Source of the DNA: a virus
Length of the DNA: 41,365 bases
Virus record (IMG/VR): IMGVR_UViG_3300036944_000897
Coordinates: 1 to 41,365 of that record
Reading direction: 5' to 3' (one strand)
How positions within the stretch are numbered: position 1 is the first letter of the stretch; the number at the start of each line of letters is the position of its first letter. Below, one piece after another: positions 1 to 41,365 of this stretch. The translations under genes were made by a program, and so were the position numbers. The notes under the pieces were generated by a model. It did no database searches and was not told where the DNA came from. It was given only the letters and a program-made list of their open reading frames with translations.

Positions 1-75
1 CTTCCAGGCACCTGGCTGCTTCCCCCCAAGCGGTCAGGTGTCTGGGACACCAAACAAAAAAGTTTCAAAATGAAT

Positions 76-143
76 TGTACTTTTGAAAAGTTACAAGGTA
101 TAATGGTTCTATGAGGTAAAAGCCTCAAGCAAAAACGACGAAG
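76..143 (+). promoter_or_regulatory. Early promoter P1 with 5' hairpin and leader box
   Basis: TGTACT at 76-81, a 17-bp spacer, and TATAAT at 99-104 within AAGGTATAATGG. Transcription should start near 110-111. A 5'-terminal hairpin follows at once: TGAGGT (112-117), AAAA loop, GCCTCA (122-127). Then comes the box AAACGACGAAG (133-143) and the ribosome-binding AAGGGA before the ATG at 153. The spacer carries TTTTGAAAA rather than the TTTGCTTCA seen in most sister promoters. Nothing recognisable is seen in bases 1-75. Confidence 0.85.
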
Positions 144-152
144 GGAAACACC

Positions 153-620
153 ATGGAAGATACGACGACCAAGGTTTACGGCAAGGCTCTTTACTTAGAG
201 CTCGAGCAGTCAGGCAACACTAGCGTGCTGCAGCTGCTACTGACTCCAGACATGAAGTCACCAAGCGGTGCACACGTTCCGCTAACTCTGTACCGACGCA
301 GACTCACTCCATCGAAGCCTCGTGCGACTTGGAATGCGTACTCGACATACGACAAGCCAAAGCTTGATGTAGACGGCAACTTCGAGGTCATCACCTCAAA
401 GTCAGAAGCTCGAGATGTCGCAAAGCAGCGACTAGTCTTTGGAGAGAAGCTCTTCAACCAGATTATCGAGCACGGCTACTCGCTACGCAAGGCGCCAATC
501 GTAGTTGAGATTGGTATCGACGACTTGGACGACCTTTGCGGTCACAAGACTCCGTACAGGATTCTTGCACGAGTCACCAGAAGCAGGAAGGTGCTCGGCT
601 TTGCCGACGCACTAATCTAG
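153..620 (+). CDS. Hypothetical early protein, first gene of operon 1
   Basis: A 155-residue soluble protein with no membrane segment, signal peptide or motif I recognise. It is the first gene behind promoter P1, with AAGGGA seven bases before the ATG. It is followed after 25 bases by the CobS-like ATPase, with no terminator between, so the two should be co-transcribed. Codons 30-90 are rich in Lys, Arg and Ser. The C-terminal third reads as alternating hydrophobic strands (VVEIGIDDLDDL), which suggests a folded alpha/beta domain. It might be an accessory of the neighbouring ATPase/VWA pair, but position is the only support. Confidence 0.75.
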   Translation: MEDTTTKVYGKALYLELEQSGNTSVLQLLLTPDMKSPSGAHVPLTLYRRRLTPSKPRATWNAYSTYDKPKLDVDGNFEVITSKSEARDVAKQRLVFGEKLFNQIIEHGYSLRKAPIVVEIGIDDLDDLCGHKTPYRILARVTRSRKVLGFADALI

Positions 621-624
621 AGAC

Positions 625-634
625 AAACGACGAA
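625..634 (+). promoter_or_regulatory. Internal copy of leader box AAACGACGAA
   Basis: AAACGACGAA lies between the first and second genes of operon 1, followed by AGAAGGA and the ATG at 646. No -10/-35 pair and no hairpin precede it. The box can therefore occur without a promoter, which argues that it acts at the RNA level near the ribosome-binding site rather than as part of the promoter. Confidence 0.7.
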
Positions 635-645
635 AGAAGGACATT

Positions 646-1629
646 ATGAACCCAGTAGAAAATCTAAACAAGTTGTACGATGGTCTCAGCGAAGCCATCT
701 ACGCCACGGTTGTACAGACACAACACGAAGACTCAGCCAAGTCGATGGAAGCTTACATGTCGATGACCGGCATGCTAACCAAGAAGTCAGCGAGCAAGAA
801 GGCATCGGCACCAGTGATTGAGGCAGAGACAATCGAAGGACTCTCGAAGTACGCTCGTCCAAATGGTGACTTCTACTTCGCACGAAAGTGGGGAGAGCAC
901 AACGACGTTGAGGTAGTTCGCAAGGCTCACAGCGCAGGACAGTTCGTACTTCTGTACGGAGCACCAGGCACTGGTAAGACTGCGGTCTTCGAGGCAGCGT
1001 TCGGTGACGACCTCTACACAGTACTTGGTACTGGCGACACTGAAGTCTCAGACTTCGTTGGTGGCTACGTCCAGAACACCTCAGGTGGATTCGACTGGGT
1101 AGATGGACCTCTCATCAAGGCTGCGGAAGAAGGCAAGCCGCTGCTAATCGATGAGATTGGTATCATCGACCCGAAGGTTTTGACTGTAGTGTACGGTCTG
1201 ATGGATGGTCGTCGTGAACTTGCGGTGACTGCAAATCCAGAGCGTGGCACAGTCAAGGCGAAGGATGGATTCTTCGTGGTAGCTGCAACGAACCCGAACG
1301 CTCCAGGTGTGAACCTCAGTGAGGCGTTGCTATCACGATTCAAGATTCACAGCGAGATGACCACTGACTGGTCACTTGCGAAGAAGCTTGGCGTTCCATT
1401 CAACATGGTAGGTGCGGCGCAGAACCTTGCGAAGAAGCAGCAGACTGGTGAAGTCTCATGGGCTCCACAGATGCGCGAGCTGCTTGCATTCAAGGAACTA
1501 GCAGCGACATTCGGCACTAAGTGGGCAGTTCAGAACTTGCTTGCTCAGGCTCCTGAGATGGACCGTCCTGTGGTAGCAGACACTTTCACTCGAGTCTACG
1601 GTGAAGAGATTCGTCCAGCAAAAATCTAA
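646..1629 (+). CDS. AAA+ ATPase, MoxR/CobS-like
   Basis: A 327-residue AAA+ ATPase. Walker A is GAPGTGKT (residues 105-112), Walker B LLIDE (166-170), a sensor-1-like ATNPN (214-218) and a candidate arginine finger in EALLSRF (R231). The short spacing and the ATNPN motif fit the MoxR/CobS branch, whose members work as hexameric chaperone-like motors with a VWA partner. The partner is present immediately downstream: the CobT-like gene at 1833. The first 65 residues lack the fold and probably form a helical adaptor. The ATG follows AAGAAGGA by six bases. The name CobS reflects fold only, and no cobalamin pathway is visible here. The target is unknown. Confidence 0.9.
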   Translation: MNPVENLNKLYDGLSEAIYATVVQTQHEDSAKSMEAYMSMTGMLTKKSASKKASAPVIEAETIEGLSKYARPNGDFYFARKWGEHNDVEVVRKAHSAGQFVLLYGAPGTGKTAVFEAAFGDDLYTVLGTGDTEVSDFVGGYVQNTSGGFDWVDGPLIKAAEEGKPLLIDEIGIIDPKVLTVVYGLMDGRRELAVTANPERGTVKAKDGFFVVAATNPNAPGVNLSEALLSRFKIHSEMTTDWSLAKKLGVPFNMVGAAQNLAKKQQTGEVSWAPQMRELLAFKELAATFGTKWAVQNLLAQAPEMDRPVVADTFTRVYGEEIRPAKI

Positions 1630-1635
1630 TAGAAA

Positions 1636-1755
1636 CTCCGAGACGCTTTCTTCGTCGTTTCCGTCTCGGTGGCAGGATGTTTGCTTCGTCGTTTGCATCC
1701 TGCACGAGAGGGGGACTGTCGAGACTACTCCAGTCTCCCTCTCACAATTTAAACT
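1636..1755 (+). ncRNA. Candidate trans-acting RNA with two anti-leader hairpins
   Basis: Three hairpins lie back to back after the stop at 1629. Hairpin 1 pairs 1638-1645 with 1662-1669 (8 bp). Hairpin 2 pairs 1672-1679 with 1696-1703 (8 bp). The stems are unrelated, yet both loops are exactly 16 nt (1646-1661 and 1680-1695) and share CTTCGTCGTTT. That is the reverse complement of the box AAACGACGAAG in the P1 leader, and of the AAACGACGAA core in most early leaders on both strands. Hairpin 3 (1706-1743) is a terminator. The RNA would be made as the 3' part of the operon-1 transcript. No coding explanation fits: the frame across it lacks a ribosome site. Function is inferred from complementarity only. 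Confidence 0.6.
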
Positions 1756-1760
1756 TTTTT
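1706..1760 (+). terminator. Terminator of operon 1
   Basis: A 13-bp stem pairs GAGAGGGGGACTG (1706-1718) with CAGTCTCCCTCTC (1731-1743) around a 12-nt loop, with one G-U pair. The tail is ACAATTTAAACTTTTTT, so the U-tract begins several bases late. It separates operon 1 from promoter P2. Confidence 0.7.
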
Positions 1761-1770
1761 ATAAATGATG

Positions 1771-1821
1771 TGTACTTTGCTTCAATTGCAAGGTATAATG
1801 GTATTAGAGACAAACGACAAC
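1771..1821 (+). promoter_or_regulatory. Early promoter P2
   Basis: TGTACT at 1771-1776, a 17-bp spacer containing TTTGCTTCAA, and TATAAT at 1794-1799. The leader has no 5' hairpin and carries a variant box, AAACGACAAC (1812-1821), before AGGAGG. It drives the CobT-like gene, which lies directly after the candidate anti-leader RNA. Confidence 0.85.
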
Positions 1822-1832
1822 AGGAGGTTCCC

Positions 1833-3602
1833 ATGGGACATTTCAAGACAAGCGGTACACGAGCAGAGATGACTCAGCCATCATGGCTAAAGACTGGCGC
1901 ACAGATTGGTGAGCTCGTAAACGAGTGGGCACACAGAGGAGACCTAGTAGTCTACCTTGGTCCTGGCGCTGGTGGACCAGCACCTGCAGCTTACAACCCT
2001 GCGCTAAGCGAAATCGAAGTCAACACCGATGCGGCCTTTGGAAAAGGCGTTGAGGCTGAAGTAGTTGGCGACCTTCGCGACCGCGATAACCAATACGACT
2101 GGCCTCGTGCCTCAGGTGCAATCTTCCACGAAGCTTGCCACGCTCGCTATTCACGCTGGTCGATGGAAGCTGCACACGGCTCACTAAGCAGCTCAGAGTT
2201 CGAAGCGCTACAGCTTCTTGAAGAAGGACGCATCGAAGGATTCGGTGTGAAGGCAACTCCTAGCAACCGTGAGTTCCTCCGCTCTTGCGCACTTGAAATC
2301 GTTCTAGGTGACCTCACCGAAGAAGGACTAAGCAAGGTCTCAACGATTCACGCCGGCGCACGACTAGCAGGACTAACTCTTGCTCGTGTCGATGCTGGTG
2401 TACTTGAGATGGATGACCTAGGTTCAGTGCCTGAACTTCTTGAGGCTCTGCTAGGCAAAGACTTGCTCAAGACTCTACGCGGTCTCTGGAACGAGATGCA
2501 GATGCACGATGAGCACTACGACATCACTCCGATGTACGATGTTGCACGTCGCTGGATTGAAGCCATCCGTGGCGCGCAGACTGAGAAGGGCGAAGAGACT
2601 CAGGAGAGCGTCGAGCAGCAGATTCAGGAAATCCTTGAGGCTCTAGCCGACGCGGCAGGCATTGCAGAGATTGCGGCAGCAGGAGAACTAGCCGAGCAGC
2701 AGATTAGCGAGCAGTGGGTCAGGATTGCAAAAGGTCGCGGCGCAGATTCTGCCGAAGAGCAGTCACACAAGAACATTGCTGACAAGGTCTTCGTCGAAGG
2801 CGCGAAGGACGAAGTAGGCTCTCGCACTAGGTCGAGACTTCAGTCGAAGCGTCAGCCGACAGCTCAAGAGCGTGCGGCAGCCGTAAAGCTAGGGCAACTA
2901 TTCGACAAGGCTAAGTACCGCGAGCGCTCGCAGACAGAGATTCACTCTGTGACTCCTCCAGGACGTCTACGTACTCGTGCACTCGTTCAAGGTGCTGCAC
3001 TCAAGTCGAAGGGCTTGATGACTCAGACTGAGCCATGGCGTCGTACGCAGCGTAAGCACACCGACAACCCGCAGCTCAAGGTCGGCGTAATGGTTGACAT
3101 TTCAGGTTCTATGGGTGCGGCGATGGAACCAATGGCTGTGACAGCATGGGTTCTCTCTGAGGCAACCAAGCGCGTCCAAGGACGTGCGGCGATGGTCTAC
3201 TATGGTCAGGACGTCTTCCCAACTCTAAAGCCAGGTCAGAGTCTTCCTGAGGTTCAGGTTTACTCAGCACCAGATTCGACTGAGAAGTTCGACAAGGCAT
3301 TCAAGGCTCTAGACGGTGCGATGAACTTCTTGCACGGCGACGGCGCTCGCTTGCTCGTCATCGTAAGCGATGGCCACTACACAAGCGAAGAATGCAAGGC
3401 TGCGGCTCAGTGGATTGAGCGTTGCCACAAGTCAGGTACTGGAGTTCTTTGGTTGACCTATGACGACGTGACTGCGGCTCAACGCTGGGTCAAGAACAAT
3501 GGTGAGGTCGTCTACGTTAGCAAGGACTCAGTCGATGCGGCTCAGAAGATTGGAACGGCGGCAGTCAAGGTGTTGGCAAACGCCTCGGCTTCTCGCCGAT
3601 AA
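1833..3602 (+). CDS. CobT-like VWA protein with HExxH metallopeptidase-like region
   Basis: The start at 1833 is chosen because it follows promoter P2 and AGGAGG; the same frame is open upstream only through the RNA hairpins. The protein has 589 residues. The N-terminal part has HEACH (99-103), and LLEEGRIE (128-135) follows about 25 residues later. Together they resemble the HExxH...E zinc site seen in CobT-like and DUF2201-type proteins. An acidic, helical middle (about 245-375) follows. The C-terminal VWA domain (about 415-585) has the MIDAS motif DISGSMG (422-428). The upstream AAA+ gene completes a MoxR/VWA pair, usually a metal-insertion or remodelling machine. The substrate is unknown. 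Peptidase activity is inferred from the motif only. Confidence 0.88.
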   Translation: MGHFKTSGTRAEMTQPSWLKTGAQIGELVNEWAHRGDLVVYLGPGAGGPAPAAYNPALSEIEVNTDAAFGKGVEAEVVGDLRDRDNQYDWPRASGAIFHEACHARYSRWSMEAAHGSLSSSEFEALQLLEEGRIEGFGVKATPSNREFLRSCALEIVLGDLTEEGLSKVSTIHAGARLAGLTLARVDAGVLEMDDLGSVPELLEALLGKDLLKTLRGLWNEMQMHDEHYDITPMYDVARRWIEAIRGAQTEKGEETQESVEQQIQEILEALADAAGIAEIAAAGELAEQQISEQWVRIAKGRGADSAEEQSHKNIADKVFVEGAKDEVGSRTRSRLQSKRQPTAQERAAAVKLGQLFDKAKYRERSQTEIHSVTPPGRLRTRALVQGAALKSKGLMTQTEPWRRTQRKHTDNPQLKVGVMVDISGSMGAAMEPMAVTAWVLSEATKRVQGRAAMVYYGQDVFPTLKPGQSLPEVQVYSAPDSTEKFDKAFKALDGAMNFLHGDGARLLVIVSDGHYTSEECKAAAQWIERCHKSGTGVLWLTYDDVTAAQRWVKNNGEVVYVSKDSVDAAQKIGTAAVKVLANASASRR

Positions 3603-3625
3603 TCTTTCCAAAAAGTTACCATAAA

Positions 3626-3685
3626 ATGAAGCAAACTTCATAAATACAAGGTATAATGGTTATAGATGGAAATCTAAACGACGAA
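3626..3685 (+). promoter_or_regulatory. Early promoter P3 with 5' hairpin and leader box
   Basis: TATAAT at 3652-3657 in AAGGTATAATGG. No TGTAC is present at the -35 position. Instead an inverted repeat ATGAAG-CAAA-CTTCAT (3626-3641) covers it; its left part is the reverse complement of the TTTGCTTCA box in sister promoters. The leader has hairpin TAGAT-GGAA-ATCTA (3663-3676), whose last base begins the box AAACGACGAA (3676-3685). Confidence 0.75.
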
Positions 3686-3695
3686 AGGAATCACT

Positions 3696-3914
3696 ATGGC
3701 TCAAGACACGATTCAATGCTCACGATGCGAAGAGACCAAACTCATTGGTGAGTTCAGCAAAAACGAACCAGGCGAAATCCCTTGGTGTGACGATTGTGAA
3801 GGCACATGCAGAATGTGCGGCACTCAAGACCACAGCGAGGAAGAGCTCGAGCACGGTCTTTGCTACAGCTGCTGTGAGTACATCGATGAGCAGGCCGAAG
3901 AGGAGGACAACTAA
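3696..3914 (+). CDS. Small zinc-finger-like protein (four CxxC motifs)
   Basis: A 72-residue acidic protein with four CxxC pairs: CSRC, CDDC, CRMC and a last CYSC followed by another Cys. The spacing matches two zinc-ribbon or treble-clef knuckles. The tail is very acidic (DEQAEEEDN), so a protein-binding role is more likely than direct DNA binding. It is the first gene behind P3, with AAAGGA before the ATG. Its stop overlaps the next start by one base (TAATG), indicating translational coupling to the small membrane proteins that follow. No family assignment is possible by eye. Confidence 0.8.
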   Translation: MAQDTIQCSRCEETKLIGEFSKNEPGEIPWCDDCEGTCRMCGTQDHSEEELEHGLCYSCCEYIDEQAEEEDN

Positions 3915-4057
3915 TGAACGCATTCTTTGAGTTCCTCAAGTGGTTCATCAAGCTTTCACTTGCGGCTACTGCAATCACCTTTGCTGTCATCGCCGCCTTC
4001 GTGCTTGGCCTAGCAGCAAAGCGCCGAGCTAGAAAAGCGGTGAGTGATGACCAATGA
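3914..4057 (+). CDS. Small single-span membrane protein
   Basis: A 47-residue protein starting at the TAATG overlap with the zinc-finger gene. It has one long hydrophobic segment (about residues 11-34) followed by a basic patch KRRARKA. That pattern predicts N-out or C-in single-span topology by the positive-inside rule. It overlaps the next gene by eleven bases. It could be a membrane-targeting or holin-like accessory, but nothing besides size and topology supports a function. Confidence 0.65.
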   Translation: MNAFFEFLKWFIKLSLAATAITFAVIAAFVLGLAAKRRARKAVSDDQ

Positions 4058-4238
4058 AGCCATGACCATCGTTGCGGTAGGAGTCATAAACACGATTCTA
4101 GGCTTCATCGCAGGACGCAGGTCGAAGGCCACATTCTCAGTTGAGAACAGGGCAATAGACTACACAGTTGACATTGACGTACATCCAGGCAAGCAGAAGC
4201 TTGTCATCAAGCGAATCACACCAAAAGACAAACCATAA
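4047..4238 (+). CDS. Small membrane-anchored protein
   Basis: A 63-residue protein. ATG at 4047 is preferred; an in-frame GTG at 4044 would add one residue. Residues 4-22 form a hydrophobic segment ending in GRRSK, and a short beta-rich tail (VDIDVHPGKQKLVIKRITP) follows. It overlaps the previous gene and is the last gene of this operon before promoter P4. Function unknown. Confidence 0.6.
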   Translation: MTNEAMTIVAVGVINTILGFIAGRRSKATFSVENRAIDYTVDIDVHPGKQKLVIKRITPKDKP

Positions 4239-4253
4239 ACTTTCCAAATGAAG

Positions 4254-4313
4254 TGTACATCTGCTTCAATACAAGGTATAATGGAACCAAGAAGTAAATG
4301 ACAAAACGACGGA
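4254..4313 (+). promoter_or_regulatory. Early promoter P4 and leader box
   Basis: TGTACA at 4254-4259, a 17-bp spacer with CTGCTTCAA, and TATAAT at 4277-4282. There is no clear 5' hairpin. The box reads AAACGACGGA (4304-4313) and runs directly into GGAGGA before the ATG at 4321, so box and ribosome-binding site overlap here. Confidence 0.85.
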
Positions 4314-4320
4314 GGACAGC

Positions 4321-4674
4321 ATGAACAAAGAACTAACTTCACCAGCTTACGCAAATGCAGCCTACGGTCCTTGGACCTTGGCAATGCGGCTAGTCGAGAT
4401 TCGTAAAGGCGAACCAGGCTGGCGAGTTCAGGTGGAATCACCGAACTATAAGTACGGCACTGTCACAGTGATGACATACAAGAACTACGATGAGGCAGCC
4501 AAGCGATTCAACGAGGTTGCGGCAGACATCGACCTTTCAGTGACTGCAGAGACAGAGCGCAAAGTTACCTGCTCTTACTGCAAAAAGGAACTAGGCCAAG
4601 ACGCGGCCTTCGCTGAGGTTCTGCCTCACCGCGCCTACGACATTGCGTACTGCGGCTGCAGAGGATGGGACTAA
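4321..4674 (+). CDS. Hypothetical protein with C-terminal Cys motifs
   Basis: A 117-residue soluble protein. The N-terminal 70 residues look like an alpha/beta fold (RVQVESPNYKYGTVTVMTYKNYDEAAKRFNEV). The C-terminus has CSYCKKELG and then YCGC, a plausible four-Cys zinc site. GGAGGA precedes the ATG. It opens a four-gene run (4321-5601) in which each gene overlaps or nearly touches the next, so translation is likely coupled. Not recognised. Confidence 0.72.
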   Translation: MNKELTSPAYANAAYGPWTLAMRLVEIRKGEPGWRVQVESPNYKYGTVTVMTYKNYDEAAKRFNEVAADIDLSVTAETERKVTCSYCKKELGQDAAFAEVLPHRAYDIAYCGCRGWD

Positions 4675-4907
4675 TGAGTAAGAAGTTTACGGTATCACGC
4701 CAACTCTCGGTAAATGGAAACCCACCAATAAAAATCACCTACCGATACCAAGTGTCGGCAGAAACTCCAGAGGAAGCGTGCGGCATCATCGCAGGCGACT
4801 GGAGTATCTCACTATCTAAGTTCAACAACTACCCACAAGACCTAACATCAGCCGACGTCATCAGGTTCGTTGGCGACTACGCAGCAGAGGAAGTGCAAAA
4901 TGACTAA
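4674..4907 (+). CDS. Hypothetical protein
   Basis: A 77-residue protein. The start at 4674 overlaps the previous stop as TAATG; an in-frame ATG at 4665 is also possible. The sequence alternates polar and hydrophobic residues (KITYRYQVSAETPEEA) and resembles many short phage proteins with a beta-hairpin followed by a helix. It overlaps the next gene by eight bases. Not recognised. Confidence 0.65.
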   Translation: MSKKFTVSRQLSVNGNPPIKITYRYQVSAETPEEACGIIAGDWSISLSKFNNYPQDLTSADVIRFVGDYAAEEVQND

Positions 4908-5247
4908 AGACGAACTACTAGCAAAAATCCAAGAAATCTGCCCAAACGCTATTCTCGTAAAAACCGAAGATGGCGGCGAAGAAATCTGTATCGCCACCGG
5001 CTTAGTTGAGTACAGCGAAGGCAAAGAACTAATCTCTATTGAGGACTACAACCCAGAACCTGCAGGCAAAGCCAACCAAGAGGCTCACTACTTTGCGGAA
5101 GACGGAAACTACGGTGATGCAAATAATCTAACCATCATCGAGACCTCTAGCTGGAACGAGAACGACTGGGAAGAAATCGATGAGACCCCAGACTGGGACC
5201 GTCCAAGAACTGCAAAAATCATCAACAACAAGTACAAGAAGAACTAA
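4900..5247 (+). CDS. Hypothetical acidic protein
   Basis: A 115-residue strongly acidic protein. ATG at 4900 is preferred over an in-frame ATG at 4870 because AGAGGAAG lies just upstream of it and the overlap with the preceding gene stays at eight bases. The middle is rich in Glu, Asn and Trp (SSWNENDWEEIDETPDWDRP), and the C-terminus is basic (KIINNKYKKN). No recognised domain. The net acidity and solvent-like composition would suit a DNA-mimic or inhibitor role, but this is speculation. Confidence 0.68.
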   Translation: MTKDELLAKIQEICPNAILVKTEDGGEEICIATGLVEYSEGKELISIEDYNPEPAGKANQEAHYFAEDGNYGDANNLTIIETSSWNENDWEEIDETPDWDRPRTAKIINNKYKKN

Positions 5248-5256
5248 GGAGAACCC

Positions 5257-5601
5257 ATGTCACAGTTTGCGGCAATCATGTCAACCGATGGTGCGGTACA
5301 AGTTGTACCATTCGTCGACAACCAACTAAGAACCCTGCAAGACGCGGTTGGAGGTTACGTCGAGGCAATCACGCTAGCACCAGACCTCATCATGTGGGTC
5401 AATGAAGATGGCAAAATGACTAAGCTTCCATTCAACCAAGCGGCTACATCTATTTTCATCAAGCATCGCGGAGGCTCAGACTACATCGTTGGTCAGGTCG
5501 TCTTCACTGGAGGCAACGATTCTAATGGAGACACACTTGGAATCAGCGAGGTCCAGATTCAGCAGCTCAAGACCTATGCGGCTATGTCGAAAGTCGACTA
5601 A
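5257..5601 (+). CDS. Hypothetical protein
   Basis: A 114-residue soluble protein with AAGGAG eight bases before the ATG. It is the last gene of the P4 operon. Beta-rich segments (SDYIVGQVVFTGGND) precede a C-terminal helix. Not recognised. No clear terminator follows; the next promoter begins about 30 bases downstream. Confidence 0.7.
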   Translation: MSQFAAIMSTDGAVQVVPFVDNQLRTLQDAVGGYVEAITLAPDLIMWVNEDGKMTKLPFNQAATSIFIKHRGGSDYIVGQVVFTGGNDSNGDTLGISEVQIQQLKTYAAMSKVD

Positions 5602-5630
5602 AAACTTTTTCAAAAAAGTTTCAAAATAAG

Positions 5631-5690
5631 TGTACTTTCTGAAGCAAAGCATGGTATAATGGTATTACGGCGAAAGCCTCAAACGACAAA
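5631..5690 (+). promoter_or_regulatory. Early promoter P5 with leader box
   Basis: TGTACT at 5631-5636, an 18-bp spacer with the box inverted (TGAAGCAAA), and TATAAT at 5655-5660. The leader has a minimal GGC-GAAA-GCC hairpin (5669-5678) and a variant box AAACGACAAA (5681-5690), then GAAGGAG before the ATG at 5705. Confidence 0.82.
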
Positions 5691-5704
5691 ATGAAGGAGT
5701 CAAC

Positions 5705-6013
5705 ATGACTACTAACGAAAACAGCAAGATGAAGACCATCACAATCACCACCGCAGCCATCGACTTCGGCGACTGGAAGCTGGAAGCTTCAGGACAACTA
5801 GAAGAGTTCTACGACTGGAGATTCGAAATGAGTTTCAAAGGCGTAATCTCAAGCAGAGACTGGACAACTAACGAGTACTTCGGCGACCAGGAAGAACTCG
5901 AAGAGTACATGTGGGAAGAAGTCCAGCGACTAAACAAGAAGTACTCTTCATGTGTCTTCACCGAGACCACCGAAGAAGTCGAAAACGAAGACTACGAAGA
6001 AGACGAGGAGTAG
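5705..6013 (+). CDS. Hypothetical acidic protein
   Basis: A 102-residue protein with a Glu/Asp-rich tail (EEVENEDYEEDEE) and aromatic-rich middle. It is the first gene behind P5 and lies three bases from the next gene, so the two are co-expressed. No recognised domain. Very acidic small proteins recur through this early region (4900, 5705, 6017, 9118). Confidence 0.7.
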   Translation: MTTNENSKMKTITITTAAIDFGDWKLEASGQLEEFYDWRFEMSFKGVISSRDWTTNEYFGDQEELEEYMWEEVQRLNKKYSSCVFTETTEEVENEDYEEDEE

Positions 6014-6016
6014 ACC

Positions 6017-6247
6017 ATGAGCGAAAAGAAAATCTACAACTTCAGGTTCGACGTGGTCGAATCGTGGAAGGCCTCGTTCGAGGCGAGTAGCGATGAAGAG
6101 GCTGCGGCACTCTACAAGCAACTAGTTGATGGCGACATCAATGGCGACGAACTTCCTGAGTATTTTGAAAGTAACAAAGGCATTGACAACGAGTACTACG
6201 GTCTCGAGGATGCGGCAGGAAACGTAATCCAAGTCGAGGACGACTAA
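6017..6247 (+). CDS. Hypothetical acidic protein
   Basis: A 76-residue protein. The N-terminal pattern KIYNFRFDVVESWKASFEASSDEEAAALYKQLVDGD resembles the common phage strand-helix fold in which a beta strand precedes a helix of the form 'SxEEAxxLYxxL'. It is the second gene of the P5 operon. ACGAGGAG in the end of the previous gene is its likely ribosome site. Function unknown. Confidence 0.7.
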   Translation: MSEKKIYNFRFDVVESWKASFEASSDEEAAALYKQLVDGDINGDELPEYFESNKGIDNEYYGLEDAAGNVIQVEDD

Positions 6248-6273
6248 ACTTCCAAAAAAGTTTTACAAATCTG

Positions 6274-6330
6274 TGTACATCTGAAGCATTACAAGGTATA
6301 ATGGTATTACTAGGAAAATCTAGTAACGAC
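6274..6330 (+). promoter_or_regulatory. Early promoter P6 with 7-bp 5' hairpin and leader box
   Basis: TGTACA at 6274-6279, a 17-bp spacer with inverted box TGAAGCA, and TATAAT at 6297-6302. Hairpin TTACTAG (6307-6313) / CTAGTAA (6320-6326) has a GAAAAT loop. It is directly followed by AACGACGAA, so the first As of the box lie in the stem. Confidence 0.84.
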
Positions 6331-6344
6331 GAAATGAGGAACTT

Positions 6345-6572
6345 ATGAACAAATACACAATCAGACGTTTCATTGCAAGCATTATCACCGTACCGCTAGC
6401 CTATGTAGGTTACTTGCTACTTTGGGTAGTTCTCATTGGGCTAGGTGCGGAAGGACGATTCTCTGACTTTCAGATGAACCTTCCTTACATCGCGTTCGCT
6501 TGGGTTCTTGGTTGGACACTGATTCCAGACATTGAACGCTTCATGGCGAGACGCGAAGACCAGCGTGACTAA
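6345..6572 (+). CDS. Two-span membrane protein
   Basis: A 75-residue membrane protein with hydrophobic segments at about residues 12-33 and 46-63, a basic N-terminus (RRF) and a basic/acidic tail (RREDQRD). It is the first gene behind P6, with GAGGAAC before the ATG. It is followed by another membrane protein overlapping by eight bases. The size and two-span topology are compatible with a holin, but the location away from the cell-wall enzymes makes this uncertain. Confidence 0.68.
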   Translation: MNKYTIRRFIASIITVPLAYVGYLLLWVVLIGLGAEGRFSDFQMNLPYIAFAWVLGWTLIPDIERFMARREDQRD

Positions 6573-6789
6573 GCGGCAGCCGTTCTATGAGCGCGGCTAC
6601 CGCAAAGTCAAGGAAGCCATGTACGCAGCCACTGAGGTGGCAAACCGTGGTGGCTTCCTTGGCTGGCTAGGTAGAGCAACCTATCTGGCCATCTGGTCGA
6701 CAATGCTCATAATCATTTGCACCATCTGGCTGCTCACATTGGGTGGCAAACTAATCAAACAAGACAATGACACTAAGGAGTCAAAATGA
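6565..6789 (+). CDS. Single-span membrane protein
   Basis: A 74-residue protein. I prefer GTG at 6565, which overlaps the previous stop by eight bases. An in-frame ATG at 6532 would add eleven residues but overlap the upstream gene by 41 bases and lacks a clear ribosome site. A basic amphipathic N-terminus precedes one hydrophobic helix (about residues 37-58), and the tail is polar. It overlaps the next gene as ATGA. Function unknown. Confidence 0.58.
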   Translation: MTKRQPFYERGYRKVKEAMYAATEVANRGGFLGWLGRATYLAIWSTMLIIICTIWLLTLGGKLIKQDNDTKESK

Positions 6790-7088
6790 CTGAAGAAATC
6801 AAAACCACTGAGCCTGCAGCAAAAATCAAAAAGGTTCCAGTAAAGAACCGAACCAGAACCGAAACCGTTCCAAAGCTTGGACCTGGTGTCGAGCTTCCTG
6901 CAGGATACGTTCCTGCCTACTACCGTAAGCGTCACGGCCTCTTGGTCCTTCGCACGGCTGAGCAGAAAGACTACCTAGTGTTCAGCATCAAGACTGGAGA
7001 GTTCGTTTCAGTTCGCAACACCCGAGAAGCTTCAAACCTCATGGCAGCGATTGCAAGAGGCTTAAAGAGCCTTTCTACAGCGGCCTAA
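6786..7088 (+). CDS. Hypothetical basic protein
   Basis: A 100-residue soluble basic protein beginning at an ATGA overlap with the preceding stop; AAGGAG lies seven bases upstream. The first 35 residues are Lys/Thr/Pro-rich and probably disordered. The rest (YYRKRHGLLVLRTAEQKDYLVFSIKTGEFV) looks like a compact beta domain. Basic charge and an unstructured N-terminus would suit nucleic-acid binding, but no family is recognised. Confidence 0.66.
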   Translation: MTEEIKTTEPAAKIKKVPVKNRTRTETVPKLGPGVELPAGYVPAYYRKRHGLLVLRTAEQKDYLVFSIKTGEFVSVRNTREASNLMAAIARGLKSLSTAA

Positions 7089-7097
7089 TGATAAAGT

Positions 7098-7136
7098 GGT
7101 CTAATCCTGAAGTCGATAATCAGGATTAGGGAGACC
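7098..7136 (+). promoter_or_regulatory. Long hairpin upstream of the NlpC/P60 gene
   Basis: CTAATCCTGA (7101-7110) pairs perfectly with TCAGGATTAG (7120-7129) around a 9-nt loop. Outer GGT and ACC can extend the stem past a small bulge. There is no U-tract, so it is not an ordinary terminator. The 3' arm ends in TAGGGAGA, the same string found in the 3' arm of the hairpin at 8261-8303. Confidence 0.5.
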
Positions 7137-7183
7137 GGACAATAAACAGCTAAGTACTAACGCAAGGAAAGGTAGGCTGCTAA

Positions 7184-7840
7184 ATGAAATGGTTATCAAC
7201 ACTAGTATTCGTATCGGTGGTTGTTCTTGGAGGAAACTATCCAGAAACACCAGCAGACGCGGAGGTCCGAACGCCTAGCGGCGTAAAGGTCATCGCTAAT
7301 GAAACCGAACCGAAGACGTTCTTCCAAGAAGTTTTGGATGGAGATACTTCCAAACCAAAAACTTTCTTAGAAAACCTGGCCGAAAGAAAGCAAACGCTTC
7401 TTGAACAGGCTGCGGAAGAACAGGCTCAGCGAATACAAAACACATTGGAAATGCGGAAGACACTCCAAACCCTTAGGAAAACTGCTGGACGTACTTGGTA
7501 TGTCTATAGTGGTGTAACTCCTCAGGGTTGGGATTGCTCTGGGCTTGTTTACTGGACGTATCAGCAAATAGGTATCACGCTGAAACATTCAGCTACTGCG
7601 CAATCAAAGGCAGGAACACGCACCACAGATCCGATGCCAGGAGACATAGTAGCTTTCCACTACGGGAACAAGGAATCTTCGTTCCACACTGGAATCTACC
7701 TAGGCAATGGAAAGTTCATTCATGCTTACCGACTCGGTATGCGGACAGTGATTGATTCAGTTGCGGATGTGTCCGAAGGAAACGGAAATGCCAAGGTTAC
7801 ATACACCCGGATTATCGACCAGGAGCCTTCACTTCCGTAG
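7184..7840 (+). CDS. Secreted NlpC/P60-family cell-wall peptidase
   Basis: A 218-residue protein. The first 27 residues form a signal peptide (MKWLSTLVFVSVVVLGG, then a polar region). Residues 45-100 are charged and probably coiled. The C-terminal NlpC/P60 domain has the catalytic Cys in WDCSGLVYW (C118), the His in FHTGIYLGNGKFIHAY (H168) and the third polar residue H180. Such enzymes cut D-Glu-meso-DAP or similar bonds in peptidoglycan stem peptides. A secretion signal implies action outside the membrane without a holin. It has its own 95-base leader and a strong terminator. It could serve lysis or wall remodelling during infection; NlpC/P60 tail lysins usually lie in the tail operon, unlike this one. 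Confidence 0.9.
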   Translation: MKWLSTLVFVSVVVLGGNYPETPADAEVRTPSGVKVIANETEPKTFFQEVLDGDTSKPKTFLENLAERKQTLLEQAAEEQAQRIQNTLEMRKTLQTLRKTAGRTWYVYSGVTPQGWDCSGLVYWTYQQIGITLKHSATAQSKAGTRTTDPMPGDIVAFHYGNKESSFHTGIYLGNGKFIHAYRLGMRTVIDSVADVSEGNGNAKVTYTRIIDQEPSLP

Positions 7841-7848
7841 GTAGTGAG

Positions 7849-7890
7849 GAGTGCCGTCAACTATTTAGGTAGTTGGCGGCATTCTTCATT
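7849..7890 (+). terminator. Terminator after the NlpC/P60 gene
   Basis: A 14-bp stem (7850-7863 with 7870-7883, including two G-U pairs) encloses the 6-nt loop TTTAGG. The tail CTTCATTTG is moderately U-rich. Promoter P7 follows. Confidence 0.75.
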
Positions 7891-7930
7891 TGCGCGGCAG
7901 AAAAACTTTTTTAGAAATCTTTAGAAAATG

Positions 7931-7994
7931 TGTACGTTTGCTTCAAATACAAGGTATAATAGTCTTATCAGGAAAACCTGATGCAAACGACAAA
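7931..7994 (+). promoter_or_regulatory. Early promoter P7 with perfect 5' hairpin and leader box
   Basis: TGTACG at 7931-7936, an 18-bp spacer with TTTGCTTCAA, and TATAAT at 7955-7960. Hairpin ATCAGG-AAAA-CCTGAT (7967-7982) is perfect. A variant box AAACGACAAA (7985-7994) and AAGGAG lead to the ATG at 8006. Confidence 0.85.
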
Positions 7995-8005
7995 AGGAGA
8001 TTCAC

Positions 8006-8248
8006 ATGGCAACTACAAAAGACATCGCAACAGTAACCGTCACAGTAACCGACATCCACACCGGCGAAGAGATTCACCCAGTCTATGAAGCTTACGGCTA
8101 CGAGAAGTTCCAATACTTCGTCGACTGGTACAAGGAAAACCTTGGCGAAAATAAAATCGCACGAGTAAAGGGAATCGCCTACGAAGATGGAAACAGCATC
8201 GTTGTAGCAAGCGAGTTCGTTGGGGCGAAGATTCCAGCTATCTTCTAA
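8006..8248 (+). CDS. Hypothetical protein
   Basis: An 80-residue soluble protein with an N-terminal strand run (IATVTVTVTDI) and a helix (YFVDWYKENL). It is the only gene between promoter P7 and the terminator-like hairpin at 8261-8309, so it is probably expressed as a single-gene unit with limited readthrough to the next gene. Not recognised. Confidence 0.7.
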   Translation: MATTKDIATVTVTVTDIHTGEEIHPVYEAYGYEKFQYFVDWYKENLGENKIARVKGIAYEDGNSIVVASEFVGAKIPAIF

Positions 8249-8260
8249 TCGCTCATAAAG

Positions 8261-8309
8261 TCTCCCTAGGCGAGGTAGGATTCTTCTATCGAACCTAGGG
8301 AGATTTTTT
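8261..8309 (+). terminator. Terminator that ends at the next start codon and contains its ribosome site
   Basis: TCTCCCTAGG (8261-8270) pairs perfectly with CCTAGGGAGA (8294-8303); a weaker inner stem extends it. Six Ts follow (8304-8309) and the next base is the A of the ATG at 8310. The ribosome-binding GGGAG of that gene lies inside the 3' arm. The element should therefore both stop transcription and mask translation unless opened. Confidence 0.8.
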
Positions 8310-8555
8310 ATGTCGATTCACAAACCTCGTTACGCACCAGAAATCACTGACACTTCAGGTTGGTTCCGCAACCTCTCTACCGACAAACTGCATTGCGGCC
8401 TGTGCCTACCTGCTTCTGTTGCGTTGGTGCGGCAGGCTGAACCGATGCGTAGGTACTTGAACACAAAGCTTGGAGACTTCTACGTTCTGCAGTCTTTCCA
8501 AATCGAAGGACTCGCTCCAAAAGAAATCGAAGAGCATAAAGCCTGTGCGGAGTAG
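8310..8555 (+). CDS. Hypothetical protein gated by an upstream terminator
   Basis: An 81-residue protein with a cluster of Cys/His (LHCGLCLPASVALV) and a later Cys near the C-terminus, possibly metal binding. Its ATG abuts the U-tract of the preceding terminator, and its GGGAG ribosome site is locked in the terminator stem. Expression therefore probably requires antitermination, readthrough or RNA remodelling. If the start were further down, the next in-frame ATG is near 8440, which would remove the Cys cluster. Not recognised. Confidence 0.62.
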   Translation: MSIHKPRYAPEITDTSGWFRNLSTDKLHCGLCLPASVALVRQAEPMRRYLNTKLGDFYVLQSFQIEGLAPKEIEEHKACAE

Positions 8556-8556
8556 T

Positions 8557-8579
8557 TTAGTTAGAATCAAAACTGACTA
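8557..8579 (+). promoter_or_regulatory. Hairpin in front of the 8591 gene
   Basis: TTTAGTTAG and CTGACTAAA can pair over nine positions (one G-U) around a short A-rich loop, just upstream of AAAGGA. It lies between two closely spaced genes and has no U-tract, so it more likely tunes translation or RNA stability than ends transcription. Confidence 0.4.
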
Positions 8580-8590
8580 AAGGAAAAATA

Positions 8591-8809
8591 ATGACAGCTA
8601 GACTTCAAGCACGCGAACTTATACTGATGGTCCTTATGGTTGAGGATTCACAAGGTTGGAACATTCGTGGCTTCACAACCGAACAGCTCAAGGAACTCTA
8701 CGACGCGATTGAGCTTGCGGACTTTGGCCGAGGTTCTAAACATCTCAATAAGCTGAGAATCAGAGTCATAGGTGAACTACTCATCCGCGGTGAAGTAACG
8801 TACAAATAA
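8591..8809 (+). CDS. Hypothetical protein
   Basis: A 72-residue, mainly helical soluble protein (GFTTEQLKELYDAIELADFGRG), with AAAGGA upstream. The pattern resembles short helical DNA- or protein-binding phage proteins, but there is no clear helix-turn-helix. It is the last gene before promoter P8. Confidence 0.68.
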   Translation: MTARLQARELILMVLMVEDSQGWNIRGFTTEQLKELYDAIELADFGRGSKHLNKLRIRVIGELLIRGEVTYK

Positions 8810-8847
8810 ACCGTTACCAAAATCTTATAAAAATCTTTCGTAAATAG

Positions 8848-8907
8848 TGTACTTTTTGCTTCAATACAAGGTATAATGATTATGTGGTAAAAACCACAAA
8901 CGACGAA
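8848..8907 (+). promoter_or_regulatory. Early promoter P8 with perfect 5' hairpin and leader box
   Basis: TGTACT at 8848-8853, an 18-bp spacer with TTTGCTTCAA, and TATAAT at 8872-8877. Hairpin TGTGGT-AAAA-ACCACA (8883-8898) overlaps the first A of the box AAACGACGAA (8898-8907). AAAGGA precedes the ATG at 8918. Confidence 0.86.
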
Positions 8908-8917
8908 AGGACACATT

Positions 8918-9109
8918 ATGGCTGGAAACTTTTTCATTGAGACTATTACAAAGCTAGCAAAGTGCGACGAGGCTGAGGCAAAAATCATTCTTGAAGTAAT
9001 CGACAATGAGGCGCTAGTTGAGAGTTGGTCAAACGGAACTAACCGCGACTTCAAAATCGCAATCAACTATGCACGCATGTACATCAACAACGGCTTCAGC
9101 TGGGAATAG
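8918..9109 (+). CDS. Hypothetical protein
   Basis: A 63-residue helical protein, first gene of the five-gene P8 operon. The N-terminal MAGNFFIETITKLAKCDEAEAKIILEVID reads as two amphipathic helices. Eight bases separate it from the next start. Not recognised. Confidence 0.68.
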   Translation: MAGNFFIETITKLAKCDEAEAKIILEVIDNEALVESWSNGTNRDFKIAINYARMYINNGFSWE

Positions 9110-9117
9110 GAGAAATC

Positions 9118-9378
9118 ATGAGTGATAACTATCCAGAGGGTTCGATGCGGGGTTCAGGAATCTACGCGAAGGAAGTCTCGTATGACGAGTTCGATTGTGA
9201 GAACGAGGAGTGCGGCAAGACTAACGAGGCAGGTGACACGGTCACCGATGACTGGGGAAACTACACCATCGAGTGTGAGTTCTGCGGTTCGACTTACCGA
9301 GAGTCTTCGCTAAGTGAAGACCGAGACGATTACGAAGCAGACCGAGACGACGACCGTGACTCGTATTACGATGACTAA
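9118..9378 (+). CDS. Small zinc-ribbon-like protein with Asp-rich tail
   Basis: An 86-residue protein with CENEEC and CEFC (about 20 residues apart), a four-Cys zinc-ribbon arrangement flanking a short beta segment. The C-terminal 25 residues are almost entirely Asp, Arg, Glu, Ser and Tyr (DRDDYEADRDDDRDSYYDD) and surely disordered. AGGAGA precedes the ATG. It probably binds protein or nucleic acid; no family recognised. Confidence 0.74.
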   Translation: MSDNYPEGSMRGSGIYAKEVSYDEFDCENEECGKTNEAGDTVTDDWGNYTIECEFCGSTYRESSLSEDRDDYEADRDDDRDSYYDD

Positions 9379-9390
9379 GAGGAGAGAATC

Positions 9391-9663
9391 ATGAGTGACC
9401 TAAAAAACTTACAAATACTAAATGCTGACTTCCACCGAAACGGAGTAGGCGGCGCGCCATTCAAAGTTGCGCTAGTCGACGACCCGAGTGATGGAGACGT
9501 GAAGCTCGTCATCATGTTTGAGGAACGCTACCACACTGCGGTGCTTTCTCTAGACAAGCTGATTCAGAACGAAGACATCGAGTTCGGTTCGAACTCCTAT
9601 CGCGGAGACCGTTTCGATGACGAACTTCGACCTGAGCTTTGGCCTCAAGATGGTGAGGAGTAA
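9391..9663 (+). CDS. Hypothetical protein
   Basis: A 90-residue soluble acidic protein with GAGGAGAG upstream, third gene of the P8 operon. It looks like a mixed alpha/beta fold with strands at about 25-45 (FKVALVDDPSDGDVKLVIMF). It is two bases from the next gene. Not recognised. Confidence 0.68.
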   Translation: MSDLKNLQILNADFHRNGVGGAPFKVALVDDPSDGDVKLVIMFEERYHTAVLSLDKLIQNEDIEFGSNSYRGDRFDDELRPELWPQDGEE

Positions 9664-9665
9664 TC

Positions 9666-9872
9666 ATGGACGTTGGACTAATCATTGGCATTGTGCTTGG
9701 ACTAATCATTCTTGTAGGTCTGGTGTTTGCGGCTTTCGTAGCCATTACTCTGCTAGAGGCAGCGTTTAGCGGCTTCAATGAACTTGAGTATGACGATGAA
9801 GACGATGACATTCTAGACGAGACCAACCACATCCGCCCACTACTTGGTGTCGTTCACCCGAAGGAGAAATAA
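9666..9872 (+). CDS. Single-span membrane protein
   Basis: A 68-residue protein. Residues 4-32 are strongly hydrophobic (VGLIIGIVLGLIILVGLVFA...) and are followed by an acidic segment (ELEYDDEDDDILDE). GGTGAGGAG in the previous gene serves as ribosome site. Its stop overlaps the next start as TAATG. Function unknown; likely a membrane anchor for a cytoplasmic or extracellular acidic tail. Confidence 0.68.
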   Translation: MDVGLIIGIVLGLIILVGLVFAAFVAITLLEAAFSGFNELEYDDEDDDILDETNHIRPLLGVVHPKEK

Positions 9873-10042
9873 TGAGACTATTACTTGCTCGCCTACGCGA
9901 ACTAGTTTGGCCTGCGGTAATTGCTGCGGTGCTTGGACCACTAGCCATAATCACTGCTATTGTGTCACCTGATTCTGTTGCTCTAGTCATGGCATTAGGT
10001 TCGACAGCAATCACCATGGCTACATTGGCAAATCGCGCATAA
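9872..10042 (+). CDS. Small two-span membrane protein
   Basis: A 56-residue protein starting at a TAATG overlap, with AAGGAG upstream. Two hydrophobic segments (about 13-31 and 36-52) are separated by a short SPDS turn. The basic N-terminus (RLRE) would stay inside. It is the last gene of the P8 operon. Together with the neighbour at 9666 it forms a membrane-protein pair, a layout also seen at 3914/4047 and 6345/6565. Confidence 0.62.
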   Translation: MRLLLARLRELVWPAVIAAVLGPLAIITAIVSPDSVALVMALGSTAITMATLANRA

Positions 10043-10082
10043 AACCAAAAAACCAAAACGTTATAAAAACTTGTAAATGAAG

Positions 10083-10150
10083 TGTACATTTGCAAAATAA
10101 TAAGGTATAATGGTTACATGCAGCAAACAACAGCTGCGGAAACGAGGACA
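10083..10150 (+). promoter_or_regulatory. Early promoter P9 with 5' hairpin and divergent leader box
   Basis: TGTACA at 10083-10088, a 17-bp spacer with TTTGCAAAA, and TATAAT at 10106-10111. Hairpin GCAGC (10120-10124) / GCTGC (10133-10137) has an 8-nt loop. The box has drifted to AAACGAGGA, merging with the ribosome site GAGGA before the ATG at 10153. Confidence 0.78.
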
Positions 10151-10152
10151 AA

Positions 10153-10737
10153 ATGACGATGCTAACTTTCTTTGAAGCTTCACCAAAACAGATTCAATTC
10201 ATCACCGACCTAATCGACAAGAAGAACCTTGGCGAGACGGCACGAGCAGTAACCGTTCTAGCAAAGATTGCGGACAACAAGCTTGACAAGCAGGAAGCTT
10301 CTAAGCTTATCGACGAGCTCATCGTTGCAAAGCCACTAGTAACTGCAACTTCAACCATGTCTGCGGCTGGCAAGTTGCAGAACCTTCTAGGAGAAGTTCC
10401 AAAGGCGAAGTATGCAGTTCCGATGGATGAAATCGACCTTGCTATCGATGAAAACGTGAATGGCGACATTCTTTTCGTTGAAGTACGTGAGTACATGAAT
10501 GTGCTTTACATGCGTCGACTACACGGTTCACCAGGAAGCTTCAACCGCTCGAAGCTCAGTTTCAAGGACACCGAGTTGCTAATCAACTTGGTCAAGAAGA
10601 ACCCGCTGAAGTACACTCAGCTCTTCGGTGAAGTTCACAGCTGCTGCGGTAAGTGCGGTGCGGAGTTGACCGACCAAATCAGCCGAGACCTAAAGCTTGG
10701 TCCACGCTGCCGCAAAGAGTTTGGATTCAAAATGTAG
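10153..10737 (+). CDS. DUF6011-like protein with KQxxFI module and zinc tail
   Basis: A 194-residue protein in two parts. The N-terminal segment ASPKQIQFITDLIDKKNL and the following helices match a short module often found in phage proteins, which also appears inside the giant protein at 20098. The C-terminus has CCGKCGAELTDQ, then LGPRCRKEFG, a Cys-rich zinc knuckle of the DUF6011 type common in actinophages. It is the sole gene directly behind P9. The function of DUF6011 is unknown; nucleic-acid binding is the usual guess. A second in-frame ATG lies two codons downstream of the chosen start. Confidence 0.8.
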   Translation: MTMLTFFEASPKQIQFITDLIDKKNLGETARAVTVLAKIADNKLDKQEASKLIDELIVAKPLVTATSTMSAAGKLQNLLGEVPKAKYAVPMDEIDLAIDENVNGDILFVEVREYMNVLYMRRLHGSPGSFNRSKLSFKDTELLINLVKKNPLKYTQLFGEVHSCCGKCGAELTDQISRDLKLGPRCRKEFGFKM

Positions 10738-10783
10738 TTGCGTACGCAACTCACGGAAGGCGGGGGAAGTTCCTCCGCTTTCC
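10737..10783 (+). terminator. 14-bp palindrome and long hairpin after the DUF6011-like gene
   Basis: GTTGCGTACGCAAC (10737-10750) is a perfect palindrome overlapping the last base of the stop codon. It is followed by a 12-bp hairpin (10755-10766 with 10772-10783, two G-U pairs). The tail ACTTTCAATTG is only weakly U-rich, so termination is probable but not certain. The palindrome could instead be a protein-binding site. Confidence 0.5.
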
Positions 10784-10827
10784 ACTTTCAATTGACAAAA
10801 TGACAAAAAGAAAAGGAGTGATGCCCT

Positions 10828-11220
10828 ATGTGGATTTTCACCGAAACAGGATTCATCAGCGCAGTAGCGCACCGAGACGACCAGCGATTCATGATGGTCC
10901 GAGCACGAGACAAGCAGTCGCTTGAAGAGCTAGCGCTCATGTCTCAAACCGAAATCGAGTATTCACCTAATGCGGATTACTCATGGAGAACCGTAGTCCA
11001 CAAGCAAGACCTTTACGGATTCATGGAGAATGCAATCTCGGCAGCGGACTATGACAACTTCAAGAACAGAGTTTACAAAACTCGAGGTAGCAGGTTCGTT
11101 GAGGCTTTGCACCACGTTTGGGAAATCATGCACAACGTTGAAGACGAAGCTGCAAAGAAGCGATGGGCTCGTGCGGCATACGAGGACGAGCTAGCGAATG
11201 AGTACGAACCTAAGCACTAG
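10828..11220 (+). CDS. Hypothetical protein
   Basis: A 130-residue soluble helical protein. AAGGAG lies nine bases before the ATG. No promoter of the early family precedes it, so it depends on readthrough from P9 or an unseen promoter. The N-terminus (MWIFTETGFISAVAHRDDQRFMMVRARDK) is beta-rich and resembles short phage proteins of the 'WIFTxxGFxSVVxxxxD' type that I cannot name. It overlaps the next gene by 23 bases. Confidence 0.72.
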   Translation: MWIFTETGFISAVAHRDDQRFMMVRARDKQSLEELALMSQTEIEYSPNADYSWRTVVHKQDLYGFMENAISAADYDNFKNRVYKTRGSRFVEALHHVWEIMHNVEDEAAKKRWARAAYEDELANEYEPKH

Positions 11221-11773
11221 CAAGTCTGCGGCTAAAGTTATAGCCGTCTTCTTGCTGCTGTGTCTGCTGTTTGCACCTTCGCGCTCAAACAGAGAGGCTG
11301 AGACTGAGGTAGCTGTAAAACCAAGCCAGATACCTTCGGTCTCTGCCACAGCAAAAACCGATCTATCCTTGCTAAAGCTCAAACCTGCTCCTGCCCCTAA
11401 AGCTTGGTTCGCAGGGAAAAAGATTCTTTCCTCTCGCGAGCTATCGTATCTGCTGTATCAGGCAGGATTCAGAGGAAAAGAACACAGGCTTGCTTGGATC
11501 GTTGCTATGGGCGAATCAACAGGAAGACCAAAGTCTTTTAATGGACATTGTTGCCATGGACTTTTCCAAATCAACATGGCTGGAGCACTAAAAGTCGACA
11601 GGATGCAGAGATATGGGTTGAAATCAGTTGCGGAGCTCTACAATCCACTGGTGAACAGCAGGGTTGCTTTCAAGATGTCAAAGAAAGGCACTAACTGGTC
11701 AGCTTGGTCAGTAAATCCACACAAGAGGTCAGGGTCAGAATACCCTGGAATCGTAACTCGACTGTCAAAGTAA
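11198..11773 (+). CDS. Secreted lysozyme/transglycosylase-like protein
   Basis: A 191-residue protein with a signal peptide or anchor (AAKVIAVFLLLCLLFAPS, about residues 11-28), a Lys/Pro linker, then a lysozyme-fold domain from about residue 77. Diagnostic parts are AMGESTGRPKSFN with the probable catalytic Glu, HGLFQINM, LYNPLVNSRVAFKM and NWSAWSVN. These are the standard SLT/lysozyme-like sequence blocks. It probably cleaves the glycan backbone outside the membrane. It overlaps the preceding gene by 23 bases and sits between it and a peptidoglycan-binding protein. With the NlpC/P60 gene it forms a scattered cell-wall set. Confidence 0.85.
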   Translation: MSTNLSTSKSAAKVIAVFLLLCLLFAPSRSNREAETEVAVKPSQIPSVSATAKTDLSLLKLKPAPAPKAWFAGKKILSSRELSYLLYQAGFRGKEHRLAWIVAMGESTGRPKSFNGHCCHGLFQINMAGALKVDRMQRYGLKSVAELYNPLVNSRVAFKMSKKGTNWSAWSVNPHKRSGSEYPGIVTRLSK

Positions 11774-11790
11774 CAGGTAAAATAATCAAC

Positions 11791-12333
11791 ATGACTGAAG
11801 AAAACCTAAATCCAGAAGAAATCGTTGCAGAGGTAGAAGAAGTTCTAGCCCCTGCCGAGGCCCCTGTCGTAGAACCTCTAGCTGAAGCTGCGGTTGAGGA
11901 AGTAAAGGTAGCAGAGGTAGCAGAGGTACCAGCCCCAAAGCCTGCGCCTGCTAAACCTGCACCTGTAAAGCAAGAACAGAAGTACGCGGCCCCTATTGCT
12001 GTTACTCTAGATGACATTGCAAATGCACAACCTACTCCTGCTGGCCCTGCAGTTGTGAGCAACAACGAGGTTGATGATGTAGTTTTGGCAAAAATCATCT
12101 ACAAAAACCTTTACGCACGCAAGAGCCTAAGTGTTCACCACGTACAGCGTCGACTTATTGAGCTTGGTTACACAGAAGCTGGTAAGGATAAAGACGGTTA
12201 CTACGGTGACCACACCAAATCAGCTGTTACACGCTTCCAAGGCGAGAACAAGATTGAAGGTAACGGCATGGCAGATGCTAAAACCTTGACCCTTCTCTTC
12301 ACTGGTGACCCAAACGTAAACCTAGTCCTCTAG
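11791..12333 (+). CDS. Peptidoglycan-binding protein with Ala/Pro/Glu linker
   Basis: A 180-residue protein. The start at 11791 is chosen because AGGTAA lies just upstream; the same frame is open back to 11704 inside the previous gene. Residues 8-80 are a low-complexity Glu/Ala/Val/Pro segment, likely an extended spacer. The C-terminal 75 residues form a PG_binding_1-type domain: SVHHVQRRLIELGY, DGYYGDHTKSAVTRFQ, then MADAKTLTLLF. No catalytic domain is present, so it may target a partner enzyme to the wall. It shows no clear signal peptide. A strong terminator follows. Confidence 0.82.
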   Translation: MTEENLNPEEIVAEVEEVLAPAEAPVVEPLAEAAVEEVKVAEVAEVPAPKPAPAKPAPVKQEQKYAAPIAVTLDDIANAQPTPAGPAVVSNNEVDDVVLAKIIYKNLYARKSLSVHHVQRRLIELGYTEAGKDKDGYYGDHTKSAVTRFQGENKIEGNGMADAKTLTLLFTGDPNVNLVL

Positions 12334-12346
12334 TTAGGACAAGAGG

Positions 12347-12380
12347 AAAGCGCCTGCTTGATTGCGGGCGTTTTCTATTT
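12347..12380 (+). terminator. Terminator between early and terminase units
   Basis: AAAGCGCCTGC (12347-12357) pairs with GCGGGCGTTTT (12364-12374) around TTGATT, with two G-U pairs, followed by CTATTT. It closes the P9-side genes before the terminase promoter. Confidence 0.82.
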
Positions 12381-12407
12381 GGCCGATTACGCGGCCTAGT
12401 GTACAAT
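12379..12407 (+). promoter_or_regulatory. Probable promoter of the terminase gene
   Basis: TTGGCC (12379-12384), a 17-bp spacer and TACAAT (12402-12407), forming the string TGTACAATGA. The same string occurs in front of the HTH gene at 15541. It lacks the AAGGTATAATGG and AAACGACGAA elements of the early family. Confidence 0.5.
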
Positions 12408-12439
12408 GACCATAAGACGGAATAGGAAATAGGAATCGT

Positions 12440-13855
12440 ATGGCTAAAAGCATAATGGAGCAACTAGCGCTCCTGCCTGAAGACGAGAGAAACCTCATCC
12501 TTTCTGGCATGGACCCTGAAACTTTGCTTTGGGACTGGTCAGTTTGGGGCCGCCCTGAGCAGCAACCTCCTGAAGGAAACTGGAACGTTTGGCTTGTGCT
12601 TGCAGGTCGTGGCTTTGGAAAGACCAGGCTCGCATCCGAATGGGTTCGAGAGGAAGCCAAGTACACAACTACGGGCCAGAGACGATTCGCACTAGTTGCA
12701 CGTACTGCGGCCGACGTTCGTGACGTTATCGTTGAAGGTGAATCCGGTATTCTCAATGTTACGCCGCCTTCTGAAAGACCTCACTATGAGCCATCTAAGC
12801 GCCGTTTGACGTGGCCAAATGGAAACACTGCCACGTTGTTCACAGCTGATGAACCAGACTCTCTACGTGGTCCACAGTTTACTCACGCTTGGGGTGATGA
12901 GGTTGCAGCTTGGAGACAGACCCCGGATGCTGCGGGCATGACGGCCTGGGATAACTTGCGTGTTGGTACACGTCTAGGTCAGTATCCTAAACTTCTCGTG
13001 ACCACAACACCTAAGCGTGTGCCGATCCTTTACTCACTTCTCAAGGAAGCCGAGAAAGGCGAAATCGTAAAGGTTACTCGCGGATCTACACTAGACAACT
13101 CTGGAAACCTCTCGAGTGCGTATCTTGACACCATGCTTGGAATCTACGAAGGAACTGCACTAGCAAAGCAGGAGCTTTACGGTGAGATGTTGAGCGATGT
13201 TGATGGTGCGATGTGGACAGAGGAAATCGTTGAAGCATCCAGACAAATGGCACTTCCTCCTGCAACTCCATTACGTCTTATCGGTGTCGACCCGTCTGTT
13301 GCTGAGAATCCTAAAGATGAGTGTGGAATCGTGGTTGTATCTTCGACTGCGGACGGCGACTTGTATAAGCGACAGGCATGGGTATTGGAAGACGCCTCTG
13401 TCCATGGTTCTCCGACTGTTTGGGCTCAAAAGGTTGTGGACATGGCCAGGAAGTGGGGATGTCCTGTGGTCGCTGAAGTCAACCAGGGAGGTGCGTTGGT
13501 GAAGAATGCGATTCACCAAATTGACCCAACTGTTACGGTCCTTGAGGTTCACTCGAAGCAGGGAAAACAGCTACGCGCGGAACCGATTACACTTGCCTAT
13601 CAACAGGGTCGAGTCCATCACGTAGGCTATCACGTTCATTTGGAATCGCAGATGTATTCATGGATACCAGGCGAAGGAAAGTCTCCTGACCGAATCGACG
13701 CCCTTGTCCACGCCCTTACCGCGCTGCTCATCAAACCTCCTGCGGGCTTCTCAGGTGGGAAGATTACGGCCAGGTCTCAGAGTCACAGGCGCTTGGACTT
13801 GGGCCGCGGAGGTGGAAGCAAATCAGGAGGCGGAGGAATCTTCCGGACTCGTTAG
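12440..13855 (+). CDS. terL: Terminase large subunit
   Basis: A 471-residue DNA-packaging motor and nuclease. The ATPase half has Walker A AGRGFGKT (residues 55-62), Walker B with the catalytic pair in HAWGDE (D153/E154) and the coupling motif VTTTPKR (187-193). The RNase H-like nuclease half has acidic residues in IGVDPS (D284), AEVNQGG (E346) and DRIDALVHAL (D420). Length and motif order fit Terminase_6-type large subunits. The tail is Gly/Ser/Arg-rich. A terminator and three leftward genes follow, so the gene is separated from the portal by about 3 kb. It is transcribed from the TACAAT promoter, not the early one. AGGAAATAGGA precedes the ATG. Confidence 0.95.
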   Translation: MAKSIMEQLALLPEDERNLILSGMDPETLLWDWSVWGRPEQQPPEGNWNVWLVLAGRGFGKTRLASEWVREEAKYTTTGQRRFALVARTAADVRDVIVEGESGILNVTPPSERPHYEPSKRRLTWPNGNTATLFTADEPDSLRGPQFTHAWGDEVAAWRQTPDAAGMTAWDNLRVGTRLGQYPKLLVTTTPKRVPILYSLLKEAEKGEIVKVTRGSTLDNSGNLSSAYLDTMLGIYEGTALAKQELYGEMLSDVDGAMWTEEIVEASRQMALPPATPLRLIGVDPSVAENPKDECGIVVVSSTADGDLYKRQAWVLEDASVHGSPTVWAQKVVDMARKWGCPVVAEVNQGGALVKNAIHQIDPTVTVLEVHSKQGKQLRAEPITLAYQQGRVHHVGYHVHLESQMYSWIPGEGKSPDRIDALVHALTALLIKPPAGFSGGKITARSQSHRRLDLGRGGGSKSGGGGIFRTR

Positions 13856-13862
13856 TCAGGTT

Positions 13863-13898
13863 AAAAAGAAATCGCCCTCTTTCGAGGGCTTTTTCTTT
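13863..13898. terminator. Bidirectional terminator between convergent genes
   Basis: GCCCTC (13874-13879), loop TTTC, GAGGGC (13884-13889), flanked by an A-run on the left and T5CT3 on the right. It works in both directions, for the terminase gene and for the leftward gene ending at 13905. Confidence 0.88.
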
Positions 13899-13904
13899 GT
13901 GCGG

Positions 13905-14165
13905 TTACTTGTTTACTTCAACTGCGCACGGATAGACTTTCACGTCTCGTGACCAAATCCAAGGTTCGTCGTAACCGTTCTCCTCTGACAAGTCGTCGTT
14001 GAAGTTTTGTTCTGCGGTCGCTAGGTCTGGTTCTTCGTAGTAGACGTCACTGAACTTTCTTGCCTTCTGCAAGTCGCTGCAACCTACGCGGTGGCAAGCG
14101 TCCTGTCCAGATAGTTCGCGGATTACTGCTACGGCCTTTGAGTTTACTTTTACGTTTACGTCCAT
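13905..14165 (-). CDS. Hypothetical protein, leftward early-type unit 1
   Basis: An 86-residue soluble protein, read leftward with CGAAGGAG upstream. The N-terminus MDVNVKVNSKAVAVIRELSGQDACHRVGCSDLQKARKF has two Cys and a His but no clear zinc geometry. The C-terminal half is acidic and Trp-rich. It is a single-gene unit with its own early-family promoter and terminator. Not recognised. Confidence 0.7.
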   Translation of the reverse strand: MDVNVKVNSKAVAVIRELSGQDACHRVGCSDLQKARKFSDVYYEEPDLATAEQNFNDDLSEENGYDEPWIWSRDVKVYPCAVEVNK

Positions 14166-14175
14166 TTGAATCTCC

Positions 14176-14236
14176 TTCGTCGTTTATCAAGTTATCTTGA
14201 TAGTTCTATTATACCTTGTAAACTGAAGCAAATACA
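14176..14236 (-). promoter_or_regulatory. Leftward early promoter M1 with hairpin and leader box
   Basis: On the minus strand: TGTATT (14236-14231), a 17-bp spacer containing TTTGCTTCA, and TATAAT (14213-14208). Then hairpin ATCAAG-ATAA-CTTGAT (14201-14186), directly followed by AAACGACGAA (14185-14176) and GGAG. It is the same architecture as the rightward units. Confidence 0.85.
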
Positions 14237-14391
14237 CCATTTTCGCAAACTTTTTTCAAAATCTTTTTACGGCTATTTCGTGCGGCTTTTGACTGCGGAC
14301 GTGGCTTTCTCATGACCTACTGAATCGATGCCTGAAGCCTCATAGACGCGCTAACGTTTCTGGCGAAGATGTCTAAGTATACGGGCAAAAG

Positions 14392-14420
14392 AAAATCGCC
14401 CACGTTTCCGTGAGCGACTC
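14392..14420 (-). terminator. Terminator of the WGR-like gene
   Basis: Read leftward: TCGCTCACG, loop GAAA, CGTGGGCGA, then TTTTCTTTT, with one G-U pair. The remaining 14237-14391 shows no gene; it contains two TGCGG copies (14281 and 14294). Confidence 0.85.
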
Positions 14421-14434
14421 TCTTAGATTCGGAC

Positions 14435-14680
14435 TTACACTGAGTAAGCAACCACGTAACCAGTCTCGACCTTGTCCCACATTTTCTGCTTTGCGGTCCA
14501 TACAGCTGCGTTTTCGTTTGCGGCGTAGATTACCGAAGTCTGACGAGATGGCTTCTCTGCCATTCCCCAGCTGAAAGTAACCTTAGTTCCTTCTACGGTA
14601 ATCTCGTAAATCTTCTTCTTGCCGTTGATTCCACGGTTGCCGTCTGAGTTCTTTAGAAGTGCCCACTTTTGAATGTTCAT
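14435..14680 (-). CDS. WGR-like domain protein
   Basis: An 81-residue protein that is essentially a single small domain: KKKIYEITVEGTKVTFSWGM, then ENAAVWTAKQKMWDKVETGY. The arrangement (strand pair, W-G, a helix rich in Ala/Lys, then K..GY) resembles the WGR domain found in PARPs and in many bacterial and phage proteins, where it binds nucleic-acid ends. The third residue is Met instead of Arg (WGM). It is a single-gene unit with its own promoter and terminator. The identification is by pattern only. Confidence 0.65.
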   Translation of the reverse strand: MNIQKWALLKNSDGNRGINGKKKIYEITVEGTKVTFSWGMAEKPSRQTSVIYAANENAAVWTAKQKMWDKVETGYVVAYSV

Positions 14681-14696
14681 AGTTGTCTCTTTTCAT

Positions 14697-14760
14697 TTCG
14701 TCGTTTATCAAGCATTTGCTTGATAAGACCACTCTACCACAAAACTGAAGCGTTTTTTAC
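14697..14760 (-). promoter_or_regulatory. Leftward early promoter M2 with 9-bp hairpin and leader box
   Basis: Minus strand: weak -10 TAGAGT (14736-14731) preceded by CGCTTCAG in the spacer. A perfect 9-bp hairpin TTATCAAGC-AAAT-GCTTGATAA (14726-14705) has the longest stem of the set. It overlaps the first two As of the box AAACGACGAA (14706-14697). The -35 is poorly matched. Confidence 0.7.
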
Positions 14761-14859
14761 CAATTTGCTTCAATGTTACCAATTCGTTATAAAGTCTCTT
14801 TTCTAGCCCTTGCGGACACCACTTCATTGACTCGTGGCTTCATAGTCTCTGCGGACAAA

Positions 14860-14890
14860 GAAAAAATCGCCCACTTTCGTAGGCGACTTC
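14860..14890 (-). terminator. Terminator of the leftward gene at 14903
   Basis: Read leftward: GTCGCCTAC, loop GAAA, GTGGGCGA, then TTTTTTCTTT, with G-U pairing. Its sequence is similar to the terminator at 14392-14420. The 14761-14859 interval holds no gene. Confidence 0.85.
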
Positions 14891-14902
14891 TTCGAGAACC
14901 TT

Positions 14903-15139
14903 TTACTCTTGCTCAAACTTGTTGACGCAACTAGAACCAACTTCAGCATCAAAGCCTGAGTATCCGCCTAGTGCGTTGTACTCGTCAACAGTTAGCAGCT
15001 CGTCGTTGTCGCTTAGAAGAATCGTTCTTGGATTCTTTCCAAGAGGCTTGTTGCAAACAAAGCATCTGTCGCTTCCTACAGACCAGTCATCGTTGTACTT
15101 GACCTTGTCACCAAACTTGTATTCAACTGTAGTGCTCAT
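14903..15139 (-). CDS. Hypothetical protein with CxxC motif
   Basis: A 78-residue acidic protein, read leftward. CFVCNKPLG is a zinc-knuckle half, and a single further Cys follows in SSCVNKF. The fold is not recognised. It is the outermost of three leftward single-gene units. Upstream AAAGAAAGAGA gives a poor Shine-Dalgarno compared with its sister genes. Confidence 0.7.
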   Translation of the reverse strand: MSTTVEYKFGDKVKYNDDWSVGSDRCFVCNKPLGKNPRTILLSDNDELLTVDEYNALGGYSGFDAEVGSSCVNKFEQE

Positions 15140-15152
15140 TGTGTCTCTTTCT

Positions 15153-15216
15153 TTCGTCGTTTGTCAAGTGTTTACTTGATGTAATCATTATACTACAAAC
15201 TGAAGCAAAAACTTAC
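15153..15216 (-). promoter_or_regulatory. Leftward early promoter M3 with hairpin and leader box
   Basis: Minus strand: TGTAAG, a spacer of about 19 bp with TTTGCTTCA, and TATAAT (15192-15187). Hairpin TCAAGT-AAAC-ACTTGA (15179-15164) is followed by box AAACGACGAA (15162-15153). Confidence 0.8.
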
Positions 15217-15554
15217 ACATTGTGACACATTTGTGACACGTTATCTAAATGTTACTTATCACTTGACATCACTCTAAGCTCTCACTACTTCTACTCAGAG
15301 TCAACGCGCTCACTAGTTCATGAGCCTCGCGCGCGTCGTCTCCCACCGGTCCAGGGACGCAACTAATGCGTGTCGAATAGAAAAAGTCGCGGCCGCATAG
15401 GCACGCGGGCCCGAAACGTTTCGCGCAGCGGTCCAAAGTAACCACTTCCTTCCTGGACTCCAAAAGCCATCAGCGCTAAGGTATCATCTTCCTCCTCTGT
15501 ACAAGTTTCTTCCGGCCTCGTGTACACTTCCCTGTCGAGGTGTACAATGAAGGT
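15217..15554. other. Gene-poor interval between leftward and rightward blocks
   Basis: No convincing gene is visible here. The left part is AT-rich with direct repeats TGTGACACATT/TGTGACACGTT (about 15220-15241). The middle is GC-rich (CGCGCGCG near 15331, several CG-rich words). The right part carries three TGTACA copies (15498, 15521, 15541; the first is TGTACAAG). The density of TGCGG changes across this interval. It could hold an origin, a packaging site or only regulatory DNA; the sequence does not decide. Confidence 0.45.
15521..15548 (+). promoter_or_regulatory. Probable promoter of the structural block
   Basis: TGTACA (15521-15526), a 16-bp spacer and TACAAT (15543-15548). The A of the ATG at 15555 lies at the expected start point, seven bases after the -10, so the transcript may be leaderless. 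The string TGTACAATGA matches the terminase promoter at 12401. Confidence 0.5.
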
Positions 15555-16103
15555 ATGGTAAACGTAGAGAGACGCCCGGCGAGAGGGCAAAGTCTTCCAG
15601 GGCACGAAGTAACCTTGCTGCACTCGCTCAGCGGGAAGGCGCTTCACCAGCGCTGCGCGCTGTTGTTCTCACAGGGCTGGACGCTGCAAACTATTGGTGA
15701 GTCGTTGAATCCTCCTCGGCCTCGGTCGACGGTTCACGTTTGGGTAAACGCCCAGCTCCCAAAGATCGACAAGACCGACCCGTCTTCGCTCACGGCTCCG
15801 ACGCCGACGTATCAGGAGCGTGTCGCCCAGAAAGCACCCCGGCCAAAGCGCGTTTCTCCGGGGATTCCAGAAGATGCTCGACGCCGTATCGGTGAGCTAG
15901 CGCCAACCGCTAGAAGGTACCGCGCCAGAGTTGCGCCTCTCAGCCAGCCAGCGTTGGCAAACGGTGAGTTGTCACACATCTGCAAGACTCTGTACTCTTC
16001 AGGTGTGACCATTCGTGAGCTGGCAAACGCTGCCGGCGTCACTTACCGTGCTATGGCAAGACGCCTAGGCCGTCCATCTGCACAGCCAAAGAGAAAGAAG
16101 TAA
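15555..16103 (+). CDS. HTH DNA-binding protein, possibly terminase small subunit
   Basis: A 182-residue basic protein. ATG at 15555 is preferred; GTG at 15540 in the same frame falls inside the promoter. Two helix-turn-helix-like segments are visible: GWTLQTIGESLNPPRPRSTVHVW (about residues 37-60) and GVTIRELANAAGVTYRAMARRLG near the C-terminus (about 150-172). The middle is Pro/Arg-rich, and the tail is PKRKK. It is the first gene of the structural block and sits between terminase and portal, the usual place for a terminase small subunit. A transcription regulator is equally possible. Confidence 0.72.
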   Translation: MVNVERRPARGQSLPGHEVTLLHSLSGKALHQRCALLFSQGWTLQTIGESLNPPRPRSTVHVWVNAQLPKIDKTDPSSLTAPTPTYQERVAQKAPRPKRVSPGIPEDARRRIGELAPTARRYRARVAPLSQPALANGELSHICKTLYSSGVTIRELANAAGVTYRAMARRLGRPSAQPKRKK

Positions 16104-16107
16104 CCAC

Positions 16108-16491
16108 ATGAGGATTCTCCAGGACATCTTCCCGGCGGTCATTTCAATGACAACGACCCAGCCGACTGAAAACGCGCCTCTTACGGCAAAGAACCCAGCC
16201 ACCGCCCTAGCCGCTCACAAGGTTGACCGTGCCAGAGTAATCGTTACCGATGAGCGAATCATTGTTGCACTTGATTCTCCAGAAGGTCCTACGGTTATCT
16301 TCAACCAGGCTTACGACCCAGAAACCGCTCTACGTTCTAAGAACAGAAACACAGATTCATTTGTAACCACCAAAAACGAACAACCGATCTACGTTGCCTA
16401 CTCACGCTACGACGACTGCTCATGTGGTTCTCGACTACGTGGCTGGAACCCGTTCGGCAGTGTCACTTCATCTGCATCGATAAAGGACTAA
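16108..16491 (+). CDS. Hypothetical protein
   Basis: A 127-residue soluble protein five bases after the HTH gene, with an alternative in-frame ATG at 16147. Residues 40-75 look like beta strands (ARVIVTDERIIVALDSPEGPTVIFNQAYD), and a CSCGS motif lies near the C-terminus. Neither start has a strong ribosome site, so translation may be coupled to the upstream gene. Not recognised. Confidence 0.68.
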   Translation: MRILQDIFPAVISMTTTQPTENAPLTAKNPATALAAHKVDRARVIVTDERIIVALDSPEGPTVIFNQAYDPETALRSKNRNTDSFVTTKNEQPIYVAYSRYDDCSCGSRLRGWNPFGSVTSSASIKD

Positions 16492-16500
16492 CAAAACCAA

Positions 16501-16809
16501 ATGACCGACATAAATACACTTCTAAACCCGGTTGCTCTAATCGTCTTAGCCCTGGCCGTGTTCAGGATTACCCGCTTGATTACGACTGACCACATCTTCG
16601 ACAACCCGCGCAATCGCCTGTTCGACCGCTTCCCACCTGACCGCTCCTGGTTCGGTTATCTGTTCAGTTGCAACTGGTGCATGTCGATTTGGGTCGCATC
16701 ACTTGTCACAGTTTCGTATACAATAATTCCAACGGTTACCATAGCGTTTTCATTGATTCCTGCTCTGAGTGCCGTTGCCGCAATCATAGCCGCACGTTTT
16801 GATGACTAG
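16501..16809 (+). CDS. DUF1360-like membrane protein
   Basis: A 102-residue membrane protein. The N-terminal helix is followed by FRITRLITTDHIFDNPR, then LFSCNWCMSIWVA and another hydrophobic stretch (about 60-98). The combination of R-x-T-R-L-I-x-x-D, a conserved C-x-W-C and a C-terminal hydrophobic pair is the pattern of DUF1360 (phage and Bacillus membrane proteins of unknown function). It sits just before the portal gene. Its stop is followed by a 50-base gap with AAGGAG for the portal. Confidence 0.8.
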   Translation: MTDINTLLNPVALIVLALAVFRITRLITTDHIFDNPRNRLFDRFPPDRSWFGYLFSCNWCMSIWVASLVTVSYTIIPTVTIAFSLIPALSAVAAIIAARFDD

Positions 16810-16859
16810 TACCGCTAGTACAAACCGTTCCGTTATTAGAAGACAAGGAGCCAGCCTAC

Positions 16860-18542
16860 ATGGCAGTATTTAGGCGCGACGATAACCAGAGCTCATCACG
16901 CTCTGCTCAGCCGCAGTCCCAGCCACAGCGCTCCATTGTTGGTGGCATTTCAAGCAGTTACATGCCAGTGCAAGCTGCGCCTTTCAATTCTCCTCGACCG
17001 CTTACAGCAGCGGCCGCCCAGCTAAACGTTGCCGACAAGGGTGAAGCCGAGCGCTTCAGAGCAAGACGTGCGTCCGGCGTCAACGGCTGGCAGCAAGAAG
17101 CCTGGGAGTACTACGACGCTATCGGCGAAATCAAGTACGCTTTTAACCTTGTTGCATCAGTCGTTTCACGTATCCGTCTTTACGCTGCAGTTATCGACAA
17201 CCCTGCTCAGGCACCTTCACCAATCCGTGACGTTGCCTCAGTTGACGACCGTCTAAGCGCTGCAGCCGAACGTGCACTAATCCGTCTTGACTCAGCATAC
17301 GGCGGCCAGGCAGGCCTTCTACGTGACGCTGCACTAAACCTTTCTGTTACTGGTGAATGCTATCTAGTACAGATTCCAGCTAGAGCAGGTCACGGAGTTC
17401 CTGAAAGCTGGGACATCCGCTCTGTTGACGAGCTTCTGCTCGACCAAAAGGGAAACTACTTCATTCAGTCACGTCGCGACTCTTCAGGTATGTCAGCTGG
17501 CTCACAGACAGCAAACAAGCCTGGCAACGTACTTCTACCTAAGGGCGCATTCGTTGGTCGAATCTGGCGTGCGCACCCTCGCTACTCTGAAGAAGCGGAT
17601 TCGAGCCTACGTGGTCTTCTAGACCTTTGTGCTGAGTTGCTACTTCTAAACCGTACCTTCCGTGCAACTGCGCGTTCCAGGCTGAACGCTGGCGCTCTCT
17701 ATCTACCAGACGGTCTATCTGTTGCAGCAGGGCCGGACACTAACTTCCCGTACGATGTCGATGGTCAGTATTCAGACCCGACTCCAGAAGAGTTGCAGGA
17801 CGAGTTCGAAGACCAGCTAGTAGATGCAATGACCACACCGATTCGTGATGAGGAGTCAGCTTCAGCTGTTGTTCCTCTGATTATCCGTGGTCCTGCTGAG
17901 CTTGGTGACAAAATCAAGCAGTTCAAGTTTGAGCGTTCATTCGACGCTAGCCTAGTGCAGCGTGCAGACCGAGTCCTAGAGCGTATCTTGCAGGGTCTAG
18001 ACGTTCCAAAGGACGTTGTAACTGGTCTTGCAAACGTAAAGTACTCAAACGCTTTGCAGATCGATGAGGCACTTTACAAGGCGCACATCGAACCTCTAAT
18101 GCTGCTTATTGCAGATGCCATCACAATCGTCTACCTACGTCCTTACCTAAAGGCTAACGGGTTCGATGAGGCAGCTGTCGACCGTATCGTTGTTTGGTTC
18201 GACCCATCACAGGTAGCGACTCGCAATGACCGTGCAGCAGATGCTGACTCTGGCTTCGAGAAGATGGCTATCTCGTTTGAAACCTGGCGCCGCGCGCACG
18301 GTTTCGCCGATGCAGATGCACCAGACGCCAAGGAAATCGCACTACGTCTTCTGTTCGAGAAGGCAGCAATCTCTCCAGACCTTACAGAGTCCATGCTTGG
18401 TGCTCTTGCTCCTGAGGTTATGGATGCAGCTCGTGCTGCAAGCCAGGCAGCTAACCCAGCGCCGATGCCACAGAACATTGCTGATGCACTATCTGGTATG
18501 CCAGCCGCACCAGCAGCGCCTACCGAACCTACACAGGAATAA
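16860..18542 (+). CDS. Portal protein
   Basis: A 560-residue portal that forms the dodecameric ring at the capsid vertex and binds the terminase. Visible hallmarks are an N-terminal Ser/Gln-rich tail, AWEYYDAIGEIKYAFNLVASVVSRIRL (the usual 'clip' lead-in), VERILQGLDVPKDVVTGLANVKYSNALQIDEALYKAHIEP (stem/wing transition) and VWFDPSQVATRNDRAADADSGFEKMAIS near residue 440. The C-terminus is Ala/Pro-rich. AAGGAG precedes the ATG. Nine bases separate it from the Dps-like gene. Confidence 0.93.
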   Translation: MAVFRRDDNQSSSRSAQPQSQPQRSIVGGISSSYMPVQAAPFNSPRPLTAAAAQLNVADKGEAERFRARRASGVNGWQQEAWEYYDAIGEIKYAFNLVASVVSRIRLYAAVIDNPAQAPSPIRDVASVDDRLSAAAERALIRLDSAYGGQAGLLRDAALNLSVTGECYLVQIPARAGHGVPESWDIRSVDELLLDQKGNYFIQSRRDSSGMSAGSQTANKPGNVLLPKGAFVGRIWRAHPRYSEEADSSLRGLLDLCAELLLLNRTFRATARSRLNAGALYLPDGLSVAAGPDTNFPYDVDGQYSDPTPEELQDEFEDQLVDAMTTPIRDEESASAVVPLIIRGPAELGDKIKQFKFERSFDASLVQRADRVLERILQGLDVPKDVVTGLANVKYSNALQIDEALYKAHIEPLMLLIADAITIVYLRPYLKANGFDEAAVDRIVVWFDPSQVATRNDRAADADSGFEKMAISFETWRRAHGFADADAPDAKEIALRLLFEKAAISPDLTESMLGALAPEVMDAARAASQAANPAPMPQNIADALSGMPAAPAAPTEPTQE

Positions 18543-18551
18543 GGAACATAA

Positions 18552-19061
18552 ATGTACGAGGAAGAAATATACGTCGGAGACGACATGCCAATCGAGCCTA
18601 TGCAGCCAGCCGGCAACGAGCTTCTAGCCGGCGAGCTAACTAGACTACTAGGCACCACAGTTGTCTTCAAGTTTTTTGTCCAAGGTGCTCACTGGAACGT
18701 AAAGGGTAAAGACTTCAACGAGTTCCATGACTTCTTTGGTGAGATTTATGAAGATGCCGAAGAGGCAACAGACGAGCTGGCTGAGCTTATTCGCCAGCTT
18801 GACTACGACGCACCATTCATGCTGCAGGACCTTGCGATGGTTTCACAGATTCAGCCACAGCCGTGCGAGAGCGACTGCGTATCGTTTACTCAAGAAATCG
18901 CAAACTGCAACTTGGCCATCATCGAATGCTTCAAGAAGGCGTTCGACTGCGCTGCTAACGTTTGCAACGAACAGGGTATTGCAGACTATCTTGCAGGGCG
19001 TATCAACGCACACATGAAACTAGCGTGGAAGCTTCGCGCAACGCTGCACGGCACTTACTAA
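18552..19061 (+). CDS. Dps/ferritin-like protein
   Basis: A 169-residue four-helix-bundle protein of the Dps type. The core reads FKFFVQGAHWNVKGKDF, then EFHDFFGEIYEDAEEATDE. Aligned by eye with the Dps ferroxidase site, H47, H59, D74 and E78 are present. The position normally filled by Asp is G63, with E64 next to it. Six Cys (105, 109, 119, 126, 133, 138) are unusual for Dps. The N-terminal tail is acidic (MYEEEIYVGDDMPIEP) rather than Lys-rich, so classical DNA binding is doubtful. It lies between portal and head genes with AAGGA upstream and should be made late. It could be a virion component, iron store or oxidative protectant. Confidence 0.8.
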   Translation: MYEEEIYVGDDMPIEPMQPAGNELLAGELTRLLGTTVVFKFFVQGAHWNVKGKDFNEFHDFFGEIYEDAEEATDELAELIRQLDYDAPFMLQDLAMVSQIQPQPCESDCVSFTQEIANCNLAIIECFKKAFDCAANVCNEQGIADYLAGRINAHMKLAWKLRATLHGTY

Positions 19062-19078
19062 CCAAAAGAGGCACTCAC

Positions 19079-20098
19079 ATGTCAGATACTCCAATCAGCG
19101 CCGGCGGCGAGCTTGTTCCTGAGGAACAAGACCTTGCCCGCGCACTCATTCAGATAGCCGACAAGTACGGCAAGTTCAATGAGGACCAGACTGGTATCTG
19201 GGCAGACTACCACGAGCCTGAGGACAACCCTTACGCTGAGATGGGTGTCAAGTGTGGCAACTGTGTTCTCTACCGCGGCGGCGAAGAGTGCGCCGTTGTT
19301 GCTTTCAAAGTTGACCCAGAAGGTTACTGCCGCTTTGCTGTTTTGCCTGATGGTTCTGTCGACCCTAGCAAGGCACCAGAAGGTGAAAAGCCTTACGAGA
19401 ACCACGAGTACTACGAAGAAGATGGCGACGAGCTAAAGTTCGTGCTAGCAACTGCAGGCGCTAAGAAAGCTCCTAAGAAGGACCGAATCTACGGTTCAAA
19501 GAAGAACAGCAAGGGTTCTGCATCAGGAAGCCGTAAGATCGTCTTCTCAAAGAAGGTCGAAGACTCTCTAAAGGAAAAGGTCAAGAACCACAACGAGAAG
19601 GTAACAGCAGCAGGCAAGAAGGCAACTTTGTCTGCTCTAAAGGCTGCTTACCGCCGTGGCGCTGGTGCTTTCTCATCTAGCCACCGACCAGACCAGAACA
19701 GAAACTCTTGGGCAATGGCACGTGTCAATGCTTACCTACACTTGCTAAAGACTGGTTCACCTAAGAACAAGAACTACGTGCAGGACAACGACTTGCTGCC
19801 ATCTGGACACCCAAAGTCGTCTCGCGGCACCACAGCAGCTTCGTTCTATGAAGACCTAAACAAATACCTAACTATCGAGCTTCGAGACGAAATGGACTAC
19901 GAAGACCCAGAGCACGCGTTGCTAGCGTTTGCTGAGTTCTCAGGACAGGGATACGAAATCATCCCAGCACTAAGGTCAGCTTGGCTACGCGGAACCCAGA
20001 ATGACGAGTCTGCTTTCGAGCGGGCAAAAGAACTTGCCATCAATCTTTATGAAAGCCGTGACGCAGACCTTCTGCCACGACAGGGAAAGGCTAACTAG
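19079..20098 (+). CDS. Structural-block protein with Cys4 site
   Basis: A 339-residue protein. ATG at 19079 follows AGAGG; the open frame extends upstream only inside the Dps gene. Residues about 58-85 hold four Cys (CGNCVLYRGGEEC, later GYCRF), probably a metal site. After a Lys/Ser-rich linker comes YRRGAGAFSSSHRPDQNRNSWAMARVNAYLHLLKTG, a segment I associate with actinophage head-region proteins but cannot name. The C-terminus is helical. It overlaps the giant gene by one base, so the two are translationally coupled. Confidence 0.75.
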   Translation: MSDTPISAGGELVPEEQDLARALIQIADKYGKFNEDQTGIWADYHEPEDNPYAEMGVKCGNCVLYRGGEECAVVAFKVDPEGYCRFAVLPDGSVDPSKAPEGEKPYENHEYYEEDGDELKFVLATAGAKKAPKKDRIYGSKKNSKGSASGSRKIVFSKKVEDSLKEKVKNHNEKVTAAGKKATLSALKAAYRRGAGAFSSSHRPDQNRNSWAMARVNAYLHLLKTGSPKNKNYVQDNDLLPSGHPKSSRGTTAASFYEDLNKYLTIELRDEMDYEDPEHALLAFAEFSGQGYEIIPALRSAWLRGTQNDESAFERAKELAINLYESRDADLLPRQGKAN

Positions 20099-23000
20099 TG
20101 AGTAGCGATTACGAAAACCTAAACGTACCGGAGATAGACGGCACTCCGAGCATTAGAGTTCGCATTGCCGAGCTAGTGTTCATTGCGAATGCTCGTGTTC
20201 TTCCTGCTCGCCGCGTGCCACTGACTGCCGCATTGACAGTAGCGGATCGAGTGCTTACTCGCTCTTCTTTCAGTGATGCAACTGCTAGGTTGTTCGCAGT
20301 CGAACGTGCCGTTACTCGCTTTATCTCACTAGCAACTCTAGGCGCTCGCACTGGAGAGTCTGTCGAGCACCTAGACCTTCTTCCAGTTGCACACCCGCTT
20401 TCAGAGGCACTATCTCCACTAACTGCATCTGCTATCGCAGAAGCCCGTGCTGAATGGCTTGCAGCTGACCCTAGAATTGCCGACGAGCTTCGCTCACTAG
20501 TTGCATCGGCATACACACTCGAATTTGGTTCAGTCGAGCACACACATGCTCTGGCGCGTCTAGAAGCTGCAGGTGCAGAACTTCCACTCGACCTTGCTGC
20601 ACTAGTAGCTGTAGGCGGAAACTCATCGGCTGCCCGTAGTGCTCGTGCACGTCGTCAGCTTCGTGACCGTCTAAAGCGCTTCGCCTTTGAAGGTGGTACT
20701 GGTGGATTCCTACTCCGCTTAGGTTCAAAGGTCAAGTCAGAGGTCGGAACGCTTCTAGGCGGCTCGTCGACAACAGGCATCGCTGAAGTTTACATCACTC
20801 AGGACAACGAAGAGTTCGGTCTCAAAAAGGGAGACATTCTTCCTGTAAGCCTAGACAACTACGAGGCTCTAGACGTTGCTCTTACAGAAGAGCAGCTCAA
20901 GAAAGCTGGAATCGAGCTTCCAGGCAGTGAAGTCAGTTCAAGTAAGCGTGCACAGGACGTCAACGAACTTCTTGCTAACAAGCTAGAAGCTCCAAGCGAC
21001 TGGAAGAAGCTTCCAAATGGTGACTTCGTAACCGAGGACGGCTTTGTCGCCACTCCTAAGGGAGACCTAAAGTACGAGCTAAAGGATGAGAACGGAAACT
21101 CTGTTCCAGGTCTAGAAGCAGCAGAGTGGCCAGAGATTCAGCAGCACATCAAGCAGGTTGCCGAAGCCGAATTCGGTAGTGCTGCCGACCAGGAAGCAGA
21201 TGCTGAAGCAGCTACTTACAAGAAGAAGGACCTAAAGGTCGAGCAGCTTGCCATTGGTGACCAGCTTCCTCAGTACTACCCAATCAAGGGTGCAGAAGCC
21301 AACCTTCTAAAGAAGCGCGAAGAAGACCCTAACTACGAGCTTCCTCCTACAGACGAGATTATTGGTGTCTACAAGGCATCAAACCCAAGTAAGCGTGGAA
21401 TCAAGGTACGCGACCTTGCAACCGGCAAAGAACGCTACTTCGAGGTCAACAAGACTGCACGAATCTACGACGTTCGCCAGAAGCAAGTAGACAAGCCAGC
21501 AGAGCCTAAGCCTAAGTTCGACCCTACAAGCGTAAACAAGTACGACGGCAGCGGCATGTTGAAGCCTGAACCTACTGGCTACTTGCTCGGTCCTGATGAG
21601 ACTATGGTCGACAAGACAGGTCCTGAAATCAAGGTTGGCGACGTCGTTGTTACTAAAGATGGCAAGGTTCGTAAAGTCGCCAAGAAGTTCTCAATGGACT
21701 CAGGCGACCAAATCACATTTGATGACAACAGCTCACTTACACTTAGTGAGCCTGACACTCTAAAGGTTGTTGCCAAGAAGGGTGATACCGCTCCTATCAC
21801 CGACCTCTACCCTGTCGGTTCAACAGCTCAGCAGGTCTATCGACCTAGCGCTCCTGGACTTTCCCCTCGTGCAACACGCTGGACCAAGACCGAAGACGGT
21901 AAGTGGACCAACGACGAAACAGGTGCAAAGTCAGACACACTGCCTGAAGACCCTAAGGGATTCCAACCTATCGGTGGCGGATACCTTGACAAGGTAGTAG
22001 TAATTACTCCTGCAGAAGCCAAGAAGGGCAAGTCGCATGAGGCAGTAGGCCTAGGTAAGATTACGTTAGACAAGCCGCTAGACCTTGAAGAAAAGTTCAA
22101 GGAATTCCGTGACAAACTTAAAGGCATGTCTGACAAAGAAGTCATGGATGCGCTTGCCGAGTACAACGACAAGGTCATGAACGACATCAAAGAGGGTAAC
22201 GCGATCTTGCCTCCTGGTTCGTCCGAGATCGAAAAGGAAGCTGCACGCCGTGGCCTAGTAGTTGAGGCACCTGCAAAGAAGGCAGCACTCAAGAACCCAC
22301 CTAGCATGAAGCAGAAGGAAATGATTCGCTCCATGCTAAAGGAACGAGTTATGACTGCCGAGCAGCGCCAGCAGTACATGGACCGCTTCGCTAAGACTGA
22401 CAAGTTTGGCATCAATGAGCTATTCAATGAACTAAAGGCCTTCCCTAAGGCTAAGGTTCCTCTGACTGATGGTAGCGACCCGCTAAACCAGCACGAAAAC
22501 CCTGAGCTAGCAAAAATCAAGCAGAAGCTTGCACCATTCGACCTAGACGGTTCTATCCGCCGCTACATCGACGAAAAAACTGCAAACGGTGGAGAAGTTA
22601 GCGCTAAAGAAATTCGCGACCTGCTAAAGGACAACAAGGACTTTGACCCTACCAAATCTTACGTAGACTACGCTAATGAAGCACAGTCCCTAAACATAAG
22701 TCTAGGCGTCTACAGTACGGAATCTGAGAAGAAGGCTGCTGAAGAATCTTCAACTAAGTCCAAGGCGGCCAAGGAAGCTCTTGAGGCTAAGCTAGATGCT
22801 CTAAAGACCGAGCAAGCAGACTTGGCTCCACTATCTAAAGAAGAGCACCAGTCTAAGCTCAATGAGCTTGCTGGTCTAATCTCAGATAAGAATGACCCTA
22901 ACGGCGACGTGCGCAACGGAATCTTGAACGGAACTCTACGCACGGGTGCCGAAATTGTTGACGCTCTCCGTAAGCAGGAAATCAAGAACGAGTACAAGAC

Positions 23001-26000
23001 AACGTCACCAACTAGTTTCGCTAGTGGTTACAAGTACATCTCAGCAGATGAGTCAAAGAACCCAGAAGAATGGGAACTCATCAATGCAGCGTACAGGCTT
23101 TCACCTCCACCTGTAGATTTCGCTCCTCAGTTCGTAGCAAATAGCCTGCGTAACTATGACAATAAGAACGGTGACCTATCTAAGCTCATCAACTCCGGTG
23201 CATCAGCTAATGAGATTTTTGCCTGGCTAGATGAAAACTCGCCTGCGTGGAAAGAGCGCCAGAACGACTACAACACTCGCATGTATGTCGACCTACCTTG
23301 GCCATCTCAGAAGGCAAGCTGGAAGAAGTTTGGTGAGCTACTCCAGACAATCTACGACCTTGACAAAGATGAGTCTCCTGCAGACGACCAGCCAAACATC
23401 GAGTTCGTCTCAGCGCTAAGCGAAAAGCTACCTGAAAATACCATTAGCTCACTTGACGAAGAACTTCCTAAGGCCTTTAGTGGAGACTCACTAAGCGAAC
23501 TACTAGGCAAGGTCAACGATGAGGAAGACCTACAGCGTGTTGTAGACGAGATTTCTATTGCTCGTGCTTCAGAAGCGGTTACACCTCAGCAAGAAGCTCT
23601 ACTTGAAAAGGTTCAGGACGCAGCAATACAGAAGTTCTATGAGGACAACCCAGACCTTGAGAACACTATGGCAGAACCAGCCAACATCGTTGTCCCGGCA
23701 GTTCAGCCTGAACCGTCAATTGAACCTGATGACGAAGCACCTTCACTAACTGTCTCAGAGCTTTACGAGTCACTAGACGACCTTGCAGACTTAGAGGGTG
23801 GATACCCAATCTCACTGTATGAGCAGGTTGACGAAATCCAGGAAGGCGCTGACAACATCGAAGTACTACGCGAAGATGTTGCTGACCTTCTAGAAGCCGG
23901 AGACAAGGAAGGCGCTGCTAAGAAATACGCTGAACTTGCAGATGCTTACGACTACTTTGCAGACCAGGTTGAGCTTGCTCGTGAGCTTGGTGCCGACGCA
24001 TTTGATGACCCTGACTTCAAGAAGAAGGACCAGGACAAGGTCATTGCTGATTACAAGAAGGCGGCTAGCATAGCGCGTGAACTTTCTGCAGCAGCAAAGA
24101 CAGACCAGACAGCACCGTCAACGCCAGGTACATCTGACGAGAACTACGCTGCAGTGCTATCTGATGGAGCAGACATCAAGTCAGGCGAGCTAGTCCACTT
24201 TACAACTCCAGAAAACGCAAAGGCTATTCTTGAAAATGGATTCAATCCAGAAGGCAAGGACACACTAGGCGGCAGCCAATGGGGAATCCCAGGCGCTATG
24301 TTTGCAGCCGAGTATGGCTATGACATGAGCGAGTACATGGCTAGCGAGTACTGGGCACAGAACCCAGACCAGCAAGAAATCGGAAAGCTCAAGGTTGAAC
24401 TTCCAGCAGACACGAGAGTTCTCAAAGCTACATGGACAAACAACAAGAAAGAGCTTGAGACACAGGCCGGCCTAGACAAGATTGGTGCCGCAGGCGCTTT
24501 CGACTTCATTCAGAACAAGCGTGAAGAAGAGAAGGCAAGTGGCAAGGGCCTAACAGAGCCAGTAGAGCACCTAATTGCTCAGTGGGCATCTCAATCCGGT
24601 GAGTTTGACGCAGTTGATTTTGGTGGCGAGGTCATCATCTTCAATAAGAACCAGCAGGACGTTGCTCCTAAAGAAACTTTTGAAGTGCTTGCTGAAAACA
24701 AACCAGAACAGCCGCAAGCACAAAGCATCAAAGATGTCGAGTTTGGTGCAACCCAAGTTTACGAAATCGGTGACACCGTGTATGCGGACTACGACCCGAA
24801 AGACACTGGAATCGGGTTTATTCGCACAGGTAAAGTAATCGACCGTAACTTGGCAACAGGTGACTACCTAGTTCAGGTAGACGACACCGATGCAAACGGA
24901 AAAAGCGCAGGCAAAAAGATAGCCTTCAACAAGAAAGACATGGCTCCGCTTGCTGCTAAATCAGAACCAACGCCTGAAGAACCTACTCCAGCCGAAGAGC
25001 CGGCAGAAACAGTAGAGAACCCGTTCAGTACTGATAACAGTGATAAAGCTCTTACTGAGTCCGGTTTTGACCGTGAAGCAGTTGACAACTTCGATGCAAA
25101 GATAGCAGTCATTCTAGATAAAGAAGACACTGGCTACGAACCTATGCTCAAAGGCATAACTGGCAATGAGAACATAGTCAAGAACATTCTAGACGACCTA
25201 GACGCCTCCGATGGTACAAACAACATTGCACTATCAAGTTCACTTTACGAACTGAAAGAAGCACTAGCAAGTCAAGGTGCAGCTCCTCAGATTACTGAAT
25301 ACATCGGTAAGCTAGCTGACACTCTAGACGCTTTTGTTCCTGCTGACAACGGCAACAAAAACAATCTAACCGCAGTTGATGCAATCAAGGAAGAACAGGC
25401 CGGAAACCTAGACCTCTCTAAGTGGAAGAAGGTAGGCGGCCAGAAGGGTTCTAACCCAGGCGGAACCTACGAGAACCCAGAAACTGGTGAGCAGGTTTAT
25501 GTCAAGACTCCTAAGTCTAAGCTACACGGTGAGAATGAGCGTCTAGCCTCTGCACTGTACGATGCAGCTGGAATCTCATCTGCAAAGGTGTTCGCTGGCA
25601 AGGACGCTAATGGCAACGATGTCACCTACTCACCGATGATTGATGGTGCAACTCAAGACCTCAAGAAGCAGCTCAAGAACAAAGAGTACATGGCTCGACT
25701 ACAGCAAGGCTTTGCTATTGATGCATTGCTTGGCAACTGGGATGTAATCGGTCTAGACTTCGACAACGTGGTAACTGACAAGAACGGTGAGCCTGTTCGT
25801 GTAGACCCAGGTGGTGCGCTACTATTCCGTGCACAAGGTGCTCCAAAGGGAGACGCCTTTGGCGAGGACGTTCCAGAGCTAGACGCATTCACTGATAAGA
25901 GTAGTTCACGCCCATCTGCAAAGGTCTTCAGCCAGATGACTGATGAGCAGAAGCTAGAGAGTGCAAAGGTTCTACAGAACCTGTCTCCTTCTCAGATAGA

Positions 26001-29000
26001 TGAGCTAGTCAACTCGATTATCTCTGACCCTGAAAAGCGTGAGGAACTCAAGACTAAGCTAAAGGCGCGTCGAGAGTTTATCCTCAACAAGTTCGAGCTG
26101 AGTGACAAGCCAGCAAAGCAGAAGAATCCTGCAGCAGGTTCATCTGGCAAGACCGTAAAGCTTGATGTCAATGGCGACAATGAAAGCCTGAAGGCACAGC
26201 TAGAAGAAGCGGCTAAGAACGGCGACCTAGTCTCGTTCAAGTACAACGATAAAGAACGAATCGTTGCTCCGACATACGTCTGGACTAACCCTAAGAATGG
26301 CAACATCAACCTAACTGGAGAAGAAGATGGAGTTAGCAAGAACTACACTCTCCAAAACTTCGAGCCTTCTTCACTAGCCCCTGCCGTAGAAGAGCCTACT
26401 CCAGCCGAAGCCACTACTGTAAACCTAGGAGATGACGCTACCAGAACTGAAGCAGCAAAGTCTATCCAGTCACAGCTACCAGATGGCTACACAGCTACAC
26501 CTGAAAAGGGTGTAGGTACCACTGGATTTGTCATGGTCAAGAACTCACAAGGTGAAACAGTTGCCATGGTGACCAATGACCCAGACGACCCAAACAAGCT
26601 TGCAGTCCAGAATTTCAAGGCTGGTTGGAAGATCGAGTCAGTCTCGACACTAGATGAGGCAACCGCCAAGCTAGTCAACGCTACTAAGGTAGTTGAAGAA
26701 CCTGGACAGGTAGTTCAGCTATCAGATGGCTCGACTGGAAAGAAGGGCAGCAAGGTCGTCCACAGCAAGAACGGAATCACTGGAACCATCGTTGGTTTCC
26801 AGAAGGACCCGAACTATGTGAAGGTAAAGCCAGACAACGGCGACCCTATCAAGATTATGTCTATCAACCAGATTAAGTCTAACGGCTCTGGCGGAGAAGG
26901 CGTAACACCTCCTACAACTCCTAATGCTCCTGAAGCGCCTGAAGCACCTAGCACTCCTGAAGCTCCTGAAGCAGAAACTTTTGTTCCTCAGAAATCTGAG
27001 AACATGACACTGTTTGCAGGTTCAGACGGCATGCCTAGCAAGGTCATAGTCATCAAGACCTACGAAGGAAAGTGGGATGTGGTCTACGACTACAACGGTC
27101 CGAACTTCAAGCCGCTGCACACAGACCTGAACTCTCGTGAAGACGCAGAAGCAAAGGCTCTAGAGTCTATAAAAGCCGCTCCTCTAGAAGTAAAGCCTGC
27201 AGAGCCAGCGTCTAGCGGTCCTAAGAAGTTCACATTCGACTTCATGAGTTTGTCCGATGTCACCGATGCTCCTGAGATAAAGGTTAGCGATGACGACCTT
27301 GACCCAGACAACGAGAAGATTAAGACCGACGCAAATGGAACGCTAATCAAGCCTGGAGCAATCGTCAAGGATGAAAATGGCCGAGTTGGCGTGTACCGCA
27401 CACCTGGATACGGCGACCCGAAAAAGATTCGTATGATTTGGGAAGATGGTACTCAGGACTCAGTCATGCCTGACACTGTGACTGCAACAGGTAAATACAT
27501 AGAGCCTGGTATCGCAGGTGTGTACGCTGGTCTAGCGGACCTAGATTTTGAAAAGAAATCTGAACCTCTACCTGCAGACTACGTTGCCAACGGACTAGCC
27601 GATAAGAACGGCAATAACCTAGGCTACATGCAGATGGTCGTCGACAAGAACGGCGACATGGGTGTGGTTATTGAGCACAAGAGTTACAACGGTTATGTCA
27701 AGGTCGCATTCCCAGACGGAATGAAGACACGTAAAGCCGACACCCTTGTTGGACTTGACAGTCGTTACACAAAGGGTGAGTACAACCTCAAGATTGCACA
27801 AAAGCACTACAAGGCAATATCTGGCGGGTACAGCAGTGACAAGTACAACCTGCCTACATTTGGAAAGACAGTCGCTAGTACCGGGTCAAAGGTACCTTCA
27901 GGTAAGCTAAGTGTTCCAAAGAACGGTGCAGGAGCTAAGGTTGAAGGAGTCAAGAACCTAAACTGGAACGAGTCTGACTTTGAAGGAGCTCCTTCACTAG
28001 AAGAGCTTCTCACCATGGTTTCAGATACCAGCAAGCCTGGCTCTGGTCTTCGTGGTGGTTCTATTGCTCTAAACTCTGGTTCAGTTGAAGACCTAGACTT
28101 GAGAATCATGGCAGCATCTGGCACTAATGGAGAAGATGCGTACCTACTCAAGTACAAGTTGACTAGCTGGGCAGGAGATGAGCTTGCGAACACACTAGTT
28201 GAAATGGTCAAGAATAACGACCCTAGAGTTACTGTCGTTAGTGGACTATTTGTTCCAGAAAACGCTATCGATGGTGACAAGGTCTCGTTCACCCCTGGTG
28301 CCTACAGTGATAAAGCTAAGTTCAAGAGCGGTTATGGACAGACCTTCGTAATAACTCAAGAAGACGGCACAAAGATTTACTTTATGCGAGCAGACGTGCC
28401 TACTCAGCACAAGTCAGGTGCAGCAAAGATGAACTCTGACGCTCCTAGAGCTTATCACAACAAAATCATGATTATTGCACCTAAGGACAAGGCTACGCCT
28501 GATGCACTAGCAGCAGCTCTTCAGACTGCTGGAGTCCAGGACGTGAGACCAAGCACCCAGGCAGACGCAAAGATTCTTATTGAAAACCGCCTAATGAGCA
28601 TTTTTGATGAGAAGGTAGACCCTAAGGTCAACCCATCTGGTAAGGAGCGCGAGGAAAGCCTACAGCGTATCAAAGACAAGTGGGGAATCGGCCCTGAGAA
28701 TGTGACTATCACGACTGGTGCCGGCGGTCGTATTGAAATGCGTCTAGACCCTGAAAGCGCAAAGAAGATTGCTCAAAAAACCAAGATTAAGGTTCTACGC
28801 CATAACCTAACTGGTGGAAGCCACATGAAGGGCAGCAGCTCTACTGAGACCAAAGAGGAACAAGTCGAGCGAATTGCAAACTACTTTGTTAGTCGAGTAG
28901 CAAGTCCACAAGGTGGCCTGCTGTCTACGACTACCAGATGGAGTGAAGGTGTTCCTACTGGAGGAATGTCCAGCCAGGCTGACATCAAGACTGGTGGTGC

Positions 29001-29373
29001 AGACTATGTATTCACCACACCGGTCCACGGCGTGATTAGCAAAAACGATTCATTGGTCCCGTTGATTTACTTCAATGCCGAGCGCGCATTCCAGCGTCTA
29101 GACTTCTGGGCTAACCAGAGTGACCAGTTTGGAAAGCGTACAGGTAAGAGCCCGATTGACCAAGCTGTACCAGGCGGTTATGAGGTAATGTTCAAGGGAC
29201 GTCTAAGCTTCGATGACGCCGAGGTTTTGATGGTAAATGACCAGACTATGAGAACGCTAGTCATAACCAAGCTCCGCCAAAAAGGCATCAATGAACTTGG
29301 AGGCCGACCACTAGAGGCAGTAATTATGACTGGTGAAGACTACCAGGCACTTATCAACCCTATGACAAACTAG
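20098..29373 (+). CDS. Giant multidomain protein with ART-like, kinase-like, WYL-like and SH3-like parts
   Basis: A 3091-residue protein from a GTG overlapping the previous TAG by one base. Residues 1-210 are helical. SH3/KOW-like barrels recur (GDVVVTKDGKVRKV, GDTVYADYDP, GSKVVHSKNGITGTIVGF, GAIVKDENGRVGVY). A KQKEMIRSMLKER module is near 740. Residues 1362-1515 begin LVHFTTPENAKAILENGF, like the first strand-helix of ADP-ribosyltransferases. Residues 1775-1950 look like a HipA/PI3K-type kinase: K1803 in YVKTPK, NWDVIG (1880-1885), D1888-N1889 and VDPGG (1902-1906). About 2028-2090 is WYL-like (DLVSFKYNDKERIV). The last 180 residues contain GGADYVFT. Pro/Glu linkers join the parts. It probably enters the virion or host; no function is proven. 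Confidence 0.8.
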   Translation: MSSDYENLNVPEIDGTPSIRVRIAELVFIANARVLPARRVPLTAALTVADRVLTRSSFSDATARLFAVERAVTRFISLATLGARTGESVEHLDLLPVAHPLSEALSPLTASAIAEARAEWLAADPRIADELRSLVASAYTLEFGSVEHTHALARLEAAGAELPLDLAALVAVGGNSSAARSARARRQLRDRLKRFAFEGGTGGFLLRLGSKVKSEVGTLLGGSSTTGIAEVYITQDNEEFGLKKGDILPVSLDNYEALDVALTEEQLKKAGIELPGSEVSSSKRAQDVNELLANKLEAPSDWKKLPNGDFVTEDGFVATPKGDLKYELKDENGNSVPGLEAAEWPEIQQHIKQVAEAEFGSAADQEADAEAATYKKKDLKVEQLAIGDQLPQYYPIKGAEANLLKKREEDPNYELPPTDEIIGVYKASNPSKRGIKVRDLATGKERYFEVNKTARIYDVRQKQVDKPAEPKPKFDPTSVNKYDGSGMLKPEPTGYLLGPDETMVDKTGPEIKVGDVVVTKDGKVRKVAKKFSMDSGDQITFDDNSSLTLSEPDTLKVVAKKGDTAPITDLYPVGSTAQQVYRPSAPGLSPRATRWTKTEDGKWTNDETGAKSDTLPEDPKGFQPIGGGYLDKVVVITPAEAKKGKSHEAVGLGKITLDKPLDLEEKFKEFRDKLKGMSDKEVMDALAEYNDKVMNDIKEGNAILPPGSSEIEKEAARRGLVVEAPAKKAALKNPPSMKQKEMIRSMLKERVMTAEQRQQYMDRFAKTDKFGINELFNELKAFPKAKVPLTDGSDPLNQHENPELAKIKQKLAPFDLDGSIRRYIDEKTANGGEVSAKEIRDLLKDNKDFDPTKSYVDYANEAQSLNISLGVYSTESEKKAAEESSTKSKAAKEALEAKLDALKTEQADLAPLSKEEHQSKLNELAGLISDKNDPNGDVRNGILNGTLRTGAEIVDALRKQEIKNEYKTTSPTSFASGYKYISADESKNPEEWELINAAYRLSPPPVDFAPQFVANSLRNYDNKNGDLSKLINSGASANEIFAWLDENSPAWKERQNDYNTRMYVDLPWPSQKASWKKFGELLQTIYDLDKDESPADDQPNIEFVSALSEKLPENTISSLDEELPKAFSGDSLSELLGKVNDEEDLQRVVDEISIARASEAVTPQQEALLEKVQDAAIQKFYEDNPDLENTMAEPANIVVPAVQPEPSIEPDDEAPSLTVSELYESLDDLADLEGGYPISLYEQVDEIQEGADNIEVLREDVADLLEAGDKEGAAKKYAELADAYDYFADQVELARELGADAFDDPDFKKKDQDKVIADYKKAASIARELSAAAKTDQTAPSTPGTSDENYAAVLSDGADIKSGELVHFTTPENAKAILENGFNPEGKDTLGGSQWGIPGAMFAAEYGYDMSEYMASEYWAQNPDQQEIGKLKVELPADTRVLKATWTNNKKELETQAGLDKIGAAGAFDFIQNKREEEKASGKGLTEPVEHLIAQWASQSGEFDAVDFGGEVIIFNKNQQDVAPKETFEVLAENKPEQPQAQSIKDVEFGATQVYEIGDTVYADYDPKDTGIGFIRTGKVIDRNLATGDYLVQVDDTDANGKSAGKKIAFNKKDMAPLAAKSEPTPEEPTPAEEPAETVENPFSTDNSDKALTESGFDREAVDNFDAKIAVILDKEDTGYEPMLKGITGNENIVKNILDDLDASDGTNNIALSSSLYELKEALASQGAAPQITEYIGKLADTLDAFVPADNGNKNNLTAVDAIKEEQAGNLDLSKWKKVGGQKGSNPGGTYENPETGEQVYVKTPKSKLHGENERLASALYDAAGISSAKVFAGKDANGNDVTYSPMIDGATQDLKKQLKNKEYMARLQQGFAIDALLGNWDVIGLDFDNVVTDKNGEPVRVDPGGALLFRAQGAPKGDAFGEDVPELDAFTDKSSSRPSAKVFSQMTDEQKLESAKVLQNLSPSQIDELVNSIISDPEKREELKTKLKARREFILNKFELSDKPAKQKNPAAGSSGKTVKLDVNGDNESLKAQLEEAAKNGDLVSFKYNDKERIVAPTYVWTNPKNGNINLTGEEDGVSKNYTLQNFEPSSLAPAVEEPTPAEATTVNLGDDATRTEAAKSIQSQLPDGYTATPEKGVGTTGFVMVKNSQGETVAMVTNDPDDPNKLAVQNFKAGWKIESVSTLDEATAKLVNATKVVEEPGQVVQLSDGSTGKKGSKVVHSKNGITGTIVGFQKDPNYVKVKPDNGDPIKIMSINQIKSNGSGGEGVTPPTTPNAPEAPEAPSTPEAPEAETFVPQKSENMTLFAGSDGMPSKVIVIKTYEGKWDVVYDYNGPNFKPLHTDLNSREDAEAKALESIKAAPLEVKPAEPASSGPKKFTFDFMSLSDVTDAPEIKVSDDDLDPDNEKIKTDANGTLIKPGAIVKDENGRVGVYRTPGYGDPKKIRMIWEDGTQDSVMPDTVTATGKYIEPGIAGVYAGLADLDFEKKSEPLPADYVANGLADKNGNNLGYMQMVVDKNGDMGVVIEHKSYNGYVKVAFPDGMKTRKADTLVGLDSRYTKGEYNLKIAQKHYKAISGGYSSDKYNLPTFGKTVASTGSKVPSGKLSVPKNGAGAKVEGVKNLNWNESDFEGAPSLEELLTMVSDTSKPGSGLRGGSIALNSGSVEDLDLRIMAASGTNGEDAYLLKYKLTSWAGDELANTLVEMVKNNDPRVTVVSGLFVPENAIDGDKVSFTPGAYSDKAKFKSGYGQTFVITQEDGTKIYFMRADVPTQHKSGAAKMNSDAPRAYHNKIMIIAPKDKATPDALAAALQTAGVQDVRPSTQADAKILIENRLMSIFDEKVDPKVNPSGKEREESLQRIKDKWGIGPENVTITTGAGGRIEMRLDPESAKKIAQKTKIKVLRHNLTGGSHMKGSSSTETKEEQVERIANYFVSRVASPQGGLLSTTTRWSEGVPTGGMSSQADIKTGGADYVFTTPVHGVISKNDSLVPLIYFNAERAFQRLDFWANQSDQFGKRTGKSPIDQAVPGGYEVMFKGRLSFDDAEVLMVNDQTMRTLVITKLRQKGINELGGRPLEAVIMTGEDYQALINPMTN

Positions 29374-29386
29374 GATAAGGAAAAAG

Positions 29387-30106
29387 ATGGCGCAAAGTAT
29401 AGACATGAGCGAAACACAGCTCAATGGCAGTGAAACACAGTACGCCTACGGCCCTATGGTTATGGAGGCTAAGGATAGTGATGGAGACTTAGGTCACCGA
29501 GCTGTGTACTCCTTATCCGTTTCCGATGAGGATGACTATCAATACGTCATACTTGGAGGAGTCGAAGGTTCTGGTATGTATCTACTAAAATCTCCTTCAG
29601 ACATACAGGTAGACGCATCTGCTTCAAAGATAACATTTCAATCTCAAGGTACAATGTACACAGTACGTAAGTTCCAGGATTCAGATGGAGTTTGGGCTTC
29701 GACGACTGGCGCCGCTGTGCCGGCCGAAGCACTAGAGGAGATTTTTATGAATGAAATTGCTGCCGAGGTAGCTCCTGAATCAGTGAAGGACTACGCGCCG
29801 GAGGAGCTATACGCTCTGTCTGACAACGATGGAAAAGTCACTTTTCTAGTTTACTCAGGCGCCAATGTAACCTACATTCGCAAGGACGGCAAGTGGGAAG
29901 TTCTAGACGACCCTAATGGAGATGTACTAGATGACATGTACATTGACTATATATCTCCAGAGTTTGTCGAACTATTTGACAAAAAGGAAAGCAAGGGTCT
30001 GACCACAGCTGACCTAGTTGACTACGAGGCTGAGGAGACAGTCACCGTTACCGCATCCGCTGCCACGGGCTTCAAGTTTGCCAGTGTCATCAACAAAAAG
30101 GACTAG
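29387..30106 (+). CDS. Hypothetical structural-block protein
   Basis: A 239-residue acidic protein with AAGGAA before the ATG. It contains two related stretches: MYTVRKFQDSDGVWAST and VTYIRKDGKWEVLDD. Each is a strand followed by 'DGxW', and a similar stretch occurs in the next protein (VAFVREDRKWVKND). This suggests a short repeated structural module shared by the two genes. Only one base separates it from the next start. Not otherwise recognised. Confidence 0.72.
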   Translation: MAQSIDMSETQLNGSETQYAYGPMVMEAKDSDGDLGHRAVYSLSVSDEDDYQYVILGGVEGSGMYLLKSPSDIQVDASASKITFQSQGTMYTVRKFQDSDGVWASTTGAAVPAEALEEIFMNEIAAEVAPESVKDYAPEELYALSDNDGKVTFLVYSGANVTYIRKDGKWEVLDDPNGDVLDDMYIDYISPEFVELFDKKESKGLTTADLVDYEAEETVTVTASAATGFKFASVINKKD

Positions 30107-30107
30107 C

Positions 30108-33100
30108 ATGTCAGAAATCATCGGGTACGATGGTGCTCTTGCTCTGATTCAACAGGGCGATAACTCAGTCATTGTAGACACCGACCTAAACGTAATCGTA
30201 GACAGCGGGCTAACCGCTGCTATGAAAAAGAAGCGTAAGTGGAGCAATAGCAAAAGCTGCGAGGTTAGCGGTTCTACTCTAGAACTAGCTAACGGAGCAT
30301 TGTCTACACTTAGCATAAAGGTTATCACTGCATCAGGCAGACTCTACACGATTCCTAGCGGTGTTCAGGCAGAAGCTAAGAAAGCCATTGAATGGCGCAA
30401 AGAACACAAGCGTGGCGGAACGAACGTCGGCCTAAACACTGCTCGCACTCTTGCCAAGGGTGGCCAGATTGGCATTGAAAAGATTCGTCACATTGCTAAG
30501 TATTTCCCTCGCCACGAGGTTGACAAGAAGGCTAAGGGCTACGAACCTGGAGAGCCTAACTTCCCATCTAATGGTCGTATTGCATGGGGACTTTGGGGTG
30601 GTGACGCTGGTTGGCGCTGGGCGAAGAGCATCATTGAGCGTGAAAACAAGAAGGCACTAACAGCTGACGGTTACGCTCTAAACGAATACTACGTAGAGCC
30701 TGGTCTCTATGACGTAGACACAACCTATGATGCAGTTGTAGACGACTTCAAGAACGCTATTGAAGCAGATGGCTACGAAGACATTGACGCACCTGAGTTT
30801 ATGGTTCGTGTTCGTATGGACGGTTCTGGCATGGATCGTCTATACAAGATTGACGTTGATGGCAGAGTATACGTCTGGGATGACGGCTGCTGGGATGACC
30901 TAGGACACGTAGATGGAGACATCTACACCTATGACAAGGCGCTAGACGATCCATACGACCTAGTAGCAAAAGACTACTTTGTAATCGACCCTGCATCTGC
31001 AATTGTGGTATCTGCAATAATGCAGCAAAACCCACACAAGGCCGTCTCTATCTTTGAGGTAGACTCCATGGAGGCTAGCCTAGCAGAACGTGCAGCCGAC
31101 CAAATCGATTTGACACTAGTTGACTACGCAATGGTTGCAGCTACACAGCCTGCGCAGCCTGCTGCACCTACACCTAAGACTGATGGAAAGTACACACCTG
31201 AAGAGCGTTCTAAAAATGCTTCTAGCCAGCCTAGAAACGCAGCTGGACTGTTTGCCAAGGCAGGTAGCACCGTGTCAGTTGAAGGTGGAAGACCTGGTGT
31301 AATCCAGAGTATCGACAAAGCTTCTAAGACTGCAGTCGTCCAGCACGCTGATGGCACTAGCACAGTTGTGCCTGTAAACCAGACACGTACCGTAGATGTG
31401 AAGGCTGCAATTGCTCAGCCTCAAGGTCAGCAGAAGCCTATTGAACCTCTAGATGTTAGCGGTATCATTGGAGAGCCTCGCACTCCTTCAGACCGTGGAG
31501 ACGTACAGATTCCTGGAACACTTCCTGCTCTGACTCCAAAAGACATCGGAAAGATGGTTGCCGACTGGCCTGCATGGGTCTCTGAGACTCGTCAGCAGAG
31601 TGTTGCACCGTCAGTTACACCTACAAAGGCAGGTGAATCAGATTGGAGTCAGAAGCAGGCTAACGATTCAAAGACGCCTTTCCACAAGGCTGACATGAAA
31701 CAGTTTGATAACGACCCTGTTCTTCAAAAACTTCAAAAGCTAACTGGCGTAAAACTCACACTTGATGCTTACAAGCACCCTCTACTAAAAGACTGGCTAA
31801 ACACTAAGGGAAAGAATAACACTAGCCCTAATGCTATTTGGTTCCAGCCTGTCACCGGAGCAGGTGCAGCATCTGAGAATGTAGCACTGACACCAGAAAC
31901 AAGCGACGTTCCTCCGCTGTTTATGGCACTAGTCTCACCAGACGACCCTCGTGCCGTGATGGACGTAGTTGCTCTAATTCCAGCTAGCACTCAGTCGACT
32001 GACCCTGTGGCCTTCGTCCGTGAAGACAGAAAATGGGTAAAGAATGACCAGGTCATGAATGACTTGCGCTCAGCTACTCCACCACCTGTAGTTCCACTTG
32101 ACGCTGAAGCGCTAGCTTCTGTAATGGAGCAGACTGACGACGTTCAGGCAGAAGCCAAGACTGCATCGGCATTTACGCCTGACTTAGTGCTTATGGTGCT
32201 TTTTGGCCCTAATCCTGAAGCACTTCGTGCAGCAGCTACTCGTAGTGAAGAAGAGCTAAATGCTCTATCTGCAGGTGCTCGCCCACCTAGTGCGTACAAC
32301 ATTGACAAGAACAAGGGCAATGCTGAAAAGCTACGCCGCTACTGGGTTCGAGGCAAGGGTGCGTCAAAGATTCGCTGGGGCGAGGGTGGAGACTGGAAGC
32401 GCTGTGTCCGTTACTTAGCTAAGTACCTTGGAACTCGTGCAAAGGGATACTGCCAGCTTCGCCACAAGGAAGCCACAGGCATGTACACCTCAACTCACGC
32501 AAAGTTGATTAGAGGCCGAAACAACCAGGTGAACGAGTTCATCATGGAAGAAGTTCTAACCAAGAACTACGGATTGCCAACCATCGTTACAGATGAAGAC
32601 ATGCTAACTCCAATCGATGAAATTCTTCTAGAGGCAGACGACCTTTACGACTCAGAGTGGCTGCCTGAAGATGAATTCGTAATGCTGCTTTCTGATGAAG
32701 GCTGCCAGGAAGCCATGACTGCTGCAGGCGGAGCTGACCGAAACCGAGGCGGCGCCGAAGAACTACGTCGCTATTGGACAGTGGGCAAGGGCGGAATGAA
32801 GATTCGCTGGAACACACCAGGTGACTGGACCCGCTGTGTCAGAAACCTATCTAAGTATCTTGGAAACCGTGCTAAGGGCTACTGTGCACTTCGTCACCAC
32901 GAGATGACTGGTCAGTGGACTGGCGAGCAGCGTGACCGCAAACTTGAGATGTCTGTTCGTGACTTCGATGAGGTCCTAGATGTTGCAGAGCTAAATGCTC
33001 GTGCACACTACAACATGGAGCGTCTAGGCATGATTGCTTCATCTGGAATGAGTGGCTCAAAGTTTAGCATCCCACTGGTAATCCCAGAAGAAGTCGAGTC

Positions 33101-35171
33101 CGGTGACGGCCGCAGCTTTGAAAAAGGCTCAATCACTGCTCGTGACTTGCCGCTGCCATTGATGTGGCAGATTAAGACTGGCGATGGACACCAAGGTTCA
33201 GTTGTTGTCGGTCGTATTGAGTCTATGGAACGTATTGACGGCGGTATCGGAAATGCTTATGGTGTTTTTGATAGCGGTGCTTACGGCCGTGAAGCTGAGC
33301 GCATGGTCCGTGAAGGATTCCTTCGTGGTGTGTCAGCAGACATGGACAGGTTTGAGGCAACGGAAAAGAAGCCTAAGTCTAAGTCTGTAGAAGAAAACTC
33401 AGAAGGCACTAAAGACGAGCAGATAACAGCAAATCCTATAATCGTCAGCAAAGCTAGAATCATGGGCGTGACGATTGTACCTAAGCCTGCATTCCAGGAA
33501 TGCAAGATCGTCATCATCGATGATGAAGAAACCAACAACAACAATCAGGAGGACAGCATGATTCCAGATGGAATCTATGTTGACGACGTCGACGCCATGG
33601 ACGCAGAAGCCCTTGTGGCATGCGGCTATACGGCTGGCGCCATTCCGATGACCCCGCCTAAGAGCTGGTTTGAGAATCCAAAGCTGAACAAGCCTACTCC
33701 TCTTACCGTTGATGATGACGGCCGTGTATACGGTCACATTGCAGCTTGGCACGTGGACCACATCGGTATGGCCTTCGGCACTCGTCCACCGCGTAGCAAG
33801 AGTAACTACGCGTATTTCCACACAGGCGTATGCCGCACCGAGGAAGGCGTTGACGTTCCTGTTGGCCAGCTTACCTTGGCAGGCGGACACGCTTCAATTG
33901 AGGCTAACGCTCATGAGGCAGTAAAGCACTATGACGACACTGCGTCTTCGTTTGCAGACGTTCACGCAGGTGAAGATGCACACGGAATCTGGGTATCTGG
34001 AGCACTACGTCCAGGCACTACACCAGAGCAGATTCGTGCAATCCGTGCATCAGCACCTTCTGGCGACTGGCGTCCAATCCGCGGTTCACTTGAGCTCGTA
34101 GCCGTCTGCCAGGTAAACGTACCAGGCTTCCCGATTGCACGTGCTCGTGTTGCATCTGGTCAGGTTATGGCTCTTGTAGCTGCAGGTGCAGCTACTTTGG
34201 CGAAGATGAAGTCGGACCCAATCGCGGAATTGACCGCCAGAATCCAAAACCTAGAGCAGTTTGGTACATCAGTCGATCTATCGGCAAAAGTATCAGAACT
34301 AGCTGCACGCGTGAATAGCGAAGCCTATTTCGATGTCATCAACTATGACACTCGAATGAAGTTGGCTGAAAAGGGTCACGCAATGCCAGACGGTTCGTAC
34401 CCAATTAGAAACGTTGCAGACCTAAAAAACGCAATCTATGCGTACGGTCGTGCTCCAGTGGGTAAGGAAAAAGCAGTAAAGGACCTAATCATCAAGCGAG
34501 CAAAGGACCTGCGAAAGCCTGACCTTATCCCAGATGAATGGCAAAGCCCAACTGCTAAGGACTCTCTACGCGCTAGCGCTGAGGACCTAAAGGCAAGAGT
34601 CGCAGCTGCCCAGGAGGCCCTGGGAAAAGCATCAGCGGCTGAGTTTGCAACCGAAGGTGAGGCAAAATACACCTTTGAGACTCAGCCGCGCGACTCAAAA
34701 GGTAAGTTTCGTAAGGTTTTAGCTGTTCTCAAGCAAGACTTGGGTGCAGCTGGCCTTGAAAACGAATACAAGCTTGCCAGGAAAGTCGAGATGCTAAACC
34801 AAGCTGGGCACTATGTTGCCTCGGCTCGTGCAGCATCTCAGCTCTTAGACACAGTTAAGAGAATGGAAACCGGTGCCCTAAACAGGGACTCACTGGAAAA
34901 CATTAAACTATCAGCAACGCAGCTTGGGACTGCTGTGGCAAACTCGCCACTGCCGTTCGGCCATGAAACTAAGAAGATGCGTTTCTCTGACCTGCCAGCT
35001 CCTCTACAGAAGCTGACCTTGGACATGATGGAACGTGTAGAAAAGCGAATTGGCGACAAAGAAGCCGATGAGGCACACAAAGAACTTCAGAGTTACATTT
35101 CAGGCGGAAGGCTTATGACTCAGAGCAACATCTCTGCAGAGCTAAGCAAAATGCTCCGATTACTAACTTAG
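30108..35171 (+). CDS. Multidomain protein containing the capsid maturation protease
   Basis: A 1687-residue protein. ATG at 30108 follows AAAGGA; the frame is open further upstream only in the previous gene. Residues about 85-185 match a phage module (AIEWRKEHKRGGTNVG, HEVDKKAKGYEPGE, RIAWGLWGGD). Two copies of one domain begin near 739 and 883 (AEKLRRYWVRGKG / AEELRRYWTVGKG, each ending RAKGYC.LRH). Residues 981-1140 form an S78-like protease with candidate H1028 (GDGHQGSVVVG) and S1076 (GVSADM). About 1204-1365 (GHIAAWHVDHIGM) is a second part often joined to it. About 1411-1481 is DUF6582-like (MKLAEKGHAMPDGSYPI). The C-terminus is helical and may act as scaffold. Confidence 0.83.
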   Translation: MSEIIGYDGALALIQQGDNSVIVDTDLNVIVDSGLTAAMKKKRKWSNSKSCEVSGSTLELANGALSTLSIKVITASGRLYTIPSGVQAEAKKAIEWRKEHKRGGTNVGLNTARTLAKGGQIGIEKIRHIAKYFPRHEVDKKAKGYEPGEPNFPSNGRIAWGLWGGDAGWRWAKSIIERENKKALTADGYALNEYYVEPGLYDVDTTYDAVVDDFKNAIEADGYEDIDAPEFMVRVRMDGSGMDRLYKIDVDGRVYVWDDGCWDDLGHVDGDIYTYDKALDDPYDLVAKDYFVIDPASAIVVSAIMQQNPHKAVSIFEVDSMEASLAERAADQIDLTLVDYAMVAATQPAQPAAPTPKTDGKYTPEERSKNASSQPRNAAGLFAKAGSTVSVEGGRPGVIQSIDKASKTAVVQHADGTSTVVPVNQTRTVDVKAAIAQPQGQQKPIEPLDVSGIIGEPRTPSDRGDVQIPGTLPALTPKDIGKMVADWPAWVSETRQQSVAPSVTPTKAGESDWSQKQANDSKTPFHKADMKQFDNDPVLQKLQKLTGVKLTLDAYKHPLLKDWLNTKGKNNTSPNAIWFQPVTGAGAASENVALTPETSDVPPLFMALVSPDDPRAVMDVVALIPASTQSTDPVAFVREDRKWVKNDQVMNDLRSATPPPVVPLDAEALASVMEQTDDVQAEAKTASAFTPDLVLMVLFGPNPEALRAAATRSEEELNALSAGARPPSAYNIDKNKGNAEKLRRYWVRGKGASKIRWGEGGDWKRCVRYLAKYLGTRAKGYCQLRHKEATGMYTSTHAKLIRGRNNQVNEFIMEEVLTKNYGLPTIVTDEDMLTPIDEILLEADDLYDSEWLPEDEFVMLLSDEGCQEAMTAAGGADRNRGGAEELRRYWTVGKGGMKIRWNTPGDWTRCVRNLSKYLGNRAKGYCALRHHEMTGQWTGEQRDRKLEMSVRDFDEVLDVAELNARAHYNMERLGMIASSGMSGSKFSIPLVIPEEVESGDGRSFEKGSITARDLPLPLMWQIKTGDGHQGSVVVGRIESMERIDGGIGNAYGVFDSGAYGREAERMVREGFLRGVSADMDRFEATEKKPKSKSVEENSEGTKDEQITANPIIVSKARIMGVTIVPKPAFQECKIVIIDDEETNNNNQEDSMIPDGIYVDDVDAMDAEALVACGYTAGAIPMTPPKSWFENPKLNKPTPLTVDDDGRVYGHIAAWHVDHIGMAFGTRPPRSKSNYAYFHTGVCRTEEGVDVPVGQLTLAGGHASIEANAHEAVKHYDDTASSFADVHAGEDAHGIWVSGALRPGTTPEQIRAIRASAPSGDWRPIRGSLELVAVCQVNVPGFPIARARVASGQVMALVAAGAATLAKMKSDPIAELTARIQNLEQFGTSVDLSAKVSELAARVNSEAYFDVINYDTRMKLAEKGHAMPDGSYPIRNVADLKNAIYAYGRAPVGKEKAVKDLIIKRAKDLRKPDLIPDEWQSPTAKDSLRASAEDLKARVAAAQEALGKASAAEFATEGEAKYTFETQPRDSKGKFRKVLAVLKQDLGAAGLENEYKLARKVEMLNQAGHYVASARAASQLLDTVKRMETGALNRDSLENIKLSATQLGTAVANSPLPFGHETKKMRFSDLPAPLQKLTLDMMERVEKRIGDKEADEAHKELQSYISGGRLMTQSNISAELSKMLRLLT

Positions 35172-35291
35172 AAGCGATATACAATAAAAAACAGGGTGGA
35201 GTGCCTGCACGCAGACGCGTGAAGTCCCTTTACTTTGGACCAACAGCAAGTGAGTGAAGTCCACTCACAACAACTGTCCTAAGGAGGAACA
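35172..35291 (+). promoter_or_regulatory. Structured leader of the capsid gene
   Basis: A 120-base gap with a possible -10 TACAAT (35180-35185) lacking a good -35. The leader repeats GTGAAGTCC twice and contains hairpin GTGAGTG-AAGTC-CACTCAC near 35250-35270. A very strong ribosome site AAGGAGGAAC precedes the GTG at 35292. The arrangement fits high-level capsid expression, with possible RNA stabilisation. Confidence 0.45.
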
Positions 35292-37319
35292 GTGGACCAG
35301 ATTAAGTCACAGGTTGACAACCTGTCGCAGCTAAGCGATGAACAAATCGCTGAGCTACAGCAGAACATTGTCACCGAGTTCGACTCAGTCTCAAGCACTG
35401 AACCAACTGCCGAGTCAGTTGACGCTATGACATCGCTTGCCGACATGCTTTACGCCTGCAAGGGCGAAATGAAGCGACGCGAAGCAGCTGCACAGGAGCT
35501 AGCCGAGCTAGCTGCTGAAGCAATTGAGCGCGTAAAGGGAAGCGAAGATGGAAATGTTGACGGAGAAGCAGCAATCGCTGAGGAGGCTCCTGTAGAGGAA
35601 GCCGCCGCAGTCGAAGAAGCTGCAGCCGAGGAAGTAGTTGCTGATGAAGCAGCTATGACTGAGGACGCTCCTGACGACGCTCCTGCTGAGGCTCCAGCCG
35701 AAGAAACTCCAGTAGCTGAGGAAGCTCCTGCTATGCCTGAAGGCGAAGCAATGGAAGAACCAGCTGCAGATGAGGAAGGCGAGGAGACTCCAGAGGAAGA
35801 GACCGCTGAGGAAAAGAAGGACAAAAATCCTGAAGAGGCCTCAGTTGAATCCACCGAAGCGTCTGCTACTGTGGTAGAAGGTTCAGAACTTTCGACCGAA
35901 ACAACCACTGCTGAAGTCATTGAGACCGAAGCCGCCGAGGAGACTGCCGTTGTGGCAGCTGCCGAGGAACCAACCCAAGAAACAATCGAAACCGTGGACG
36001 AAGTTCCACAGGAAGAGCAGGCACCAGTGACCGCCGCAGCAGAAGAGAGCTTCCAGGCTCCAGCTGACCGTCAGCCTGTAATTCAGGTAACAGAGGCTCC
36101 AGTGGCAATCACTGCAGGCGCTGACATCCCTGGTTACACTGCCGGTAGCACCATCACTGACATGAACGAAGTAGCTCAGGCTATGGAGAAGCGTATCCAC
36201 TCGCTTCGTCGTGTCAACGGAGGAGACGGAGAGCAGCACATCGTTGCATCCGTAACCACCCAGTACGCAGAGGACCGCACTCTGACTACTGACGCAGAGT
36301 CCAACTGGACCAAGATTCAGGCTGTATCTGGCCCTGAGGCACTTGTTGCTTCTGGTGGTCACTCAGCTCCATTCGAGGTCAAGTACGACATCTATGCAAT
36401 CGGTTCAACCACCGAGCGCCCAGTTCGCGATGCTTTGCCTCGCTTCCAGGCTGACCGTGGCGGTATCCGCTTCATCGTTCCACCAAGCTTCGCAGGTGGC
36501 GACTACGCTAACGCTGTTGGCGTATGGACAGCAGCGGTAGATGCATCTCCAGAGTCTGCAACCAAGACTAGCCTAACTGTTTCAGCTGCAACAGAGACCA
36601 CTGTCTCGACCGACGCTGTTACACTACAGCTACAGTTTGGTAACCTTGCAACACGTGCTTACCCAGAGTTGATTGCTCGCCACAACGAGCTAGCTCTTGT
36701 ACAGCACGCACGCGAGGCTGAGCAGAACCTACTAACAGGTATCGGCAACAAGTCGACTGCAGTTACAACCACAAACCTCATTGGTTTCGGTCGTGACTTC
36801 CTAGTCCAGATTCGCCGTGCAGCTGTTGCTTACCGTTCACGCCACCGCATCGACCCTCAGGCTCGCCTGAAGGCCATCGTTCCTTCATGGGTATACGACG
36901 CAATGGCAGCTGACCTAACCCTCAGCATGCCAGGTGACGGTACTCTATCAGTATCGAAGGCTGAAATCGACGGCTACCTAGCCAACGTAAACGTTGACCT
37001 AGTAGCTTCGCTAGACGCAACTGTATTTGGTGCTCAGGGTGCAACTGCACTAGTTGAGTTCCCAGACAGCTTCGACTGGTTCCTATTCGCTGAAGGAACA
37101 TTCTTGTTCCTAGACGGTGGAACTCTCGACCTAGGTATCATCCGCGACAGCACACTAGTCGGCACCAACGACTACAAGATGTTCGTTGAGACCTTCGAGA
37201 ACGTTGCCAAGGTTGGTATTGAGTCTCTCAAGATTACCTCGACAATCAACGTCAACGGTGTTGCTGCTGCATTGCGCGACACCACAGGCGGTACTGCTGC
37301 CGCTACTATTGAGCTCTAA
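35292..37319 (+). CDS. Major capsid protein with N-terminal acidic scaffold-like region
   Basis: A 675-residue protein from GTG with AAGGAGG nine bases upstream. Residues 1-90 are helical and Glu/Gln-rich. Residues about 92-245 are almost only Glu, Ala, Val, Pro and Thr. The C-terminal part (about 265-675) looks like an HK97-fold capsid protein: RFQADRGGIRFIVPPSF, LARHNELALVQHAREAEQNLL, then FLFDGGTLDLGIIRDSTLV. The layout resembles HK97, where an N-terminal delta domain serves as scaffold and is removed by the protease; here the upstream protease would do this. No separate scaffold gene is seen. The acidic part is about twice the usual delta-domain length. Confidence 0.86.
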   Translation: MDQIKSQVDNLSQLSDEQIAELQQNIVTEFDSVSSTEPTAESVDAMTSLADMLYACKGEMKRREAAAQELAELAAEAIERVKGSEDGNVDGEAAIAEEAPVEEAAAVEEAAAEEVVADEAAMTEDAPDDAPAEAPAEETPVAEEAPAMPEGEAMEEPAADEEGEETPEEETAEEKKDKNPEEASVESTEASATVVEGSELSTETTTAEVIETEAAEETAVVAAAEEPTQETIETVDEVPQEEQAPVTAAAEESFQAPADRQPVIQVTEAPVAITAGADIPGYTAGSTITDMNEVAQAMEKRIHSLRRVNGGDGEQHIVASVTTQYAEDRTLTTDAESNWTKIQAVSGPEALVASGGHSAPFEVKYDIYAIGSTTERPVRDALPRFQADRGGIRFIVPPSFAGGDYANAVGVWTAAVDASPESATKTSLTVSAATETTVSTDAVTLQLQFGNLATRAYPELIARHNELALVQHAREAEQNLLTGIGNKSTAVTTTNLIGFGRDFLVQIRRAAVAYRSRHRIDPQARLKAIVPSWVYDAMAADLTLSMPGDGTLSVSKAEIDGYLANVNVDLVASLDATVFGAQGATALVEFPDSFDWFLFAEGTFLFLDGGTLDLGIIRDSTLVGTNDYKMFVETFENVAKVGIESLKITSTINVNGVAAALRDTTGGTAAATIEL

Positions 37320-37346
37320 GCCTTAGTAATTTAGCAGATTCTGTTG

Positions 37347-37376
37347 AGGGGGGAGTCAGGAAACTGGCTCCCCCTG
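37347..37376 (+). terminator. GNRA-capped hairpin after the capsid gene
   Basis: An 11-bp stem, GGGGGAGTCAG with CTGGCTCCCCC (one G-U), is capped by GAAA. It has no U-tract, so it may pause polymerase or protect the 3' end of capsid mRNA rather than fully terminate. The next gene starts 37 bases later. Confidence 0.5.
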
Positions 37377-37412
37377 ATACGGGTTCATTAGACTTATAGA
37401 TAAGGATTCCAG

Positions 37413-38294
37413 ATGGCGTTCCCAAAGAATGGCGTTGTAGAGGCACCAGTAATCGTGCCCTCCGCCTTTGGCCTACTAGCTGTAGTCAGACCTGAAAACT
37501 CAGCAGATGAGGACCAGTGGATTCGCGGCTTCTCTCAGGAGTGGGAGACAACTGTCAACAACCTCACCAACTGGGACGACACAGACTCATCTGACTACGT
37601 ACTAGTAAACGGTGCAACAGTAAACTACTACGATGAAATCAAACCATTCTTCATCGAAATCGACGAGACACGTTCAACATCTGGCTTCCTTGGAATTGAC
37701 CGCATTGCACGTATCAAGCGACAGCTTGAGGGCGTAACTCAGAAGGCAATTGAACGAGAGCTATGGAGTGGTGACATCCGCATTGCTGAGTCTCACGACA
37801 ACAAGGCATTGATTGGAAGCACAGCTACTGTTCTAAACTCAGGGACAGCGCTATCTGCAAAACGTGCACTAGCTCTGCTTGAGCACACGATTGCAACTAC
37901 TTCTCACGGAGGCGAGCAGGGTATCATCCACATGACTCGTGACGTTGCTGCTATCTTGTCAAGCAACTCAAACATGCTTTTCCACGACATCGGTCGTGAC
38001 CACCTGCAGACAATGGGAGGAACTCCTGTAGTCGTAGGTTCTGGGTACTCTGGCCAAGGACCGGCCAGCGTTACCGACGGCACACAAACTGCAAGTGCTA
38101 CAAACAAATGGATTTACGCCACCGGCACAGTCAAGGTATACCTAGGCGATGTCGATGTCGTGAACGACAACCTAAGCCAGGCTTACGATGTCGCAGGAAA
38201 CCAAAATGACATGAAGTTGAAGGCAATCCGCCCAGCGGCGGCTTACTTCGATACATCCATCCACCTCGCTGTTCGAGTCGATCTAACGGCGTAA
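37413..38294 (+). CDS. Capsid-associated protein, possibly a second capsid subunit
   Basis: A 293-residue protein following the capsid gene. FLGIDRIARIKRQLEGVTQKAIERELWSGDI and HMTRDVAAILSSNSNMLF, with TPVVVGSGYSG and a C-terminal AAAYFDTSIHLAVRVDL, follow the order of HK97-type capsid proteins (long E-helix, A-domain, final P-domain strand). Some actinophages use separate hexamer and pentamer capsid proteins, and this gene could be the pentamer or vertex form. A head-completion protein is the alternative. AAGGA precedes the ATG. Confidence 0.62.
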   Translation: MAFPKNGVVEAPVIVPSAFGLLAVVRPENSADEDQWIRGFSQEWETTVNNLTNWDDTDSSDYVLVNGATVNYYDEIKPFFIEIDETRSTSGFLGIDRIARIKRQLEGVTQKAIERELWSGDIRIAESHDNKALIGSTATVLNSGTALSAKRALALLEHTIATTSHGGEQGIIHMTRDVAAILSSNSNMLFHDIGRDHLQTMGGTPVVVGSGYSGQGPASVTDGTQTASATNKWIYATGTVKVYLGDVDVVNDNLSQAYDVAGNQNDMKLKAIRPAAAYFDTSIHLAVRVDLTA

Positions 38295-38321
38295 CCACAA
38301 CAACCTAAGGAGAATAGCTAA

Positions 38322-39392
38322 ATGGCTACTCAAGATTATGCTGCTAGCATCCAGGGTGTGTCGATTCGTGTCACCCGACTAGATGCTAACGGTAACTTGC
38401 TAAACGGACCTGGTGACTCATACACCACGTCTGCATTCATGCGCGTTTCGTTCACACCAGAATACGAAGAAGGCGATGAAATCACCGAAAAGTCGGCAAA
38501 CGGTTCTGTCTGCGTAACATACAAGTCTCCAGACACCCTAAAGCGCATCACCATGGAGCTCGCAATCTGTGAGCCAGACCCAGAGCTTACATCACTAATC
38601 TCAGGTGGTTTGCTTCTTCGCAAGAACCTAGGAACCTTCGCCTCGCCAAACAACCAGTCAATCGGTTGGGCAGCTCCTGGTGTTGGTGACGACCCTGCCG
38701 GTAACGGTGTTTCTATCGAAGCATGGTCATGGGCTATCAAGGATGGCAAGAAGGCCGGCACTCTGCCTTACTTCCACTGGGTCTTCCCATACGCAAAGCT
38801 TCGCCAGTCAGGTGACCGCGTCATTGAGAACGGCATGCTTGCAACCACATTCGAAGGCTACGGTCTTGGAAACGTAAACTTTGCGTCTGGTCCTGACGGC
38901 CGTTGGGAGTTCCCAGTTGCTGCAGAGCGTCCATACTCATACGCACGTGCTGAATGGGCACCGAGCGGTCTCAAGGGCTTCTACACCTGGAGCTACACTG
39001 AGGGCGAAACTGAGAACCCAACCTACACAGCAGTTACTGACCTTGACCGCACACCACTGCTCAACGTCACTAACAAGGTACTCACCAGCGATGTTGCAAC
39101 TCTTACCACTGAGGTTGCACACGGTTACAGCACAGGTTCTTCTGTTGTTGTTGCAGGTGTTGACTCGACCTTCAATGGTACATACACCTTGACAGGCACA
39201 ACTTCAACAACCTTCAGCTACGCAAAGGTCAACGCCAACGTTATATCTGCAGCAGTTACCAGCGCAGATGCAGTTGTCTACAGCACTCCTTCGCTGTCAA
39301 CAACTCAGTACAACGTACCTGGAAACATCAACTACAACGCTGACATCGGTACAGACCGCGTCATCCGTTCGAACGAGGACCCAACAAGCTAA
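38322..39392 (+). CDS. Probable major tail tube protein
   Basis: A 356-residue protein with AAGGAG upstream. It begins SIQGVSIRVTRLDANGNLL and continues with FMRVSFTPEYEEGDEITEKSANGSVCVTYKSPDTLKRI, a beta-rich pattern typical of siphovirus tail tubes. A C-terminal beta insert (VAHGYSTGSSVVVAGVDSTFNGTYTLTGTTSTTFSYAK) resembles the small decorating domains found on tail proteins. A strong terminator follows, which fits a highly expressed single product. Its position before the head-tail adaptor is unusual. Confidence 0.72.
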   Translation: MATQDYAASIQGVSIRVTRLDANGNLLNGPGDSYTTSAFMRVSFTPEYEEGDEITEKSANGSVCVTYKSPDTLKRITMELAICEPDPELTSLISGGLLLRKNLGTFASPNNQSIGWAAPGVGDDPAGNGVSIEAWSWAIKDGKKAGTLPYFHWVFPYAKLRQSGDRVIENGMLATTFEGYGLGNVNFASGPDGRWEFPVAAERPYSYARAEWAPSGLKGFYTWSYTEGETENPTYTAVTDLDRTPLLNVTNKVLTSDVATLTTEVAHGYSTGSSVVVAGVDSTFNGTYTLTGTTSTTFSYAKVNANVISAAVTSADAVVYSTPSLSTTQYNVPGNINYNADIGTDRVIRSNEDPTS

Positions 39393-39403
39393 TAAAGTAA
39401 GAG

Positions 39404-39455
39404 AGCGGGCGGCACGTCACATTGATAACTTTCATAGACGTGTCGCCCGTTTTAC
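39404..39455 (+). terminator. Terminator after the tail tube-like gene
   Basis: A 15-bp stem (39404-39418 with 39437-39451, with G-U pairs at 39412-39443 and 39405-39450) has an 18-nt loop and a TTTTACT tail. The next gene has its own AAGGAG. It probably reduces transcription into the head-completion genes. Confidence 0.85.
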
Positions 39456-39472
39456 TAAGATAAGGAGTCGCG

Positions 39473-40579
39473 ATGAGCGGATTGTGGGTTACGGCCGACG
39501 AACTAGGGTCGTACGCTAATACTGAGTATGCTGAAGAGGCAGCTCAGGCCGCATCGTTCCTCCTCTGGGCCATGTCTGGACGACGTTTCAATGGAGTGAC
39601 TACAATCACTGAGCGATACGCTTGCGCAAAGCGAGCCTATCGTATGGGACCTTCTTCTAAGAATTATGCTGCTACTCTTATCAATGGAGAAGCTTATAAC
39701 GTTCCTGTCGCCGACTTTGACCAGTATGCTGAACTAGTATCTGACGGTTTGGCACCAGAATCACGTATCAAGTTGCGTGGACGTCCTGTAACAGAGATTC
39801 ACGCTATCCGCACTCGTGACGGCAAGATTATTGACCCAAGCAGCTACTACCTTGTTGACCACTCAACTATCCAGGCGGTAGCTGGTGTGCCTTGGACTCC
39901 TTGCAACATTGAGATTACCTATTCTTACGGAACAGTCGTTCCGGTAGCTGGCAAGATGGCAGCTAGAACTCTTGCAATTGAGTTTGCAAAACTATGGGCC
40001 GGTGACGACGACTGTGCTCTCCCACAGCGTGTTACCTCAATCGCCCGTCAAGGCGTGTCTTACACACTACTAGACAGCCAAGACTTCATCGCTGAACTGC
40101 GAACCGGCGTTTACGCAGTAGACTTGTTCCTAAAGAGTGTAAACCCAGACGGTGCTAAAGCTCGTGCTCGAGTGTTTAGCCCTGATACACCACGTGCACG
40201 TCGCTACACACCAAAGCCACTTGCACTAACTGCCAGTAGCACACTAGACTTGACAATCGTACGCAGTACTGCTGCAACATTTACTACTGCAGGCAAAAAC
40301 CTAGATACTAGCATTTTTGAAGATGAAGAAGGCTGGAGTCCTAAGGTTGTAGTGCGCAGCTGGAGTGGCCTAATGTCTGGTACCGTAGATAGTGCTAACG
40401 TCACTCTTACCGGTGCAAACGAAGTAGAGTTTTCAATTCCTTATGTGACTGCACAAAAGGCATTGGGAATGGTTGACCCAGGAACCTGGACTCTGTACGC
40501 TACCAAGACCGTTGACGGTGTTGAGGAACTTGCAGAAATTGGTGCTGGAAACCTAACAATCAAGATGTATAACCAATAA
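39473..40579 (+). CDS. Head-to-tail adaptor with C-terminal beta domain
   Basis: A 368-residue protein. The N-terminus (WVTADELGSYANTEYAEEAAQAASFLLWAMSGRRFNGV) is the typical helical start of adaptor proteins in actinophages, in which 'A..AS.LL...SGR.F.G' is diagnostic. GRPVTEIHAIRTRDGKII and NIEITYSYGTVVP follow in the expected order. From about residue 240 a separate beta-rich domain (SSTLDLTIVRSTAATFTTAGKNL) makes the protein longer than usual, perhaps for contact with the tail or vertex. AAGGAG precedes the ATG. Confidence 0.85.
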   Translation: MSGLWVTADELGSYANTEYAEEAAQAASFLLWAMSGRRFNGVTTITERYACAKRAYRMGPSSKNYAATLINGEAYNVPVADFDQYAELVSDGLAPESRIKLRGRPVTEIHAIRTRDGKIIDPSSYYLVDHSTIQAVAGVPWTPCNIEITYSYGTVVPVAGKMAARTLAIEFAKLWAGDDDCALPQRVTSIARQGVSYTLLDSQDFIAELRTGVYAVDLFLKSVNPDGAKARARVFSPDTPRARRYTPKPLALTASSTLDLTIVRSTAATFTTAGKNLDTSIFEDEEGWSPKVVVRSWSGLMSGTVDSANVTLTGANEVEFSIPYVTAQKALGMVDPGTWTLYATKTVDGVEELAEIGAGNLTIKMYNQ

Positions 40580-40592
40580 GAAAAGAGTAGAA

Positions 40593-40817
40593 ATGTCAAT
40601 TCAGACAAACTTCCGCGCCGAAGACATGCTTGGCGCACCAAAGGCAGCCGTAGTAGCAACTCCTGTAGTTGAAGCTAAGAAGGTTGCAGCACCTGCAGCA
40701 AAGAAGGCTGCAAAGCCTGTAGAGCCAGTAGTTGAGGCAGTTGTCGAGCCAGTTGCTGAAGTTCCAGCAGTTGAAGAGACAGTCGTCGAAGAAGCTCCTG
40801 CGGAGACAGCTGAGTAA
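40593..40817 (+). CDS. Small Ala/Val/Pro/Glu-rich protein
   Basis: A 74-residue low-complexity protein. After MSIQTNFRAEDMLGAPKA it is almost all Ala, Val, Pro, Glu and Lys, with Lys in the first half and Glu in the second. It should be disordered. It resembles the acidic linker of the capsid protein and of the 11791 gene in composition. It lies six bases from the next gene. It could be a decoration tail or assembly aid. Function unknown. Confidence 0.6.
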   Translation: MSIQTNFRAEDMLGAPKAAVVATPVVEAKKVAAPAAKKAAKPVEPVVEAVVEPVAEVPAVEETVVEEAPAETAE

Positions 40818-40822
40818 ATACA

Positions 40823-41326
40823 ATGGCAACCATTGACGTCCTTGGAGTAGACGAAGACGCGCTAAATCTCAAAGAGATGCTAGACGGTGTTCTAGCACGC
40901 GTCGAGGCTACATTTCAGTCATACAACGTGTCGCTACCGTCGCGACGCTACTGGACTATGGGCCGTCCTGCCATCGACTGCGAACAAGTCACGGTATCAA
41001 TGATACAGATGTACCTAGGCGCTCCTGGCGCTCAGGTATCACTGCCTCAGCGATGCAATGTGCCACGAAGCGCAACACTAAACGTCTCTATTTCTAGAGA
41101 GACTCCAGTCGTCGGTGCCAATGGACGTCCTCCTTCGCCAGATAAAATCGAGCAGGCTGGAATGTGGGCAGCAATTGATGCGTGGGTTTTGATGCAGTCT
41201 ATCAACCAGCTAGACCAGTGGGATGAAACCGGTTACGGTGTGGGTGTCATTGCAACACTAGACACTCCTGAGCCTGAGGGTGGATTCCAGACTGTGACAT
41301 TGCAGATTACTATGGCAGTTCCATAA
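40823..41326 (+). CDS. Head-tail connector or tail-completion-like protein
   Basis: A 167-residue protein. LPSRRYWTMGRPAIDCEQVTVSM, then PQRCNVPRSATLNVSISR and GGFQTVTLQITMAVP, is a pattern I associate with a widespread actinophage protein that follows the head-tail adaptor, usually in the stopper or tail-terminator position. AATACA precedes the ATG with no clear ribosome site, so coupling to the upstream gene is likely. The stop overlaps the next ATG by one base. The exact role is inferred from position. Confidence 0.7.
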   Translation: MATIDVLGVDEDALNLKEMLDGVLARVEATFQSYNVSLPSRRYWTMGRPAIDCEQVTVSMIQMYLGAPGAQVSLPQRCNVPRSATLNVSISRETPVVGANGRPPSPDKIEQAGMWAAIDAWVLMQSINQLDQWDETGYGVGVIATLDTPEPEGGFQTVTLQITMAVP

Positions 41327-41365
41327 TGGCAAGTGTAACCATCTACAAAGGCGAACTTCGCAGAT
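41326..41365 (+). CDS. Start of a further structural gene (cut by the window end)
   Basis: ATG at 41326 overlaps the preceding stop as TAATG. Thirteen codons are visible (MASVTIYKGELRR) before the window ends. Its position suggests another head-tail or tail protein; nothing more can be said. Confidence 0.5.
   Translation, partial: MASVTIYKGELRR

Follow-up and report, generated by a model that had tools for sequence, protein, structure and literature searches.

Tandem 3′-UTR hairpins whose loops complement their own operon's leader: a putative RNA feedback element in phages

Hairpins and leader box in the window

What do two adjacent hairpins do when they stand behind an early phage gene on unrelated stems and both expose the complement of a box that precedes many early genes? 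These hairpins lie in the virus record IMGVR_UViG_3300036944_000897, the whole of which (41,365 bases, 50% G+C, with portal, terminase and tail genes) is referred to here as the window. The hosts of this virus family are probably freshwater actinobacteria. At the left end of the window, a single promoter (-10 box TATAAT at about 100-105) precedes the operon's first gene, which encodes a 155-aa protein of no recognised family (153-620, + strand), and the gene for a MoxR-type AAA ATPase (646-1629, +; AAA_5, 3e-19; phrog_16448). The ATPase stop codon is followed by the two loop-sharing hairpins, a third hairpin, and then the promoter of a CobT-like (vWA) gene (1833-3602, +), which has a weak match to VWA_CoxE and is 48-58% identical to the CobT-like genes of relatives. 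Elsewhere in the window there is a 3,091-aa open reading frame (20098-29373, +); the structural region of phage DSL-LC01, introduced below, likewise contains a long hypothetical gene (9.9 kb, 52800-62669).

Both hairpins are situated in the 3′ UTR of the ATPase gene. Hairpin 1 (1638-1669, +) has an 8-bp stem, CCGAGACG (1638-1645) and CGTCTCGG (1662-1669), which encloses the 16-nt loop CTTTCTTCGTCGTTTC (1646-1661). Hairpin 2 (1672-1703, +) has an unrelated 8-bp stem, GCAGGATG (1672-1679) and CATCCTGC (1696-1703), and a loop of equal length, TTTGCTTCGTCGTTTG (1680-1695). Common to the two loops is CTTCGTCGTTT, with the anti-box word at 1650-1660 in hairpin 1 and at 1684-1694 in hairpin 2. Folding of this region gave z = -7.5, and none of 200 shuffles was equally stable. 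When the whole window was subjected to 60 dinucleotide shuffles, the anti-box 10-mer occurred in none of 14,569 hairpin loops. Immediately downstream, a strong third hairpin (1706-1743, +) is followed by an AT-rich tract with T6 and is the likely site of termination. No Rfam family reached the gathering score in the window, the covariance model of c4 RNA (RF01695) included; a tRNA search of the window found none, and there were no nucleotide matches to named phages.

The loop word is the reverse complement of the box AAACGACGAAG at 133-143 (+), within the operon's own 5′ leader, where the exact complementarity to both loops extends over 11 nt. A further copy in the ATPase leader, CAAACGACGAAA (624-635, +), is an 11-nt complement of loop 2, TTCGTCGTTTG; the copy at 625 has one mismatch relative to AAACGACGAAG. 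The box, AAACGACGAA(A/G), is found in about ten early-gene leaders just 5′ of the start codons, and many of these leaders share an architecture of TATAAT, short 5′ hairpin, box, ribosome site and ATG. With up to two mismatches allowed, the window contains 27 box matches against 14.3 ± 3.3 expected. The CobT leader has a partial box (AAACGAC, 1812-1818, +). Possible trans targets are an exact 11-mer (AAACGACGAAG) at 14175-14185 (-), boxes with one mismatch at 3676-3686, 4304-4314 (AAACGACGGAG) and 8898-8908 (all +) and at 14696-14706 and 15152-15162 (both -), and weaker matches at 5681-5691 and 7985-7995 (variants) and at 6324-6334 (AACGACGAA core), all on the + strand.

These results agree in most respects with an earlier sequence-only reading of the locus. 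Its coordinates and letters for two 8-bp hairpins with unrelated stems and a common word in equal 16-nt loops were right, and the matches that it had listed, to 133-143 and of the core to other leaders, were found again. Its statement that a terminator follows is supported by the strong third hairpin, but a simple terminator scan did not flag this structure, in which the T run begins about 11 nt past the stem.

To rank hairpins by leader complementarity, we took all hairpins with stems of at least 7 bp and counted, for each, the windows upstream of gene starts in which a loop 9-mer has its exact complement. This screen, like the others used here, requires perfect stems and misses imperfect ones. 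Hairpins 1 and 2 came out on top, with complements of one exposed loop in 8 leaders of the window, compared with 2 for the next hairpin. The same tandem hairpins ranked first in the close relatives G001 (17 leaders), G002 (18) and G003 (8). For the best leaders of the window, the predicted energies of duplexes with the loops were about -18 to -20 kcal/mol; the median was -10. The operon's own leader is not the unique best partner, as the box at 14175-14185 (-) equals it and several other leaders nearly do. In the window, the predicted pairing adjoins the edge of the ribosome site.

Most boxed leaders of the window open with a short hairpin directly 3′ of the promoter, for example at 113-128, 3664-3675, 6310-6326, 7967-7982 and 8882-8899 (+) and at about 14200-14185 (-). 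The stems of these hairpins differ in sequence while pairing is kept (ATCAGG-AAAA-CCTGAT, GTGGT-AAAA-ACCAC), and they may serve to protect the 5′ end or to insulate the box.

Joint change of loop and leader in related phages

The structure, its complementarity to leaders and its conservation can be followed through related phages, and across them loop and leader change together. This was the outcome of a preset check, and it supported the earlier claim that the loops are selected for RNA pairing with the box. The tandem element is kept in L001-L003, whose ATPases are 94% identical to that of the window. Beyond these, the pair of MoxR-type ATPase and CobT-like genes occurs in dozens of divergent phages with strong 3′-UTR hairpins complementary to their own leaders. 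We also searched viral and bacterial contigs for the pattern TTCGTCGTTT occurring twice; outside close relatives this returned mostly repeats and no comparable element was recognised. Since such elements were recognised in close relatives only, the word as such is not a motif of general occurrence.

A leader-pattern scan yielded at least 118 stretches and a CobT query 31 loci. At almost all CobT loci, a strong hairpin whose loop complements the cobT leader stands right behind the cobT stop codon, whereas the 3′ UTR of the window's CobT-like gene is without such a hairpin. The complementarity in relatives extends over 9-15 nt and shifts together with the leader: TATCCTTCCGTCA with TGACGGAAGGATA in L348, CCTTCCGTCAA with TTGACGGAAGG in L354, GTCCTTTCGTC with GACGAAAGGAC in L356/L364, and CTTGTCCTTTC with GAAAGGACAAG in L365-L367; the word in L350/L351 is ATCCTTCCGTCA. 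More distant phages, with CobT 44-46% identical, agree with this pattern (L006, 15 nt, TTCGTCCTTTCGTTG with CAACGAAAGGACGAA; L028, 12 nt). In L014, L018, L023, L025 and L031, tandem 3′ hairpins match the leader word GAAAGGGAA(A/G)GCAA over shorter stretches that are individually non-significant. At 19 CobT loci, the observed sum of matches was reached in none of 20,000 shuffles of leaders among phages (kinship ignored), even though the automatic stem finder mis-called the loops of L368 and L370 and thereby lowered their score. At 44 CobT loci, the mean match to the own leader was 8.3, compared with 6.1 for other leaders (permutation p about 5e-5, kinship ignored). The own leader was the unique best among the contig's promoter-proximal leaders in 9 of the 19 loci and co-best in several more. 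In eight hairpins with the loop word CCTTCCGTCA, 10 of 13 stem pairs show compensatory changes on both sides, yet the word itself is invariant, indicating that RNA structure is kept. The predicted duplex at CobT loci covers the Shine-Dalgarno core (AAAGGA, GAAGGA).

A corresponding pattern is seen between the ATPase and cobT genes of relatives, where the loop of the intergenic hairpin complements a word of the ATPase leader just upstream of the shared box. Loop and leader read TTGGGTGGT with ACCACCCAA in L347, TTGGGTGT with ACACCCAA in L350, GTAGGTTG with CAACCTAC in L334 and L367, TGTAGGTG with CACCTACA in L355, and TGGCTGGT with ACCAGCCA in L362. One of the loop words TTGGGTG, GTAGGTTG, TGTAGGTG or TGGCTGGT is present in the intergenic hairpin of L346, L347, L350, L351, L334, L355, L362 and L367. 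Over 20 ATPase loci, the permutation p for joint change was about 5e-5 (kinship ignored). The window does not contribute to this statistic, because the stem finder took its third hairpin; its own 11-nt loop-leader match was measured separately. As the relatives' hairpins at this position follow the ATPase leader, the window's hairpins lie at a conserved site for loops directed to the own leader. The target word differs, being the shared box in the window and the word upstream of it at the relatives' ATPase loci, where direct occlusion is less obvious because the paired word is located 5′ of the ribosome site.

One of the relatives is Actinomycetia phage DSL-LC01, a 129-kb metagenome-assembled genome with a predicted Actinomycetia host (PMC10611076). 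It gave no megablast match to the first 12 kb of the window; its ATPase is 74% identical in the matched part and its CobT-like protein 48% identical. DSL-LC01 contains 15 exact ACGACGAAAGGA boxes, all on a single strand. Its hairpin at 41343 presents the same loop as the window, TTTCTTCGTCGTTT, on a different stem and matches the shared box. Directly 3′ of cobT stands a second hairpin with the loop TAGTTTACTTGTCCTTTACGTC; its segment GTTTACTTGTCCT is complementary over 13 nt to the leader of cobT itself, which gave the best match of those tested. Among 34 DSL-LC01 genes that are followed by a 3′ hairpin ahead of the next promoter, cobT clearly matched its own leader, the ATPase gene did so weakly, and the others did not. 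In the same intergenic region as the anti-box hairpin and 3′ of it, GAAACGACG (about 41404-41412, +) could pair with the anti-box loop inside one RNA.

Specificity was assessed with an antisense screen of 115 records, which found 20 distinct hairpins, compared with none for reversed loops and 2 for complement-only loops. Opposite-strand "sense" loops were dropped as a control because they are the identical hairpins seen from the other side. Chance probably accounts for two of the 20 hairpins (L309 3404, L362 627). The shared box is also matched by hairpins in L358, L363 (tandem), L365 and L327, so one phage may have several elements. L358 (5136) and L365 (15593), both on the + strand, share a conserved hairpin with the loop word CCCCTTTCGTC behind a gene encoding a product with the C-terminus ...RLVTV; this word complements, in L365, GACGAAAGG in the leader of that same gene, the third gene with such an element. 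The tandem hairpins of L363 (11471 and 11509, +), with loops ACTTTCGTCGC and CCTCCTTTCGTC, resemble the window's pair, but each complements a different part of the box. The own-leader match was absent in lineages L007, L008, L010, L017, L024 and L026, and in Microbacterium phages Pumpernickel, A3Wally and Cece and Gordonia phage GodonK.

Proposed feedback through the own leader and competing readings

The joint evolution of loop and target suggests an RNA feedback switch. On this comparative evidence we consider it probable, though far from certain, that the window's hairpins are the 3′-UTR half of an autorepressing RNA feedback element with a possible reach in trans. Once the ATPase operon mRNA is complete, the stem-presented loops would pair over 10-11 nt with the boxes at 133-143 and 624-635, either in cis or between mRNA molecules. 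Such pairing would probably stop ribosome loading and create a double-stranded target for RNase, so that the operon would repress itself as full-length mRNA accumulates. The 3′ end, intact or processed to a small RNA, could also reach the early regulon in trans, as the same box is present in about ten early leaders. We infer pairing in cells, repression and an extension to other leaders; regulon-wide action is possible where many leaders share the box, as in the window, G002 and DSL-LC01.

A released 3′ end might instead act chiefly as a small RNA that represses or times all boxed early genes, the match to the own leader being incidental. Complements of 8-12 nt in about ten leaders of the window and about 20 of G002, the 13-20 leaders concerned in DSL-LC01, and the additional anti-box loops behind other genes would all suit such an RNA. 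We nevertheless regard it as unlikely, because the loop tracks the own leader where own and shared leaders differ, and because the property is also found in phages in which no shared box is enriched (for example the 15-nt match in G006/L006). In addition, no sigma-70-like promoter was found between the ATPase start and 1760, albeit by a consensus scan that is insensitive and misses promoters visible by eye. The earlier reading had proposed an RNA that pairs with leaders across the early regulon. The comparisons support its RNA-pairing part and, to a lesser extent, the emphasis on a regulon small RNA, given that the own leader is tracked first and no separate promoter was found. What it had added as a closing remark, pairing with the 5′ leader of the same transcript, was confirmed as complementarity by the 11 nt at 133-143, here together with the ATPase leader. 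As the loop is tuned first to its own leader, an autogenous 5′-3′ UTR element describes the locus better than a free-standing small RNA.

The pairing might also activate or stabilise, for example by forming a 5′-3′ mRNA loop that shields the message from nucleases. This would fit the window, where the duplex stops at the edge of the ribosome site, and the relatives' ATPase loci, where it lies upstream of that site; we rate it as rather improbable, since the duplex at CobT loci covers the Shine-Dalgarno core, and such cover blocks translation in icaR (see below). Asymmetric gene-start boxes in Cluster K mycobacteriophages may bind RNA or protein (PMC3203893), and by analogy the box could be a DNA operator or RNA motif for a protein, with the hairpins as extra binding sites. 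This is very improbable here: the hairpins hold the antisense orientation within loops of variable stems, the register of the match moves between lineages with the own leader, and the compensatory stem changes indicate that RNA structure is kept. Least credible of all is the reading as ordinary terminators whose loops are similar by chance. The hairpins do stand at transcript ends, where terminators are expected, but their loop sequence is not unconstrained as in an ordinary intrinsic terminator: loops co-vary with leaders over many phages, and the other 3′ hairpins of DSL-LC01 lack the property. Chance and plain-terminator readings were rejected by the shuffles, the leader ranking and the genome-wide comparison in DSL-LC01.

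Relation to known systems and significance

The closest known case is Staphylococcus aureus icaR, in whose mRNA a UCCCCUG motif of the 3′ UTR base-pairs with the Shine-Dalgarno region; the authors allow for action in cis or in trans (PMC3868564). In both systems, the 3′ UTR carries a complement of its own mRNA's 5′ leader. However, icaR is a single host gene with a 7-nt motif, whereas here 9-15 nt are presented in stem loops, in phages, at two neighbouring genes, with lineage-wise re-tuning and a box shared by a regulon. The Vibrio cholerae sRNAs OppZ and CarZ derive from 3′ UTRs, base-pair with their own transcripts and inhibit translation (PMC7398697). The present element resembles them in its sequence complementarity to the translation start region of its own operon; OppZ and CarZ belong to host genes in a different host group, and involve RNase E processing and, for OppZ, Hfq. 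In phages P1 and P7, the c4 antisense RNA (RF01695) binds around the ant ribosome site through complementary words that are probably in loops (PMC12197685). Like the window's hairpins, it is a phage RNA with complementary words for a ribosome-binding region, but it is an immunity RNA with one target, and not an early-gene 3′ UTR with its own leader and many possible targets. By their descriptions, none of these systems is from this phage group, and none combines loop re-tuning over many lineages with a shared regulon box.

A literature search of partial coverage found no description of this element, in line with the earlier statement that no described phage system is known to have this layout. 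The layout is nevertheless not wholly unprecedented, because loop-presented antisense words near ribosome sites are known in phages from c4 RNA. Cluster K phages carry the start-associated SAS box, a conserved asymmetric sequence at many non-structural gene starts that is longer than a Shine-Dalgarno sequence and may be bound by RNA or protein (PMC3203893). That box, GGGATAGGAGCCC, differs from AAACGACGAA(A/G), so the element is not a Cluster K SAS, and no coding-strand hairpin presenting an anti-SAS word was found in bases 1-50,000 of TM4.

If the preferred feedback reading is right, these phages carry an RNA feedback device for which the evolutionary case for pairing is unusually strong, coming from dozens of phages in which loop and target shift jointly on variable stems. 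Little is known of antisense control and of phage RNA regulators in the presumed actinobacterial hosts. The element also offers a concrete hypothesis for conserved phage gene-start boxes, for which the question of an RNA or protein binder was raised in 2011 (SAS, PMC3203893), and its many natural loop-target pairs are already matched. Regulon-wide trans action, if true, would be the more novel outcome. We consider it a speculative idea, with odds clearly against it, that a diffusible 3′-UTR antisense RNA directed against a box in tens of leaders times the early programme as a phage address system. If so, box and loop would be re-tuned in each lineage, co-infecting relatives that share a code could shut off one another's early genes, and phages with another code would be insensitive.
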